Positions 1 to 64,000 of a stretch of DNA of 64,000 bases are shown piece by piece (positions within the stretch are counted from its first letter, which is position 1; every line of letters begins with the position of its first letter). Source of the DNA: Novosphingobium beihaiense (lineage in GTDB: Bacteria > Pseudomonadota > Alphaproteobacteria > Sphingomonadales > Sphingomonadaceae); assembly GCF_022832375.1 (NCBI RefSeq), contig NZ_JALHLG010000007.1, forward strand, positions 248,001 through 312,000. The letters are read 5' to 3'. A model generated the notes under the pieces. It was not told the DNA's origin. It saw nothing but the letters and a program-made list of their open reading frames with translations, and did not search any database. A program made the translations under genes and the position numbers.

Positions 1-568
1 GCGGATTGGCCTCCACCGGCAGCGGCACCGTGGGGGTGAGCCACGAAATGCCGTTGGTATAGGCGCAGGAGTAATTGATGTCGCAGCTTCCGGCCATGCT
101 CGGCAGGTCGATGCTCAGTTCCGTCGAGGGGATCTGCGTGGCATCGCCCAGATGCGCGGCGAAGACCTGATCCATCGAGGTGCCGCAGCGGATGTCCGGC
201 CCCTCGGTCTGCCGGGCGTGCGCGCCGGTGAGGAAGGCGGGGCAGGAGCGGCCGTGCCCGGCAGGCGCATCGCCCATCGCCGCGGCCTGCGGATGGCCGA
301 GCCCGGTGATGAAAGTGATCGCGTCCTTGTGCGGCTCCAGCGGCTCCAGCGTGGGGGGCAGGGTGAACGCGGTGCCTTCGCCCGTGGGACGGTATTCGGG
401 CATGGTCATGCCGTTGGGCGAATAGAACACCTGCAGCCGCTTGGGCCGCGCGCCGATGTCCGCCGCATAGGCGCCGGGCATCATCGCTTCGAGGAACGGC
501 AGGGCCATGGCCGTGCCCGCACCGCGCAACACGGTGCGGCGGGAGAGGGGCTTGCGGGTGATCCTCAT
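1..568 (-). CDS. DUF1552 domain protein, exported (partial, C-terminus beyond the window)
   Basis: This is the N-terminal 189 residues of a DUF1552 protein; the rest lies beyond base 1. It starts MRITRKPLSRRTVLRGAG, a twin-arginine-like signal followed by a short hydrophobic stretch, so export by Tat is likely. The text RLQVFYSPNGMTMPEY and GHGRSCPAFLTGAH is typical of DUF1552. The ATG at 568 overlaps the stop of the upstream DUF1592 gene as ATGA, so the two are translationally coupled. In other genomes DUF1552 and DUF1592 proteins are regularly encoded together; their biochemical role is not established. The family call is confident, the function unknown. Confidence 0.85.
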   Translation of the reverse strand, partial: MRITRKPLSRRTVLRGAGTAMALPFLEAMMPGAYAADIGARPKRLQVFYSPNGMTMPEYRPTGEGTAFTLPPTLEPLEPHKDAITFITGLGHPQAAAMGDAPAGHGRSCPAFLTGAHARQTEGPDIRCGTSMDQVFAAHLGDATQIPSTELSIDLPSMAGSCDINYSCAYTNGISWLTPTVPLPVEANP

Positions 569-3204
569 TTCACGGGGCTTCCTGCCTGGGGGATGGCGGT
601 GGATTTCGATCCTCCCTGTTCCCGTAGGGAATGGGGAGGTGGCATTCGCGTAGCGAATGACGGAGGGGTTTTCTTACCCCTCCACCACCCGCTGCGCGGG
701 CGGTCCCCCTCCCCATCGCTGCGCGACAGGGAGGACTGGGTGGACGCATAAGCCGCCTTGAACCGCTCCGGCGTCTTGCGCATGGTGAAGGCAGGGCTGG
801 TGACGATGCCCTTGATGATGGCGCGCACGCGGTAGCCGTCGGCGGCGGCATCGCTGGCGATGCTGCGCACTTCGGGCATGTCCTGCGGCCCGAGACCGCG
901 CGCGAGGGCATAGATCATCAGTCGCTCGGTGAAGGCCTGGGCGAACTCGTCCTTGCGGTTCATCAGGATCTGCTGGAGGCCGCCGATCCCGGCGAACTTG
1001 GTGCCGTCGGGCAGCACGGCGCCGCTGTCGATCGGCTGGCCCGCATCCACGGTGCGCCAGCCGCCCACGGCATCGAAGTTTTCGAGCGCGAAGCCGAGCG
1101 GGTCCATCTTTACATGGCAGGCCGCGCAGGTGGGGTTGGCACGATGCAGTTCGAGCTGCTCGCGCGCGCTCAGCAGCCGCCCGTCATGTTCGGTCTTGAG
1201 CGCGGGCACGTTGGGCGGCGGCGGGGGCGGCGGTGAGGCGAGGATATTGTCGAGGATCCACTTGCCGCGTTTCACCACCGAAGTGTGGTTGTTGTAGGAG
1301 GTGACGGTGAGAATGCTCGCCTGCCCCAGCAGCCCGCCGCGATGCCATTCGGGCTTGAGATGGACTTTGCGAAAGGCCGTGCCGGTAACGCCGGGAATGC
1401 CATAGTGCTCGGCCAGCCGCTGGTTGAGGAAAGTGTAATCGGATTCGATAAAGTCCGTCACCGGGCGGTTGCCGGTGAGCACGCTGGCGAAGAACATTTC
1501 CGTCTCGGTCGCCATGGCCTGTTTCAGGCGCGTGTCGAACTTCGGGAAGGCATCGATGTCCGGCTTTTGCTGGTCGAGATTGCGCAAGTAGAGCCATTGC
1601 CCGGCGAAATTGCCGGTGAGCGCCCTGGCCTTGGGATCGGCCAGCATCCGCGCGATTTCACCGTCCAGCACGCCCGGCGTGCGCAGCTTGCCTTGTTCGG
1701 CTAGCGCGAGCAGGCGCTCGTCCGGAATGCTGCTCCACAGGAACAGCGAGAGGCGCGTCGCCAGTTCCAGATCGGACACGGTGTGGACGCTGCCCGGCAG
1801 GCTGCCCGCCGGATCGCTCTCGACCACGAAGAGGAATTCGGGCGAGACGAGGATGGCTTCCAGAGCGGCTTCCACGCCGTGTTCGAAATCCGATGCCGCG
1901 CGCTCCTGCGCATAGATGCGCATGACGGGGGCAATATCGAAGGCCCCTACCGGACGGCGCCAGGCGCGGCGGGCGAGGGTGGAGACGATCTTTTGTGCGC
2001 AGGCCTCTTCCTGCGCGGCCTTCTTCGGGTGGCAGGTGAAAATCGCGCGGCGGCTCGGCGTATCGGGCACGCCGTGGGCGTTGTAGGGCCCGGCCACGTC
2101 GATCTGGAGCACGTCGCGCGGGAAGTTCTGCTGCGAATAGCGCTGGTGCATCCGGTAGGAGGGCACTTCGAGCGTCGAGACGCGCTGCCCGTCCACCCAG
2201 ACGTCGAGCGGCAGCATCTGCGGCGGATCGAGCGGCAGCGGCACTTTGTCGGTATCGTTGCGCAGCGTCTGCACGGTCTCGTCCGGCCAGATCTTGCGGC
2301 GGAACGAAAGGCCCACGCGGTGCGCGCCTGCCTTTACCGGAACGCGCACCGAATAGCGGTCTTCAATGAGGCGGTCGGTCTCGTTGTTGGTGTTCGAATT
2401 GAGCCAGGCGGTGATCTCGTACTCGCCGTCATAGCGCGCGAAGTACGCAAAGGCGCCGCCCCCGCGAGAGGCCAGCGGCAGATCCGCGCTCGCCCGCTCG
2501 TTATAGGCCGGAACGCCCGAGTTCTTGACCGAACCGTCCTTGGGCACCTGCCAGGTCGTCACGAATTCGCGGCGGGAGGTGAGGCCGGTCGCTAGCCGCC
2601 CGACTTTGCCCGCCACCGCCACATAGCGCTCCATCAGTGTGGGCGAGACGGTGAGCACGTCGGCGATATTGTCGAAGCCGAAGCCCGAATTGTCTTGCGG
2701 CAGCTCGCGGCTGAAATCGGCATCGAGCGAGAGCAGATCGCGCACGGCATTGGCGTATTCGTAGCGGTTGAGGCGGCGCAGCGTCGCCTTGCCCGGATCG
2801 GGATGGGCGGCGGCAAAGCTGGCACGCGAGCGGTCTAGCCACTGCACGAAGGCGGCGCGCATGGCGGGATCGGGCTGCGGCTTGGAATGGGGCGGCATTT
2901 CGCCTGCGGCGACGCGGCGCAGGATCTTTTCCCAGGCTTCGGCGTGCTTGCCGGTGCGGATGTCGCTGGCCTTGAGGTCTTCGACCGAGAGATTGGCGAC
3001 CATGTCGAAATCGTTGTGGCAGCGGGAGCAGTACTTATCGAGCATCGGCTCGATCATCGCCGCCTGCGCTTCGGCTGCGGCCGGTGCAGCGCCAGCCGCC
3101 GTGCCCGGCTCTCCATCCTGCGCGGCATAGACGGCGGCGGCCGTGATCAGCGCGCTTGCCGCAAGCGCGCTGCTGCCGATGGAAAAACGCCGTTTCAGGC
3201 TCAT
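565..3204 (-). CDS. DUF1592/DUF1588/DUF1587/DUF1595/DUF1585 multidomain c-type-cytochrome-like protein
   Basis: An 879-residue exported protein. Residues 1-28 form a signal peptide. A haem-binding CSRCH motif sits at 59-63 and a second CxxCH (TCAACH) near residue 690, so covalent haem and a periplasmic redox role are plausible. The DUF1587 part (LRRLNRYEYANAVRDLL) begins near residue 140, followed by DUF1595, DUF1592 and DUF1588 (VVKRGKWILDNIL, then a run of eight prolines) and DUF1585 at the end. This domain order is best known from Planctomycetes. Residues about 824-865 are encoded by an interspersed palindromic repeat, so the last 58 residues are not family sequence. The frame nevertheless stays open to the ATGA overlap with the DUF1552 gene. 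Confidence 0.88.
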   Translation of the reverse strand: MSLKRRFSIGSSALAASALITAAAVYAAQDGEPGTAAGAAPAAAEAQAAMIEPMLDKYCSRCHNDFDMVANLSVEDLKASDIRTGKHAEAWEKILRRVAAGEMPPHSKPQPDPAMRAAFVQWLDRSRASFAAAHPDPGKATLRRLNRYEYANAVRDLLSLDADFSRELPQDNSGFGFDNIADVLTVSPTLMERYVAVAGKVGRLATGLTSRREFVTTWQVPKDGSVKNSGVPAYNERASADLPLASRGGGAFAYFARYDGEYEITAWLNSNTNNETDRLIEDRYSVRVPVKAGAHRVGLSFRRKIWPDETVQTLRNDTDKVPLPLDPPQMLPLDVWVDGQRVSTLEVPSYRMHQRYSQQNFPRDVLQIDVAGPYNAHGVPDTPSRRAIFTCHPKKAAQEEACAQKIVSTLARRAWRRPVGAFDIAPVMRIYAQERAASDFEHGVEAALEAILVSPEFLFVVESDPAGSLPGSVHTVSDLELATRLSLFLWSSIPDERLLALAEQGKLRTPGVLDGEIARMLADPKARALTGNFAGQWLYLRNLDQQKPDIDAFPKFDTRLKQAMATETEMFFASVLTGNRPVTDFIESDYTFLNQRLAEHYGIPGVTGTAFRKVHLKPEWHRGGLLGQASILTVTSYNNHTSVVKRGKWILDNILASPPPPPPPNVPALKTEHDGRLLSAREQLELHRANPTCAACHVKMDPLGFALENFDAVGGWRTVDAGQPIDSGAVLPDGTKFAGIGGLQQILMNRKDEFAQAFTERLMIYALARGLGPQDMPEVRSIASDAAADGYRVRAIIKGIVTSPAFTMRKTPERFKAAYASTQSSLSRSDGEGDRPRSGWWRGKKTPPSFATRMPPPHSLREQGGSKSTAIPQAGSPVK
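611..735. repeat. Type A palindromic repeat, copy 1 (inside a coding region)
   Basis: An element bounded by CCTCCCTG and CAGGGAGG, with internal palindromes (GGAGGGG/CCCCTCC and CCCTCCACCACCCGC-type arms). It matches the copies at 5126, 10692, 42111 and 45663. Unlike those, it lies inside an open frame and encodes the C-terminal tail of the DUF1592 protein. Confidence 0.85.
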
Positions 3205-3397
3205 GAAATGTTTTGACCCCGTTTGCCGGTCGCCGTCATCGTGGGCGGCCTGCCTGCCCTTGCTGCGGCAAGGGTTCTGCCGGGACTTTGGACTATCGGC
3301 TAGGGGGTGTTGCGTCTATTGCCAATAAACGGACGGCATGCGCACAAAAATCGTACGCAGGCCTGCCGCGGGGAGAATTTCCGGTCATTTTCGACGT

Positions 3398-4087
3398 TTA
3401 CATCGCTTCCTTGATCCCTCTGGCAATGAGCCACCGGTTGATCGGGAATGCGGTGATGAACCCGGCGATCATGGCGCCCTGCATGGCGAACCAGAATTCC
3501 GGCGTAGCGGCATCGAAGGTGCGCCCCAGGATATGCGGGAAGAACCAGAAATGCGCCATGGCCATGAATCCGTACATGCCGATCTGCCAGCACGTGAGCG
3601 ACAGCGTATCGGCCTTGGCGGCTTCACGCAGGCCGTCCGTCAGGCCCAGGCCTCGCATCGGCGCGATGGCGAAATACTGGAAGGCGATGCCGAAGCTCAG
3701 CGCGAGAAGGAAATCGAACACCCAGGCGGCGAAGATCCTTTCGGCAAAGAGCCAGTGCAGGCCGAACACGGTCAGCAAGGCGGGAAACAGCAAGGCCAGT
3801 GTTTCGGCGATCATGTCGGCGAGCGCGCAGCCTGCGCCGCAATGAAGCGTGCCCTTTGCGATTGTGGCGGCGCGCGGCTTGCCGCTGCTCGCGTGTCCAT
3901 GTCCTCCATGCCGGGCGTGGAAGAGGATCAGCAGCGGGCCAAGGAACAGCGCACACAAGGGCCAGACCCACGCCATCACTTTCATGTGCGGCGGATGGCG
4001 CAGCACCGTGGCGAGCATCCACACCGCGCTCGCAAACCCCACGCAAAGCGAGAGAGTGGCCAGATCGTGAAACAGTGCGGAGAACAT
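3398..4087 (-). CDS. DUF4396 domain integral membrane protein
   Basis: A 229-residue polytopic membrane protein starting MFSALFHDLATLSLCVGFAS. About six hydrophobic segments alternate with short loops, and a His/Cys-rich loop (HARHGGHGHASS, then LHCGAGCALADMIAE) could bind metal. The C-terminal half, with FDFLLALSFGIAFQYFAI and the ending FITAFPINRWLIARG, fits the DUF4396 family. ATG 4087 is preferred over an in-frame upstream ATG at 4129 because AGGGTG lies six bases before it. Between it and accA is a long inverted repeat (4101-4143). Transport or sensing of a metal is inference from the His/Cys loop; the family has no settled function that I know of. Confidence 0.8.
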   Translation of the reverse strand: MFSALFHDLATLSLCVGFASAVWMLATVLRHPPHMKVMAWVWPLCALFLGPLLILFHARHGGHGHASSGKPRAATIAKGTLHCGAGCALADMIAETLALLFPALLTVFGLHWLFAERIFAAWVFDFLLALSFGIAFQYFAIAPMRGLGLTDGLREAAKADTLSLTCWQIGMYGFMAMAHFWFFPHILGRTFDAATPEFWFAMQGAMIAGFITAFPINRWLIARGIKEAM

Positions 4088-4100
4088 GAAACACCCTAGT

Positions 4101-4143
4101 CTGATTGATAGACTGGCCCGGGAGGCCACAGTCCATCAATCAG
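4101..4143 (-). promoter_or_regulatory. Long inverted repeat upstream of the DUF4396 gene
   Basis: The arms CTGATTGATAGACTG (4101-4115) and CAGTCCATCAATCAG (4129-4143) are complementary except for one position, which is a G-U pair in RNA. An inner TGGCC/GGCCA can extend the stem. It sits 14 bases before the ATG at 4087 and just beyond the end of accA. It could be an operator or an attenuator/terminator; there is no T-run. Confidence 0.55.
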
Positions 4144-4174
4144 CGCGGGCGCAGGTTTGTTCCGAAACCGGCTG

Positions 4175-5122
4175 TCAGAGCGCCCCGATCGCCAGGAACC
4201 GCTCTTCGCGCTGGCGCAGCAGGTCTGCCGGGGCCAGTGCGTCCAGTGCCGAGAATTCGCGCCCCAACGCGTCGGCCAGCGCGCGGGCCGTGCGGGTGGG
4301 GTCGCGGTGGGCGCCGCCTACGGGTTCGGGCACGATGCCGTCGATCACGTTGAGGCTCAGCAGGTCCTGCGCGGTCACTTTCATGGCGGTGGCTGCATCG
4401 GCGGCCTTGTCCGGCGTGCGCCACAGGATCGAGGAGGCGCCCTCGGGCGAGATCACCGAATAGACCGCGTGTTCCAGCATCAGCACTTTGTTGGCGCTGG
4501 CAATCGCCACCGCGCCGCCCGAGCCGCCTTCGCCGACGATCGCTGCCACCATCGGCACTTTGAGCGCCAGGCAGGCCTCGGTCGAGCGGGCAATGGCTTC
4601 GGCTTGGCCGCGTTCCTCGGCCTCGACGCCGGGGAAGGCGCCTGCGGTATCGACCAGCGTCACCACCGGCAGGCCGAACTTGCTGGCCATCTCCATCAGG
4701 CGGATCGCCTTGCGGTAGCCTTCGGGCTTGGCCATGCCGAAGTTGTGCTTGATGCGGCTGGCGGTGTCGTGCCCCTTTTCGTGGCCGATCACCATGACCT
4801 TGCGGCCGTCCAGCTTTGCAAAGCCGCCGATGATCGCGGCATCCTCGCCATAGAGGCGATCACCGCCCAGCGGCACGAAATCGGTGAAGACGAGGCGGAT
4901 GTAATCCACGAAGTGCGGGCGCTGCGGATGGCGGGCGACTTGCGTCTTCTGCCAGGGGGACAGCTTGCCGTAAGTGCTGGCGAGCAGTGCGGCGCTCTTC
5001 TTTTCGAGCTTGCCGATTTCCGCCTCGATATCGAGGTCGCTTCCACCGGCCGTCGCGCGCAGGTCCGCGATGCGCATTTCCAGCTCGGCAATCGGCTTTT
5101 CGAAGTCCAGGAACGAAATCAT
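4175..5122 (-). CDS. accA: Acetyl-CoA carboxylase carboxyltransferase subunit alpha
   Basis: A 315-residue AccA, the usual length. It forms the alpha half of the carboxyltransferase that moves CO2 from carboxybiotin to acetyl-CoA, making malonyl-CoA for fatty acid synthesis. It begins MISFLDFEKPIAELEMRI, a classic AccA N-terminus. The crotonase-like core shows MVIGHEKGHDT, VTLVDTAGAFPGVEAEERGQ and the oxyanion-loop region GEGGSGGAVAIA. It is last in the minus-strand run accD-accB-accC-accA. The 163 bases between accC and accA are almost wholly a type A repeat, whose terminal GGGGAGGAT serves as the ribosome binding site, seven bases before the ATG. Confidence 0.97.
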   Translation of the reverse strand: MISFLDFEKPIAELEMRIADLRATAGGSDLDIEAEIGKLEKKSAALLASTYGKLSPWQKTQVARHPQRPHFVDYIRLVFTDFVPLGGDRLYGEDAAIIGGFAKLDGRKVMVIGHEKGHDTASRIKHNFGMAKPEGYRKAIRLMEMASKFGLPVVTLVDTAGAFPGVEAEERGQAEAIARSTEACLALKVPMVAAIVGEGGSGGAVAIASANKVLMLEHAVYSVISPEGASSILWRTPDKAADAATAMKVTAQDLLSLNVIDGIVPEPVGGAHRDPTRTARALADALGREFSALDALAPADLLRQREERFLAIGAL

Positions 5123-5125
5123 GCT

Positions 5126-5270
5126 ATCCTCCCCGATACGGGGAGGGGAACCATGCGAAGCATGGTGGAGGGGTACAGGCGGTTTACGGGACTATGAGAG
5201 GGCATGCCGTGCGGCGCGTGCCCCTCCACCATCGCTGCGCGATGGTCCCCCTCCCCGTGCCGGGGAGGAT
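5126..5270. repeat. Type A palindromic repeat, copy 2 (between accC and accA)
   Basis: The element runs from ATCCTCCCC to GGGGAGGAT and contains internal GGTGGAGGGG/CCCCTCCACC arms. Read on the minus strand, its end GGGGAGGAT forms the Shine-Dalgarno of accA. It fills nearly the whole accC-accA gap. Confidence 0.88.
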
Positions 5271-5285
5271 TGTATCGTGCGATCA

Positions 5286-6635
<1,350 letters not shown>

Positions 6636-6649
6636 GAAGCGCCCCGTTC

Positions 6650-7108
6650 TCAGCCAATCACCACGAGCGGCTGGTCGAACTCGACCGGCTGCTGGTTGTC
6701 GACGAGAATGGCCGTGACGGTGCCGGACTTGGGTGCGGTGATCTGGTTCATCACTTTCATGGCTTCCACGATCAGCAGCACGTCGCCTTCCTTCACGGCC
6801 TTGCCGACCGAGATGAAGTCCGCCGCGCCCGGCTCGGGCGCGAGATAGACCGTGCCGACCATCGGCGACTTCACCGCGTCCACCGGAGCTGCGGCAGGGG
6901 CGGCTTCGGCAGCGGGGGCGGCGGCCGGAGCGGCAGCGGCCGGGGCAGCCGCCATCGGCATGGCGGGCATGGCCGCGGCGGCCATCTGCTGGATCATCTG
7001 GCGGCTGACGCGGATCTTGCGGTCACCGTCTTCCACCTCGATTTCCGAGAGGCCGGTTTCCGCCAGGAGTTCCGCCAGTTCGCGAACCAGAGCGCTATCG
7101 ATATTCAC
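6650..7108 (-). CDS. accB: Acetyl-CoA carboxylase biotin carboxyl carrier protein
   Basis: A 152-residue BCCP. The N-terminal domain (1-40) is followed by an Ala/Pro-rich flexible linker (about 42-78) and the biotinyl domain (79-152). The biotinylation motif is EAMKVMNQI with Lys118. The protein carries biotin between AccC and AccAD. The start is GTG at 7108, overlapping the accD stop as GTGA, which implies translational coupling from accD. The linker is longer and more alanine-rich than in E. coli, common in alphaproteobacteria. Confidence 0.97.
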
Positions 7109-7953
7109 GCGACGTCCTTTCGTTCAAGATACTCGAGCAGCGTTGCCAGCGTGGACTTCATGTCCCTGCGGTGGATTACCATGTCCACCATGCCGTGGGC
7201 ATGAAGATATTCGGCGCGCTGGAAGCCGTCGGGGAGTTTTTCACGGATCGTGTCCTGAATCACGCGCTGCCCGGCAAAGCCGATGAGCGCGCCCGGCTCG
7301 GCGATCTGCACGTCGCCGAGCATGGCATAGCTCGCGGTGACGCCGCCGGTGGTGGGATCGGTCAGGATCACGATATAGGGCAGACCTGCGGCGGCAAGGC
7401 GCCGGGTGGCCACGGTGGTCTTGGGCATCTGCATCAGCGAGAGGATGCCCTCCTGCATGCGGGCGCCGCCCGCCGCGGTGCAGATCACGTAAGCGCAGCT
7501 TTCGGCCATGGCGCGCTCGACGCCGGCCACGAAAGCCTCGCCCACGGCCATGCCCATCGAACCGCCCATGAACTTGAAGTCCTGCACGCCGAGCACCGCC
7601 TTGCGCCCGTCCACCGTGCCGAAGGCATTGGTGAGGGCATCGGGGAAGGGATTGGCGGCGCGGGCGGCCCTCAGGCGGTCGGGGTATTTCTTGGTATCGC
7701 GAAAGCCCAGCGGGTTTTCCGGCACCCGGGGCGTGGGCAGCACGGCGTAACCGGCATCGAGCAGCAGATCGAAGCGCGCCTGCGTGGCGATGCGGCCGTG
7801 GTGCTGGCAATGCGGGCACACCGAAAGATTGGCCTCGAAATCCTTGGCGAAAAGCATTTCGCCGCAGCTCGGGCATTTCATCCAGAGATTGTCGGGCGTG
7901 TCGCGTTTCGCCAGACTGGAAAGCGAATTGCGGACCTTGCTGAGCCAACTCAT
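7105..7953 (-). CDS. accD: Acetyl-CoA carboxylase carboxyltransferase subunit beta
   Basis: A 282-residue AccD. It starts [13 protein letters not shown] and carries a C4 zinc ribbon near residues 27-50 (CPSCG, then CPHCQ). The crotonase core contains [19 protein letters not shown] and [12 protein letters not shown]. The frame is open for 240 codons upstream, but MSWLS at 7953 is the family start. It is the first gene of the accDBCA run. In many alphaproteobacteria accD is linked to trp/folC genes and accA stands alone, so this contiguous arrangement is less usual and could be either the only set or a paralogous one. Confidence 0.96.
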
Positions 7954-8430
7954 TTTGGTGCGTACCGATCTTGTTGAACAGGATAGAGACGGGGCGCCAT
8001 AGCCACGCCTCGAACCATTCCGGGAAACGCCGTGCCTGCCCCTTTGTTCTTGGTGCGCAACGCCGGAATGAGCGGCGCGTTTAGGGGAAAGGGTTCCAGT
8101 GCCGCAAGCCAATTTGGCGTTGTCTGTGGGGAACTGCGGTTTTGCCCAGTTGCAAAAGAGCGATCCCGGGATGGCGTGATTTGCTATTTTGTATGCAAAA
8201 GTAGAAATTTCTGGATAAAACTTACGCAAGTTGTGGGATGAGTGGATACAATCGTGCGAGCGCTTTGTCCGGGGGCTACGGTAAAAATTCTGCTTTGCGC
8301 AAGATGGCTTCCCGGCATGGCCTTCCTGCGGTCCCGCGCTATGAAGGGGGCTGAAAGGCGCCGGTGGCCATCCGGTTGAGGCAGGAGCAGCGAACTGGAC
8401 CATTCCGATGCAGCAAGCGGGGCGGCGCAA
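7954..8430. other. Intergenic region between accD and fdhD
   Basis: This is 477 bases between divergent genes. No convincing gene, tRNA or conserved RNA is visible. Bases about 8150-8235 are markedly AT-richer than the surroundings and are the likeliest promoter zone. An ATG at 8341 opens a 12-codon frame that looks incidental. Confidence 0.4.
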
Positions 8431-9204
8431 GTGCAAGTGCGTCGCAGTCCCTATCACGCTCCGGCGGAAGCACCGCGCGCCATGGCGGTGCCGGTCGAGG
8501 CGCCGGTGGCGATCGAGACCAACGGAATTGCCTATGCGGTAATGATGGCAACGCCGCTGGATCTGGAAGATTTCGTGACGGGGTTCCTTGTCGCAGAAGG
8601 GCTGGCCGGGCCGGGCGAAGTGGGCGATGTCGCGCTGCATGCGGTGGAGAACGGCGCCTGGGGCACGGGCCATGTCGCGCGCGTCAACCTGCCGCCCGAT
8701 CGCCTCGGCCCGATCCTCGAACGCGCAAGGCGCCGGGTGGGAGACAGTTCCTGCGGCATCTGCGGGATCGAGGGGGTGGAAGCGGCGCTGCGGCCGCTGC
8801 CGTCACTGCCCCGCCGCAGCAAGGCCGCGCCCGAGGCGATCCGCCGCGCGCTCGATATGTTTGCGGAGCGCCAGCCGCTGGGCCGCCTCACCCGCGCCAC
8901 GCACGCGGCGGCATTCTGTAGTGAAGAGGGCGACGTGCTGCTGGTGCGCGAGGATGTCGGGCGGCACAATGCGCTGGACAAGCTCACCGGCGCTCTGGCG
9001 CGGCAGGGGCTGGCGGCGGCGGAGGGCTTTATCGTCATGACCTCGCGCTGTTCCTACGAACTCGTCGAAAAGACCGTGCGCGCGGGCTGCCCGCTGCTGG
9101 TGACGATCTCCGCGCCGAGCGATCTCGCCGTGCGCCGCGCGAAAGCGGCCGGGCTGGCGCTGGCAGTGGTGGCGCGCGACGATTCGATGCTGCTGGTGGA
9201 TTGA
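8431..9204 (+). CDS. fdhD: Formate dehydrogenase accessory sulfurtransferase FdhD
   Basis: A 257-residue FdhD. It transfers sulfur from a cysteine desulfurase to the molybdenum cofactor of formate dehydrogenase. Diagnostic text is [21 protein letters not shown] at 31-51 and the catalytic cysteine motif SCGICG at 107-112. The C-terminal nucleotide-binding part has [13 protein letters not shown] and [17 protein letters not shown]. The start is taken as GTG 8431, since no in-frame ATG is nearer than 8482 and family members begin about here. No formate dehydrogenase gene is adjacent, but a Moco enzyme operon lies 9 kb downstream. A perfect inverted repeat follows the stop. Confidence 0.93.
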
Positions 9205-9215
9205 AATCCGTCTCT

Positions 9216-9298
9216 CCGTTCGTGTCGAGCCCCTCGACTTGCTCGGCATGAAAGGCCGAAGTTTATCCCGAGCAAGTCGAGGGGCTCGACACGAACGG
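9216..9298. repeat. Type C inverted repeat, perfect 31-bp arms
   Basis: The arms at 9216-9246 and 9268-9298 are exact reverse complements over 31 bases with a 21-base spacer. They read CCGTTCGTGTCGAGCCCC inward. It lies 12 bases after the fdhD stop and could act as a bidirectional terminator. A related element is inside the cys operon at 31363-31433. Confidence 0.92.
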
Positions 9299-9451
9299 GA
9301 GGGGGAACGGACAATTCGCCGCCGAATGTCGATCCCCATTTGACGTTCATCGACTACCAGTCCCGCGCGGGTCCGGTTTTCCTTGTAGTCGGCGGCGGGT
9401 AATTCTAGATTTCTCTTTCTTCCGGGGTTTGAAAGACAAGGATTTCCCAAC

Positions 9452-10666
9452 ATGGCCGTACTGACCGACCAGGATACCGCGGGCGAGCTGAAGCTGACCC
9501 CGCCCGATCCCGTGCCGGCCGTAAAGCCCGAGCGCGCCGCCGGTCTCGTGCCGGTGGGAGAAGAGCAGAAGAGCAAGCTGCAGGTTCGGGTCGATGAATT
9601 CGTGACCGATCTGGTCTCGCAGGATTCGAACTCGCCCGAGTTCGGCCGCCGTGTCGACCAGATCACCAACATGGGCCGCAAGGAGATTACCGAGGCGGCT
9701 GGGCAGTCCAACCGCTTCCTCGACCGTCCTGTGCGCGCGATGGACAAGGATGCGGGCGTGGGCGCCGATCTCGCCGAGCTGCGCCGCACCGTGGAAGACC
9801 TCGATCCTTCGACCAAGGGCGATCTGCTGAGCAAGCGTAAGCTCTTCGGCATCATCCCGTTCGGTTCCAAGCTGCGCAATTACTTCGAAGGCTACCAGAG
9901 CGCGCAGGGCCACATCAGCGCTATCCTCACTCGCCTGCAGAACGGCAAGGACGAGCTGCTGATGGACAATGCCGCGATCGACGTGGAGCGGCAGAACCTG
10001 TGGGCGGCCATGGGCAAGCTCGAACAGATGGTCTTCATGTCCAAGGCGCTCGACGGGGCGCTGGAGGAGAAGGCGAATGATCTCGATCACACCGATCCCG
10101 CCAAGGCCAAGGCCGTGCGCGAGTCTGCGCTGTTCTATGTCCGCCAGCGCACGCAGGACTTGCTGACGCAGATGGCGGTGACGGTGCAGGGCTATCTCGC
10201 GCTCGATCTGGTGAAGAAGAACAATGTCGAGCTGATCAAGGGCGTGGACCGCGCCTCCACCACCACCGTCGGCGCGCTGCGCACGGCGGTCACGGTGGCG
10301 CAGGCGATGGCGAACCAGAAGCTGGTGCTCGACCAGATTACCGCGCTCAACACCACCACGGCCAATATCATCGACGGCACCGGCCAGATGCTGAAGGACA
10401 ACACCGCGCGCATCCACGAGCAGGCCTCCAGTTCGACGATCCCGCTCGAAACGCTGAGCCGCGCGTTCCAGAACATCTACGACACGATGGATTCGATCGA
10501 TACCTTCAAGCTGAAAGCGCTCGATTCGATGAAGCAGACGGTCACCTCGCTGGAAGGCGAGATCGACAAGTCCAAGGCCTATATCGCCCGTGCCCAGGGG
10601 CAGGCGGAAGGCGTCACCGCCGACGGCAAGGCCGCGCCTTCGCTGCTGGAGGGCGTGGACCAGTAA
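9452..10666 (+). CDS. telA: TelA/KlaA family toxic anion resistance protein
   Basis: A 404-residue soluble, largely helical protein of the TelA family (typical length 350-400). The family is linked to tellurite, antibiotic and cell-envelope stress tolerance, mechanism unsettled. Characteristic text includes LFGIIPFGSKLRNYFEGYQSA near residue 130, and repeated heptad-like helices such as VTVAQAMANQKLVLDQITALN. An AAGGA lies nine bases before the ATG. It is the first gene of a same-strand cluster with an XpaC-like protein, a YqiJ-like OB protein and, further on, a flotillin. TelA and XpaC are also paired in Firmicutes. Confidence 0.93.
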   Translation: MAVLTDQDTAGELKLTPPDPVPAVKPERAAGLVPVGEEQKSKLQVRVDEFVTDLVSQDSNSPEFGRRVDQITNMGRKEITEAAGQSNRFLDRPVRAMDKDAGVGADLAELRRTVEDLDPSTKGDLLSKRKLFGIIPFGSKLRNYFEGYQSAQGHISAILTRLQNGKDELLMDNAAIDVERQNLWAAMGKLEQMVFMSKALDGALEEKANDLDHTDPAKAKAVRESALFYVRQRTQDLLTQMAVTVQGYLALDLVKKNNVELIKGVDRASTTTVGALRTAVTVAQAMANQKLVLDQITALNTTTANIIDGTGQMLKDNTARIHEQASSSTIPLETLSRAFQNIYDTMDSIDTFKLKALDSMKQTVTSLEGEIDKSKAYIARAQGQAEGVTADGKAAPSLLEGVDQ

Positions 10667-10691
10667 GCGATGAGCAGCCGTGAGATCACCC

Positions 10692-10818
10692 AATCCTCCC
10701 TGTCGCGCCGCGATGGGGAGGGGGACCGCCCGCGCAGCGGGTGGTGGAGGGGGGAGAAGCCCCTCCGTCAGCCCTGCGGGCTGCCACCTCCCCATTCCCT
10801 GCGGGAACAGGGAGGATT
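10692..10818. repeat. Type A palindromic repeat, copy 3 (between telA and the XpaC-like gene)
   Basis: Bounded by AATCCTCCC and GGGAGGATT, with inner GGTGGAGGGG/CCCCTCCGTC arms. It occupies nearly all of the telA-XpaC gap, and its last bases, GGGAGG, are the only Shine-Dalgarno candidate for the next gene. Confidence 0.88.
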
Positions 10819-10826
10819 GGCGTAAC

Positions 10827-11525
10827 ATGGCCCAAACTCCCGCCCGCGTATCACAGGAAATCATCCGCGCCGCCCGCCGCCAGCGCGCCGCCCGGCTCTA
10901 CAACGCCCGCAAGGAGCGCTGGCGCTTCCGCCTGCGCCGCATCCGCCGCGCGTTCTTCGCGCTCTCGGGCATCTGGATCGCCACGCTGGTGACGGCGCTG
11001 GTGCTCGGCGGCATTTCGTTCATGGCGGGAATGCTCTCGATCCTGCTGGGCATCGCGGTGTTCGTGATGCTCTCGATCTACCCGGCGGCCCCGCGCACCC
11101 ATGCCGGGGATCTGGAAAGCGCGAGCCTGCCCGAACTGGCAGGCTCGGCCGAACTGTGGCTGGAAGGCAAGCGCCGCGCGCTGCCCAATGCGGCGGTCGA
11201 TGCCATAGACATGATCGGCGTGCGCCTCGAACAGATCGCCCCGCAGCTCGCCGCGATGGAGGAGACCGGCCCGGCCGCGCGCGAAGTGCGCAAGCTGTTG
11301 ACCGAGCATCTGCCCGGGCTGGTGGACAGCTACACCCGTATTCCCGCCGCGCTGCGCAGCAAACCGGGCGTCAGCGGCGCCAGCCCGTCCGAGCAGCTTG
11401 TGGATGGCCTCAGCGTCATTTCCGACGAAATCGAGGCAATGAGCCTCGACCTCTCGCGGAACGACATCGACGCGCTGGCCACGCGCAACCGTTTCCTTGA
11501 AACCAAGTACGTCGATCGTGATTGA
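10827..11525 (+). CDS. XpaC-like (5-bromo-4-chloroindolyl phosphate hydrolysis) family membrane protein
   Basis: A 232-residue protein. A very basic N-terminus (residues 8-40, rich in Arg) is followed by two adjacent membrane segments (about 45-85: FFALSGIWIATLVTALVLGG and FMAGMLSILLGIAVFVML). A helical cytoplasmic domain follows, with LPNAAVDAIDMIGVRLEQI. This matches the XpaC architecture and its usual place beside TelA. An in-frame ATG-less extension upstream runs through the repeat; ATG 10827, with GGAGG about eleven bases upstream, is the better start. Enzymatic activity is doubtful; the family name comes from an indirect phenotype. Confidence 0.82.
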   Translation: MAQTPARVSQEIIRAARRQRAARLYNARKERWRFRLRRIRRAFFALSGIWIATLVTALVLGGISFMAGMLSILLGIAVFVMLSIYPAAPRTHAGDLESASLPELAGSAELWLEGKRRALPNAAVDAIDMIGVRLEQIAPQLAAMEETGPAAREVRKLLTEHLPGLVDSYTRIPAALRSKPGVSGASPSEQLVDGLSVISDEIEAMSLDLSRNDIDALATRNRFLETKYVDRD

Positions 11526-12162
11526 GCTGCTGACCGAGCCGGGAAATATGCCGTTCTCGGTGGCGCTGGGCGTGGTGGCGCTGCTCGCCGTGCTGCAACT
11601 GGCGGGCCTCGGCGATCTGCTCGGGGCCGATCTCGATGCGGATGTGGATGTCGGAGTCGATGTCGATCACGATCTGGCGGTCGATGCGGGGCTGCTCTCG
11701 CTGATCGGCGTGGGCCGCATCCCGTTCATGATGTGGCTGATGATCCTGCTGTCGCTCTTCGGCGTGATCGGCCTCGCCGGGCAGCACTTTCTGGAAGCGC
11801 TCACCGGCGCGCCATGGTCCGCCTGGCTGGTGAGCGCGGGCGCAGCCCTGGTCGCGCTGCCCGCCACGGGCGCGATATCCCGCCCGCTCGGCCGGGTGCT
11901 GCCCAAGGACGAGACCACCGCCATCAACGTTGGTGCGCTCGTCGGGCGCGAGGCGGAAGTGGTGATCGGCACCGCTACGCCGGGCAATCCGGCGCGCGCC
12001 AAAGTTACCGACCACTTCGGGCAGGTGCACTACGTGATGCTGGAACCGGACAATGCGGACCAGCGCTTCGTCCAGAACGAAAAGGTGCTGCTGGTGCGGC
12101 GCGAGGGCGAACTGTTCAAGGCTATCGCGCGCGGGGATCACTATTTGCCGAAGCTGGATTGA
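11518..12162 (+). CDS. YqiJ-like (OB-fold) membrane protein, flotillin partner
   Basis: About 214 residues from GTG 11518, overlapping the previous stop by eight bases; ATG 11548 is an alternative start. There are three membrane segments: VALGVVALLAVLQLAGLG, MWLMILLSLFGVIGLAG and WLVSAGAALVALPATGA. Between the first two is an Asp/Val-rich stretch (LDADVDVGVDVDHDL). The C-terminal 80 residues form an NfeD-like OB-fold (VNVGALVGREAEVVIGTATPG, VLLVRREGELFKAI). Proteins of this kind accompany flotillins, as YqiJ accompanies YqiK in E. coli, and the flotillin here is at 13747. Membrane-domain organisation is the likely role. Confidence 0.82.
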   Translation: MIELLTEPGNMPFSVALGVVALLAVLQLAGLGDLLGADLDADVDVGVDVDHDLAVDAGLLSLIGVGRIPFMMWLMILLSLFGVIGLAGQHFLEALTGAPWSAWLVSAGAALVALPATGAISRPLGRVLPKDETTAINVGALVGREAEVVIGTATPGNPARAKVTDHFGQVHYVMLEPDNADQRFVQNEKVLLVRREGELFKAIARGDHYLPKLD

Positions 12163-12257
12163 AGGCAGCAAGCAGAAGCTTCGATTGGATCTTCTCCTGC
12201 CTGCATCTGCATTTTGGGTGGTAAGCGCACGCAGCGCAACCTAGTTAGGCAGACCAT

Positions 12258-12542
12258 ATGCGCACCAACCGGACCTTTTATGCCTTCGATGCAGTGTGGC
12301 GCTTCCTGTTGCAGGTATATCTCTGGATCAGCATATTTATCTGCTTGCTGGGAGCATGGGGGATTGGCGTTGTTTCGCAAGGAGAGAATGCGAAGTTCGT
12401 AAGTGCAGCGCTCATCCTGTTCGCCGGACTGGGAGTGGCGTTTAGTCGCTCAGTGCGACATATTCAGAATCCTCGCTGGTGGCACTGGGGCTTGGGGGTA
12501 GTCCTAATTGCACCAGCGGTTCTGTTGGCCGTGAAGAGATAG
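12258..12542 (+). CDS. Small hypothetical membrane protein
   Basis: 94 residues with three probable membrane helices: FLLQVYLWISIFICLLGAWG, FVSAALILFAGLGVAF and HWGLGVVLIAPAVLLAV. A WW pair lies near residue 75. I do not recognise a family. Base composition is lower in GC than the flanking genes, and only a weak TTAGG lies upstream. It sits inside the telA-flotillin cluster, in what may be an inserted segment (12163-13690). Confidence 0.5.
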   Translation: MRTNRTFYAFDAVWRFLLQVYLWISIFICLLGAWGIGVVSQGENAKFVSAALILFAGLGVAFSRSVRHIQNPRWWHWGLGVVLIAPAVLLAVKR

Positions 12543-12628
12543 CTTCATTGACCTGTGGAATGGCGGCAATGTCGGGCTGCCAGTCAGTAGAGGCTTTTCT
12601 CCTTGTTCTGCGATAGCTGGCGTGTTTA

Positions 12629-13120
12629 TTGGCGTATGTGCGATTAAACATCAGGCGATACGGTTGCGTGCTGGCTCTTGCCCTTCCGGTCGCGATATTC
12701 TTGTTGGTAGCTGGACCAATCCAGTGGTGGCAGCATTACCAAAGCTGGTCTCATCTTTCGAAGGATGAACTCATCGAATCCGCGAACTGGTACATCGCTA
12801 ACCGTGCACCGGGCAACGACGCCTGCATCTTCGCAGTTGAATGCAAAGATGGCCGAGCTCGTCTGAAACTGATCAAGACACTCGACGAGTGGGACTTCGA
12901 GGCATCGAAGCAGGCAGCTTGGGATCGTAAGTTCAAGGATGTTTGCCAAGGTCGGACTGCAAACTTCGCGTTAGAGGTGGAGCCGACAATCCGCAAAGTC
13001 AAACGACCGAAAAAGGACGCAAACGGGCTATTTGGTCATTCTACAACGATCGGTTCGTCCCGGCCAGAACTAGATTTGAACTTGCCGCCTTTAGCGAGAT
13101 TGAGCCTGAGCCTTGTCTAA
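12629..13120 (+). CDS. Hypothetical protein with N-terminal membrane anchor
   Basis: 163 residues from a TTG at 12629, or shorter from GTG 12638. One membrane anchor at residues 13-32 (VLALALPVAIFLLVAGPIQW) is followed by a hydrophilic domain with three cysteines (DACIFAVECKDG and FKDVCQGR). The domain seems ordered up to about residue 125; the final stretch is low-complexity. No ribosome binding site is obvious and I do not recognise the family. The stop falls inside a perfect palindrome, AACCGCATATGCGGTT. Confidence 0.42.
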   Translation: MAYVRLNIRRYGCVLALALPVAIFLLVAGPIQWWQHYQSWSHLSKDELIESANWYIANRAPGNDACIFAVECKDGRARLKLIKTLDEWDFEASKQAAWDRKFKDVCQGRTANFALEVEPTIRKVKRPKKDANGLFGHSTTIGSSRPELDLNLPPLARLSLSLV

Positions 13121-13232
13121 CCGCATATGCGGTTACAACGCGCTCAAGATTGAATGGTAAACCCTAGCTCCTTCAGTCGAGCGACGTCCATTTTGTCGTC
13201 GTCTCCGTAAAGTCCGCTCTAGCGCATATGCG
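13119..13232. repeat. Two CGCATATGCG palindromes 101 bp apart
   Basis: A perfect 16-bp palindrome AACCGCATATGCGGTT is at 13119-13134, and its 10-bp core CGCATATGCG recurs at 13223-13232. These could be protein-binding sites; the function is not evident. Confidence 0.45.
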
Positions 13233-13404
13233 GCTTCACGCCGCCACAGACTTCGGCTGCCGTTGCCTTTGCGACTTTCTGGCTAGTGATGCATTGGAGT
13301 CTAAGCCACGATTAAATTTCCGCAATCTCCAAATGCAATCGACTCGCAATAATCCGGTTTTCCTATGAGCCGCCCCCAGCATCCGCTATACCACTCAAAG
13401 ACAA

Positions 13405-13444
13405 GATGAAATCGAGAGCGGGGCGCTGTGCCGTCCGCAGCATC
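13405..13444 (+). ncRNA. Hairpin-forming 40-nt motif, copy 1
   Basis: The motif starts GATGAAATCGAGAGCGGGGC and ends GCCGTCCGCAGCATC. It can fold with GCGG/CCGC and GGC/GCC stems around a GCTGT loop, closed by GATG/CATC. It matches the copy at 13693-13732 at 37 of 40 bases. Confidence 0.5.
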
Positions 13445-13604
13445 TTGGTTCGGAGAAGCGGAAGATGAGCGCCAGTATCGAACGCGGTTCGTGCAGGCTG
13501 CGATCCTGTTTTATGGCGCGGTGACCGTTCCGGTCCTGCCGCGACTTCAAATAACTGCCAGCATGGTTCTGGACTTCAAGCCGGTGAGGGCGGGTTTCGT
13601 CTGA
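13428..13604 (+). CDS. Possible 58-residue small protein
   Basis: A GTG-initiated frame that starts inside the first hairpin motif and encodes a short protein with a hydrophobic middle (FVQAAILFYGAVTVPVLP). It has no good ribosome binding site. It may be the remains of a gene once served by the duplicated leader. This is weak support only. Confidence 0.22.
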   Translation: MPSAASWFGEAEDERQYRTRFVQAAILFYGAVTVPVLPRLQITASMVLDFKPVRAGFV

Positions 13605-13692
13605 AATCTGTCTGACGCCATGCGCCCTTGCCGGGCGCGGGAAAGCGATCCGAGGTCATTCAAGCTTAACTGCGTGCGCGCATTTGAGTTGG

Positions 13693-13732
13693 GATGAAAT
13701 CGAGAGCGGGGCATAGTGCCGTCCGCAGCATC
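13693..13732 (+). ncRNA. Hairpin-forming 40-nt motif, copy 2, in the flotillin leader
   Basis: Same sequence as 13405-13444 except that the loop reads ATAGT instead of GCTGT. It ends 14 bases before the flotillin ATG. An ATG within it (13694) opens an 18-codon frame, MKSRAGHSAVRSIPLKEK, whose TGA ends just before the flotillin start, so a coupled leader peptide is also possible. Confidence 0.5.
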
Positions 13733-13746
13733 CCCTTGAAGGAGAA

Positions 13747-15468
13747 ATGAAAATGGACGGCCTTTCGAACGGCCTATTCGGCATCGGCATCCTTGCCGGT
13801 GGCATTGTGATCCTGCTGATCGTGTTCGGCGTGATGCTGGCGCGGCTCTACCGGCGCGCGAGCAAGGAAATCGCGTTCGTGCGAACGGGCATCGGCGGCG
13901 AAAAGGTCGTGATGAATGGCGGCGCTCTGGTGCTGCCGATCTTTCACGAGACGATGCCGGTCAATATGAACACCGTGCGTCTGGCCGTGGAACGCAAGAA
14001 CGGGGACGCCCTGATCACGCTCGACCGCTTGCGGATCGACGTGAAGGCGGAGTTCTACGTGCGTGTCCGTCCCGATGCGGGCGCCATTGCCATGGCCGCG
14101 CAGACGCTCGGCGCGCGCACGATGCACCCCGAGGCGCTGAAGGATCTTGTCGAGGGCAAGTTCGTGGACGCGCTGCGCTCGGTCGCGGCGGGGATGTCGA
14201 TGAACCAGCTTCACGAACAGCGCGCGGACTTCGTGCAGAAAGTGCAGCAGGTATCCGCTGCGGACCTGGCGATGAACGGTCTGGAACTGGAATCGGTCTC
14301 GCTGACCGGCCTCGACCAGACGTCGATCGAGCACTTCAATGCGAACAACGCGTTTGACGCGGAAGGTCTGACCAAGCTGACCGAGCAGATCGAGCTGCGC
14401 AAGAAAACGCGCAACGACATCGAGCAGGACACGCGCGTGCAGATGGAGACCAAGAACCTCGAAGCCGACCGGCAGTCGCTGCAGATCCAGCGCGATAACG
14501 AGTTCGCGCGTCTGGAACAGGAACGCGAAGTCGAAATGCGCCGGGCCGAGCAGGCAGCGGAAGTTGCCCGCGAACAGGCCGCACGCGGCCGCGAGGCGGA
14601 CGAAGCCCGCATCGAGGCCAAGCAGCAGGTTGATTCGCGCCAGATCGAGGCGGACCGGACAGTCCAGGAAGCCCAGATCGCACAGGCTCAGGCGGTCGAG
14701 CTGGCCCGTCAGGAGCAGCAGATCGCGATCCAGAACAAGAGCCGCGAGGAAAGCCAGGCCAAGGCCGAGGCGGACGAGGCCCGCGCCAAGGCGGTGGCTG
14801 CCGAGGAACAGGTCGCGACCAGCCGCGAAACCGAAGTGGCCGAGCGTCTGAAGAGGATCGAGCTGATCGAGGCGGCCAAGGAGGCCGAACGTCAGGCGAT
14901 TTCGGTCAAGGTCGAAGCCGAGGCCGAAAAGGAAGCTGCATCCAACCGCGCCCAGGCCGCAAGGCTGGAAGCGGAAGGTGAGGCCGAAGCCGAGAAGCTG
15001 CGTGCCGAAGCGGCGCGTGTGCGTTTCGAGGTCGAGGCTGCCGGTCAGCGCGCGATCAACGAGGCAGCGAACCTGCTGTCTTCGGATCAGGTCTCGCTGC
15101 AGATGAAGATGGCGCTGCTGAAAGTCTTGCCCGAAGTCGTGCGCGAGAGCGTGCGGCCGATGGAAGCGATCGACTCGATCAAGATCGTGCAGGTCGATGG
15201 CCTCACGCAAAAGGGCGGCGCAGCGGGCGGCACCGGGGCTCCCGTCGGAGGCTCGGGCAACCTCGCCAACGATGCGGTGAGCGCAGCGCTCGCCTACCGC
15301 GCACAGGCGCCGGTGATCGACGGGTTGATGAAGGAACTCGGCCTCGACGGCGCTTCGCTGGCCACGATGGTCAAGGGCGCGGTGGAGCCGCAGGTTCCGC
15401 AAGCCCCTGAAGCGGCGGACAACGACGCGTCAGGGGATGAGGTTTACAGCCCCAAGACGGTGAACTGA
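13747..15468 (+). CDS. Flotillin family (SPFH/band 7) membrane scaffold protein
   Basis: 573 residues. An N-terminal membrane segment (about 10-31: ILAGGIVILLIVFGVMLARLY) precedes the SPFH/band 7 domain (about 40-210: FVRTGIGGEKVVMNGGALVLPIF is diagnostic). A long charged coiled coil rich in EAE/RAE repeats (about 220-440) and the C-terminal flotillin region follow. Its length and layout match E. coli YqiK-type flotillins, which form oligomeric membrane microdomain scaffolds. GAAGGAG sits nine bases before the ATG. A leader with a duplicated hairpin precedes it and a strong terminator follows. Its partner is the YqiJ-like protein at 11518. Confidence 0.95.
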   Translation: MKMDGLSNGLFGIGILAGGIVILLIVFGVMLARLYRRASKEIAFVRTGIGGEKVVMNGGALVLPIFHETMPVNMNTVRLAVERKNGDALITLDRLRIDVKAEFYVRVRPDAGAIAMAAQTLGARTMHPEALKDLVEGKFVDALRSVAAGMSMNQLHEQRADFVQKVQQVSAADLAMNGLELESVSLTGLDQTSIEHFNANNAFDAEGLTKLTEQIELRKKTRNDIEQDTRVQMETKNLEADRQSLQIQRDNEFARLEQEREVEMRRAEQAAEVAREQAARGREADEARIEAKQQVDSRQIEADRTVQEAQIAQAQAVELARQEQQIAIQNKSREESQAKAEADEARAKAVAAEEQVATSRETEVAERLKRIELIEAAKEAERQAISVKVEAEAEKEAASNRAQAARLEAEGEAEAEKLRAEAARVRFEVEAAGQRAINEAANLLSSDQVSLQMKMALLKVLPEVVRESVRPMEAIDSIKIVQVDGLTQKGGAAGGTGAPVGGSGNLANDAVSAALAYRAQAPVIDGLMKELGLDGASLATMVKGAVEPQVPQAPEAADNDASGDEVYSPKTVN

Positions 15469-15476
15469 ACGAAAGG

Positions 15477-15508
15477 AAGCCCGGGAGAGACGATCTCCCG
15501 GGCTTTTC
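15477..15508 (+). terminator. Intrinsic terminator after the flotillin gene
   Basis: A perfect 12-bp stem AAGCCCGGGAGA/TCTCCCGGGCTT with a five-base loop (GACGA) runs into TTTT. It lies nine bases after the flotillin stop. Confidence 0.9.
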
Positions 15509-15526
15509 CATTCCTCGCAGACTGCT

Positions 15527-15871
15527 CTATCTGCCCAGCTTGCTACGGTTGCTGGCCCGGAGAATGTCCTCCATGTCCATGATACAGTCACGCCCCTTGA
15601 TTCCGTCTTCGGTCTTATCCTCGGGATCGGCTTCGAAGTGCACGCGCATCTGCTCAGACAGTTCGGCGAGTTTCTGGTAGTTTTCTTCGCCCACTTTCTT
15701 GCGAATGCTCTTCAGACCTTCGTTTAGAGCGAAGAATTCTGTGTCGATGCTTTGTCCGGGGAAATGACCGCTATCATCTTCAAATTTCGGTGAATGGAGG
15801 ATCATCCAACCCAGAAGATCCATCAATTCACTGATGCTCTTGGGGATGTAGGGAGCATATGGCTTCTGCAT
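15527..15871 (-). CDS. Hypothetical small acidic protein, immunity-protein-like
   Basis: 114 residues, soluble, acidic and helical: YIPKSISELMDLLGWMILHS, then FFALNEGLKSIRKKVGEENY and ending MEDILRASNRSKLGR. ATG 15871 has AAGG eight bases upstream; ATG 15877 is also possible and would overlap the upstream frame as ATGA. Size and acidity recall immunity proteins of polymorphic toxin cassettes. The idea gains weight from the short fragment immediately upstream and from a second degraded copy of this gene at 16224-16378. I cannot name an immunity family. Confidence 0.6.
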   Translation of the reverse strand: MQKPYAPYIPKSISELMDLLGWMILHSPKFEDDSGHFPGQSIDTEFFALNEGLKSIRKKVGEENYQKLAELSEQMRVHFEADPEDKTEDGIKGRDCIMDMEDILRASNRSKLGR

Positions 15872-15873
15872 GT

Positions 15874-16092
15874 TCATCGCCTTGTCCGGGAAATGACGAC
15901 GTGTCTCAGAGCGCGAACGCTTCCGGGGGCGAATGTGAATCGGCCGTTGCGGGGATCATGATATGGATTGAACTTGCGCTCGGTTCTCGACTGGAAGAGA
16001 TGCGGCGAAAGCCGTCTTCCCGTTCTGAGATAGTGCTCGAATGCGAGACATTCGGCGGATTGACGCTCCATCGAGGGAGAGTGATTGGGCAT
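15874..16092 (-). CDS. Truncated toxin-like or secreted-protein N-terminal fragment
   Basis: 72 residues: MPNHSPSMERQSAECLAFEH, an LRTGRRL stretch, then KFNPYHDPRNGRFTFAPGS and a short tail (RALRHVVISRTRR). The KFNPxHDPxNGRFTF motif is one I associate with N-terminal parts of larger toxin-like or lytic proteins in sphingomonads, where a glycine/proline-rich region and an effector domain would follow. Here the frame stops at once, so the effector part is missing. It is directly upstream of the immunity-like gene on the same strand. The call rests on one motif and on context. Confidence 0.4.
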   Translation of the reverse strand: MPNHSPSMERQSAECLAFEHYLRTGRRLSPHLFQSRTERKFNPYHDPRNGRFTFAPGSVRALRHVVISRTRR

Positions 16093-16223
16093 TGTTTATC
16101 CCTTGTTGTTCAATTGGAACATTAGGGGAACAAATCCTGCAATTCAAGTAATGTAACAATAATGGCAAATCTGTCGCACACATCTGCGCGATCGATGGGT
16201 GAGAGCGTCGTTCGCCGTAATCA

Positions 16224-16378
16224 TCACCGCCTGCGGCGGTTCCTGGCTTTGAAAATGTCCTCTCTATGTCCTTGATCTCGCCGACGCCCCGGGGGATATC
16301 AGACTTGTTTGTTCGAGTTGACGAATTGAGTGTCCCGTTATTTCTGTCGGAGTTCGGTTCAATTTTGCTATTGAACAA
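16224..16378 (-). pseudogene. Degraded, frameshifted copy of the immunity-like gene
   Basis: On the minus strand this region aligns at base level with the 3' end of the gene at 15527. Shared blocks include GGGGCGT, ATCA.GGACAT.GAG, GACATT.TC and GCCAG.AACCG, all in order and ending at a stop. An extra AG after GACATAGAG shifts the frame; without it the tail reads KDIEDIFKARNRRRR, matching MDMEDILRASNRSKLGR. Similarity fades upstream of about 16375. Confidence 0.6.
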
Positions 16379-16483
16379 TATCCAAAGTCGCTACGTTCTA
16401 ATCGCCGGGGCGGAAAATATTAAGCAGGGCTCCTGTGTTGGACGGGTAGGAAAGGCTGCAACAGGCGGGGAGAGAGGCTAAAT

Positions 16484-16855
16484 ATGCCGGATAAAACCTA
16501 CAAGATCCTGCTGTTCATGAAGCGCAGGCCGGATATCTCCGTCGAGCAGTTCCGCGACTATTACGAAACGCAGCACGCGCCTTTGGCGGAAAAGTACTCC
16601 CGCGGCGTGAAGCGCTATATCCGCCGTTACATCGATCCGCAGCCGCATCCAGAGACCGGCGCGTTTACCGATGGGCCCGATGTCATCACTGAACTGTGGT
16701 TCGATGACGAGAAGATCTATCGCGGCACGCTCGCCTATATCACCTCCAGCCTGATGCCGGAGGAGATCATCGCGGACGAGAAGAACCTGTTCGACAGGTT
16801 TTCCTTCCGTATCGCTACGGTGGTAGAGTGCGAGTCCCCCGTTCAGGAAGGCTGA
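16484..16855 (+). CDS. EthD domain protein
   Basis: 123 residues of the EthD/dimeric alpha-beta barrel type. It opens KTYKILLFMKRRPDISVEQF with the family HAPL motif (YYETQHAPLAEKY) and ends with an aromatic-rich strand region (FDRFSFRIATVVE). EthD proteins act in oxidative catabolism of ethers and aromatics, or as small monooxygenase/decarboxylase-like enzymes. It is convergent with the SDR gene, six bases away, and next to the molybdenum hydroxylase operon, which suggests a shared catabolic pathway. Substrate unknown. Confidence 0.85.
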   Translation: MPDKTYKILLFMKRRPDISVEQFRDYYETQHAPLAEKYSRGVKRYIRRYIDPQPHPETGAFTDGPDVITELWFDDEKIYRGTLAYITSSLMPEEIIADEKNLFDRFSFRIATVVECESPVQEG

Positions 16856-16861
16856 GCGCCG

Positions 16862-17677
16862 TTATTTCCCCGCGTGCATCATGCCCAGATGGCCGACGAT
16901 GCCGCCGTCCACGCGGATATCGGTGCCGCTGATGTAGGACGCGCCGTTCGAGCACAGGAATTCGACGACCGAGGCGATCTCATCGCCGTGGCCCATGCGG
17001 CCTTGCGGAACCATCCCGATCATCGCGCGCAGCTGCTCGTTCGATTCGGCTTCGGCCTTGCCCATCGGGGTGTCGATGAAGCCCGGCGCGACCGAGACGA
17101 TGCGGATGCCCATGGCGCCGAAGGGAGCGGCCTCGCGCTCCACCATGTGGATCACCGCTTTCTTGGAAATCGCATAGCTGATGCCCGGATTGGTCATGTA
17201 GGGGGCGATTTCCTCGCGGTGGCCGGTGGCGACGAACTTGCGGATCGCGCCCAACATGGCCGGATCGCTGAGCATGTAGGCGGAGACCGACGAGATCAGC
17301 ACCGCGCAGGCACCTTGCGAAAAGCGCGGCAGCAGCCCGGCGAGCAGCTTTTCGGTGGCATCGTAGTTGACGGCGAAGATGCGGTCTACGTCCGCCATTG
17401 TCGGCGAGAGGCCCGCCGTATGGATCAGCGCGGAGATCGGCGTCTCGCCCAGCTTGTCCAGGATCTGCTGGGGGAAGTCAGGTGCGGCGATGTCGCCCGC
17501 CAGGATATCGACCTTCACCCCGGTGCCGCGCAGCACGGAGGCGAGCACTTCCAGCGGTTCGGCATGAAGATCGCACAGCAGCAGCGAGTGCCCGCGCGAG
17601 GCGAAGCGGATCGCGGCGGGCTTGCCCATGCCGCCTGCGGCACCGGTGACGACGACTGTTCCGGGAACTGCGCTCAT
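16862..17677 (-). CDS. SDR family NAD(P)-dependent oxidoreductase
   Basis: 271 residues, a classical short-chain dehydrogenase/reductase. The N-terminal Rossmann motif is TGAAGGMGK (TGxxxGxG), with an acidic CDLHAE at the second strand that favours NAD. The catalytic serine lies in LISSVSAYM, and YAISKKA supplies the YxxxK pair. The C-terminus has APGFIDTPMG and SGTDIRVDGG. ATG 17677 is chosen because AGAGG precedes it; the frame extends four codons upstream from a TTG. Probably an alcohol or hydroxysteroid-type dehydrogenase in the neighbouring catabolic set. Confidence 0.92.
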   Translation of the reverse strand: MSAVPGTVVVTGAAGGMGKPAAIRFASRGHSLLLCDLHAEPLEVLASVLRGTGVKVDILAGDIAAPDFPQQILDKLGETPISALIHTAGLSPTMADVDRIFAVNYDATEKLLAGLLPRFSQGACAVLISSVSAYMLSDPAMLGAIRKFVATGHREEIAPYMTNPGISYAISKKAVIHMVEREAAPFGAMGIRIVSVAPGFIDTPMGKAEAESNEQLRAMIGMVPQGRMGHGDEIASVVEFLCSNGASYISGTDIRVDGGIVGHLGMMHAGK

Positions 17678-17893
17678 GACCTCTTCCAATCCTTTGCTGT
17701 TTGCTTTGAGGCGTTACCTAACCCCCGCGGTGCGCTGCGGCCAGTGCGATGCCGCCGTGGCCCAACGCGGCGGCGATGAGTGGGTGTTCTAAGGAAATAT
17801 GATCTATTATCGCTCATAGGGGTTGCGTCCCGGCCTGTCCCGGCGTTCTATCTGCGCCAGATCCGAGCAGCGGAACATTGGGGAGAGACGCGA

Positions 17894-18598
17894 ATGCAGA
17901 TGACCGGCGAGCAGCGGATTGCCGCGCCGCGCCAGAAGGTGTGGGAGGCGCTGAACGATCCCGCGGTCCTCGCCCAGTGCATCCCGGGCTGCCAGAGCCT
18001 TGAGCGCGATGGGGCGGACAAGTTCGTGGCGGTTGCCGAAGTGAAGATCGGGCCGATCGGGGCGCGTTTCAAAGGCCATGTGCAGCTTTCGGATATCGAT
18101 GCTCCTAATGGCTATACGATCACCGGTTCGGGCAATGGCGGCATTGCCGGTTCGGCGAAAGGCGGCGCCAAAGTGCGCTTGTCCGAGGCGCCGGGCGGCG
18201 GGACGCTGGTGTCCTATGAGGTGGAGGCGGAAGTCGGCGGGCGCATGGCGCAGCTTGGCGGACCGATTATCGATGCGACCGCAAAGAACCTTGCGGGCAA
18301 GTTCTTCGCCAAGTTCGGCGAAGTGGTGGGCGGCGGCGGAGCTGCCGCGCCGGTGGCTGAAACGGCGGGGGAGGCGGCGCCTGCGGTTGCTCCCGCGCCG
18401 CCTGCCGTTTCCGCCCGGCCCGTGCCTCTGTGGGGCTGGATCGCTGCGCTGGTTCTGGCCTTGCTGACGGGCTTTACGCTGGGGCGCATGCACTTTGCCG
18501 GTTTCGGCTTGCTGATGGTGGCGGTGCTGCTGGTCGTCACGGCCGCCGTGGCTTTCGAGGCCGGACGCGGCGGGCGGATCGGCGGAGGTGGCCAGTGA
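17894..18598 (+). CDS. CoxG/SRPBCC family protein (carbon monoxide dehydrogenase subunit G-like)
   Basis: 234 residues. Residues 1-145 are the SRPBCC CoxG domain: MTGEQRIAAPRQKVWEALND, LAQCIPGCQSLE and VGGRMAQLGGPIIDATAKNL are family text. A Pro/Ala linker leads to two C-terminal membrane helices (about 178-220), which would anchor it to the membrane. CoxG recruits CO dehydrogenase to the membrane in Oligotropha; related proteins accompany many molybdenum hydroxylases. GGGAGAG precedes the ATG. Its stop overlaps the next gene as GTGA, making it the first gene of the operon. Confidence 0.9.
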   Translation: MQMTGEQRIAAPRQKVWEALNDPAVLAQCIPGCQSLERDGADKFVAVAEVKIGPIGARFKGHVQLSDIDAPNGYTITGSGNGGIAGSAKGGAKVRLSEAPGGGTLVSYEVEAEVGGRMAQLGGPIIDATAKNLAGKFFAKFGEVVGGGGAAAPVAETAGEAAPAVAPAPPAVSARPVPLWGWIAALVLALLTGFTLGRMHFAGFGLLMVAVLLVVTAAVAFEAGRGGRIGGGGQ

Positions 18599-19464
18599 AG
18601 CCCGCGCCGTTCGACTATGTGCGCCCGGCCAGCATTGCCGAGGCCTGTGCGATCCTCTCCGAGGCGGGCGGCGGCGCCACGGTGATCGCGGGCGGGCAGA
18701 CGCTGATGCCGTTGCTTAACCTGCGCATGAGCCAGCCCTTCATCCTCGTCGATATCAACGGCATTGCGGAGCTGAAGGGCGTGTCGCGCGCCGGGGGCGC
18801 CACGCGCATCGGCCCGGCCACGCGGCAGGCGGAGGCCTTGCGCGATGCCACGCTGGCCCGCCAGCTTCCGGCGCTGGTGACGGCGCTCGGCCATGTCGGC
18901 CATTACCAGACGCGCAACCGGGGCACCGTGGGCGGCTCGATCGCACTGGGCGAACCGGCGGCGGAAATGCCTGCCACCGCTGTGGCGCTGGGGGCGGAGA
19001 TCGAGATCGCCTCGGTACGCGGCAGGCGCAGTGTCAAGGCGGAGGAGTTCTACCTCGGCCCTTACATGACGGTGCTGGAGCCTGACGAACTGGTGACGGG
19101 GATCACCTATCCCGACTGGCCAGAAGGCCACGTGGTGCTGTTCCGCGAAGTGGCGCAGCGCCCCGGCGACTTCGCGCTCGTCGGCATGGTGGGCGCATTG
19201 GCGCTGGAAGGCGGCTCCATCGCGCGGGCCGGGATCGCGTGGTTCGGCATGGGGCCGGTGCCGGTGAGGGCCCGTCAGGCGGAAGCGGCGCTGCTGGGCA
19301 CGGGCCTCGGCGACATCGATGCCGATGCCGTGGCGGCGCTCGCCGTGGCCGATACCGCGCCGTTCGACGATCACCACGCCAGCGCCGAATACCGCCGCAC
19401 GGTGGGCAAGCGCATCTTCGCCCGCACCTTGCGCGAGGCTCTCGACATCAGGAGCGTGGCATGA
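18595..19464 (+). CDS. FAD-binding medium subunit of a molybdenum hydroxylase
   Basis: 289 residues, CoxM/CutM type. It passes electrons from the iron-sulfur subunit to FAD and on to an acceptor. FAD motifs are AGGQTLMPLLNLRM near residue 32 and GHYQTRNRGTVGGSIALGEPAAE near residue 100. The C-terminal CO-dehydrogenase flavoprotein domain ends the chain. GTG start overlaps the CoxG stop, and its own stop overlaps the next ATG as ATGA, so the three small genes are translationally coupled. The dedicated substrate is unknown. Confidence 0.93.
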   Translation: MKPAPFDYVRPASIAEACAILSEAGGGATVIAGGQTLMPLLNLRMSQPFILVDINGIAELKGVSRAGGATRIGPATRQAEALRDATLARQLPALVTALGHVGHYQTRNRGTVGGSIALGEPAAEMPATAVALGAEIEIASVRGRRSVKAEEFYLGPYMTVLEPDELVTGITYPDWPEGHVVLFREVAQRPGDFALVGMVGALALEGGSIARAGIAWFGMGPVPVRARQAEAALLGTGLGDIDADAVAALAVADTAPFDDHHASAEYRRTVGKRIFARTLREALDIRSVA

Positions 19465-19934
19465 GCGAGCACAGGATAGATATCACGGTCAACGGCCGCC
19501 GCCACACCGCCACGGTAGAGGCACGCGCCAGTCTCGGCGAATTCCTGCGCGAAGGGCTGGGCTATACCGGCACGCACCTTGCCTGCGAGCACGGCGTCTG
19601 CGGCGCCTGTACAGTGCGGGTGGATGGCGTCGCCGTGCGATCCTGCCTCATGCTGGCGGTGCAGGCGGACGGGTGCGAGATCACCACAGTGGAAGGGCTG
19701 GCGGCGCCGGACGGCACACTCCACCGCGTGCAGCAGGCGCTGCAGGACAATTTCGGCCTGCAATGCGGGTTCTGCACGCCGGGCGTGGCGATCACCCTGG
19801 CCGCGGTGCTGGACGATGATCCCGCCGCCACGGCGCAGGATATGGAAGCGGCGATGTCCGGCCATGTGTGCCGCTGCACTGGCTATCAGGGCATCCGCCG
19901 CGCGATCAGGCAGCTTGCGGGAGAAGCGGTATGA
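19461..19934 (+). CDS. (2Fe-2S)-binding small subunit of a molybdenum hydroxylase
   Basis: 157 residues, CoxS type, with both clusters. The plant-ferredoxin-like cluster uses CEHGVCGACTVRVDG with a later cysteine in SCLML. The helical [2Fe-2S]-binding domain has QCGFCTPG and CRCTGYQGI. It relays electrons from the Moco subunit to FAD. ATG overlaps the previous stop. A 150-base gap, mostly filled by a palindromic repeat, separates it from the large subunit, unusual in an otherwise overlapping operon. Confidence 0.95.
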   Translation: MSEHRIDITVNGRRHTATVEARASLGEFLREGLGYTGTHLACEHGVCGACTVRVDGVAVRSCLMLAVQADGCEITTVEGLAAPDGTLHRVQQALQDNFGLQCGFCTPGVAITLAAVLDDDPAATAQDMEAAMSGHVCRCTGYQGIRRAIRQLAGEAV

Positions 19935-19956
19935 CCCCCATTTTCGCAGTTCCTTC

Positions 19957-20057
19957 CCCCCTCCCCTTCAGGGGAGGGGCCGGGGGTGGGGGCTCTCGAC
20001 CAAGCGCAGTCTGTGGGGCCTGCCCCCACCCCAACCCCTCCCCTGAAGGGGAGGGGC
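19957..20057. repeat. Type B palindromic repeat between small and large hydroxylase subunits
   Basis: A long inverted repeat whose arms (about 19958-19990 and 20021-20057) each contain CTCCCCTTCAGGGGAGGGG, itself a palindrome, followed by GGGGGTGGG or its complement. It is different in sequence from type A elements. As RNA it would form a strong hairpin within the operon. Confidence 0.88.
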
Positions 20058-20085
20058 TTGTCGGCGCGGATCGGAGGGCGTGGGC

Positions 20086-22815
20086 ATGAGCTTTCACGCC
20101 AGCAGCGTCGGCGCCACGCGCTATGTCGGCGAGCGCACCCCGCGCAAGGAAGACGGCCGCCTGCTGACCGGGCGCGGCCAGTTCACCGACGACGTCCAAC
20201 TGCCGGGCATGATGCATGTGGCCTATGTCCGCAGCCCCGTCGCGCGCGGGCGGATCGTGTCCATCGGTCTCGACGTCGCGCGCGAGATGCCGGGGGTGCA
20301 GGCGATCTACACGCAGGCCGATCTCGCCGCGATCCCGGTGCAGATGATGAGCTTCTTCTTCACGCCCATCGAAAGCCCGGTGACGCTGCTGGCGGACGGG
20401 CGCGTCGCCTGCGTCGGCGATCCGGTCTGCATGGTCATCGCCGAAAGCCGCGCGCAGGCGGAAGATGCCGCCGCACTGGTCGAGCTGGAGATCGAGGAAG
20501 AAACAGCCCTCGTCACTATCGCCGATGCCAGGACCGGCCCGCTCGTCCACCCGGACAGGGACGACAATGTGGCCGCCGAAATGGGCGATGCGGACATGTT
20601 GGAAGAGGTGATTCAGCCGCTGCTCGACAAGGCGCCGCATGTCGTCACCCACACGATCCGCCACCAGCGCATTGCCCAGTCGCCGATGGAATGCCGCGCT
20701 TGCGTCGCCTCGCCCGAGGGCTCGGGCGAAATGACGGTGTGGGTGGGCTGCCAGAGCCCGCACCTCGCTGCGCGCTATGTGGCGCTGGTTCTGGGGCTGC
20801 CGCAGGAATCGATCCGGGTGATCGCGAAAGACGTGGGCGGCGGCTTCGGCCTCAAGAACATCCCCTGGCGCGAGGAAGTGGCGGTGGTCGTGGCGGCGCG
20901 GCTGTTCGGCCGCCCGCTCAAGTGGATCGAGGACCGCTACGAGGCGCTCACCGCCTCCAGCCACGCGCGCGAGCAGGAAGTGACGCTCACCATCGGGCTC
21001 GACGAGGAGGGCAGGTTGCTCGCCGCATGGTCGGACTATGCCTGCAACAACGGCGCCTGGCCGATGGGCGAGGATGCCAATATCGCCGTGCACATGTTCA
21101 TGTGGCCCGCGCACAAGCTGCCCGCCTACGGCTTCGTCACGCGCGGCTGGTACACCAATACGATGGGGCTGGGCGGCTATCGCGGGCCCTGGGCGATGGA
21201 ATCGCTGATCCGCGAGACCACGCTGGACAAGGCCGCGCGCAAGCTGGGTATCGATCCGGTGGAGCTGCGGCGGCGGAACCTGCTCTATCTGCCCGAGCAG
21301 CCGGTCACTTCCAGCATGGGCATCGAGGTGACGGACATCACCCCCGGCGAATGCCTCGAAAAGCTGGTGGCCCACGTCGATATCGCCGCTTTCCGGAAGG
21401 AACAGGCGGAGGCGCGCAAGGAGGGCCGCTATCTCGGCATGGGCATCGCGACTTATATCGAGCCCACGGGCTCTGCCGGCGCGATGCAGCCGATGACGGG
21501 CGAGACAGTGCATCTGCGCATCGAACCCACCGGCAAAGTCGTCGCCATGCTCTCCACCCATTCGCAGGGGCACGGCACGGCGACGACAATGGCGCAAGTC
21601 ATCGCGGACCGGCTGGGCGTCGCTTACGAGGACATCGCGGTGTTCGAGGGGGACAGCGCCATCGGCGCCTTCGGCCCTGGCGCGGCGGGCAGCCGTCAGG
21701 GCGTGATCGCGGGCGGCGCGACATGGCGGGCCACCGAACTGCTGGCGGAGAAGGTCAAGGCCGTCGCCGCGCACCTCTCCAACGCCAGCGTGGAGGCTGT
21801 GACTATCGCGGAGGGCATGGTCCATGTCGAAGGCGCGCCGGAAATGTCGCGTTCGCTGAAGGAACTGGCCGAGATTGCCTATGGCGACCCCGCGCGCCTG
21901 CCCGAAGGCATGGCGAGCGGGCTCGAAGCCCAGTTCCGCTACCAGCCGCCGCCGATGACGATGACCAGCGCCGCGCATTGCTGCGTGGTCGAAGTCGATG
22001 CCGAGACCGGCTTCGTGAAGATCCTGCGCTGGATCAGCGCCGAGGACTGCGGCACGGTGATCAACCCCGGCGTCGTCGAGGGGCAGATCGCGGGCGGCCT
22101 GGCGCAGGCGATCGGGCAAGTGCTGCTGGAAGAGATGCCTTACGACGCGCGCGGCAATCCGCTGGCGGCGACGTTCAAGGACTACCTGATGCCGACGATG
22201 TTCGACGTGCCGGATTTCGAATACCTGCACGCCAACACCCCCTCCCAGACCATCGGCGGGATGCGCGGTGTGGGCGAGGGCGGCTGCATCATCGGCCCGC
22301 CCACGCTGGTGAACGCGATTGCCGATGCCCTCGCTCCCTTCGGGGAGATCGAGGAACTGACGCTGCCGCTCACCCCCGCGCGCATTCTCGATGTGATCGA
22401 GCAGCGCGATGTCTCCGGCCGTCAGGCGCAGCCGGAAAAGGTGGCTGCAGCGCCGGTTGCGGCACCCCTTGCCCCGGTTCCAGAGGTTGCAGAACCGGCT
22501 CCAGCCGCGCCCACCGGCAGCGTCGATGGCGATTGGGACATGACGCTCAAGGCCCCGATGGGCGGTCAGACCTTCCTTGCGCATTTCGATACCGATGGCG
22601 CCGCGTTGTCGGGCTATCTCTCCGCGCCGGAAGGACGGCAGGAGTTTTCCGGCGGCATGATTGATAACGGCCGGATGAAGTTCGAGGTCAAGGTCGACAA
22701 GCCGATGAAGATTACGCTCAAGTACGATATCCAGCTGGATGGCGACACGATCACCGGCAAATGCAGGATGGGCATGTTCGGCACGGCGAAGGTCACGGCG
22801 GTGCGGCCTTCGTAG
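20086..22815 (+). CDS. Molybdopterin-binding large subunit of a xanthine dehydrogenase/CoxL family enzyme, with an extra C-terminal domain
   Basis: 909 residues; the family is usually near 780. It hydroxylates an unknown substrate at a Mo centre. Seen are RTPRKEDGRLLTGRGQFTDD at the N-terminus, KDVGGGFGLKN, QGHGTATTMAQV and the catalytic glutamate in GVGEGG (Glu731). The active-site loop reads GGYRGPWAMES around residue 365, not the AYRCSFR of true CO dehydrogenases, so CO is unlikely. A Pro/Ala linker (about 775-810) leads to a beta-rich domain (811-909: DWDMTLKAPMG, then LSGYLSAPEG and MGMFGTAKVTAV), resembling small barrels I have seen on amidohydrolases. ATG 20086 has GGAGGG eight bases before it. 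Confidence 0.9.
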   Translation: MSFHASSVGATRYVGERTPRKEDGRLLTGRGQFTDDVQLPGMMHVAYVRSPVARGRIVSIGLDVAREMPGVQAIYTQADLAAIPVQMMSFFFTPIESPVTLLADGRVACVGDPVCMVIAESRAQAEDAAALVELEIEEETALVTIADARTGPLVHPDRDDNVAAEMGDADMLEEVIQPLLDKAPHVVTHTIRHQRIAQSPMECRACVASPEGSGEMTVWVGCQSPHLAARYVALVLGLPQESIRVIAKDVGGGFGLKNIPWREEVAVVVAARLFGRPLKWIEDRYEALTASSHAREQEVTLTIGLDEEGRLLAAWSDYACNNGAWPMGEDANIAVHMFMWPAHKLPAYGFVTRGWYTNTMGLGGYRGPWAMESLIRETTLDKAARKLGIDPVELRRRNLLYLPEQPVTSSMGIEVTDITPGECLEKLVAHVDIAAFRKEQAEARKEGRYLGMGIATYIEPTGSAGAMQPMTGETVHLRIEPTGKVVAMLSTHSQGHGTATTMAQVIADRLGVAYEDIAVFEGDSAIGAFGPGAAGSRQGVIAGGATWRATELLAEKVKAVAAHLSNASVEAVTIAEGMVHVEGAPEMSRSLKELAEIAYGDPARLPEGMASGLEAQFRYQPPPMTMTSAAHCCVVEVDAETGFVKILRWISAEDCGTVINPGVVEGQIAGGLAQAIGQVLLEEMPYDARGNPLAATFKDYLMPTMFDVPDFEYLHANTPSQTIGGMRGVGEGGCIIGPPTLVNAIADALAPFGEIEELTLPLTPARILDVIEQRDVSGRQAQPEKVAAAPVAAPLAPVPEVAEPAPAAPTGSVDGDWDMTLKAPMGGQTFLAHFDTDGAALSGYLSAPEGRQEFSGGMIDNGRMKFEVKVDKPMKITLKYDIQLDGDTITGKCRMGMFGTAKVTAVRPS

Positions 22816-23023
22816 AGCATTCCGCCACCTGCAAATGTTGAGGTGCGTCAACGTGTTATAAACGGCGTGCGCGGTGCTGTTTTACACTGTGCGGTGCCGC
22901 TTCTTGTATGAAATAATTTAATTCTGTTCTTGAGGCGATTGTCTTTATGTACTGCATCATCTGCTGATCAATATTTTTGAATTATTATTAATAAATGATT
23001 CATTGTGTTCGGAGGGGTGATGT

Positions 23024-24406
23024 ATGTCGCAGAAATTCGCGGATTTGTCCTTGGATCAGCGTATCGGCGTCCTGAATTCGGAATACTATGGCATGGTGTT
23101 CCTGGGGCTGGCGAACGCTGCCTATACCGATTCCGGGGGGACTCAGGAGCAGGCGATTGCGGATGAGCTTGAAGCTGCGATCACGGATACGGCCTATCTT
23201 CCGGCGCTTCCCGAACTCGGGCAGGAGGGTGCCTGCTCGCCGCAGGCAACCGTTCCCGGTGCGTGGAGCCTCGACTGGGGGCCGGCCTTCCCGGTGACGT
23301 GGGAAGCAAAGCTGAGCAATCTCATCTACATCGCATCCTACCGGGACGAGAGCGGTGCTCCTTATTTCTTCGTCGTCGGAATCCGAGGGACGGACATTTC
23401 GGCGGGCGCCTTGTCTGTGCTTGTGCAGGTGTTCGAGGATTTTGCCGCTTTCGAGACGATCGAATGGTCGAAGTTCTTCGATGAAGAGCGGTTGAAGCTG
23501 GGCGCCGCCGTCAAGACCGGGCCAGTCCCGGGCGGGCGCGTGGCGCAAGGCAGCTTCGATGGGGCTAAGGATCTTCTCGGCAGTGTGAACACGCCCCCGG
23601 AAGGGCAATCGCAGCCTTCCGGAACCTTGCAGGAAGCGCTGCAGCATTTGCTGGGGCAGGACAATGTCGTGGCGGGAACGCCTATCGTGGTTACGGGGCA
23701 CAGCCTTGGCGGATGCCAGACGCAGACCATCGCTTCCTACGTTCAGTGGCTGTGCCCTGAAAATACCGTGATCCCGCACGCTTTCGCGCCGTCAACCGCC
23801 GGAGACGTGGATTTCATTGCCGATCCCGTGTTCGGCCGCGGGGCTTTCTGGTTCAACACGCTCGATATCGTGCCCTGGGGCTATGTGACGATCGCATCGG
23901 CCGATACGGCTCCGTTCCCGGATTCCCTGCCGGACCCGCAACCGTCCGACAATCCCGAACTGGGCGCCGAGTGGGCGGTCAGGCATCTCTGGACAAGCTA
24001 CAACTGGCCTCCGCGCGATTGCGGGCCGCCGCAGCCCCAGCCGGGGCCGGAACTGCCGGGAAAGCTGCTGATCGAGGGACTGATCGATCTGAAAGGGAAA
24101 GTCTTGATCGGCAACAGGTATGCCCGGCCAGATCCGGGGCTCTATCCGGATGTGCTGAAAAAGATGGACGGCTATCTGCCGGATGAGGACACGATCCGGG
24201 AATTCTACGAAACCCTGCACGGCGGCGATCAAGAGCCGGAGCCGGTTTCCGGCAGCGGACAGCCCAAATGGCTGGACGGCATCACCCAGCTTGAATGGCA
24301 GCACTTTCCGCCGAACTACCAGACCCTGCTCTGGGACAACTACCAGTCGAGCATGGTCTATTTTGACTACAAGAGTTACCCGGCCGGGCCGGTCAGACTG
24401 CCTTAG
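23024..24406 (+). CDS. Class 3 lipase-like alpha/beta hydrolase
   Basis: 460 residues with no signal peptide or membrane segment. The nucleophile elbow GHSLGGCQTQT (Ser near residue 228) is preceded by VVGIRGTD near 120, the oxyanion region of fungal-type class 3 lipases. HAFAPSTAGD and FNTLDIVPWGY fit the acid-residue region, and a His in VRHLWTSYNW may complete the triad. The C-terminal 130 residues match nothing I know. GGAGGGG precedes the ATG, after an AT-rich 200-base promoter zone. Its stop overlaps that of convergent putA. Substrate and location are unknown. Confidence 0.78.
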   Translation: MSQKFADLSLDQRIGVLNSEYYGMVFLGLANAAYTDSGGTQEQAIADELEAAITDTAYLPALPELGQEGACSPQATVPGAWSLDWGPAFPVTWEAKLSNLIYIASYRDESGAPYFFVVGIRGTDISAGALSVLVQVFEDFAAFETIEWSKFFDEERLKLGAAVKTGPVPGGRVAQGSFDGAKDLLGSVNTPPEGQSQPSGTLQEALQHLLGQDNVVAGTPIVVTGHSLGGCQTQTIASYVQWLCPENTVIPHAFAPSTAGDVDFIADPVFGRGAFWFNTLDIVPWGYVTIASADTAPFPDSLPDPQPSDNPELGAEWAVRHLWTSYNWPPRDCGPPQPQPGPELPGKLLIEGLIDLKGKVLIGNRYARPDPGLYPDVLKKMDGYLPDEDTIREFYETLHGGDQEPEPVSGSGQPKWLDGITQLEWQHFPPNYQTLLWDNYQSSMVYFDYKSYPAGPVRLP

Positions 24407-27400
24407 CCGATGGCCATCAGGCTGGCGTTGCCGCCAGCCGCAGTGGTGTTGATGGAGGTGGAGACTTCCTCCAGCAGCCAGATGCCGTTCGGGCCGGAAT
24501 CGCAGTGCACGGGCACGATGGGGCCGTCCATGGCCGCCACGGCTTCGCAGGCCGCGCGAACGGCCTGAGCGCTGCTTTTGGTTAGGCATGCTGCGAATGG
24601 CTCGTTCGGATCGGGGCGGAACTGCGCGGCGATGGCGGCGGGCAGGCCTTCGGGCAGGTCCATGCCTTGCACCGTGCCGCGATTGCCGGTGGCGAGCACG
24701 GCGGCCATCTGCGCCAGCAGGTCTTCGCGGTTTTCAGGGCGAAGCAGAATCCGGCCGCGTGGATGAAGGGCGTAGAGGTTGCGTTCGCCGACCGGCCCCG
24801 GCAATTCCTGTTCGAAACCCAGTGCTGAGGTTTCGGCCAGCGTCCGCGCCTGCGTGGCGGCAGCCGCTTCCCCTTGCGCCTCCAGCCAATCGGCGAAAGT
24901 CACTGCCAGCGGTGCCGCGCGGGGAGAGGAGCGCAGGACGCTTGGCGCCTGCCGGACCAGCCGCCCGAGATAGAGCGGTCCACCAGCCTTGGGGCCGGTG
25001 CCGGACAGTCCACGCCCGCCGAAAGGCTGTACGCCGACTACCGCACCAATGGTGTTGCGGTTGACGTAGAGATTGCCCGCCTGCACGCAGCCGGTCACAT
25101 GTGCCACCGTGCCGTCCAGCCGGGTGTGAAGGCCGAAAGTCAGGCCATAGCCGGTCGCGTTGATGTCCGCGATCAGCGCCGCCAGATCCTCGCGGCGGTA
25201 GCGCAGGACATGCAGGACGGGGCCGAAGACTTCGCGTTCCAGCTCGCCGATCACGCCGATCTCGATGATCGTGGGGGCCACGAAAGTGCCTTGCGCGGCT
25301 GCATCATCGGGAACTTGCAACTGGGTCACGGGCAGGCCTTTCGCCCGCATTGCCTCGATATGGCCGGAGATGGCCGCTTGCGCTTCGGCGGTGATGACCG
25401 GGCCGATATCGTTGGCAAGGCGATCGGGATTGCCCACGCGCAATTCGGCCAGCGCGCCTTTCAGCATCGCCAGCGTGCGGTCGGCCACGTCTTCCTGCAG
25501 GCACAGCACCCGCAGCGCCGAACAGCGCTGGCCCGCGCTGTCGAAGGCCGAGGCGATGACGTCAGCCACCACCTGCTCGGCCAGGGCGGAGGAATCGGCG
25601 ATCATCGCGTTCTGCCCGCCGGTCTCGGCGATCAGCGGAACCGCACGGCCATCGGGCGAGGTGCGCCCGGCAAGCTGGCGCTGGATCAGCCGGGCGACTT
25701 CGGTGGAGCCGGTGAACAAGACCGCCGCCACATCGGCAGAGCCCACAAGCGCGGCGCCCACGCTGCCGTCGCCGGGCAGCAGTTGCAGCGCATCGCGCGG
25801 CACGCCTGCCTCGTGCAGGACGCGCACGGCCTCGGCGGCGATCAGCGGGGTTTCCTCGGCGGGCTTGGCCAGCACCGGGTTGCCTGCCGCCAGCGCGGCA
25901 GCGGCCTGTCCGGTGAAGATCGCCAGCGGGAAGTTCCACGGGCTGATGCAGGCGGCCGGCCCCAGCGGGACTTGTCCGGGGCCGAACGTCTCGCGGGCCT
26001 GCTGGGCATAGAAACGCAGGAAATCGATGGCCTCGCGCACTTCGGCCACGGCATTGGCGGCGGACTTGCCTGCCTCGCGCATGGCAAGGCCTATGAGCGT
26101 GCCGGTTTGCGCCTGCATGGCGCCGGCGGCCTGCTCCAGAATGTCCGCCCGCTGCGCAACCGGAACGCGGCTCCAATTGCTCGCGGCAGCGCGCGACACG
26201 GCATGGGCGACGGCTTCAACGGGGGTATCGGTGACAGTGCCGACAAGGTCGCGGTGATCGGCGGGATTGCGGATGGCGCGGGCAGGCCCATTGCCGCCTT
26301 CGGGCGCGGCCCGCCATTCGCGCGCGGCGGAGGCCAGCAGGCCGTGCGAGAGGGCTGCCAGTGCGCGTTCATCGGTCAGGTCGATCCCGGCGGAATTGCG
26401 CCGGTCCGCGAACATGTCCTGCGGCAACGCGATCTGCTCGTGCCGGGCGCCGGGCCGCGGCATGGCGCGCACCACATCGGCGGGATCGGCGGTCAGTTCC
26501 TCCACCGGCACGTCCGGATCGCCGATGCGGTTCACGAAAGAGGAATTGGCGCCGTTTTCCAGCAGGCGGCGCACGAGATAGGCCAGCAGCGTCTCGTGCG
26601 TTCCCACGGGCGCATAGATGCGGCAGGGGCGGTCCAGCTTGTGCGCGCCCACAACCTGCGAATAGAGCGCTTCGCCCATGCCGTGCAGGCACTGGAACTC
26701 GTACTGGTCCGCTGTGAAGTCCGGCCCGGCCATGTGATAGACCGCCGCCAGCGTCTGCGCGTTGTGGGTGGCGAACTGCGGGAAGACTTCTTCTGGCGCG
26801 GCGAGCAACTTGCGGGCGCAGGCGAGATAGGCAAGATCGGTGTGGACCTTGCGGGTATAGACGGGAAAATCCGGCAGTCCGTCCACTTGCGCGCGCTTGA
26901 TCTCGGCATCCCAATATGCGCCCTTGACCAGCCGCACCATGATCCGGCGCCCGGCGCGCCGGGCCAGATCGATGATCCAGTCGATCACCATCGGGCAGCG
27001 CTTGCCATAGGCCTGGACCACGAAGCCGAGCCCGTTCCAGTCCTTCAGCCCGGGATCGAGCGCGAGGCTTTCGAGCAGGTCGAGAGAGAGTTCGAGGCGG
27101 TCTGCCTCTTCGGCATCGATATTGAGGCCGATCCCGTAATCGCGCGCCATCAGGGCCAGCGCTTTTACGCGCGGCAGCAACTCGCCCATCACCCGGTCCG
27201 CCTGCGCGCGGACATAGCGGGGATGCAGCGCGGAAAGCTTGATCGAGATACCGGGGCCGCGGATGATGCCCCGGCCTGCGGCGGCCTGGCCGATGGCGGC
27301 GATCGCCTTTGCATAATCGGCATAATAGCGTTCGGCATCGGCCGCCGTCATCGCCGCTTCACCCAGCATGTCGTAACTGTAGCGAAAGCCCTTGGCTTCC

Positions 27401-27999
27401 CATTCGCGTGCGCGCTTCAGCGCCTGTTCGATGGTTTCGCCCACGACGAACTGTTCGCCCAGCATGCGCATCGCCAGATCGACGCTCTTTCTGATCACCG
27501 GCTCGCCCGCGCGGGCGATCAGGCGGGTGAGGGCGGCGGACAGGCCTTTCTCGTCGATGCTGCCCACCAGCTTGCCGGTCATCACCAGCCCCCAGGTTGC
27601 GGCATTGACGAACAGCGGCTTGCTGCCCGCCAGATGGCCGCTCCAGTTGCCGCCCGCGATCTTGTCGCGGATCAGTGCGTCGCGCGTGGCGGCGTCGGGA
27701 ATGCGCAGCAGGGCTTCCGCCAGGCACATCAGGGCGACGCCTTCCTGACTGGAAAGCGCGTATTCCTGCACCAGCGCCTCGACGCTGCCGCCCTTGCGCT
27801 CCGCGCGCAGGGCCGTGACCAGACGCGTTGCCGTTTCACGGATCGCGGCGCGGGTTTCCTCCGGCAGGCTCGCGGCTTCCAGCAAAGGCGCAAGGCAGGC
27901 GGCTTCATCCCGGCGGCGGGCTTCGGCAATCGCGCTGCGCAGCGGCGAGAGGCCGCGGATGGCCGGGGCAAAAGAGGCAAAGGGAGGCAGGGCAGTCAT
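24403..27999 (-). CDS. putA: Bifunctional proline dehydrogenase / L-glutamate gamma-semialdehyde dehydrogenase
   Basis: About 1198 residues. It oxidises proline to glutamate in two steps, the first FAD-linked, the second NAD-linked. The PRODH barrel spans about 60-490 (ISIKLSALHPRY, MVRLVKGAYWDAEIK). The aldehyde dehydrogenase domain spans about 560-1010, with CISPWNFPLAIF, the FTGSTEVARL NAD loop, the catalytic Glu in AETGGQNAM and the nucleophile Cys in GQRCSALRV. The N-terminal ribbon-helix-helix of E. coli PutA is absent, so it should not self-regulate; a divergent Lrp-type gene fills that role. ATG 27999 is preferred to an upstream TTG at 28008. Confidence 0.97.
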   Translation of the reverse strand: MTALPPFASFAPAIRGLSPLRSAIAEARRRDEAACLAPLLEAASLPEETRAAIRETATRLVTALRAERKGGSVEALVQEYALSSQEGVALMCLAEALLRIPDAATRDALIRDKIAGGNWSGHLAGSKPLFVNAATWGLVMTGKLVGSIDEKGLSAALTRLIARAGEPVIRKSVDLAMRMLGEQFVVGETIEQALKRAREWEAKGFRYSYDMLGEAAMTAADAERYYADYAKAIAAIGQAAAGRGIIRGPGISIKLSALHPRYVRAQADRVMGELLPRVKALALMARDYGIGLNIDAEEADRLELSLDLLESLALDPGLKDWNGLGFVVQAYGKRCPMVIDWIIDLARRAGRRIMVRLVKGAYWDAEIKRAQVDGLPDFPVYTRKVHTDLAYLACARKLLAAPEEVFPQFATHNAQTLAAVYHMAGPDFTADQYEFQCLHGMGEALYSQVVGAHKLDRPCRIYAPVGTHETLLAYLVRRLLENGANSSFVNRIGDPDVPVEELTADPADVVRAMPRPGARHEQIALPQDMFADRRNSAGIDLTDERALAALSHGLLASAAREWRAAPEGGNGPARAIRNPADHRDLVGTVTDTPVEAVAHAVSRAAASNWSRVPVAQRADILEQAAGAMQAQTGTLIGLAMREAGKSAANAVAEVREAIDFLRFYAQQARETFGPGQVPLGPAACISPWNFPLAIFTGQAAAALAAGNPVLAKPAEETPLIAAEAVRVLHEAGVPRDALQLLPGDGSVGAALVGSADVAAVLFTGSTEVARLIQRQLAGRTSPDGRAVPLIAETGGQNAMIADSSALAEQVVADVIASAFDSAGQRCSALRVLCLQEDVADRTLAMLKGALAELRVGNPDRLANDIGPVITAEAQAAISGHIEAMRAKGLPVTQLQVPDDAAAQGTFVAPTIIEIGVIGELEREVFGPVLHVLRYRREDLAALIADINATGYGLTFGLHTRLDGTVAHVTGCVQAGNLYVNRNTIGAVVGVQPFGGRGLSGTGPKAGGPLYLGRLVRQAPSVLRSSPRAAPLAVTFADWLEAQGEAAAATQARTLAETSALGFEQELPGPVGERNLYALHPRGRILLRPENREDLLAQMAAVLATGNRGTVQGMDLPEGLPAAIAAQFRPDPNEPFAACLTKSSAQAVRAACEAVAAMDGPIVPVHCDSGPNGIWLLEEVSTSINTTAAGGNASLMAIG

Positions 28000-28098
28000 G
28001 CCCAGCAATTTACATCATCCCGCATTGGCAATGTGCCTTTTTTCTGGCAATTATACCGCTATATTGGCCTATATTTCCTATATATTCGGACAAATTGC
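28000..28098. promoter_or_regulatory. putA/putR divergent promoter region
   Basis: A 99-base AT-rich gap between divergent genes. It holds an imperfect GGCAATGTGCC dyad near 28028 and a TATA-rich stretch (28055-28090) suitable for -10 elements and Lrp-family binding. Sites are inferred, not proven. Confidence 0.5.
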
Positions 28099-28569
28099 AT
28101 GAATATTGGTGATAAATCAGCCGATCTGGATGATATGGACCGCAAGATCGTTGCGGTCCTGCGGGAGGATGGGCGGATCACCGTTACCGATCTCGCGCAG
28201 CGCGTGGGCATGTCGAAAACGCCGTGTCAGACGCGGATGCGCAGGCTGATCGAGAGCGGTGTGATCCGGGGCTTTCGCGCTGTGACCGATCCTGCCGCCT
28301 TGGGGATGGATCATATCGCTTTCGTCGAAGTCAGCCTGTCCGACACGCGCGAACAGGCGCTGCGGGATTTCAACAGCGCGGTACAGCGTATTCCCGAAGT
28401 GGAGGAATGCCACATGCTCGCGGCCAATTTCGATTATCTGCTCAAGGTCCGCACCGCCGATATCCGCCGCTACCGGGCCGTGCTGGGGGAGAAGATATCC
28501 AGCTTGCCGCACGTTGCCAGCACCTCCACTTTCGTGGCGATGGAAACGGTAAAGGACGGAGTTCGTTAA
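28099..28569 (+). CDS. putR: Lrp/AsnC family transcriptional regulator, probable putA activator
   Basis: 156 residues. The N-terminal winged helix-turn-helix (about 10-60: LDDMDRKIVAVLREDGRITV, LAQRVGMSKTPCQTRMRRL) is followed by the RAM/AsnC ligand-binding domain (about 72-150: FVEVSLSDT, CHMLAANFDYLLKVRTADI). It is divergent from putA with a 99-base shared promoter, the arrangement seen for PutR in alphaproteobacteria, where it activates putA in response to proline. The assignment as PutR rests on this context. Confidence 0.9.
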   Translation: MNIGDKSADLDDMDRKIVAVLREDGRITVTDLAQRVGMSKTPCQTRMRRLIESGVIRGFRAVTDPAALGMDHIAFVEVSLSDTREQALRDFNSAVQRIPEVEECHMLAANFDYLLKVRTADIRRYRAVLGEKISSLPHVASTSTFVAMETVKDGVR

Positions 28570-28653
28570 ACCGGAAGCGCGAAGTCACCGGGCCTGGAAG
28601 ATTCGACGGCGGGCCTGCCGTGCTCTGGCCGGTTTGATGCCGGATCAGGACTG

Positions 28654-29871
28654 TCAGACAGGCGCGGGGCAGCCTTCAGGCGCCAGCCGCTCCTGCCGCC
28701 GGTGCAGCGCGAGTGCCAGCACGAAAACGGCCAGTCCGCCCAGCGAGAGTCCGGCGCCGATCCAGCCGGTTACGCGCAAGCTGTAGCCCGCGCCGATCGC
28801 CAGCCCGCCCAGCCATGGCCCCAGCGCATTGGCGACGTTGAAGGCACTGTGGTGCGCGGCGGCGGCGAGCGCCTGCGCTTCGCCCGCCACGTCCATCAGC
28901 CGCGTCTGCAGGATCGTGCCGAGCCCGCCGCCGAAGCCGATCAGCAGGATGTCGAGCGTGAGCAGCCAGATATTGCCAGCCACCAGCGGAAACAGGCCGA
29001 GCGCGATGGCGCTCCAAAGGAAAGCGCCGATGGCTGCCTGGTTCTGTCTGCGGTCGGCCAGCCAGGCCCAGAACAGGTTCCCCACCGTCATGCCCACGCC
29101 GAACACGGCGAGCACCAGCGGCACGAAGGCTTCGGACACGCGGGTGACTTCGATCATGGTCGAGGCGACATACGTATACACGCAGAACAACCCGCCAAAG
29201 CCGATGGCGCCTGTCAGCAGGGTCAGCAGCACTTGCGGGCGGCGCAGGGCGCCCAGTTCGCGCAGCGGGCTCGATCGCGGGCCGCCGTGGTCGTGGGGGG
29301 CGAACAGGGTGACGAGCGCCATGGTCAGCAGCGCCAGCCCGGCGACGATAGCGAAGCCGCTGCGCCAGCCGATCACCTGCCCCAGCCAGTTGGCGGCGGG
29401 CACGCCGATGATCGTTGCCACGGTGAGGCCGGTCATGACTTTCGCCACCGATTGCGCGCGGGCATTGGCCGGCACCAGTGAGGCGGCGACCAGTGCGGCC
29501 ACGCCGAAGTAGGCCCCATGGGGCAGGCCGCTGAGGAAGCGGAACAGCAGCAGCGTGTGGTAGCTGGAGGCCATCGCACTCAGCCCGTTGCCTAGGGCGA
29601 ACATGCCCATCAGCCCGATCAGCAAAGTGCGGCGGGCCAGCCTGGCGCCGAGCACCGCGATCGTGGGAGCGCCCACCACGACACCCAGCGCATAGGCACT
29701 GATGGCATGCCCTGCCTCCGGCTCGCTCAGCCCCAGCGCGCGGCTGAAATAGGGCACGAGGCTCATGGCCGCGAACTCGGTGGTGCCGATCGCGAAAGCG
29801 CCCATGGCAAGTGCTAGGATAATAAGGCCGGGGTGGCCGGACGCGGGGCGTTCGGGTGGTCTGACTGTCAT
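28654..29871 (-). CDS. MFS transporter, DHA1-like exporter
   Basis: 405 residues with twelve probable membrane helices. The start LIILALAMGAFAIGTTEFAA is typical of the AraJ/sugar-efflux and arabinose-polymer exporter branch, where the GTTEF motif is characteristic. The inter-helix loop ARLARRTLL and FLSGLPHGAYFGVAALVA support the call. ATG 29871 is chosen because the predicted first helix then begins after a short hydrophilic lead; the frame extends further upstream without family-like sequence. Drug or sugar efflux is likely; no specific substrate is indicated. Confidence 0.88.
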   Translation of the reverse strand: MTVRPPERPASGHPGLIILALAMGAFAIGTTEFAAMSLVPYFSRALGLSEPEAGHAISAYALGVVVGAPTIAVLGARLARRTLLIGLMGMFALGNGLSAMASSYHTLLLFRFLSGLPHGAYFGVAALVAASLVPANARAQSVAKVMTGLTVATIIGVPAANWLGQVIGWRSGFAIVAGLALLTMALVTLFAPHDHGGPRSSPLRELGALRRPQVLLTLLTGAIGFGGLFCVYTYVASTMIEVTRVSEAFVPLVLAVFGVGMTVGNLFWAWLADRRQNQAAIGAFLWSAIALGLFPLVAGNIWLLTLDILLIGFGGGLGTILQTRLMDVAGEAQALAAAAHHSAFNVANALGPWLGGLAIGAGYSLRVTGWIGAGLSLGGLAVFVLALALHRRQERLAPEGCPAPV

Positions 29872-29991
29872 GGTGTACTGCGAAGAATCCGGGGGGGAGG
29901 AGAGATTCTGATGCGCCTGCGCGCGCTTGGAAAGGGGGCCAAGCATGCGTTTATTGCACAGGAAGGCGAGCTTGCTGCAATTGCACGGGGC

Positions 29992-30029
29992 ATTCCCGGG
30001 AGGACTGGTCACCGCCAGCCTCCCGGAAT
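29992..30029. terminator. Hairpin downstream of cysH
   Basis: The arms ATTCCCGGGAGG and CCTCCCGGAAT, with inner CTGG/CCAG and loop TCACCG, form a strong stem 29 bases beyond the cysH stop. There is no T-run, so it may stabilise the mRNA end rather than terminate alone. Confidence 0.45.
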
Positions 30030-30057
30030 ACTGATAATCTATAGGCTCAAGTGCAGG

Positions 30058-30855
30058 TCAGAATACCGGATCGAAACCGGGCGGCAGATCGCTGGAGCCG
30101 CCATTGTCCTGTCCGGGCGTGTGGATGCCGCATTCGGTCTTGTCCCAGCCGCGCCAGCGGCCCGAGCGGGGGTCTTCGCCCGGCGCGACCTTGCTGGTGC
30201 AGGGCATGCAGCCGATCGAGGGATAACCTTCGGCCACCAGCGGGTGCGGGGGCAGGTCATGCTCTTCGATATAGGCGGCGATCCGCTCGGGAGACCAGTC
30301 GATCAGGGGGTTGATCTTCAACCGGCCCTGTTCGTCGGTGGTGTCGATCTCGAAGCGGGGCAGGGTGGCGCGGGTGGAGGCCTGGAAGGCCTTCCGGCCC
30401 GTGATCGTGGCGTCGAAGTTCAGCAGGGCCTTGGCCAGCGGCCTGACCTTGCGGATATCGCAGCAGCCGTCCGGATCATAGGACCAGCGCAGCCCGCTGT
30501 CGTCCTTTTTCGCCAGTTCTTCGGCGTCCGGCGTCAGGTTGCGCAAGTCCTTGAGGCCCAGCCGGTCGGCCAGCTGGTCGCGATAGGCCAGCGTTTCGGG
30601 GAAGTGCTTGCCGGTTTCGAGGAACAGCACCGGCACGGAGGGATCGACCTGGCTGACGAGGTGCAGCAGCACCGCGCTTTCCGCGCCGAAGCTGGACACG
30701 ACCGCGGCATCGCCCGCCATGCGTTCCTTGAGCAGCGTTTCGAGCATTTCTGTCGTTTCGGTGCCACGGAACAGGCGGTTGAGGCGCACCGCATCAGCCT
30801 CGCCGAAGCGGGGGCCGGTGTCGATGCGGTCGCGGATGCGTGTCGCTTCGTTCAT
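30058..30855 (-). CDS. cysH: Phosphoadenylyl/adenylyl-sulfate reductase (iron-sulfur type)
   Basis: 265 residues. It reduces activated sulfate to sulfite with thioredoxin. The nucleotide-binding SSFGAESAVLLHL and ETGKHFPET are present. Four cysteines, in CCDIRK and CMPCTS, would hold a [4Fe-4S] cluster, which marks the APS-using assimilatory type. The C-terminal ECGIH carries the redox cysteine. It is last in the operon cobA-DUF2849-cysI-DUF934-cysH, 27 bases after DUF934. Confidence 0.95.
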   Translation of the reverse strand: MNEATRIRDRIDTGPRFGEADAVRLNRLFRGTETTEMLETLLKERMAGDAAVVSSFGAESAVLLHLVSQVDPSVPVLFLETGKHFPETLAYRDQLADRLGLKDLRNLTPDAEELAKKDDSGLRWSYDPDGCCDIRKVRPLAKALLNFDATITGRKAFQASTRATLPRFEIDTTDEQGRLKINPLIDWSPERIAAYIEEHDLPPHPLVAEGYPSIGCMPCTSKVAPGEDPRSGRWRGWDKTECGIHTPGQDNGGSSDLPPGFDPVF

Positions 30856-30882
30856 GCTGGAATTCCTTGTGCAGGAGCCCTT

Positions 30883-31314
30883 TCAGTTCTGGTGCCGCAG
30901 CGCCCAGATCGGCTGGCGGCCATCGGCGGCCGCCTGATAGACATTATCCCACCGCTCGAACGCGCTCTGCGCATCGGCGGGATTGAGCGGCTTGTCCGGC
31001 GCGAAAGCGTCGAAGCCGCAGCGGCGCAGGTGGCTGAGCATGTCGATCACGACATCGCCCACTGCGCGGATTTCGCCGGTGAAGCCCGCCTCGCGCAGCA
31101 CGCGGGCGGAGGAATAGCCGCGCCCATCGGTCCACGCCGGAAAGTTCACTTCCACCAGCGCCAGCTGATCGAGGAACGGCAGCAGCGCGCGTGCATCGTC
31201 GCCCGGCTCGATCCGCACGGCGGTGGCGTTGGTCTGCTCCGCGAACGCATCGACGGTGACGGCGGAATCGTTGACGGCCTCGTCGTCACGGAACCGGAAC
31301 TGGACTTCAACCAT
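30883..31314 (-). CDS. DUF934 domain protein of the sulfite reduction operon
   Basis: 143 residues of the DUF934 family, with LPFLDQLALVEVNFPAWTDGRG and the family text AGFTGEIRAVGDVVIDMLSHLRRCGFDAF. DUF934 proteins are almost always encoded between sulfite reductase and cysH in alphaproteobacteria and are thought to assist sulfite reduction; no biochemical activity is known to me. A 149-base gap holding a palindromic repeat separates it from cysI. Confidence 0.92.
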   Translation of the reverse strand: MVEVQFRFRDDEAVNDSAVTVDAFAEQTNATAVRIEPGDDARALLPFLDQLALVEVNFPAWTDGRGYSSARVLREAGFTGEIRAVGDVVIDMLSHLRRCGFDAFAPDKPLNPADAQSAFERWDNVYQAAADGRQPIWALRHQN

Positions 31315-31362
31315 GGAGAACCTCGCTGATACGGGCCAGCGTCGCTGCCTGGCTCAAACGTG

Positions 31363-31433
31363 CTTCGACAAGCTCAGCACGAGCGGATGTGGGGGCAATC
31401 TCTTCGTTTCCGCTCATCCTGAGCTTGTCGAAG
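31363..31433. repeat. Type C-like inverted repeat between cysI and DUF934
   Basis: The arms at 31363-31387 and 31409-31433 are complementary over 25 bases with two mismatches, reading CTTCGACAAGCTCAG inward. It shares the TTCG-rich, TCGAC-containing style of the element at 9216 but is a distinct sequence. It lies inside the operon, so it might attenuate distal genes. Confidence 0.85.
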
Positions 31434-31463
31434 GATGACTGGCGTGCCGTTTCGGAGAAGCGA

Positions 31464-33098
31464 TCAACCATAGATAGCCTCCTTGAACGGATCCATGCCG
31501 ATACGGCGGTAGGTGTCGAGGAAGCGCTCGCCATCCTGCTTGTTGGAAAGATAGACCTCGGTGGCCCGTTCCACGGCATCGACGATGCCGTCCTCGTCGA
31601 AACCGGGGCCAGTGATCTTGCCCAGCGAGGTATCCGCGCCCTCGCAGCCGCCGAGCAGGAGCTGGTAGTTCTCCACGCCCTTGCGGTCCACGCCGAGGAT
31701 GCCGATGTGGCCCGCGTGGTGGTGGCCGCAGGCATTGATGCAGCCCGAGATCTTGAGCTTCAGCTCGCCGATCTCCGCCTGCTTCTCGCTGGAGCCGAAG
31801 CGTTCCGAGATCTTCTGCGCCACCGGGATCGAGCGCGCATTGGCGAGGCTGCAGTAGTCGAGGCCGGGGCATGCGATCATGTCGCCCACGGTATCGAGAT
31901 TGGCGGTACCCAGGCCCGCTTCGTCCAGCGCCTTCCACAGCGTATAGAGATCCGCCTTCTTTACATGCGGCAGCACGATGTTCTGCGCGTGGGTGACGCG
32001 CAGTTCGTCGAAGCTGTAATCCTTGGCAAGCTGCGCCATCAGGCGGATCTGGTCCGCGCTGGCATCACCCGGAATGCCGCCCACCGGCTTCAGGCTGATA
32101 TTGGCAATCGCATAGCCGGGCTGCTTGTGGGCATGCGTGTTACGCTCCACCCAGAGGCGGAAGTCGGGATCGGAGAGGTCCAGATCCTCGGACAGGCCGG
32201 TCTCGAAAGCGGGATCGGCGAAGTAGGGCTTGATGCGCTCCAGCTCGGCCAGCGGCGGCTCGATGCCCATGGTGAGCAGGTGCTGGAACTCTTCCTCGAC
32301 CTGGCGCACGTATTCGTCCTTGCCCAGCTCGTGGACGAGGATCTTGATGCGCGCCTTGTACTTGTTGTCGCGGCGGCCATAGCGGTTGTAGACGCGCAGG
32401 CAGGCTTCCGAATAAGTGATCAGGTGGTCCAGCGGCACGAATTCGCGGATCATCGGGCTGATCATCGGCGTGCGGCCCATGCCGCCCCCGGCGTAGAACT
32501 GGGCGCCGATCTCTCCGGCATCGTTCTTCACCATCTTGATGCCGATGTCGTGCAGGCGCATCGCCGCGCGGTCGGTCTCACTGGCGATCACCGCGATCTT
32601 GAACTTGCGCGGCAGGACCAGGAATTCGGGGTGGAAGCTCGACCACTGGCGCAGCAGCTCGGCATAAGGGCGCGGGTCGATCAGCTCGTCCGCGGCGGCC
32701 CCGGCGTACTGATCGGAGCTGATGTTGCGGATGCAGTTGCCGCTGGTCTGGATCGCGTGCATTTCCACTTTCGCCAGATCGGCGAGAATGTCGGGCGTGT
32801 CCTCCAGCTTGATCCAGTTGTACTGGATGTTCTGGCGCGTGGTGAAGTGGCCATAGCCGCGATCGTACTTGTCCGCGATATCGCCCAGCAGCGTCATCTG
32901 CGCGGAGTTCAGCGTGCCATAGGGCACCGCGACGCGCAGCATATAGGCGTGAAGCTGGAGGTAGAGCCCGTTCTGCAGGCGCAGCGGGCGGAACTGCTCC
33001 TCGGTCAGCTCGCCCGAAAGGCGGCGGCGGACCTGATCGCGGAATTCCGCGACGCGTGTGTCGACCATCTGCTGGTCGTATTCGTCATACTTGTACAT
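31464..33098 (-). CDS. cysI: Assimilatory sulfite (nitrite/sulfite) reductase haemoprotein
   Basis: 544 residues with the duplicated ferredoxin-like half domains of sulfite/nitrite reductases. The sirohaem/[4Fe-4S] ligands are in CPGLDYCSLA and CINACGHHHAGHIG near the C-terminus. RGYGHFTTRQNIQYNWI is the first substrate-binding segment. In context, with cobA for sirohaem and cysH, it should reduce sulfite to sulfide. The ATG overlaps the DUF2849 stop by one base (TGATG). The electron donor gene is not in this window. Confidence 0.93.
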   Translation of the reverse strand: MYKYDEYDQQMVDTRVAEFRDQVRRRLSGELTEEQFRPLRLQNGLYLQLHAYMLRVAVPYGTLNSAQMTLLGDIADKYDRGYGHFTTRQNIQYNWIKLEDTPDILADLAKVEMHAIQTSGNCIRNISSDQYAGAAADELIDPRPYAELLRQWSSFHPEFLVLPRKFKIAVIASETDRAAMRLHDIGIKMVKNDAGEIGAQFYAGGGMGRTPMISPMIREFVPLDHLITYSEACLRVYNRYGRRDNKYKARIKILVHELGKDEYVRQVEEEFQHLLTMGIEPPLAELERIKPYFADPAFETGLSEDLDLSDPDFRLWVERNTHAHKQPGYAIANISLKPVGGIPGDASADQIRLMAQLAKDYSFDELRVTHAQNIVLPHVKKADLYTLWKALDEAGLGTANLDTVGDMIACPGLDYCSLANARSIPVAQKISERFGSSEKQAEIGELKLKISGCINACGHHHAGHIGILGVDRKGVENYQLLLGGCEGADTSLGKITGPGFDEDGIVDAVERATEVYLSNKQDGERFLDTYRRIGMDPFKEAIYG

Positions 33099-33394
33099 CA
33101 GATCACCCAGTTCACGGCTTCGGGGTCGGACGGCTTGAGCGTCAGGTCGGGGCGCACGGTCGGGCCCAGCGCGCGGATGCGGTCCTTGATATGGGCGGGG
33201 CGCACGCCGTCAGCGTCCTTCTCGCCATCGATGACATAGGCGGCGAAGACGTTCTGCGCGCCTTCCTCGCGGGCGATGATCTTCGCGCCGTCCTCGCCGA
33301 CATCGGCGGCCTGATTGACGTCCAGCGACCAGCCCACGCCGGTCCACCAGGTGACCGCTCCGGTCTTGAGGTCGTTTCCTGTCAGGATCTTCAC
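33098..33394 (-). CDS. DUF2849 domain protein of the sulfite reduction operon
   Basis: 98 residues: KILTGNDLKTGAVTWWTGVG at the start and ending PSDPEAVNWVI, characteristic of DUF2849. It is small, soluble and acidic. Start overlaps the cobA stop as ATGA, and stop overlaps the cysI ATG, so it is coupled on both sides. In alphaproteobacteria it regularly precedes the sulfite reductase gene. Function is not established; a chaperone or electron-transfer accessory role is guesswork. Confidence 0.92.
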   Translation of the reverse strand: MKILTGNDLKTGAVTWWTGVGWSLDVNQAADVGEDGAKIIAREEGAQNVFAAYVIDGEKDADGVRPAHIKDRIRALGPTVRPDLTLKPSDPEAVNWVI

Positions 33395-34200
33395 TGTAGT
33401 GCCTCCAGCGCCGCCGCGTCCGATGCGAGCGCGCGAATGGTGTTGTCAGGTTCTGCGGTGACGGCGCCGATAACGATAAGTGCAGGGCTTTGCACCTGCT
33501 CATCGCGCACAAGGTCCGCCAGCCCGGCCAGCGGCGCGCGCAGCACGCGCATATCGGCGCGCGTGGCATTTTCGATTACGGCGGCGGGCACGTCCGGCGT
33601 CAGCCCGTCCGCGATCAGCTTTTCGGATATCTGCGCGGCAGTGGCCAGCCCCATGAAGATCACCAGCGTGCGGCCCTTGCCAGCCAGGCCCGACCAGTCC
33701 TGATCGGCGAGCCCCTTGCATTGCCCGGCCACGAACGAGACGATCGAGGCATGATCGCGGTGGGTGAGCGGGATTTGCGCGGCGGCCGAAGCGCCCAGCG
33801 CGGAGGAGATGCCCGGCACCACTTCCACCGGCACGCCCGCGGCACGGCAGGCCTCGGCCTCTTCGCCGCCCCGGCCAAAGACAAAGGGATCGCCGCCCTT
33901 CAGGCGCACGACGTCGTTTCCGGCCAGCGCTTCCTGCACCAGAAGGGCATTGATCGCTTCCTGCTTCATGGTGTGGCGCGAGCGGCTCTTGGCGACCGAG
34001 ATCATCCGGGCACCGGGCCGTGCCATGGCGAGAATCGCGGGATCGACCAGGCCGTCATGCACGATCAGGCGGGCATTCATCACCAGCCGCGCCGCGCGCA
34101 GCGTCAGCAGATCCGGATCGCCAGGGCCGGCGCCGACAAGATGGACCGTACCGGTCTCGGCCGCATGGCCGGTGGGGAGGGGATTCGCTTCCATGCTCAC
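33391..34200 (-). CDS. cobA: Uroporphyrinogen-III C-methyltransferase
   Basis: 269 residues, SUMT type. It methylates uroporphyrinogen III twice with SAM to make precorrin-2, the precursor of sirohaem for the downstream sulfite reductase. Motifs are VHLVGAGPGDPDLLTLRA near residue 19, VRLKGGDPFVFGRGGEE near 98 and VEVVPGISSALG. It lacks the CysG oxidase/ferrochelatase domain, so precorrin-2 must be finished elsewhere. It is first of the operon. A 171-base gap to the divergent PilZ gene holds the promoter. Confidence 0.93.
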   Translation of the reverse strand: MSMEANPLPTGHAAETGTVHLVGAGPGDPDLLTLRAARLVMNARLIVHDGLVDPAILAMARPGARMISVAKSRSRHTMKQEAINALLVQEALAGNDVVRLKGGDPFVFGRGGEEAEACRAAGVPVEVVPGISSALGASAAAQIPLTHRDHASIVSFVAGQCKGLADQDWSGLAGKGRTLVIFMGLATAAQISEKLIADGLTPDVPAAVIENATRADMRVLRAPLAGLADLVRDEQVQSPALIVIGAVTAEPDNTIRALASDAAALEALQ

Positions 34201-34371
34201 GGAGATGGCCGCGATTGCGCAGCAGTACCAGCCAGAATGGCTTTGGGGCGCATAAGGGGAGCTTTATACGCCCCTGCCCGCTAGTTTGCAGCCTGCCCTG
34301 CGGCTAACCCGTTCGCTAACCAAATATTAACCCGGTGCCCCGACGATCACGCTTCCTCTGGGAGACAGGCT

Positions 34372-35052
34372 ATGCCGATTTCGGCCCATTTCGAAGACGC
34401 CGAGCCTGCCGATGGCCAGGCTCGCGCAATCCGCCGCAGGCTGCATTTCGAGACGCAAGGCGCGCTCGAAACCGGGCAGGCTGCGCAAGTGCAGGTTCAC
34501 AACGTATCCGAAACCGGGCTGCTGCTGGAAACCGCGGCGGATCTGGAAATAGGCGAAGCGATTGCGCTCGACCTGCCCGAGGCCGGGCAGGCCCGCGCCC
34601 GCGTGGCATGGGCCAGCGGCGCGCTTTACGGCTGCGCGTTCGACATTCCGCTTTCCGCCGCCGCGCTCAGCGCCGCGCAATTGCGCAGCGCCGCGCAGAA
34701 CGAGGCCGGGCTGGGGCCATCGCCCACGCCCGCCGGACCTGCGGCGATTGGCGGAGAAAGTTTCGGCGAGCGCCTGCACCGTCTGCGCAAGCTGCGCGGC
34801 TACACGCAGGGCGAACTCGCCAGCCGCCTCGGCGTTTCCAAGCCGACGGTCTGGGCCTGGGAGCAGGGCCGTGCCCGCCCGATCGAAGACCGGCTGGAAG
34901 CCATTGCCGAAGCCCTCGGCGTGACGAGTGCCGAACTGCGCCCCAGCCGCACGGTGCCGGGGCTTCCTGACCTGATCGCGCGCTGCCGGGACCAGATTGC
35001 GGCTGCCGTGGAGACCACGCCTGACAAGATCCGGATCATGATCGAACTCTAG
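34372..35052 (+). CDS. PilZ domain fused to an XRE-family helix-turn-helix
   Basis: 226 residues. Residues about 16-100 look like a PilZ c-di-GMP receptor: RxxxR at Arg18-Arg22 and NxSxxG at Asn44-Gly49 (NVSETG), with a beta-barrel ending VAWASGALYGCAFDI. A Pro/Ala/Gly linker leads to an XRE HTH (131-187: ERLHRLRKLRGYTQGELASR, VSKPTVWAWEQGR). The union of both key PilZ motifs with a DNA-binding domain suggests a transcription factor that responds to c-di-GMP. It precedes a PAS-GGDEF gene on the same strand. Confidence 0.82.
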   Translation: MPISAHFEDAEPADGQARAIRRRLHFETQGALETGQAAQVQVHNVSETGLLLETAADLEIGEAIALDLPEAGQARARVAWASGALYGCAFDIPLSAAALSAAQLRSAAQNEAGLGPSPTPAGPAAIGGESFGERLHRLRKLRGYTQGELASRLGVSKPTVWAWEQGRARPIEDRLEAIAEALGVTSAELRPSRTVPGLPDLIARCRDQIAAAVETTPDKIRIMIEL

Positions 35053-35371
35053 GCCTGATTATCCCGGCGCCGATTGGGCGGTCTGCATTTTCTGGAATGC
35101 AAGCCCTTGTCGCCGCCGTCCGTTCTTTCCGCCCAAACCGAAATGGCAGCCTGCCTGCGCCTTGGCGGCAATAAGCCGAGCTGTGGGAAATTTCGGACTT
35201 TCCGAATCTGTTGGCCAATGGTAAATAACTGAATAACAATCATAAAATATAAGCTGGTTATATAACAGGAATAACTGGTCTTATCGTCGATTGAAGAGTT
35301 TGGGTTGGTGAATTTTACTTTAACCATGTGTCTTTCGAAGTTTTCCAAGCTGCTCTGCAGTAAGGCTTTTC
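35053..35371. other. Intergenic region before the PAS-GGDEF gene
   Basis: 319 bases without a gene. It contains a perfect TGCATT/AATGCA dyad (35084-35101) and a marked AT-rich stretch (about 35210-35335), the likely promoter and regulatory zone. No RNA gene is evident. Confidence 0.45.
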
Positions 35372-36337
35372 GTGAAGGTGCAATGTGAAATGCACTCGCC
35401 CGTGTCGATTTCTGGAGTTCGGGGCGTCGCCGAAATGGACATGAACTTTACGATTCAGGACAGTTCAGCTCTTTACGGGCTGCTGGCCGAGAGCACGTCC
35501 GACGTGATTCTCAAGACGGATCTGGGCGGCAGCATCCTTCACGCGTCGCCGGGGCTCGATCAACTGGGCTTCGTTACGGCCGGAACGCAGACCCCGCCGC
35601 GCCTTCTCGATCTCGTCGCGCCGGAAGCGCGGTGCGAGGTTGAGCGTGCCTATACTGATGCGCTGGCCGGTTGCAGGCCGGGGCAGCGGGTGGAATTTCC
35701 CGCGATCACAACAGACAAGCGGCAGCGCTGGTTCGAGATCCAGACTCAGGCCCTGAAGTCCGAAAGCGGCGAGCCATACGGCGCTCTCAGCATCCTGCGC
35801 AGCATCGACGAGCGCCGCAGCCTGGAGCAGCAACTCTTCGCCGCGACCTATACCGACCCGCTGACCAAGCTGACCAACCGCGCGGCCTTCGTTTCGATGC
35901 TCGAACACATGGTCGACAAGAAGATGGACGGCTGCCTGGCGCTGTTCAGCATCGACTTCTTCCGCACCATCAACATGCAGTACGGCCAGAGCACCGGGGA
36001 CGATGTGCTGGTGGTCTTCGCCAATCTCCTGCGCGAGCTGCTGCGGGCGGAGGACATCATCTCGCGCATCGGCTCGGAGCGCTTCGCCGTGCTCCTGCCG
36101 CGCGCGACGCCTGAACAGGCCGAAGCGATCTGCAAGCGCGTGATCACGACTCTGGCCGAACTGCGCCAGAAAGTGGGCGAAAGCCGTTTCGCCATCACGG
36201 CCAGCGCAAGCGTCGCCCACATCGGGGAAAGCCTCGATTCCACCTTGGAGCGCGCCGAGATGGCGCTGTTCGTGGCCAAGGCCAAGGGCCGCAACCGGCT
36301 GGAGCTGGAAAAGGCGCTGCAGAAGGTGCGGCACTGA
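35372..36337 (+). CDS. PAS-GGDEF protein with degenerate active site and intact I-site
   Basis: Up to 321 residues from GTG 35372; ATG 35390 with AAGGTG nine bases before it is an equal candidate. A PAS domain (about 31-148: LYGLLAESTSDVILKTDLGG) precedes a GGDEF domain (about 155-318: ATYTDPLTKLTNRAAF). The signature is GSERF at 234-238 instead of GGDEF, so Arg replaces the catalytic acidic residue and synthase activity is doubtful. The inhibitory RxxD site is present as RAED (225-228), which could bind c-di-GMP. No membrane segment is seen. A receptor role is inferred. Confidence 0.88.
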   Translation: MKVQCEMHSPVSISGVRGVAEMDMNFTIQDSSALYGLLAESTSDVILKTDLGGSILHASPGLDQLGFVTAGTQTPPRLLDLVAPEARCEVERAYTDALAGCRPGQRVEFPAITTDKRQRWFEIQTQALKSESGEPYGALSILRSIDERRSLEQQLFAATYTDPLTKLTNRAAFVSMLEHMVDKKMDGCLALFSIDFFRTINMQYGQSTGDDVLVVFANLLRELLRAEDIISRIGSERFAVLLPRATPEQAEAICKRVITTLAELRQKVGESRFAITASASVAHIGESLDSTLERAEMALFVAKAKGRNRLELEKALQKVRH

Positions 36338-36358
36338 ATCCGGCAACGGGCTGTTCGC

Positions 36359-37297
36359 TCAGGGAGCCTTCCGCAGGTCCAGAGTCCAGGTCTGGCCAGT
36401 AAGGTCTTGCCCGAAGGAATGGTGCGGTGCTTCTTCGGCCAGTTGGAAACCCGTGCGTTCGTAGATGCGGCGCGCGGCGGTGAGCACACTGTTGGTCCAT
36501 AGCATGAGCTGGCCATATCCCATCTCGCGGGCGCGCTGGATGCAGGTATCGACAAGCAGCCTGCCGATGCCGCAGCCGCGCGCGTCCGGCTCTACATAGA
36601 GCAGGCGCAGCTTTCCTACGTCTGGTGTGTCTCCATGGACAAGGAAGATCGAACCGGCCATCCGGCCATCCAGTTCGGCAATCCAAGCGGCGTCACGGGC
36701 AGGATCGAAGTCCTGCTGGAAATCGGCCAGAATACGGGCGGCCAGCGCTTCATAACCGGCATCCCAGCCATATTCGCGGGCATAGAGGATCGCCTGGCGC
36801 GCCGCCACCATGCCCAGATCGCCGGGCCTGAGCCCGCGCAGGGCCGGTGCTGGCGGCGTATCGCCGCCGAAGATCCGCGTGATCGCTTCCGCAGCGGAAA
36901 GCAGCCGGTTGCGCCGGTGGAGCGGCAGTTCGTCGAGCAGTTCGCCGACGGCGGCGCGGGTGTTGCGTTCAAGCGCGGCGTAGGCGGCGCGCCCTTCTTC
37001 GGTCAGCGACAGGAGCTGATGCTTGCGGTGCGCCGGATCGCCGCGTGACGCGGTCAGGCCTCGGCTGGCGAAGCGCTTGAGCGTTCGGCTCATCTGCGCC
37101 GGATCGAGGCCAAGAATCCGGGCTAGATCCGCCGCTGTCGGGTCTTCGCGATGGGCCAGCTCGTAGAGCACGCGGGCTTCGCTCAGCGTGAAAGGGCTGC
37201 GATCGAGGTGCGCATCGAGCAGCCCCAGCCGCCGGGTGTAGATACGGTTGAAGGCGCGCAGCGTGGCAACGTCCTTATCGTGTCGGGGGTCGTTCAT
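36359..37297 (-). CDS. MarR-type regulator fused to GNAT acetyltransferase
   Basis: 312 residues. The MarR winged helix (about 1-140: FTLSEARVLYELAHREDPTA, GLDPAQMSRTLKRFASRGL) is joined to a GNAT domain (about 155-305) with the acetyl-CoA loop VEPDARGCGIGRLLVD and a C-terminal YERTGFQLAEE. This bifunctional arrangement is widespread; targets are mostly unknown. Two operator-like dyads directly upstream (37313-37353) suggest autoregulation and control of the DNA between it and the thioesterase. Confidence 0.93.
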   Translation of the reverse strand: MNDPRHDKDVATLRAFNRIYTRRLGLLDAHLDRSPFTLSEARVLYELAHREDPTAADLARILGLDPAQMSRTLKRFASRGLTASRGDPAHRKHQLLSLTEEGRAAYAALERNTRAAVGELLDELPLHRRNRLLSAAEAITRIFGGDTPPAPALRGLRPGDLGMVAARQAILYAREYGWDAGYEALAARILADFQQDFDPARDAAWIAELDGRMAGSIFLVHGDTPDVGKLRLLYVEPDARGCGIGRLLVDTCIQRAREMGYGQLMLWTNSVLTAARRIYERTGFQLAEEAPHHSFGQDLTGQTWTLDLRKAP

Positions 37298-37312
37298 GCA
37301 GGCACCTTAAAT

Positions 37313-37353
37313 ATTGACTTGATCAATACCTGAGGTGTTGATGGAGTCAATAC
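37313..37353. promoter_or_regulatory. Paired MarR-type operator sites
   Basis: The site TATTGACTTGATCAATA is at 37313-37329. A second is at 37339-37353, read on the other strand as TATTGACTCCATCAA. Both share TATTGACT..ATCAA, about 25 bases centre to centre, 16 bases upstream of the MarR-GNAT start. This is the expected size and place for a MarR operator. Confidence 0.65.
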
Positions 37354-37464
37354 TGCTACTGCTGTGTGCCAGCCCCAGCCGGGGAAGGAGCTGCGACGGT
37401 GACGTGGCTGGATTGCGCTTGGGAGACTGCCAGCCGGACCGGGGCAACCGGCCCCGGCATTGGC

Positions 37465-37875
37465 CTATTCGCTCTCGCCAGCCGGGAAAAAACGCTGGAT
37501 CACGTCGCGGGCGATGCGGGCCGGGCGTTTCGTGTCGGCGTCGATGCAGCACCAGCTCGATTTGACTTCGGCCAGCACTTCTTCGCCCCGCCGGATCACG
37601 GTCTGGTAGAAGGCGCGGGCGCCCTGCACCTTTTCCAGCAGGACGGTGGCGATCACGTCGTCTTCCAGAAAGGCGGGCTTGCGGTAAGTGATCTCGTGCT
37701 TGAGCGCGACCCACAAGTGCCGGGAAATCTCCTCCGACGGGGCCAGGGCGCGCCAGTGATCGAGCACGGCCGCCTGAACCCATTTCAGGTAGCTGGCATT
37801 GTTGACATGACCCATGAAGTCGATGTCGCCGGGATCGATGCCGATCGGAAAACGGTGGGGAGTCGCGTGCTTCAC
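37465..37875 (-). CDS. Acyl-CoA thioesterase, hotdog fold
   Basis: 136 residues of the 4-hydroxybenzoyl-CoA/YbgC-like thioesterase group. The active-site region is DIDFMGHVNNASYLKWVQ, with the Asp and HVNN typical of the group, followed by HEITYRKPAFLEDDV. It hydrolyses an acyl-CoA thioester, but the chain is not predictable from sequence. It is a single gene, oriented with the MarR-GNAT gene but 167 bases upstream of it; the operators in between may affect either. Confidence 0.88.
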   Translation of the reverse strand: MKHATPHRFPIGIDPGDIDFMGHVNNASYLKWVQAAVLDHWRALAPSEEISRHLWVALKHEITYRKPAFLEDDVIATVLLEKVQGARAFYQTVIRRGEEVLAEVKSSWCCIDADTKRPARIARDVIQRFFPAGESE

Positions 37876-37979
37876 GTATACGTCAATACCACTTTGGCGC
37901 GCCGCGGGACAAGGGCGATAGCCAATTCGTATCCGTTTTGCCCGGTATAGTCCTATGGGCGCTTGCGGGGCTTTGTCTT

Positions 37980-39059
37980 TTATGCCTTGCGCATGGCTTC
38001 CAGCAGTTCGCGGAACGCCTCGCTGTCACGCAGGTTGACGTCGCGCTGGGGGAAGGGGATTTCGATCCCGTGTTCGTGGAACAGGTGCCACAGCGCTTTC
38101 AGCACTTCTGAGCGGACATTGCCGATGCCCTCTTCGGGATCGGTGATCCAGCAATGGATGATGAAGTTCACACTGCTGTCGCCGTAGGATTCCAGCCAGG
38201 CGGTGGGCGGCGGGGCGTCCAGTATGCGTTTCACCGAGCGGGCGGCCTTGAGCATCAGCTCCTCCGCCTTCACGATGTCGGAGGAATAGGAAATCCCCAC
38301 CGGCACCTGAATGCGCACGTTCTTGCTGGAATAGGACCAGTTCTCCACCTGATTGATCATCAGGTTTTCGTTCGGGATCAGATATTCCTTCATGTCGCGC
38401 GTGGTCAGCGAGATGGCGCGGATGCCGATGCGGCGGATTTGGCCGAAAGTGGAATTGCCCGCCTGATCGGTGATCGCGATCACGTCGCCTGGCTTGATGG
38501 ACTTGTCCATCAGCAGGATGATGCCCGAGATCAGGTTGCCGAAAGTCTTCTGCAGGCCGAAGCCGATGGCGAGGCCGAAGGCGCCGGAAAACACCGTAAA
38601 CGCGGTGAGGTCTATGCCAAGAATGTCGATGCCGACCAAGATGGCGATGCCCCAGATGACGAGGCTTACCGTCTTTTCGATCAGCAGGCGCTGGGTCAGG
38701 TCCAGCCGCGTGGCATTGGCGAGCAGGCGGCGGGCCAGCTTGCTGGCCGTCCAGGCCACGCTGATCACCAGTGCCATGACCAGCGCCACCACGGTCATGT
38801 CCCACAGCGAAATGCGCGTGCCGCCCACTTGCACGGCAAGGCTGTCCAGCGTGTTGACGATGGAGCCGATCGTATCGCTGCGCGAGACGACGACGTTCTT
38901 CAGCCCCTCGGCCCCGGCAACGGGTTCGTCGAGAATGGCGGGCGTGATGGCCGGAGTGATGGCAGGTGCAGGGCTGGAAACGAGGACATCGGCATTGGCC
39001 GCGCCGCTGGCGTCCCCGGTGGGAACGGCGCTGGCGGCGGCGGCAAGCCAGGCGATCAT
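37980..39059 (-). CDS. MscS family mechanosensitive ion channel
   Basis: 359 residues. A hydrophobic N-terminus is followed by three membrane helices; the pore helix carries GAFGLAIGFGLQKTFGNLISG, the Gly/Ala-rich MscS signature, near residue 180. The MscS beta domain follows with DKSIKPGDVIAITDQAG and YLIPNENLMINQVENWS, then the C-terminal alpha-beta domain. It should release solutes on hypo-osmotic shock. The ATG overlaps the metC stop as ATGA, an unusual partner. The frame extends upstream within metC but without family sequence. Confidence 0.93.
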   Translation of the reverse strand: MIAWLAAAASAVPTGDASGAANADVLVSSPAPAITPAITPAILDEPVAGAEGLKNVVVSRSDTIGSIVNTLDSLAVQVGGTRISLWDMTVVALVMALVISVAWTASKLARRLLANATRLDLTQRLLIEKTVSLVIWGIAILVGIDILGIDLTAFTVFSGAFGLAIGFGLQKTFGNLISGIILLMDKSIKPGDVIAITDQAGNSTFGQIRRIGIRAISLTTRDMKEYLIPNENLMINQVENWSYSSKNVRIQVPVGISYSSDIVKAEELMLKAARSVKRILDAPPPTAWLESYGDSSVNFIIHCWITDPEEGIGNVRSEVLKALWHLFHEHGIEIPFPQRDVNLRDSEAFRELLEAMRKA

Positions 39060-40270
39060 GCGGCGCTCCAGGCTCCAAGTGCCTGTTCGATATCGGCGAT
39101 CAGATCTCCGGTATCCTCCAGGCCGATGGCCAGCCGGACGCCGAAGCGGTCGGCGGGCGCGGCGGGCTTCGGCGGCCAGACCATGCAACTGCGGTAGTTG
39201 CCGGGATCGACGGGCAGGGCGAGGCTCTCATAGCCGCCCCACGAAAAGCCGAGCCCGAACAGCGACAACGCATCGACGAAGCGGTTGCGCGCGGCCGCGT
39301 CGCCGCCCTTGAAGGCAAAGCTGAACAGCCCGCAGCCGCCGGTGAAATCGCGCTTCCACAGATCGTGGCCGGGCGCGCCGGGCAGCATCGGGCAGAACAC
39401 TTGCGCCACTTCCGGCCGCTGCGAGAGCCACTGCGCGATGGCGAGCGCGCTTTCGGTCTCCTGCTGCAGCCGCAGATGGAGCGTGCGCAGGCCCCGCAGG
39501 GCGAGCGCGGCATCGTCGGGCGAGACCACGGTGCCGAGCTGCTGCGCGCGTTCGCGCAGCTTCGCATAGAGCTCCGGCCCGGCGCTGGCGCTGCCCATCA
39601 TCAGGTCCGAATGGCCGCCGACATGCTTGGTCAGCGCCATCAGCGTGATGTCGATGCCTTTTTCCAGCGCCTGAAAGCCGAGCGGCCCGGCCCAGGTATT
39701 GTCGAGCACCGAGACCGCGCCCTTGGCCCGGGCGATGCGGGCGAGTTCGGGCAAGTCGCATACTTCCATCGAGAGACTGCCCGGCGCCTCCAGCAGCACC
39801 GCGCGGGTACGCTCGCAGAACAGCGCCTCGTAAGCGGGAATGTCGAGCGGATCGAAGAAGCGCGGCTCGATGCCGAAGTCGCTCAGCAGGCCTTTGCCCA
39901 TCGAGCGGCTGGGATCGTAGGCGTTGTCGCTGATCAGCACCACGTCGCCCGGTTTCAGCACGGTGAGCAGCGCGCCCGCGATGGCGGCCACGCCCGAAGC
40001 GTAGAGCACTGTGCCCGCCGCACCCGGTTCGAGCTGCGTCAGCGCCTCGCTCAGCGCCCACTGCGTCGGCGCGCCGCGGCGGCCGTAGAAGAAGCGGCCA
40101 TCTTCGTTGTGGCGCGGCCCTTCGGCCAGCGCGGCGGTGTTTTCGTAAAGGTGGGTGCTGGCGCGCCAGACCGGCGGGTTGACGACCGGGCCGGTCCATT
40201 CCTTGCGCCGCCCGGCGCCGACGATCTTCGTGCCGGGGGCTGCGTTTTCCAGATTACTCGTATGGCTCAA
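39056..40270 (-). CDS. metC: Cystathionine beta-lyase (PLP-dependent)
   Basis: About 404 residues. It cleaves cystathionine to homocysteine, pyruvate and ammonia in methionine synthesis. It has YGRRGAPTQWALSEAL, LEPGAAGTVLYASGVAAI, LEAPGSLSMEVCDLP and SVLDNTWAGPL, with the PLP lysine in MALTKHVGGHSDLMMG. The start is taken as TTG 40270 (LSHTSNLENAAPGTK), with GGAGA five bases upstream; the longer frame lacks family sequence. It overlaps the MscS gene downstream. Other Cys/Met-metabolism lyases are possible but the LEAPGS segment favours MetC. Confidence 0.9.
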   Translation of the reverse strand: MSHTSNLENAAPGTKIVGAGRRKEWTGPVVNPPVWRASTHLYENTAALAEGPRHNEDGRFFYGRRGAPTQWALSEALTQLEPGAAGTVLYASGVAAIAGALLTVLKPGDVVLISDNAYDPSRSMGKGLLSDFGIEPRFFDPLDIPAYEALFCERTRAVLLEAPGSLSMEVCDLPELARIARAKGAVSVLDNTWAGPLGFQALEKGIDITLMALTKHVGGHSDLMMGSASAGPELYAKLRERAQQLGTVVSPDDAALALRGLRTLHLRLQQETESALAIAQWLSQRPEVAQVFCPMLPGAPGHDLWKRDFTGGCGLFSFAFKGGDAAARNRFVDALSLFGLGFSWGGYESLALPVDPGNYRSCMVWPPKPAAPADRFGVRLAIGLEDTGDLIADIEQALGAWSAA

Positions 40271-40298
40271 GGTCTTCTCCGCTATCGCGCGGAGGAAC

Positions 40299-41462
40299 CT
40301 AGCCCGCCGCGCGGTCAGGGTCGAGAGCCAAGAGCACGGTGCGGCGCGCCGTTTCGATTTCGCGGGCATCGAGGCCAGTGAAATCGCGCGGACCGGTATC
40401 GAGGCGCAGCGGGGCGAGGGACGGGCCTTCGCCCGGAAGGCCCACGGTAAAGGCGAAGCCGAGTTCGAGGCGCGGCAGCGCGGGATCGTTTTCCCCGAGC
40501 AATGCCAGCCGCACCAGAGGCACGAGGAACGCGGCCTTGCCGCGCTGCAGCGGGCGCACGGCGGCGAGTGGCAACTGCAACTCGCCTTTCAGGTCCAGAA
40601 CCTCGCCCGGGCTCATCCGGGGGAAGCTGTGCACCGTGCCGAGCGCTTCGGGCGGCGGGGCAAGCTGCATTGCTTGCGGCAGCGAGGTATGGGCGGAGAT
40701 CATGTCCGCCAGCAGCTTGCCGGGCGGAATGGCGGTCTTCGCCGTCAGCACCAGCCGGAATTGCAGTGTGGCGTAGACGAGCGAGAGCCGCATCGTCTGG
40801 GGTTCGAACATCAGGTCGCCGCTGGCCCGGGGGCGTTCGGCGGGTGGGGAAGGAGCAGGAGCGAAAGCCGGTGGCGGCGGGGCAGGCCGCGGCGCTGCGG
40901 GTGTGTCTGCCAGTGCGGTGCCTTCGGGGGGCGCGTTCTGGCTCCGGCGGCGCAAGAGCAACAGGCCCGCAGCCAGCACCGCGAGTGCGGCAGGCAGAGC
41001 CCACCACCAGAGCGGCCACTCGCCTTCCGGCGCGGGCGATGCAACCGGGGGCGGTTCGGGAGCGGCGGGGGCGGAATGCGCTTCGGGCGTTGCCGTTGCG
41101 GCAGGGAGGGCGCTTGCCGGTGCCGTGGCTGCGGGAGCCGGGGCGGCGGGATGGCGCGGCGATGATTCGGGCGCAGCCTGCGCCGGTGTGCTTGCAGTGG
41201 GGGCAGACTTTGGGACCGGCGTGTCAGAGGGACGGGGCGCAGGCTTGGGGCTGGCGGCTTCGGGGGAGGGCGGTGTGGAGGGAGCCGTTTCTGGCGCGGC
41301 GGGGCGGACCACCGGGTTTTGTGTATCGACCGGGCCTTGCGCCGCCGGGGGCGTGCCGCTCGGCTCGGGCGTGGGCAGGCTCCAGCCGCTAAGCGATTGC
41401 GGCAGTGCGGGTGCAGCGCAAAGCGCCGCGATCAGCGCAGCGGCGGCCCGTGCGCGAAACAT
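40299..41462 (-). CDS. Hypothetical proline-rich single-pass membrane protein
   Basis: About 387 residues. A signal peptide ([20 protein letters not shown]) is followed by a 120-residue Pro/Ala/Ser-rich low-complexity region. One membrane helix (about 148-168: [19 protein letters not shown]) and an Arg-rich stop-transfer precede a second Pro/Ala stretch. A C-terminal folded domain (about 215-387) contains [20 protein letters not shown] and [18 protein letters not shown]. The periplasmic part would be the proline-rich region. I do not recognise the C-terminal domain. ATG 41462 or 41483 are both possible. Confidence 0.65.
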
Positions 41463-41640
41463 GGTTCCGGATGTACCCCTCATGACCGGTCGAGCACAGG
41501 GGCGCGGCGCTGAACCGTGTGTTAATGCCCGGCAGCCGCGCGGCCAGCCGTGGCCGGACGGCGCCAGGCGGGGCGCGCCGCGCCGTGCCTGGGGCATCTT
41601 GGTTCTTGTCAGCGCGCGGCGTTGGCGGCATGGCCGGGGC

Positions 41641-42102
41641 ATGAGTGAAACACCCCTTTCCCCCCTTCATCTGGGCCAAAGCAGCGCGCTTCCGGCCTCG
41701 CCCGAAGAAGCGGTGCTCGACTACGTGTCCAACCCGCGTGAGGGCAGCCTCTATCTCGTGCGCTTTGCCGCGCCCGAGTTTACCTCGCTGTGTCCGGTGA
41801 CGGGCCAGCCCGATTTCGCGCATCTGGTCATCGACTATGCGCCGCAGGCCAGCATTGTCGAATCGAAGAGCCTCAAGCTGTTCCTCGGCTCGTTCCGCAA
41901 TCACGCGGGCTTTCACGAGGACGTGACGGTGGGCATCGGCCAGCGCTTGTTCGACGAGATGAAGCCCCGCTGGCTGCGCATTGGCGGCTACTGGTATCCG
42001 CGCGGGGGCATTCCGATCGACGTGTTCTGGCAATCCGGCGCGCCGCCCGAAGGCCTGTGGGTGCCCGATCAGGGCGTGCAGGGCTACCGCGGACGGGGGT
42101 GA
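41641..42102 (+). CDS. queF: NADPH-dependent 7-cyano-7-deazaguanine reductase
   Basis: 153 residues, the short unimodular QueF. It reduces preQ0 to preQ1 in queuosine synthesis. Family motifs are [16 protein letters not shown] with the thioimide-forming cysteine (Cys51) and the NADPH-binding [15 protein letters not shown]. The C-terminus [12 protein letters not shown] is typical. ATG 41641 gives the usual length; the frame is open far upstream across the divergent gene, a composition artefact. No other queuosine gene is nearby. Confidence 0.96.
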
Positions 42103-42110
42103 ACTGTCTG

Positions 42111-42243
42111 TCCTCCCCCTTAGGGGGAGGGGGGCCATGCGCAGCATGGTGGAGGGGAGTCTCGCCAGGGCGCACCGTAGCGAAATGGGGCGAATCCCCT
42201 CCACCACCCTGCGGGCGGTCCCCCTCCCCGTGCCGGGGAGGAG
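42111..42243. repeat. Type A palindromic repeat, copy 4 (after queF)
   Basis: It runs from TCCTCCCCC to GGGGAGGAGG with inner GGTGGAGGGG/CCCCTCCACC arms and ATGCGCAGCAT palindrome. Closest to copy 2. It separates queF from the promoter of the next gene. Confidence 0.88.
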
Positions 42244-42267
42244 GGGCATTCGGCACTGGAACTCTGG

Positions 42268-42273
42268 TATAAT
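42268..42273 (+). promoter_or_regulatory. Candidate -10 box before the GNAT-nitrilase gene
   Basis: An exact TATAAT 20 bases before the ATG at 42293, just beyond the repeat. No good -35 is visible 16-18 bases upstream, so this is tentative. Confidence 0.35.
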
Positions 42274-42292
42274 CCGCGCGTATTAAGCGCCT

Positions 42293-43858
42293 ATGGATCA
42301 AACCAAAGCCAAGCTGATTATCCGCCAGGCCACTGTGGCCGACGCTCCCGCCATCGCCCGTCTTTCGGTCAAGGTCTACGGCAAGGCCGATTCCTTCACC
42401 CGCGCCGAGATCCGCGGGCAGGTGATCAATTTTCCCGAAGGCCAGTTCGTCGCCGAATATGAAGGCACCGTGGTCGGCCACTGCGCGACGATGATCGTGA
42501 CCGCCGATCTCGCTTTCCGGCCGCACACCTGGGAAGAGATCAGCAACGGCGGTTACGGCCGCCCGCCCGCCGAGGACGGCGATGTGCTCTACGGGTTCGA
42601 GGTCTGTGTCGATCCCGATTACCGCCGCCTGCGCATCGGCCAGCGGCTCTACCGCAAGCGCAAGGAGCTGTGCCAGCATTTCGAGCTGAAGGGCATTGCC
42701 TTCGCGGGCCGCATGCCCGGCTATTACCGCCGCAAGCGGACCTATCCGAACCCTGCCGATTACCTGCAGGCGGTGAAGGACAAGAAGATCCGCGATCAGG
42801 TCGTCAATTTCCAGATGAATCAGGGCTACGAGCCCCACGGCATCCTGCTCGACTATCTGCCGAACGACAAGGAAAGCGGCGGCAATGCCGTCATCATGTA
42901 CTGGACCAACCCGCTCGCCCCGCGCGATACCGGCAAGTCCATTCCTGGCCTGAAGGAGCGCGTGCCGTCCAATGTGCGCGTCGCCACCGTGCAGTTCATG
43001 ATGCGCAAGATCGAGACCATCGACCAGTTCGAGGAACAGGTGGAATACTGGGTCGATGTCGCCGCCGATTACGAAAGCGACTTCGTGGTGTTCCCCGAAC
43101 TGTTCACGCTCGAACTGCTCTCGATCGAGGAGCGCAAGCTGGAACCGGCCAGGGCGATCGAGAAGATCGCGGACTACACCGAACGCTTCGTCGAATTCAT
43201 GCAGCGGATGGCGGTCAGCTATAACGTCAACATTATTGGCGGCTCGCACCCCACCCGGGTGAAGCTGGGTCACGGCAAGAGCGAGATCCGCAACATCGCC
43301 TATACTTTCCTGCGCGACGGATCGGTGCACGAAACGCAAAAGCTGCACCCCACGCCCTCCGAGCGGCGCTGGTGGAACATCAAGGGCGGCTACGGCGCCA
43401 ATGTGATCCCCACCGATTGCGGCCCGATCGGGGTGATGATCTGCTATGACAGCGAATTTCCCGAACTTGCCCGCCACCTCGTCAATCAGGGGGCGCTGCT
43501 GATGTTCGTGCCGTTCTGCACCGACGAGCGGCGGGGATACTTGCGCGTGCGCTATTGCTGCCAGGCGCGCGCGGTGGAAAATCAATGCTATGTCGTCACT
43601 TCGGGCGTGGTAGGAAACCTGCCCAATGTCGAGAACATGGACGTGCATTATGCCGAAAGCGCGATCCTCACGCCTTCGGACTTCCCGTTTTCGCGTGACG
43701 GTGTCGCGGCTGATACGGCGCCCAATACGGAGACTATCGCCATCGCCGATCTCAGCCTCGATTCGCTGCTGACCGCGCGCCAGACCGGCGCGGTGCAGAA
43801 TCTCAAGGACCGCCGTTTCGACCTCTACCGGGTCGAATGGACGCAGGTTCTGGGCTGA
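42293..43858 (+). CDS. GNAT acetyltransferase fused to carbon-nitrogen hydrolase
   Basis: 521 residues. A GNAT domain (about 8-200: FEVCVDPDYRRLRIGQRLYR is the CoA loop) is joined to a nitrilase-superfamily amidohydrolase (about 228-510). The hydrolase triad is visible: Glu in FPELFTLELL, Lys in TQKLHPTPSE and Cys in MICYDSEFPE. This two-domain form is a recognised bacterial family, with the physiological substrate unknown. Fourteen bases separate it from the transporter gene downstream, so the two may share a transcript. Confidence 0.94.
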   Translation: MDQTKAKLIIRQATVADAPAIARLSVKVYGKADSFTRAEIRGQVINFPEGQFVAEYEGTVVGHCATMIVTADLAFRPHTWEEISNGGYGRPPAEDGDVLYGFEVCVDPDYRRLRIGQRLYRKRKELCQHFELKGIAFAGRMPGYYRRKRTYPNPADYLQAVKDKKIRDQVVNFQMNQGYEPHGILLDYLPNDKESGGNAVIMYWTNPLAPRDTGKSIPGLKERVPSNVRVATVQFMMRKIETIDQFEEQVEYWVDVAADYESDFVVFPELFTLELLSIEERKLEPARAIEKIADYTERFVEFMQRMAVSYNVNIIGGSHPTRVKLGHGKSEIRNIAYTFLRDGSVHETQKLHPTPSERRWWNIKGGYGANVIPTDCGPIGVMICYDSEFPELARHLVNQGALLMFVPFCTDERRGYLRVRYCCQARAVENQCYVVTSGVVGNLPNVENMDVHYAESAILTPSDFPFSRDGVAADTAPNTETIAIADLSLDSLLTARQTGAVQNLKDRRFDLYRVEWTQVLG

Positions 43859-43871
43859 GCGCGGAGACACG

Positions 43872-45656
43872 ATGACCCTGCTTCCCGATCTCCACGCCGC
43901 CAGCGCCATCCTGATCGCGCTGGCCATGTTCTATGGCTTTATCAATGGCCGGCTCAGGGTCGAGATCGTCTCGCTGCTGACGATCGGCTCGATTGCGCTG
44001 CTGCTCTATGTCTTCCCGATGCCGGGGCAGGACAAGTACGCCGGGCTGCAATTGGCGTTCGAAGGGTTCGGGCACTATGCGCTCGTCACCATCTGCTCGC
44101 TGATGATCCTCGGGCGCGGCATGGTGGTGACCGGGGCGCTCGATCCGGCGGCGCGGTTGCTGGCGCAGATGTGGCGGCACAACAAGATGGTGGCGATGCT
44201 TGTCACGCTGGTGGTCTGCCTGTTCCTCAGCATGGTCATCAACGATACGCCGGTGCTGGTGCTGATGATCCCGATCCTGGTGCAGATGGCCGCGGGAGAC
44301 GGCATTCCCGCCTCGAAGACGCTGATCCCGGTCAACGCGGCGATCCTGATCGGCGGCATGTCCACCACCATCGGAACGTCCACCAATCTGCTGGTGGTCT
44401 CCATCGCCAACGATCTGGGCATGCGCCCGCTCAGCGTGTTCGAATTCACGCCGATCGTGCTGATCGCGATGCTGCCTGCACTGCCCTATATCTGGCTGGT
44501 CATGCCGCGCCTGCTGCCGGATAATACCAAGGCGGTGGCGGCCGAAAGCCGCCGTTTTCTGGCCAAGATGCGCATTGCCGCAGATTCCCCGATGCGCGGC
44601 AAGACCATCGAGGAAGCACGCGGCCGTCTGCCCGAAGGGGTGGAGGCCTGGCTGCCGCCCAGCGCTGGCGGGCATGTCCATCGCCGCGTGCTGGCGACGG
44701 GCACGTTCGAAGGTCTGCAGGAAGCCGCGCGCAAGCTGTCCGGCACGCTGGCGCCAAACTGGCTGGTGGAACGTATCCGCGCCGAATCCGGCCGTTCGGG
44801 CAAGGATCTGATGGTGGCCGAAATGATCGTGGCGCCTGATAGCCGCCTGATCGGTCTCACTCCCAAGAATGCTGGTTTCGAAGGCGTGGCGATGCTGGGG
44901 GTGCACCATGTCCGCCAGCCGCTGCGCGATACCCGCCCGCATACGCCCGATGCGCCGATGAAGGAAGGCGATGTCCTGCTTGTCATGGGCATGCCGGAGG
45001 ATTTGCGCCGCTTCGCCGAGGCCGACGGGCTGCTGCAACTTGAAGGCGGGCAGGAAATCGCGCGTTCGGGCAAGGCGCCGGTGGCCTTCGCGATCATGGC
45101 GGGATCGGTGGGATTGGCTTCCGTGGGACTGGTGCCGATCGCGATTTCGGCGCTGGCGGGTGCGATCCTGATGTTCGCGACCGGCTGCGTGCGCTTCGAG
45201 CGTGCGGGGCGGGCGCTGTCCGGACAGGTTATCGTGCTGGTTGCCGCCGCGATCGCGCTGGGCAAGTTCATGCTGGTTTCGGGCGCGGCAATGTGGCTGG
45301 GCGGCATTCTCGCCTCGGTTCTGCAATACCTGCCGCCCGCAGGCGTACTGGCCGCGATCATGATCTTCGTGACCACGCTCACCAACTTCGCGTCGAACTC
45401 TGCGGCGGCGGCGGTGGGCACGCCGATTGCCTTCAACATCGCGGCCAAGCTGGGGCTTCCGGCCGAACCGCTGGTGCTGGCGGTGCTGTTCGGCTGCAAC
45501 TTGTGTTACGCGACCCCGGTCGCCTACCAGACCAACATGATGATCCTGGCGGAGGGTGACTACAAGTTCGCCGATTACTTGCGCTCGGGCCTGCCGCTGG
45601 TGGCGATCATGGTCGCCACGCTCTCGGCCTCGCTGGTGTTCTGGTACGGGATATAG
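43872..45656 (+). CDS. SLC13-type (DASS/CitMHS-like) anion permease with RCK_C domains
   Basis: 594 residues. About ten to twelve membrane helices are split by a cytosolic block. The first half contains the conserved FLSMVINDTPVLVLMIPIL and the NAAILIGGMSTTIGTSTNL signature; the second half has TLTNFASNSAAAAVGTPIA. Between them (about 205-400) lie two TrkA-C/RCK_C-like modules (GRSGKDLMVAEMIVAPDSRL, VLLVMGMPEDLRRFAE). Members move dicarboxylates, sulfate or similar anions with sodium; the substrate here is not readable. It follows the GNAT-nitrilase gene by 14 bases. Confidence 0.9.
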   Translation: MTLLPDLHAASAILIALAMFYGFINGRLRVEIVSLLTIGSIALLLYVFPMPGQDKYAGLQLAFEGFGHYALVTICSLMILGRGMVVTGALDPAARLLAQMWRHNKMVAMLVTLVVCLFLSMVINDTPVLVLMIPILVQMAAGDGIPASKTLIPVNAAILIGGMSTTIGTSTNLLVVSIANDLGMRPLSVFEFTPIVLIAMLPALPYIWLVMPRLLPDNTKAVAAESRRFLAKMRIAADSPMRGKTIEEARGRLPEGVEAWLPPSAGGHVHRRVLATGTFEGLQEAARKLSGTLAPNWLVERIRAESGRSGKDLMVAEMIVAPDSRLIGLTPKNAGFEGVAMLGVHHVRQPLRDTRPHTPDAPMKEGDVLLVMGMPEDLRRFAEADGLLQLEGGQEIARSGKAPVAFAIMAGSVGLASVGLVPIAISALAGAILMFATGCVRFERAGRALSGQVIVLVAAAIALGKFMLVSGAAMWLGGILASVLQYLPPAGVLAAIMIFVTTLTNFASNSAAAAVGTPIAFNIAAKLGLPAEPLVLAVLFGCNLCYATPVAYQTNMMILAEGDYKFADYLRSGLPLVAIMVATLSASLVFWYGI

Positions 45657-45662
45657 CCGCTA

Positions 45663-45786
45663 ATCCTCCCTATCGCGCAGCGATGGGGAGGGGGACCGCC
45701 GCCGTAGGCGGTGGTGGAGGGGGAAGAAGCCCCTCCGTCACGCACTTCGTGCGCGCCACCTCCCCATCGCTGCGCGACAGGGAGGA
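45663..45786. repeat. Type A palindromic repeat, copy 5
   Basis: It runs from ATCCTCCC to GGGAGGA, with outer arms based on TCGCGCAGCGATGGGGAG and inner GGTGGAGGGGG/CCCCTCCGTC. Closest to copies 1 and 3. It lies seven bases after the SLC13 gene. Confidence 0.88.
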
Positions 45787-45873
45787 GTGCTCTCGGCCAA
45801 ACTGTCATTGTTCTTCGTAAAATCAGCCATATACCGTCACGCGGGGACAAGCCCGTTCCGTGAGGTTGCGCCT

Positions 45874-46212
45874 ATGGATCTTGAAAATTTCGCCGCCCGG
45901 TGGATCGAGGACTGGAACAGCGGGGACATCGAAAGGATACTCGCCCACTACGCCGAGGATGCTGAGTTCCGCTCGCCCCATGCGGTGGCGCTGGTGGGAA
46001 GCGGCGCTGTTCGCGGCCGGGAGGCGCTGCGCAATTACTGGGGGCCGGCGCTGGAGCAACGCCCCAAGCTGCGCTTCCACCTCAAGAAAGCCTTCATCGG
46101 CCACCGAACGGTTGCGATCCACTACGGCGACGAACTCGGCCGCGACGTCGTCGAAACGCTGGTCCTGAACGAGAGCGGGCTGGCGGTCTTCGGGTGCGGC
46201 TGTTACGCCTGA
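45874..46212 (+). CDS. NTF2-like (SnoaL fold) protein
   Basis: 112 residues: FAARWIEDWNSGDIERILAH, YAEDAEFRSPHAV and a GREALRNYWGPAL helix, the usual pattern of SnoaL-like NTF2 folds. It could be a small isomerase, hydrolase or binding protein. ATG 45874 is chosen since the family begins here; no clear ribosome binding site is visible. It is convergent with the HD-GYP gene, six bases away. Confidence 0.8.
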   Translation: MDLENFAARWIEDWNSGDIERILAHYAEDAEFRSPHAVALVGSGAVRGREALRNYWGPALEQRPKLRFHLKKAFIGHRTVAIHYGDELGRDVVETLVLNESGLAVFGCGCYA

Positions 46213-46218
46213 AGGGGG

Positions 46219-47493
46219 CTACTTCGCGCCCACCGTGAGCAGTTGCTCGCGCAGCTCTTCGGCCGGGGGCAGACCCAGTGCGGTAAGGTCGGCGATACCG
46301 GCGATGGCATCCTCGCCGAAGCAGTTCGCCAGTTCGATCACCTTGGCCTTGGCATGCTTGCCCGTGGCGAGCGAGAAGAACGTGCGCACGGTCGGCAGGG
46401 CCGGTTCCGACGGATTCTGGTCGACCACGACCGCGATCCGGTCCGAGCGCAGGCGGACGAACGAGCCGACCGGATAGACGCCGAGCGCCTCCTGGAAGCG
46501 GGCGAGGATCTCGCTGTCGAAGGCGCCTGCGCAGCCCATCATCTCGCGCATGGCTTCGGCCGGGTCCATGGCATCGCCGGTCGCGGCGCCGGAGACCAGC
46601 AGGTCGTAGCGGTCGCAGATCGCGGCCATGCGGGAGACCAGGTCGATATCCCGGCCATCGAGGCCTTGCGGGAAGCCGGTGCCGTCCATCTGCTCGTGAT
46701 GGCGCGCGACGGCCTGCAACACTTCCTCGGGAACGCCTTCGGCAGCGGCCAGCAGATCGCGGCCGACATAGGCATGGCGCTGCCACAGATCCTCATCAAT
46801 GTCCTTGAGCCCGCCCGCCAGCGCCATCGGATCGATTTCGAGACGGCTCACGCCGACGTCGAGCAGCAGCCCGGCCATGCCGGCGGTACGTGTTTCCTGC
46901 GGAGACATGCCCAGTTGACGGGCCAGCGATACCATCAGCGCGCTGACCGAGAGCATGTGCTGGTAGATCGCTTCCATTTCCGACTTGCAGCGCATCAGCC
47001 CGGAAAAGGCATAAGGGTTGCGCTCGATCGAGGCGTAGATGTCCTCGACCACCGGCGTGACTTCGGCCACGCGGGGGGCCTTGCCCAGGCGCGCCTCGAT
47101 GAAGACCTTGGAAATCACTTTGCGGGCCTGTCCGGCCACCCGGCGCGCGTTGCCGAACTCCCGGGCCACGCCCACTGTGGCGGTGCGGGGAATCGGGGCG
47201 CGGATCGGGGCCGCCGCCGGGGATTGCGCGGCGGGCATGGGCGGGCGGGCCTTCAGCGCCGGACGCAGCACGGGTGCGCGCGGCGGCGCTTCGTCCTGCC
47301 GGGGCACGTCGATCCCGCGGTCGGTATCGATCACCACGCCGTCGAGCGCGCTGCCACGCACGGCCAGGAGACGGTCCTCGTCCTCGATCAGGAAGCGGGC
47401 CTTCCAGAAGGGATGGTTCAGCCAGCTTCCCTGGAAGCTGTGAACGAACATGCCCATTTCGACCTGCGACGTGGAAATCTGTTTCAGTGCCAT
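46219..47493 (-). CDS. DUF3391/HD-GYP protein with degenerate metal site
   Basis: 424 residues. The DUF3391 N-terminus (MALKQISTSQVEMGMFVHSF) is followed by a Pro-rich stretch (66-105) and an HD-GYP domain (about 150-350). His179, His240, HHEQ (265-268), a GTGFP version of the GYP motif (271-275) and Asp294 are seen. The HD pair reads LD (Leu211-Asp212), losing a metal ligand essential for c-di-GMP hydrolysis in studied enzymes. It is therefore either a weak enzyme or a binding protein. No receiver domain or membrane segment is present. Confidence 0.88.
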   Translation of the reverse strand: MALKQISTSQVEMGMFVHSFQGSWLNHPFWKARFLIEDEDRLLAVRGSALDGVVIDTDRGIDVPRQDEAPPRAPVLRPALKARPPMPAAQSPAAAPIRAPIPRTATVGVAREFGNARRVAGQARKVISKVFIEARLGKAPRVAEVTPVVEDIYASIERNPYAFSGLMRCKSEMEAIYQHMLSVSALMVSLARQLGMSPQETRTAGMAGLLLDVGVSRLEIDPMALAGGLKDIDEDLWQRHAYVGRDLLAAAEGVPEEVLQAVARHHEQMDGTGFPQGLDGRDIDLVSRMAAICDRYDLLVSGAATGDAMDPAEAMREMMGCAGAFDSEILARFQEALGVYPVGSFVRLRSDRIAVVVDQNPSEPALPTVRTFFSLATGKHAKAKVIELANCFGEDAIAGIADLTALGLPPAEELREQLLTVGAK

Positions 47494-47599
47494 GCGACCG
47501 CCAAGTTTGCCAAGGTTTCCGCAAATAGAGCGGTGGTGCTGAATAGAGTTGCTACGGTTTTGGCAAACGCGGCGTTAACGAACGGTCCAAATGCCCGGA

Positions 47600-47622
47600 C
47601 CATCTCTGTATTTGCGAGATGG
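47600..47622. promoter_or_regulatory. Inverted repeat before the GntP gene
   Basis: CCATCTC and GAGATGG form perfect 7-base arms with a 9-base spacer, 65 bases upstream of the permease start and divergent from the HD-GYP gene. It is a candidate operator for the downstream GntR protein. Confidence 0.35.
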
Positions 47623-47686
47623 ACAACTATGCCGGACGTTTGCCACAACTCTATCCGGCAGAACGGAAAGTTGGGAGGAGAGGGCC

Positions 47687-49042
47687 TTGATCAGTGCCGT
47701 CGGTCTTGCAGGAGCCCTGATCCTGCTGATCTGGATGACCGTGCGCGGCGTCAATATCCTGCTGGCCGGGCCCATTGCCGCGGCGGCTGTCGCGCTTACC
47801 AGCGGCATCGCCTGGCTGCCGCCGCTGGCCGCACAGGGGGCGCCCGATTTCGCCACGGCCTACATGAAGGGCTTTACCGGCTTTTTTGGCGACTGGTTCC
47901 TGATGTTCCTGCTTGGCGCCATCTTCGGCGAAGTCATGGGGGCGAGCGGCGCGGCGGCGAGCGTGGCGCAATGGGTGGTGCGCCGGATCGGCATTCGCCA
48001 TGCGGTGCTCGCCGTGGTCGCGGCCTGCGCGGTGCTTACTTATGGCGGGGTTTCTGTCTTCATCGTCGGCTTCGCGGTCTATCCGCTGGCCGTGCACTTG
48101 TTCCGCGAGGCGGACCTGCCGCGCCGGTTCATTCCTGCGGCGCTCTGCTTCGGCTCGGTCACTTTCACAATGACAAGCGCGGGTTCACCCGAAATCCAGA
48201 ACCTGATCCCGATGCAGTATCTGGGCACCGATGCCTATGCGGGCTGGCAGGTCAGCCTGGTGGTTGCGCTGCTGATGGCGGGGCTGGGCTATCTCCTGCT
48301 CGACCGCATGGTGAAGCGTGCCGTTGCCAGCGGAGAGCGGTTCGAAGGACGCCCCAGCGACGATACTTCCGGTGCCAGCAGCCACCTGCCGCATCCGCTG
48401 CTGTGCCTGCTGCCGCTGATCGTGGTGCTCGCGGTGTTCATGCTGTTCCAGTATCCGCAGGCGCTTGGCCCGGTCTCGGCGCTGCTGCCCGCGCAATCGC
48501 TGGGCAAGTGGGCGCTGGTGATGGCACTGGGGGCAGGCACGGCGATTGCGGTGCTGATCGGCCTGCGCTCGCGCGGGGCGATGCCCGCCGCCTTCTCGCG
48601 CGGGGCCAGCGGCGCGGTGGTGGCGATCACCAACACGTGCGCCGTCGTCGGCTTCGGTGCGGTGGCGTCGCTGTCGCCCGCGTTCCACAGCGCGCTCGAC
48701 GCGGTTCAGCATATTCCCGGCGATCCGCTGATCGGTGCGGCCATTGCCGTTACCGTCATCGCCGGGCTGACCGGCTCGGCCTCGGGCGGGCAGAGCATCG
48801 CGCTGCCGCTGCTGGCGCCCATCTATCTGCATATGGGCGCGAACCCCGCCGACCTGCACCGCACGGTCGCCATCGCCTCGGGCGCACTCGATAGCCTGCC
48901 GCACAATGGATACGTCGTGACCACGATCCGGGCCATCTGCGGCGAGACCCACCGCGATGCCTATCCGGCCGTCGGGGTGCTGACCGTGCTGGTTCCGGTG
49001 CTCGGGCTTGTGGTGGCAATTGGCCTGTTTTCCTTGACTTGA
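47687..49042 (+). CDS. GntP family permease
   Basis: About 451 residues from TTG 47687, preceded by GGAGGAGAGG at 3-12 bases. About twelve membrane helices are spread over the chain. The GntP group features GVSVFIVGFAVYPLAVHLF, FTMTSAGSPEIQNLIPM and GLTGSASGGQSIALPLL. The frame extends upstream from 47591 without family-like sequence. GntP members import gluconate or other hydroxy acids by proton symport. A GntR-type regulator lies 113 bases downstream on the same strand and probably controls it. Confidence 0.88.
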   Translation: MISAVGLAGALILLIWMTVRGVNILLAGPIAAAAVALTSGIAWLPPLAAQGAPDFATAYMKGFTGFFGDWFLMFLLGAIFGEVMGASGAAASVAQWVVRRIGIRHAVLAVVAACAVLTYGGVSVFIVGFAVYPLAVHLFREADLPRRFIPAALCFGSVTFTMTSAGSPEIQNLIPMQYLGTDAYAGWQVSLVVALLMAGLGYLLLDRMVKRAVASGERFEGRPSDDTSGASSHLPHPLLCLLPLIVVLAVFMLFQYPQALGPVSALLPAQSLGKWALVMALGAGTAIAVLIGLRSRGAMPAAFSRGASGAVVAITNTCAVVGFGAVASLSPAFHSALDAVQHIPGDPLIGAAIAVTVIAGLTGSASGGQSIALPLLAPIYLHMGANPADLHRTVAIASGALDSLPHNGYVVTTIRAICGETHRDAYPAVGVLTVLVPVLGLVVAIGLFSLT

Positions 49043-49155
49043 AGGGAAGGAGGCCGCTGGTCTGTGAGGCGGATGTTATAGCGGTGCGGTCAATGCGATT
49101 GGTCCCGCTCCGGAAAAGGGCTATGGGCGATCGTATACGGCAGCCGGGATTACTC

Positions 49156-49866
49156 ATGCAAAAGGACCAGTCGATCGTCGCCAGCCAGAGGGTGGCGGAT
49201 ATCCTCGCGGAAAGGATTCTCGCAGGCGATCTCGCGCCGGGCACGCGCATCAAGCAGGACGAACTGGCCGACGAACTTGAGACCAGCCGCATCCCTGTGC
49301 GCGATGCGCTGCGCATGCTCGAAGCACGCGGTCTGGTGACGATGCGGGCCAATGCGGGCGCGCGCGTCGCCAGCCTGAGCCGCCGCGATCTGGAAGTATC
49401 CTACGAGATCCGCGAGCGCATAGAGCCGCTGTTGCTGGCCGACAGCGTGCCCCATCTCACGGCCGAGGACATGGCCGATCTGCGCGATGTGATGGAGCGC
49501 CATGAAAACGTCTGCGATGCGGGCGAGGCGATTGCGCTGGGGCGCGAGTTCCACTGGATCAGCTACCGCCGCCACAGCTCGCCGCTGCTGGCGCAGATCG
49601 TCGAGCGGGTGTGGGACACCACGCAGAGCTACCGCCGGGCCTATATGCGGCTGGCGATGGACGCGGCGGATGGCGAGCCCCGCCGCCCCCGCGGCATCGA
49701 GCACCGCCTGCTGTTCGATGCGATCTGCAAACGCGAAGTTGAAACCGCGCAGGCCGCGCTGGTCATGCACATCCGGCGCACGCGCACCGGGTTGCTCCGC
49801 TATGGCCACCTGCTGAGCGGATCGCTGGCCGAACCTGCGCCGCGTGTGTACGAGGGGGCGGAGTAG
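49156..49866 (+). CDS. GntR family (FCD) transcriptional regulator
   Basis: 236 residues. The winged helix (about 8-72: VADILAERILAGDLAPGTRI, ELETSRIPVRDALRMLEARG) is followed by a helical FCD ligand-binding domain (about 85-215: SYEIRERIEPLLLADSVPHL, HWISYRRHSSPLLAQIV) with the metal-site histidines in REFHWISY and MHIRRTR. ATG 49156 is chosen because a CGTATACG palindrome, resembling FadR-subfamily operators, lies 17 bases upstream at 49132; ATG 49123 is an alternative. It follows the GntP gene and probably regulates it and itself. Confidence 0.9.
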   Translation: MQKDQSIVASQRVADILAERILAGDLAPGTRIKQDELADELETSRIPVRDALRMLEARGLVTMRANAGARVASLSRRDLEVSYEIRERIEPLLLADSVPHLTAEDMADLRDVMERHENVCDAGEAIALGREFHWISYRRHSSPLLAQIVERVWDTTQSYRRAYMRLAMDAADGEPRRPRGIEHRLLFDAICKREVETAQAALVMHIRRTRTGLLRYGHLLSGSLAEPAPRVYEGAE

Positions 49867-49990
49867 GGCGCGTTCTGGCCGGGCAGCGTGGACAAAGCGC
49901 AGCCAGATTCTGTTGCATTTCTCCTAAATCCGAAAATCAAACGCCAAGCTGAATAAGTCAGTGGAGGGATATGGATGAAATTTACTCTAA

Positions 49991-50011
49991 ATTGACAGTT
50001 TAATTGTCAAT
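49991..50011. promoter_or_regulatory. Palindrome upstream of a hypothetical gene
   Basis: ATTGACA and TGTCAAT form perfect 7-base arms around GTTTAAT in an AT-rich stretch, 35 bases before the ATG at 50046. It is shaped like a repressor site. Confidence 0.5.
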
Positions 50012-50045
50012 GCGTCATGAAGTCAAACGTAGAGGCAGATGCGGC

Positions 50046-50795
50046 ATGACGGAATTTGGACGGCGCACCGGAGGTTTCGGCAAGCGGAGAATAGACGGCC
50101 TCTCGGGCGTATCGACGGCAAATCGTTCATCAGCCACCGCGCAACCGCGTGGCGTAACGAATCCGGCCCAAAATAGCGGCAGCGGCGACAAGGTCACAGG
50201 ACGCCATCTTATTAGCGCGGCGATCCTGCTGGTGTTTGGAGTGATACTCCTTGAAGCCGCCTTTGCCGAAACATCGCTGATCACACCGATCAACCCGCTT
50301 TTCTTGTGGACTATGCGCGGCATCGGCGCGCTAGTTGGGCTGGCGCTCGGTATTTTCACTTTGAAAACCAGCAACAGTCACATCTTCAAGAGAGTAGTCA
50401 GCGTCCTTTTTCTCCCGTTCATGGTTGCTTTCCTGTTCGACGGCATCGCATGGCGCATGGCCGATTGGTGGGAATTTCCCAGCTCTGCCGCGCTATGGGA
50501 ACCCATGAGCTATCCGGTTCTGCGGGCCCATCAAGGCCGCAAGGCCGCGCGCAATACGCTTGAGATCGATCCATTCGGCGTAGGTGAAACAACTGATATC
50601 CCGGTCCCCAGAGACCAATTCAGGCAAGTCTATTCCGGTTCCGGCAACTGGTGCGTTACCGTTCTCCAACGCCGCTCCCCGCGTGGAGCTATCGAGATTC
50701 GCACGGATGGCCGCTACACGCTCAAACCGCCAGAGCCGGTTGATTTGCACCGTTGCAGTGTCTGGGGGGCTAGCCCCGGTGGCAGAACCCCTTGA
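50046..50795 (+). CDS. Hypothetical membrane protein
   Basis: About 249 residues. A hydrophilic N-terminus of 55 residues precedes three probable membrane helices (LISAAILLVFGVILLEAAF, LFLWTMRGIGALVGLALGIF, VVSVLFLPFMVAFLFDGIAW). A C-terminal soluble region follows with two cysteines (GNWCVTVLQRR and LHRCSVWG). Composition is somewhat less GC-rich than its neighbours. I do not recognise a family. ATG 50046 is chosen with AGAGG upstream; an in-frame ATG at 50010 would place the start inside a palindrome. Confidence 0.55.
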   Translation: MTEFGRRTGGFGKRRIDGLSGVSTANRSSATAQPRGVTNPAQNSGSGDKVTGRHLISAAILLVFGVILLEAAFAETSLITPINPLFLWTMRGIGALVGLALGIFTLKTSNSHIFKRVVSVLFLPFMVAFLFDGIAWRMADWWEFPSSAALWEPMSYPVLRAHQGRKAARNTLEIDPFGVGETTDIPVPRDQFRQVYSGSGNWCVTVLQRRSPRGAIEIRTDGRYTLKPPEPVDLHRCSVWGASPGGRTP

Positions 50796-50877
50796 ATGGG
50801 ATCAAGCGGTCCTTTGCCACTTGATCCAGGCGTTTGGACTGTGCCGGTATAACACCAACAAACGGCTTCTTTTCCGC

Positions 50878-52665
50878 CTACTCCTGGGCCTGTTCGGCTG
50901 CCGCTTGCTCCGCCGCAGCCCTTTCGGCTGCGGCTTTGGCGGCCTGTGCGGCGGCGATTTGCGAAGGGCTTTGGGCATAGACGCTGATGGTGGCAACCGG
51001 CGCGGGGGTTGGCGCCAGAGCCAGATCGTTGTCCGTGGGCGCAGGGGGCTCACTGGCAGCGGGGGTGGGTACCGTGTGCGCTTCGATCCCTGCATCTGAC
51101 AGCAGCTTGGTCAGCGCGCCGAGGCGATCCGGGGTGGCGCTGGAAACCGTAACTTTGCTGATCCCCCAGCGGGCCAGCGCCCACAGCGCCAGGCCGCTGC
51201 GAATGGCGTCGGGCGGCGGCGGGGCGACGGCCTCCCCTTCGGCGGGGGTGGCGCGGGCGAGCAGCACGGTCAGGCTCGGCTGAGGCGGGGGCACGATGCG
51301 CACTGTCCAGCCCGTTACGCCCTTGCTGGCCTGGCTTTCGATCGCGCGGTAGTCCGCCAGCGTCCAGCCGGGGGCAGGCACCGGATCGGCATAGACCATG
51401 CGCTGGGCGCGGTCGGTCCATAGTGAGCGGGTGGGCAAGCCCACGGCTTCGCGGATCGTCTTGAACGGGGGGACATCGGCGGCGATGCCTGCGGTGGTGC
51501 GTTCCATCGCCGCATCGACCATCGCGCGGGTCTGCGCCTGCACGTCGGCGGCGAGCACCTGCTGGAGGTTGATAGTCACCTGCTCGCCAAGGCTCTTCTT
51601 CAGCAGCGTTTCGGCCTGTTTCGCCGCGTTGGTGGTATAGCTGGGGGCAATGACGAGGGCATCGACAGTGGGCAGGCTGAACACCCCCGTCTTCACGTCA
51701 AGCTGGGCGATGGTGACGCCCTTTTCGCCGCAGGCTTCCGTAATCGCGCTGCGCGCGGCCATGCGGATGCGCGCTTCGTTGGACAGCTTCATCAGCGTCA
51801 TCGACAGGGGGGTGGCGAGCGCCAAGAAGGCGGCAATCAGGATTGCAACATAGCGCGGGGTCCATTCCACTTTGCCGAATGGCCTGGCCGCGCCCGAAAG
51901 ACGGGCAATCAGCGCGAAAGCGAAGGTGATGGCCGCAAGGTTGGTCAGGAACAGCAGCAGCGCGCCCATCGCGAACATTGGCTGGAACACGCCGATGCCG
52001 TATCCGATCACGGTAAGCGGCGGCATCAGGGCGGTGGCGATGGCAACGCCGATGGCGGTGCCGCCCTTGCCGATCACGGTGGAATAGCCCCCGGCAAGCC
52101 CTGAAAACAGCGCGATGGCCAGGTCCAGCAGGTTGGGCTCGGTGCGCGCAAGGATTTCGGGCGTGGCATTGCGGATCGGCGAAAGCCAGGTCAGCACCAT
52201 GCCGGTGAGAATGCCGATCAACGCACCGATCGCGACGACTTTCACCGCATCGCGGATACGGTGCCCGTCCAGCGAGGCGAAGCCGAAGCCCATCGCCGCG
52301 ATCGGGCTCATCAGCGGCGAGACGAGCATGGCGCCGATGACGACGGCGGTGGAGGACTGCAGCAGCCCCAGCATCGCGATGCCCGCCGCCAGCGCGCACA
52401 TCAGGATATAGCCGTTGGTGAGCTGGCCGTCCTTGCGCACCGTCTGGCGCAAGTCGAAGGCGAGGTCGGGCGTCAGCTCGGGCAGCAGGACGGCATGGGC
52501 GAGCTTGATGCGCAGGAGATGAAAGAACGCCTCGGCCCGGCGTACCCATTGCGGGCGGTTGAGCCACATCTCGTTGAACCGGCCGGGCGGCACTTCTCCA
52601 GGCGCTTCGGAGGTGGGGCCGGGCGGCGGCGTGTCCCGGGCGGAAGGGGGCGGGGGTCCGGTCAC
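50878..52665 (-). CDS. DUF389 family membrane protein
   Basis: 595 residues. A Pro-rich N-terminus is followed by the DUF389 membrane domain (about 70-300): LTNGYILMCALAAGIAMLGL, SSTAVVIGAMLVSPLMSPI and GKGGTAIGVAIATALMPPL are highly typical. A periplasmic or cytosolic mixed domain follows, and the chain ends in a proline-rich stretch and an Ala/Glu-rich helix. GTG 52665 overlaps the antiporter stop as GTGA. The family is of unknown function and widely spread; the long C-terminal half seems specific to this branch. Confidence 0.85.
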   Translation of the reverse strand: MTGPPPPSARDTPPPGPTSEAPGEVPPGRFNEMWLNRPQWVRRAEAFFHLLRIKLAHAVLLPELTPDLAFDLRQTVRKDGQLTNGYILMCALAAGIAMLGLLQSSTAVVIGAMLVSPLMSPIAAMGFGFASLDGHRIRDAVKVVAIGALIGILTGMVLTWLSPIRNATPEILARTEPNLLDLAIALFSGLAGGYSTVIGKGGTAIGVAIATALMPPLTVIGYGIGVFQPMFAMGALLLFLTNLAAITFAFALIARLSGAARPFGKVEWTPRYVAILIAAFLALATPLSMTLMKLSNEARIRMAARSAITEACGEKGVTIAQLDVKTGVFSLPTVDALVIAPSYTTNAAKQAETLLKKSLGEQVTINLQQVLAADVQAQTRAMVDAAMERTTAGIAADVPPFKTIREAVGLPTRSLWTDRAQRMVYADPVPAPGWTLADYRAIESQASKGVTGWTVRIVPPPQPSLTVLLARATPAEGEAVAPPPPDAIRSGLALWALARWGISKVTVSSATPDRLGALTKLLSDAGIEAHTVPTPAASEPPAPTDNDLALAPTPAPVATISVYAQSPSQIAAAQAAKAAAERAAAEQAAAEQAQE

Positions 52666-53939
52666 TGTTCCAGCTCCAGTTCGGGGGCATAACGGTCTTT
52701 CATCCGGGCGATCAGCCAGCCGATCGAGCCGCCCTGAACCACCACGGCGAAGATCACCACGATATAGGTTGCCACCAGCAGCTCGGTGCGGATGCCCGAG
52801 GCGGGCAGGGCGAGGGCCAGCGCCACCGAAATGCCGCCGCGCAGGCCGCCCCACACCAGCGTCGGGAAGGCCATCGGCCCCATGTCGATCACCCGCTTCA
52901 TCGCCAGCAGCGGCACGCCGACCGAAGTCATGCGCGCGGCCAGCACGATCAGGATCGCACCGGCCCCGGCGGCGAGGTAGCCGGGCTTGAATTCCAGCGC
53001 GATCACTTCCAGGCCGATCAGCAGGAACAGCACCGCGTTCAGGATCTCGTCGATCAGCGCCCAGAACTTGATGACGTGATCGCGCGTGACATCGCTCATG
53101 GCATGGGCGATGCCGGCATTGCCGATGATCAGCCCGGCCACGGCCATGGCTACCGGGCCGCTGACATGCAGCCCCATGGCGAGGCTGTAGCCGCCCATCA
53201 CCACGGCGAGGGTGATCATGACCTCGATGATATATTCGTCGATGGACTTCATCGCGATAAAGCCGATCCAGCCCACCGCCAGCCCTAGCGCGGCGCCGCC
53301 CAGCGCCTCGCGCAGGAAATGGCTGACCGCGAAAGACCAGCTGAACGTCTCGGTGCCGGTGGCAATGGCGATCAGGATGGTGAAGACGACGACGCCGATA
53401 CCGTCGTTGAAGAGGCTCTCGCCCGCGACGGTGGCCTGCAGCGTATCGGGCATCGCCGCGCGCTTCATCACGGCCATGACCGAGACCGGATCGGTCGGGC
53501 TGATCAGCGCGCCGAACACGAGGCACCAGATCAGCGGAATCTCCACGCCCAGCGCGAGCGTGAGGAACTGGAAAGCAAAGCCCACGATCGCGGTGGAAAG
53601 CACCACGCCCACGGTGCTGAAGACCAGGATCGGCCAGGTGCCCTTGCGCATGTCCGCCCAGTTCACGTGCATGGCGCCCGCGAAGAGCAGGAACGAGAGC
53701 ATGCCCTCCATCAGCGTGGTGGAGAAATCGACGTCGGCCAGGAACCGCCCGAGCTGGTCGGCCAGCGTGCTCGATGGCACCAGCCGGTCATAGGCGACCA
53801 CCAGCAGCGAGGCGAGCGTGCCCATCACCGTAAGCCCCACGGTGGACGGCAGCCTGAGCACGCGATGGTTGAGATAGCCCAGAGCGGCTGCCAGCACGAT
53901 AAGGATGGAGGCGGCGTCGAACGCTGTCAGGTCATGCAT
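52662..53939 (-). CDS. Na+/H+ antiporter, CPA1 (NhaP-like)
   Basis: 425 residues with about twelve membrane helices. The ion-binding region shows GALISPTDPVSVMAVMKRA and AGESLFNDGIGVVVFTILI, the ND pair of CPA1 antiporters, and LVWGGLRGGISVALALALP near residue 365 is the conserved C-terminal signature. It should exchange Na+ or K+ for H+ in pH homeostasis. It has only a very short tail, so no RCK regulatory domain. It is translationally coupled to the DUF389 gene. Confidence 0.93.
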   Translation of the reverse strand: MHDLTAFDAASILIVLAAALGYLNHRVLRLPSTVGLTVMGTLASLLVVAYDRLVPSSTLADQLGRFLADVDFSTTLMEGMLSFLLFAGAMHVNWADMRKGTWPILVFSTVGVVLSTAIVGFAFQFLTLALGVEIPLIWCLVFGALISPTDPVSVMAVMKRAAMPDTLQATVAGESLFNDGIGVVVFTILIAIATGTETFSWSFAVSHFLREALGGAALGLAVGWIGFIAMKSIDEYIIEVMITLAVVMGGYSLAMGLHVSGPVAMAVAGLIIGNAGIAHAMSDVTRDHVIKFWALIDEILNAVLFLLIGLEVIALEFKPGYLAAGAGAILIVLAARMTSVGVPLLAMKRVIDMGPMAFPTLVWGGLRGGISVALALALPASGIRTELLVATYIVVIFAVVVQGGSIGWLIARMKDRYAPELELEQ

Positions 53940-53986
53940 GGTGTGGTGCTTAGCTCCACTCGCGGGGATTTCCTAGCGGGCTTGGT

Positions 53987-54008
53987 ATCCTCCCCGGCAC
54001 GGGGAGGG
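53987..54008. repeat. Partial type A repeat end
   Basis: ATCCTCCCCGGCACGGGGAG matches the terminal hairpin of type A copies 2 and 4, but the rest of the element is absent. Confidence 0.6.
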
Positions 54009-54017
54009 CAGGGCTTC

Positions 54018-54449
54018 TCAGCTCCACGGCAGCGCTTCTGCGCGCGCTTCCAGCAGCGGGCCGATCGCGGCGTCGGCGAGGATCGTGCAGTAGTATTCGT
54101 TCACATGGACGATGCGCCCGCCGCGCAAGGTGAAGACCATGCAGTACTGGTTGCAATAGGGCTCGCCGTTGGCCAGCCGGGCATGGCCTTCGAATTCCAC
54201 CGCCACCCGGTCTTCTTCCGCCGTCACCGAGTGGATCACCGGGTTCATGCCTTCGGGCATCAGTTCGCGGAATGCGCCAATGGTGCCGACGATCGTGTCA
54301 TACCGGCGCTCGCCGGACAGTTTGCCGAAGCCCTTGGCGACAGTCACGGCTTCGGGATCGAGGCAGCGGGCCGCGGCCTCTGCATCGCCACGGTCCATGG
54401 CGGAAATAAAGGCAAGCACCACATCCTTGCTGGTCTGCGTCATCGTCAT
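54018..54449 (-). CDS. NTF2-like (SnoaL/ketosteroid isomerase fold) protein
   Basis: 143 residues: VVLAFISAMDRGDAEAAARC, TVAKGFGKLSGERRYDTIVG and YCNQYCMVFTLRGGRIVHVNEYYCT are typical of NTF2-like folds. ATG 54449 has GAGGAC just upstream. The substrate is unknown. It is divergent from the glycogen operon, with 206 bases between, so the two could share a promoter region, but no functional link is evident. Confidence 0.82.
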   Translation of the reverse strand: MTMTQTSKDVVLAFISAMDRGDAEAAARCLDPEAVTVAKGFGKLSGERRYDTIVGTIGAFRELMPEGMNPVIHSVTAEEDRVAVEFEGHARLANGEPYCNQYCMVFTLRGGRIVHVNEYYCTILADAAIGPLLEARAEALPWS

Positions 54450-54655
54450 TGTCCTCTTCCCTGTTTTCTGAAACGCGCAGGCGATTATTTTTTTGCCGCA
54501 CTGCACAATGGCCCTTGCCGCAATCCCGGCCTGTGCTAGCCATAGTATCCAAGGTTGGGAAGAGAGCGGGATACCGCCTCCGTCTTGGCGATAACCGGTG
54601 CCGTGCATGGGGCCTGTGGCAGGTTTTCCGTGCCGGTCTGTCAAGGAGTGCTTTC

Positions 54656-57081
<2,426 letters not shown>

Positions 57082-57085
<4 letters not shown>

Positions 57086-59262
57086 AGCCAGCCGAAAGCG
57101 CCCCGGCCGCAAGCACCATCGACTCGCTGCTGCAAGGCACCCATGCGGACCCGTTCGCGCTTCTCGGCACCTATTCCGGGCCTGACGGCACTTTTGCCCG
57201 CGCGATCCTGCCCGGGGCGGAAGAGGCGGAGGCGTTCAGTCTTGACGGGCGCAGCCTTGGCCATTTGCGCAAGGTGGATGACCGGTTCCTGTTCGAAGGG
57301 CTTCTGGAAGGCGCGCCGCAGCCGGTGCGCTACCGCTGCACCGCGCAGGGGCATGACTGGCTGGTAACGGATGCCTATACCTTCGGCCCGGTGCTGGGCC
57401 CTGTCGACGATCTGCTGATCGCGCAGGGCACGCATTTCCGGTTGTTCGACAAGCTGGGCGCGCACCTGATCGAGCATGAGGGCTGCCAGGGCGTGCACTT
57501 CGCGGTCTGGGCGCCCAATGCCCGGCTGGTGAGCGTGGTGGGCGATTTCAACGACTGGGACGCCGCGCGCCATGTCATGCGCAATCGCAAGGACATTGGC
57601 GTCTGGGAAATCTTCGTTCCCGATCTCGGCGACTATTGCGCTTACAAGTATCACATCGTCGGCGCGGACGGGGCGGTGCAGCCGCTCAAGGCCGATCCTT
57701 TCGCCTTCATGTCCGAAATCCGCCCGCACAACGCCTCGATGACGGCAGTGCCCGCCAAGCTCGACTGGGGGGACGAGGAACACCGCGCGCACTGGGCCCA
57801 GGCCGATCCGCGCAAAGTGCCCATTTCGATCTACGAGGTGCACGCCGGTTCCTGGCAGCGCGATCCGTGGAACTGGTTCCTGCAGTGGGACGATCTGGCC
57901 GATCAGCTTATCCCTTATGTGGTGGAGATGGGCTTTACCCATATCGAGTTCCTGCCGATTACCGAGCATCCCTACGATCCATCGTGGGGCTATCAGACGA
58001 CCGGCCTCTACGCGCCGACCGCGCGCTTCGGCGAACCGGCGGGTTTCGCGCGTTTCATCGATGGCGCGCACCGTGCCGGGATCGGGGTGATCATGGACTG
58101 GGTGCCAGCCCATTTCCCCACCGACGAACACGGCCTCGTCCGTTTTGACGGCACGGCGCTCTACGAGCACGAGGATCCCAAGCTGGGCTACCAGCCGGAC
58201 TGGAACACACTGATCTACAATTTCGGGCGGCGCGAGGTGTCGAGCTTCCTCGTCAACAACGCGCTGTTCTGGGCCGAGCGCTATCATGTCGATGGCTTGC
58301 GCGTCGATGCCGTCGCCTCGATGCTCTACCGCGACTATTCGCGCAAGGAAGGCGAGTGGATACCCAACCCGCAGGGCGGGCGGGAGAACTGGGAAGCGGT
58401 CGATTTCCTGCGCGCCACCAACCGCGCGGTCTATGGCCAGCATCCCGGTTTCATGACGTTCGCCGAGGAATCCACCGCCTGGCCCGGCGTCACCCAGCCA
58501 GCGGACGAACGCGGGGGCCGCTCGGCGCTGGGCTTCGGGTTCAAGTGGAACATGGGCTTCATGCACGACACGCTGCGTTACATGAGCCGCGATCCCGTGC
58601 ACCGGCGCTATCACCATAACGACATCACGTTCGGGCTGATGTACGCCTTTTCGGAGAATTACGTCCTGCCGCTCAGCCATGACGAGGTGGTGCACGGCAA
58701 GGGCTCGCTGCTCGCCAAGATGAGCGGGGACGACTGGCAGCAGTTCGCCAATCTGCGCGCCTATTACGCGCTGATGTGGGGCTATCCGGGCAAGAAGCTG
58801 CTGTTCATGGGGCAGGAATTCGCCCAGCGCCGCGAATGGAGCGAGGAGCGCGCGCTCGACTGGCACTTGCGCGAGGCCCCCGCGCATGAAGGCGTGCGCC
58901 ATCTGGTGAAGGATCTGAACCGCATCTACCGCGCCAAACCCGCGCTCCATGCCGGGGACTGCGAGGGCGAGGGCTTCGAGTGGCTGGTGGTGGACGATGC
59001 CGAAAACGCGGTCTTCGCCTGGCTGCGCAAGGCGCCGGGCGCACGGCCGATAGCCGTCATCGCCAACATGACGCCCGCGCTGCGCACCGGATACCGCCTG
59101 CCGCTGCCGCTGGCGGGCAAGTGGAACGAGATCGTGAACAGCGATTCGGTGCACTACGGCGGCTCTGGCAAGGGCAATCTGGGGCAAGTGAGCGCGGCGG
59201 ACGGATTTGCCACTGTCACATTGCCGCCGCTTGCCACCATCATGCTGGAATATGCCGGATAA
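57082..59262 (+). CDS. glgB: 1,4-alpha-glucan branching enzyme
   Basis: 726 residues. The N-terminal CBM48/branching module ([37 protein letters not shown]) is followed by the GH13 barrel. Catalytic residues are Asp in [15 protein letters not shown], Glu in [10 protein letters not shown] and Asp in [27 protein letters not shown] is characteristic of GlgB. It introduces alpha-1,6 branches. GTG start overlaps the glgP stop. The next ATG (glgC) is 28 bases after its stop. Confidence 0.96.
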
Positions 59263-59290
59263 TGGGGCAGCCGAAGAGGAGGGAGAGGTC

Positions 59291-60553
59291 ATGAGGATAC
59301 CGACCGGACAGCCGCTGGCCCGCGATGCCATGGCCTATGTCCTGGCGGGCGGGCGCGGCAGCCGCCTCAAGGAACTGACCGACAACCGCGCCAAGCCCGC
59401 GGTCTATTTCGGCGGCATGAGCCGGATTATCGATTTCGCGCTGTCCAATGCGATCAATTCGGGCATCCGCCGCATCGGCGTTGCCACCCAGTACAAGGCG
59501 CATAGCCTGATCCGGCACATGAACCGGGCCTGGAACTTCATGCGCCCCGAGCGTAACGAAAGCTTCGATATCCTGCCCGCCAGCCAGCGCATTTCCGAAA
59601 TGCTGTGGTACGAAGGCACGGCCGATGCGGTGTTCCAGAATATCGACATCATCGAGGCGCACAGCCCCAAGTACATGGTGATCCTGGCGGGCGATCACAT
59701 CTACAAGATGGATTACGAGTTGATGCTGCAACAGCACGTCAACTCGGGCGCGGACGTGACGGTGGGCTGCCTCGTGGTGCCGCGCATGGATGCGACGGCG
59801 TTCGGCGTCATGCATGTCGACGGGAACGACGTGATTACCTCGTTCCTCGAAAAACCGGCCGATCCGCCCAGCATTCCGGGTGATCCCGATCATGCACTGG
59901 CATCGATGGGCATCTATGTGTTCGAAACCAAGTTCCTGTTCGAGGAACTGCGCCGCGATGCCGCCGATCCCCATTCGAAGCGCGATTTCGGCGGCGATAT
60001 CATCCCGCATATCGTCAAACACGGAAAGGCGCAGGCGCACCGCTTCACCCACTCGTGCATCCGCGCGGCGGAGGAGATCGAGGAATACTGGCGCGACGTG
60101 GGCACGGTGGATGCCTATTTCGAGGCCAATCTCGATCTTACCGACACGGTGCCCAAGCTCAATATGTATGACCGCGACTGGCCGATCTGGACCGATACCG
60201 TCGTCGCCGCGCCCGCCAAGTTCGTGCATGACGAGGATGGGCGGCGCGGGCAGGCTATCTCGTCGCTGATCAGCCAGGACTGCATCGTCTCGGGCGCCAC
60301 GGCGCGCCGGTCGCTGCTGTTCACCGGGGTCAAGATGGGCAGCTGGTCCAGCGTGGAGGAGGCGGTGATCCTGCCGTACTGCAATATCGGGCGCAATGCG
60401 CGGCTCAGCCGGGTGGTGATCGATTCCGGCGTGCGTATTCCCGAAGGGCTGGTGGTGGGGGAAGACCCGGTGCTTGACGGCCAGCGTTTTCGCCGTACCG
60501 ACAACGGGGTATGCCTTATCACCAAGCCGATGATCGACCGGCTGGAGTTGTGA
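59291..60553 (+). CDS. glgC: Glucose-1-phosphate adenylyltransferase
   Basis: 420 residues. It makes ADP-glucose, the committed step of glycogen synthesis. The N-terminal motif [20 protein letters not shown] and [19 protein letters not shown] cover nucleotide and allosteric binding. [13 protein letters not shown] supplies a catalytic Asp, and a left-handed beta-helix forms the C-terminus. GGGAGAGG lies upstream of the ATG. Allosteric effectors cannot be read from sequence, but alphaproteobacterial enzymes usually respond to fructose 6-phosphate or pyruvate. Confidence 0.97.
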
Positions 60554-60563
60554 CGCCGCGTCC

Positions 60564-62027
60564 ATGCCGTTGAAAGTCCTGTCTGTCGCTTCCGAAGCCG
60601 TGCCGCTGGTCAAGACCGGCGGGCTCGCCGATGTCGCGGGGGCGCTGCCTGCCGCGCTGGCGCCGCACGGGGTGGAGATGACTACGCTGCTGCCCGGCTA
60701 TCCGGCGGTGATGCAGGTGCTCAAGCGCGCGCGGGCGGTGCATGTGTGGGATTCGCTGCTGGGCACTCCGGCGCGGCTGCTGGCGGGCAAGCTGGACGGT
60801 ACCCATCCGCTGCTGGTGCTCGATGCGCCCGCGCTCTTTGCCCGCGAAGGGTCGCCCTACACCGCGCCGGACGGGCGCGACTGGGCGGACAACTGGCACC
60901 GCTTTGCCGCACTGGGCCGGGCGGCGGCCGATCTGGCGGGCGGGATCATGGTGAAGGGCGGCAAGCCCCAGCGGTTCGATTTGCTCCATGCGCATGACTG
61001 GCAGGCGGCGATGGCAGCGGCCTATTTGCGCTTTGCGCCTTACGGCGGCGAGGGGCCGGTGCCTTCGGTCATGACCATCCACAACATGGCCTTTCAGGGC
61101 TGGTTCGGGGCGGAGGTGTTCGCGCAGCTCGGCCTGCCGTCCCGGGCGTGGACGATGGACGGCGTCGAATATCACGGCGGGCTCGGCATGCTGAAAGCAG
61201 GGCTGGCCTGCGCCGATGCGGTGACGACTGTCAGCCCCACGTATGCGCGTGAAATCCGCTCCGCCGCGTTCGGCATGGGGCTGGAAGGGCTGATCGCCGC
61301 GCGCGGCCATGCCGTCTCGGGCATTCTCAACGGGATCGACACGGCGCTGTGGAACCCGGCGCAGGATGAGGCGCTCGCCGCGCCCTACACCCACCGCACG
61401 CTGGAAAAGCGCGTGGCGAACAAGCGCGCGCTGGAGGCCGAATTCGGTCTCGACGAAGCGGAAGGGCCGCTGTTCGTCGCCGTTTCGCGCCTGACCTGGC
61501 AGAAGGGCGTGGACGTGCTGCCCGAAGTGCTCGATCACCTCGCGGGTATCGGCGCGCGGCTGGCGCTGCTCGGTTCGGGCGATGCGGGGATCGAGCAGGA
61601 ACTGCTGAAAGGAGCGGCGCGCCATCCCGGCCGCATCGGCGTGCGCATCGGCTATGACGAGGGGCTCTCGCACCGCATGATGGGCGGCGGCGATGCGATC
61701 CTGATTCCCTCGCGCTTCGAGCCCTGCGGGCTGACGCAGCTCTATGGCCTTGCCTATGGCTGCCTGCCGGTGGTCGTGCGCACCGGGGGGCTCGCCGATA
61801 CGGTGATCGATGCCAATCCCGCCGCGCTGGCCGTGGGCTGCGCCACCGGCGTGCAGTTCGACGGGGTGAATTACGACAGCCTCGCCGCCGTGCTCACCCG
61901 CACGGTTGATCTGTTCCATCAGGGCGAAGTCTGGCAGCGCATCCAGAAGAACGGGATGAAGAGCGATTTCTCCTGGGCCCGCAGCGGCAAGGCCTATGCG
62001 GACCTCTACCGGTCGCTGTTGGCATGA
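60564..62027 (+). CDS. glgA: Glycogen synthase (ADP-glucose)
   Basis: 487 residues, GT5. The N-terminal ADP-glucose motif reads PLVKTGGLADVAGALPAAL. Other conserved stretches are DLLHAHDWQAAMAAAYLR and TIHNMAFQGWF, and the C-terminal acid pair is in SRFEPCGLTQLYGLAYGCL. It extends alpha-1,4 chains. It starts 11 bases after glgC and its TGA is 14 bases before glgX. Confidence 0.97.
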   Translation: MPLKVLSVASEAVPLVKTGGLADVAGALPAALAPHGVEMTTLLPGYPAVMQVLKRARAVHVWDSLLGTPARLLAGKLDGTHPLLVLDAPALFAREGSPYTAPDGRDWADNWHRFAALGRAAADLAGGIMVKGGKPQRFDLLHAHDWQAAMAAAYLRFAPYGGEGPVPSVMTIHNMAFQGWFGAEVFAQLGLPSRAWTMDGVEYHGGLGMLKAGLACADAVTTVSPTYAREIRSAAFGMGLEGLIAARGHAVSGILNGIDTALWNPAQDEALAAPYTHRTLEKRVANKRALEAEFGLDEAEGPLFVAVSRLTWQKGVDVLPEVLDHLAGIGARLALLGSGDAGIEQELLKGAARHPGRIGVRIGYDEGLSHRMMGGGDAILIPSRFEPCGLTQLYGLAYGCLPVVVRTGGLADTVIDANPAALAVGCATGVQFDGVNYDSLAAVLTRTVDLFHQGEVWQRIQKNGMKSDFSWARSGKAYADLYRSLLA

Positions 62028-62040
62028 AGGCGCCGCCGGT

Positions 62041-63861
62041 ATGAAGGAACTGGGCGCCGTGGTTGGCGCGCAGGCCACGCGCTTTGCCGTGCGCGCGCCG
62101 CAGGCCGATGCGGTGTGGCTGTGCCTTTTCGACGGGGATGAGGAAACACGCCATGCCATGCAGCGCGCGGGCCCCGAATGGGAATTGGAGCTGCCGGGCA
62201 ATCTGGCAGGCACTCGCTACGGTTACCGCGCGCTGGGCGAATGGTCGCCCACGCGCCAGCACTGGTTCGATCCGGCCAAGCTGCTGGTCGATCCCTATGC
62301 CGTGGAGCTGGACCGGCGCTTCGTGCAGGATCCGCGCCTGGGTATCTATGGCGAGGATACGGCCGATATCGTGCCGCGCGCCATCGTGGCCGCGCCGTGT
62401 GCGCCGCTGCCCAAGGCGGCGGCCCGTTTCGCGCGCGGCGGGCTGGTTTACGAACTCAATGTGCGCGGTTTCACGATCCGCCATCCCGATGTGCCCGAGC
62501 ATCTGCGCGGCACGGTGGCCGCGCTGGCGCATCCGGCGGTGCTGGCGCATCTGAAGAAGCTCAGCGTCCATGCCGTCGAGCTGATGCCGATCGTCGCCTG
62601 GGTGGACGAACGCCACTTGCCGCCGCTCGGCCTCGTCAACGCCTGGGGCTATAACCCGGTGGCGATGATGGCGCTCGATCCCGGCCTGTGCCCGGGCGGC
62701 GTGGCGGAACTGCGGGAGACCGTGGCCGCGCTCCACGCCGAAGGGATCGGCGTGCTGCTCGATCTGGTGTTCAACCATTCGGGCGAAAGCGACACCGGCG
62801 GCGGCGTGCTCTCGCTGCGCGGGCTGGACAATGCCGCCTATGCCCATGCGCCGGACGGCACGCTGATCAACGATACCGGCTGCGGCAACACGCTAGACTT
62901 TGCCAACCCGGCGGTGCGGGAACTGGCGCTCGATACGATGCGGCATTTCGTGGCGCATTGCGGGATCGACGGGTTCCGCTTCGATCTCGCGCCGGTCATG
63001 GCGCGCGGCCCCGGCTTCGATCCCGCCGCGCCCATCTTCGCCGGGATCGAGGCCGATCCGCTGCTGGCTGACCGCGTGTTGATTGCCGAGCCGTGGGACA
63101 TCGGCCCCGGCGGTTACCAGCTCGGCAACTTCCCGGCGCACTGGCTCGAATGGAACGACCGCTTCCGCGACGATGTGCGGCGCTTCTGGAAAGGCGAGGA
63201 AGGTATTGGCGTGCTGGCGACCCGGCTGGCCGGATCGTCGGACGTGTTCGGCCCGCACCAGCCCCATTCGGATTGCCGCTCGGTCAACTTCCTCGCCGCG
63301 CACGACGGTTTCACGCTTGCCGACGTGGTGGCCTATGCCCACCGCCACAACGAAGCGAACGGCGAAAACAACCGCGACGGGCATGGGGAGAACCATAGCT
63401 GGAATAACGGCGTGGAAGGCCCCAGCCATGATCCGCGAGTGCTGGCCGCGCGCAAGGCCGATCTCAAGGCGCTGCTCGGCACGCTCTTCGCCTCGACCGG
63501 CACGATCATGCTGACGGCGGGCGATGAGTTCGGGCGCAGCCAGCAGGGCAACAACAACGCCTATTGTCAGGACAATCCGATCGGTTGGGTGGACTGGGCC
63601 GCGCGCGACAGCGAACTGGAAGACTATGTGGCCATGCTATCGGCCAAGCGGCACGGGCGGCTGCGCTCCTTCGCGCGGTTTCCGGACAAAGTGCGCTGGC
63701 TGACCGCCGAAGGGCGCCTGATGACCGTGGCCGATTGGGAGCACATGAACGGGCATTCCTTCATCTACGATGCCGAACCCGAGGAAGGCACCGGCGAAGG
63801 CGAATTGCGCGTGGAAATCTGCCGCGCGCGGCATCTGGTGGATATCGATTTCACGGCTTAA
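62041..63861 (+). CDS. glgX: Glycogen debranching enzyme
   Basis: 606 residues, GH13. It hydrolyses alpha-1,6 branches left after phosphorolysis. A CBM48-type N-terminus is followed by YELNVRGFTIRHPDVPEHLR, LLDLVFNHSGES, the nucleophile Asp in GFRFDLAPVM, the acid Glu in IAEPWDIGPGGYQLG and Asp in AAHDGFTLADVV. It is the last gene of the operon visible here. ATG 62041 fits the family start; upstream sequence overlaps glgA. It is a little shorter than the E. coli enzyme. A palindromic element follows. Confidence 0.95.
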   Translation: MKELGAVVGAQATRFAVRAPQADAVWLCLFDGDEETRHAMQRAGPEWELELPGNLAGTRYGYRALGEWSPTRQHWFDPAKLLVDPYAVELDRRFVQDPRLGIYGEDTADIVPRAIVAAPCAPLPKAAARFARGGLVYELNVRGFTIRHPDVPEHLRGTVAALAHPAVLAHLKKLSVHAVELMPIVAWVDERHLPPLGLVNAWGYNPVAMMALDPGLCPGGVAELRETVAALHAEGIGVLLDLVFNHSGESDTGGGVLSLRGLDNAAYAHAPDGTLINDTGCGNTLDFANPAVRELALDTMRHFVAHCGIDGFRFDLAPVMARGPGFDPAAPIFAGIEADPLLADRVLIAEPWDIGPGGYQLGNFPAHWLEWNDRFRDDVRRFWKGEEGIGVLATRLAGSSDVFGPHQPHSDCRSVNFLAAHDGFTLADVVAYAHRHNEANGENNRDGHGENHSWNNGVEGPSHDPRVLAARKADLKALLGTLFASTGTIMLTAGDEFGRSQQGNNNAYCQDNPIGWVDWAARDSELEDYVAMLSAKRHGRLRSFARFPDKVRWLTAEGRLMTVADWEHMNGHSFIYDAEPEEGTGEGELRVEICRARHLVDIDFTA

Positions 63862-63875
63862 GGGCACGAAATCTT

Positions 63876-63957
63876 CGTCATTGTGAGCGGAGCGAAGCAA
63901 TCCAGGGCAGTGTCCTGTGCTCTGGATTGCCACGGCCCTGCGGGCCTCGCAATGACG
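63876..63957. repeat. Type D palindromic element after glgX
   Basis: CGTCATTG and CAATGACG form the outer ends, and GCAATCCAG/CTGGATTGC the inner arms. It resembles the GTCATTGCGAGCG-type intergenic repeats common in proteobacteria and may end the glg transcript. Confidence 0.75.
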
Positions 63958-64000
63958 ATCCAAAGTATGTGATCCCTATCCCGAAAAGGCCTGCAGGCTA

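Follow-up and report, generated by a model that had tools for sequence, protein, structure and literature searches.

Several kinds of leader RNA that have been described in bacteria resemble, in one respect or another, the leader that precedes the flotillin gene of Novosphingobium beihaiense. Riboswitch-type translational leaders are structured, carry a conserved internal loop and core, and use alternative pairing by the Shine-Dalgarno sequence. Guanidine-II riboswitches consist of two similar hairpins in tandem before one gene, and the leader operators of thrS and ribosomal-protein genes have a hairpin directly upstream of the Shine-Dalgarno sequence and a repeated recognition element. Stem-loops of the ompA type lie close to the 5' end of the transcript, and 5'-terminal stem-loops are known mRNA stabilizers according to passages of PMC7509114; the first hairpin of the flotillin leader would have a similar location, judging from the position of a candidate -10 element.

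We analyzed a 64,000-nucleotide stretch of the N. beihaiense genome (hereafter the window), in which a 40-nt hairpin had been predicted from the sequence to be duplicated upstream of the flotillin gene. The paired hairpins probably form a previously undescribed gene-control element, located in a long, conserved untranslated leader of flotillin, a membrane-scaffold gene. Our literature search found no precedent for control of flotillin by a structured leader RNA, and this result together with the Rfam searches reported below indicates that the element is probably undescribed. We know of no report that flotillin binds RNA.

Results

Organization of the flotillin leader

Both copies of the repeat, designated hairpins A (13405-13444) and B (13693-13732), fit GATGAAATCGAGAGCGGGGC-N5-GCCGTCCGCAGCATC exactly. 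As stated in the original prediction, they are identical at 37 of 40 positions, and all three differences fall in the loops GCTGT (13425-13429) and ATAGT (13713-13717). The pattern occurs twice in the window, where 100 shuffles gave an expectation of 0, and in the whole 4.5 Mb genome it is restricted to these two copies; when the genome was searched with a covariance model, the third-best match had an E value of 2.2. In each copy the outer stem (P1) leads through an asymmetric internal loop to a GCGG/CCGC stem, which is followed by a 2-base bulge, a GGC/GCC stem and a 5-base loop. Pairing continues beyond the 40 nt in A (CAAGATG/CATCTTG, 13402-13447) and in B (GGGATG/CATCCC, 13691-13734). The outer flanks of the two hairpins are unlike and yet each is self-complementary (CAA/TTG and GG/CC), and thus they differ in a compensatory manner. 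Since plus-strand folds were only mildly better than those of shuffled sequences (z scores of -1.1 and -2.1), support for the structure comes from comparison rather than from folding energy.

The leader contains, in order, a promoter box, a TATA-like element, hairpin A, a Shine-Dalgarno sequence, a short ORF, a long hairpin designated X, hairpin B, a second Shine-Dalgarno sequence and flotillin (Table 1), with A and B each directly ahead of a Shine-Dalgarno sequence and start codon. Flotillin has two in-frame starts, one at 13753 (8 nt past the GGAG) and one at 13747 (2 nt past it, the start given in the ORF list); the former looks likelier, and relatives align at 13753. Between yqiJ and the box the window has about 1.2 kb of extra DNA (12163-13333), where close relatives have about 100 bp, and the small ORFs in this interval had no Pfam match.

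Table 1. Features of the flotillin locus, in window positions.
Feature	Positions	Strand	Evidence
yqiJ-like gene, upstream neighbor	11497..12162	+	Pfam YqiJ_OB, YqiJ_N
Near-invariant 27-nt promoter box TGCAATCGACTCGCAATAATCCGGTTT	13334..13360	+	Single occurrence in own genome
TATA-like -10 candidate (TATACC)	13387..13392	+	TATA-like letters here in aligned relatives
Hairpin A (copy 1, entire outer stem P1 included)	13402..13447	+	P1 covariation, 16 genomes; core AGAGCGGGGC in 16/16
Shine-Dalgarno-like GGAG behind hairpin A	13452..13455	+	GGAG there in 16/16
Short ORF following hairpin A, 19 aa	13465..13524	+	ORF of 5-19 aa there in 16/16
Long hairpin X, 3' strand overlapping B 5' strand	13651..13702	+	Covariation, extension pairs, folds
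Hairpin B (copy 2, entire outer stem included)	13691..13734	+	97.1% of cells paired, 16 genomes
Flotillin Shine-Dalgarno GGAG	13741..13744	+	Sequence; conserved behind B
Flotillin gene	13753..15468	+	Pfam Flot and Band_7; ORF; likely start 13753

Distribution of the hairpin pair

A covariance model built from ten copies (R1) was used to search the genomes of 297 relatives (genomes and loci are given G and L numbers). The element was found in 14 of them, with both copies in 13 and only the second copy, at a looser threshold, in G135; five further genomes had weak single matches away from flotillin. Flotillin itself was matched at E 1e-60 or better in 45 of 195 genomes of the genus, and the upstream DNA was examined for 44 of these, G037 being left out. 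Both hairpins are present in 16 of the 44 upstream regions, two of which (G298 and G303) were added at this stage. The pair therefore recurs ahead of flotillin in 16 Novosphingobium genomes, with two copies each at a spacing of 227-327 nt, and in 14 of the 16 stretches examined yqiJ was found on the upstream side. Among the other upstream regions, a single one, that of G168, contains the promoter box and a similarly shaped hairpin that lacks the core, six have a yqiJ-flotillin gap of 151-153 bp without A or B, and in 21 the gap measures 31-64 bp, which is too short to hold the element. In the G168 stretch (L104) a tRNA gene lies upstream of flotillin at 2253-2335, and yqiJ was not found there. 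At loci L105-L110, where A and B are missing, flotillin is preceded by CCGGTTTT with a TATA-like stretch, and a G+C-rich hairpin unlike A and B lies ahead of the Shine-Dalgarno sequence; this arrangement is perhaps the ancestral single-hairpin leader.

With a second model built from all 32 copies (R2), nine of 396 genomes of the order matched at E 0.01, comprising three known members, G496 from another genus and five weak matches. In G496, copy B lies ahead of a flotillin gene whose product is 91% identical, the box has 0 mismatches and hairpin X is kept; the A-like hairpin of this genome has a different outer stem and a model score of 13.5 bits. An exact-pattern scan of 84,980 species genomes, from which records near the window were possibly left out, returned 11 stretches, ten from Novosphingobium and one from Sphingomonas sp. 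IC081. Copies thus exist in other genomes, and in the relatives the stems are kept, so that neither of these two checks refuted the original prediction. Weak model matches at nine loci (G004, G041, G101, G122, G222, G141, G369, G463 and G592) were set aside as chance since none has an adjoining flotillin gene. The one in G369 is antisense to a small ORF, with TelA-like and DUF-like genes (30-35% identity) upstream. A mobile repeat of the REP or MITE type was rejected, given two copies per genome at a single locus with no dispersed copies.

On a flotillin tree of 30 sequences, 15 of them with the pair, presence of the pair must have changed three times, and well-supported branches force two or more of these changes; therefore losses or regains of the pair must be assumed. 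A search of Rfam 15 with window positions 11000-16500 and loci L102, L103, L104 and L109 found no leader-RNA family above the gathering threshold; the only match at that level was the tRNA in L104.

Conservation and covariation of hairpins A and B

In an alignment of 16 sequences of copy A, 14 of them distinct, 98.0% of the cells are paired, and four of the seven P1 pairs have changed on both sides (13 cells). None of 500 shuffles reached these values for cells paired, cells changed or covariation score, whereas 101 of 500 did so for the number of pairs with a double change, which is not unusual, and for pair types the count was 330 of 500; because the sequences are mutually related, such shuffle tests overstate the significance of the covariation. 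When the alignment was placed in slid registers, only 34-68% of the cells were paired. Copy B is paired in 97.1% of cells, and taken alone across the 16 genomes it has no pair changed on both sides. Alignment of all 32 copies to the model, which leans towards the structure, gave 31 cells changed on both sides.

The non-canonical pairs identify the strand. There are 12, 6 and 36 G-U pairs in A, B and X versus 0, 2 and 1 A-C mismatches (54 versus 3 in total), and thus the structure belongs to a sense-strand RNA. All 16 copies of A and nine of the 16 copies of B have exactly the core AGAGCGGGGC. Of 209 fourfold-degenerate sites in flotillin, 44 are invariant among 15 genomes, and the core of A is conserved above synonymous sites. 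Every substitution in the 3' arm of B preserves pairing (CAUUCC, CGUCCC, CAUCCU), and copies of B with an altered core (in G031, G048 and G135) keep a paired stem. The proposal that the hairpins are a selected RNA structure is upheld by the compensatory changes in A and X, the strand-specific G-U pairs and the conservation of the core beyond synonymous sites, with B alone contributing no double change.

Hairpin X and its overlap with B

The 18 main pairs of X are formed in 95.7% of cells, and four of them have changed on both sides (11 cells); values as high were found in 0 of 500 shuffles for cells and score and in 5 of 500 for pairs. In 13 of the 16 genomes X takes the 5' arm of B as its 3' strand, and this strand continues into the internal loop of B. 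Because X and B use one strand in these 13 genomes, complete X and complete B are mutually exclusive there. A 16-nt duplication in G005, G048 and G303 allows X and B to form together, and so the exclusion is not universal. Across the 13 genomes, pair 5 of the X extension is C-G in five, U-A in five, U-G in one, A-U in one and unpaired in one. Extension pairs 3 and 4 are formed in 12 and 11 of the 13, whereas pairs 1, 2, 6 and 7 are formed in only 2, 8, 8 and 3. The double duty of the 5' arm of B in X may explain why that arm, unlike the corresponding arm of A, is nearly invariant.

Energy models for the genomes with the overlap preferred X over B (0.64-1.00 for the outer stem of X, 0.00-0.27 for the stem of B). 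When B was forced closed, the Shine-Dalgarno sequence became more accessible by at least 0.14 in 7 of the 13 genomes but not in the other 6. Consensus folds of the whole leader gave no further trusted long-range pairing. Between hairpin A and X, the leaders of three close relatives (L050, L051 and L053) share an identical TTATCCACA, which we take to be a DnaA-box-like motif.

The promoter box and its occurrence near suf genes

The box starts 75-78 nt ahead of the inner end of the 5' arm of P1 of hairpin A in all 16 genomes, and in the window the TATA-like element ends 9 nt before hairpin A. A consensus promoter scan found no sigma-70 promoter at the TATA-like element, which would fit an activator-dependent promoter. 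With up to two mismatches allowed, the box occurs once each in 17 of 195 genomes of the genus, namely the 16 with the hairpins and G168, and the window genome has no second box outside 13334-13360.

With three mismatches, 28 of 397 genomes of the family have a match. Downstream genes were examined for three of these, G705, G772 and G810, which represent two other genera (loci L155, L156 and L159). In each, TGCAAACGACTCGCAANAGTCGGGTTTT, which is the flotillin box with three changed letters, lies upstream of an Rrf2-type regulator and SufB-like genes. The G705 regulator is an Rrf2 protein by Pfam and falls just below the TIGR02944 cut-off; in G810, by NCBIfam, the regulator is above the cut-off of the SUF regulator TIGR02944 and the next gene is above that of SufB. 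A Pfam search with the 174-aa SufB-candidate fragment gave no match. Apart from two known cases, no flotillin gene was found beside the box in the 27 loci fetched. By eye, no motif in the available parts of two papers on iron regulators (PMC11475020, PMC3751524) matched the box. The recurrence of the box before predicted suf genes may reflect an iron, Fe-S or redox circuit, or a shared regulon.

Discussion

An obvious question is what the paired hairpins do for flotillin. As far as sequence comparison can tell, a conserved, covarying, sense-strand structure ahead of one gene is a leader RNA of the cis-regulatory kind. Our preferred reading, to which we assign a probability of roughly 0.52, is that it is a locus-specific, cis-acting leader RNA of flotillin, most likely acting on translation through a switch between X and B. 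A promoter upstream of A would start a transcript that has A at its extreme 5' end, followed by a ribosome-binding site, the short ORF, X, B and the flotillin ribosome-binding site. The long hairpin X would be the resting state. A factor that recognizes the A/B core, which may be a protein, a small molecule or a regulatory RNA, or any opening of X, would let B close, and closure of B would alter access to the adjoining flotillin Shine-Dalgarno sequence. Hairpin A may guard the 5' end as well as the short ORF's ribosome-binding site. The process controlled would be translation of flotillin, and perhaps mRNA stability as well. It is conceivable, if doubtful, that the leader is a two-copy RNA switch, in which one factor reads the same core in the ever-formed A and in the X-gated B to set the synthesis of flotillin, a membrane-microdomain protein, with a promoter operator that is common to suf genes of related genera. 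For the A/B core itself our searches yielded neither a ligand nor a protein or regulon.

An alternative is that the hairpins are mRNA stabilizers, with A acting at the 5' end and B, following cleavage farther upstream, ahead of the flotillin site, each slowing decay or keeping the ribosome-binding site clear without any switch. The short distance of about 10 nt from the TATA-like element to A would indeed put A near the 5' end, and the six flotillin genes that lack A and B and have a gap of 151-153 bp appear, from reading of the sequence, to have a promoter-like stretch and an unrelated G+C-rich hairpin. A plain stabilizer, however, needs neither a core that is invariant in all 16 genomes nor a duplicate of that core, and it leaves the covarying, overlapping X unexplained, which makes this alternative rather unlikely.

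The original prediction also raised a leader peptide, since both copies contain an ATG that opens an MKSRAG frame. Both frames are indeed present in the window, and the second stops at 13748-13750, 2 bases short of the likely flotillin ATG. Such a frame, or alternatively the short ORF that follows A, might be translationally coupled to flotillin. In copy A the MKSRAG frame lacks conservation among the 16 genomes, where it has no start codon in three and a GTG in one, begins with MKSRAG or VKSRAG in seven, and is lost or altered in nine, with the stem pairing retained where the frame is lost. For copy B the evidence is mixed. Nine of the 16 frames stop within 3 nt of the flotillin start or overlap it (G000, G002, G006, G135, G172, G182, G183, G211 and G212), and among the 12 copies free of indels changes are in excess at third positions (295 versus 181 and 121 at the other positions); of the codon differences, 158 are synonymous and 284 non-synonymous. 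Four of the 16, however, have indels, two frames run in frame into flotillin, three pass its start in another frame and two end early; the hairpin would contain or follow the MKSRAG start and its Shine-Dalgarno sequence. Distinct from MKSRAG is the short ORF, which has 5-19 aa and its own Shine-Dalgarno sequence and follows hairpin A in all 16 genomes and, by reading of the sequence, also in G168 and G496; six genomes have a common eight-codon form, but the sequence is not conserved across groups. On balance we regard a coupled leader peptide as unlikely. In six group I genomes, the region corresponding to window positions 13465-13530 contains a frame with a coding-like pattern of change, namely 66 third-position changes versus 37 and 35 at the other positions, and 58 synonymous and 52 non-synonymous differences; this frame has no common start codon.

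A further view is that the arrangement is an evolutionary by-product of one duplication of a hairpin and ribosome-binding site, where A and X matter and B is fading, retained chiefly because its 5' half is part of X. The lower count of exact cores in B than in A and the lack of double changes in the B stem are in keeping with this view, but the variants of the B 3' arm still pair and copies with an altered core (G031, G048 and G135) retain the stem, and we consider the by-product view improbable. A DNA-level element, such as an operator, a recombination site or a mobile repeat, would account for the inverted and direct repeats and the conserved letters, but is highly improbable given the excess of G-U pairs over A-C mismatches and the confinement of two copies to one locus per genome.

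If our reading of the leader as a cis-acting RNA is correct, flotillin synthesis in these bacteria is governed by a structured leader RNA, and the duplicated, sequence-conserved hairpin with its overlapping competitor offers a small, testable system. Binding of a protein or ligand by the core would make the latter a new RNA recognition motif, and the promoter box may provide a lead to the conditions of flotillin production, such as iron, Fe-S or redox stress.

While the flotillin leader has likenesses to each of the systems considered at the outset, it differs from all of them. Unlike riboswitch-type leaders it has no Rfam match or known ligand, it precedes one gene only, and its core is repeated at a distance of 227-327 nt. 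The thrS and ribosomal-protein leaders have a binding factor, whereas our searches yielded none for the flotillin leader. Compared with guanidine-II riboswitches, which are absent from its Rfam matches, it has variable loops, conserved stems and a far larger spacing between the hairpins. In contrast to the ompA-type stem-loops, as presented in portions of PMC7509114, the flotillin leader has an invariant core, a second copy of the hairpin, and a competing structure, hairpin X.
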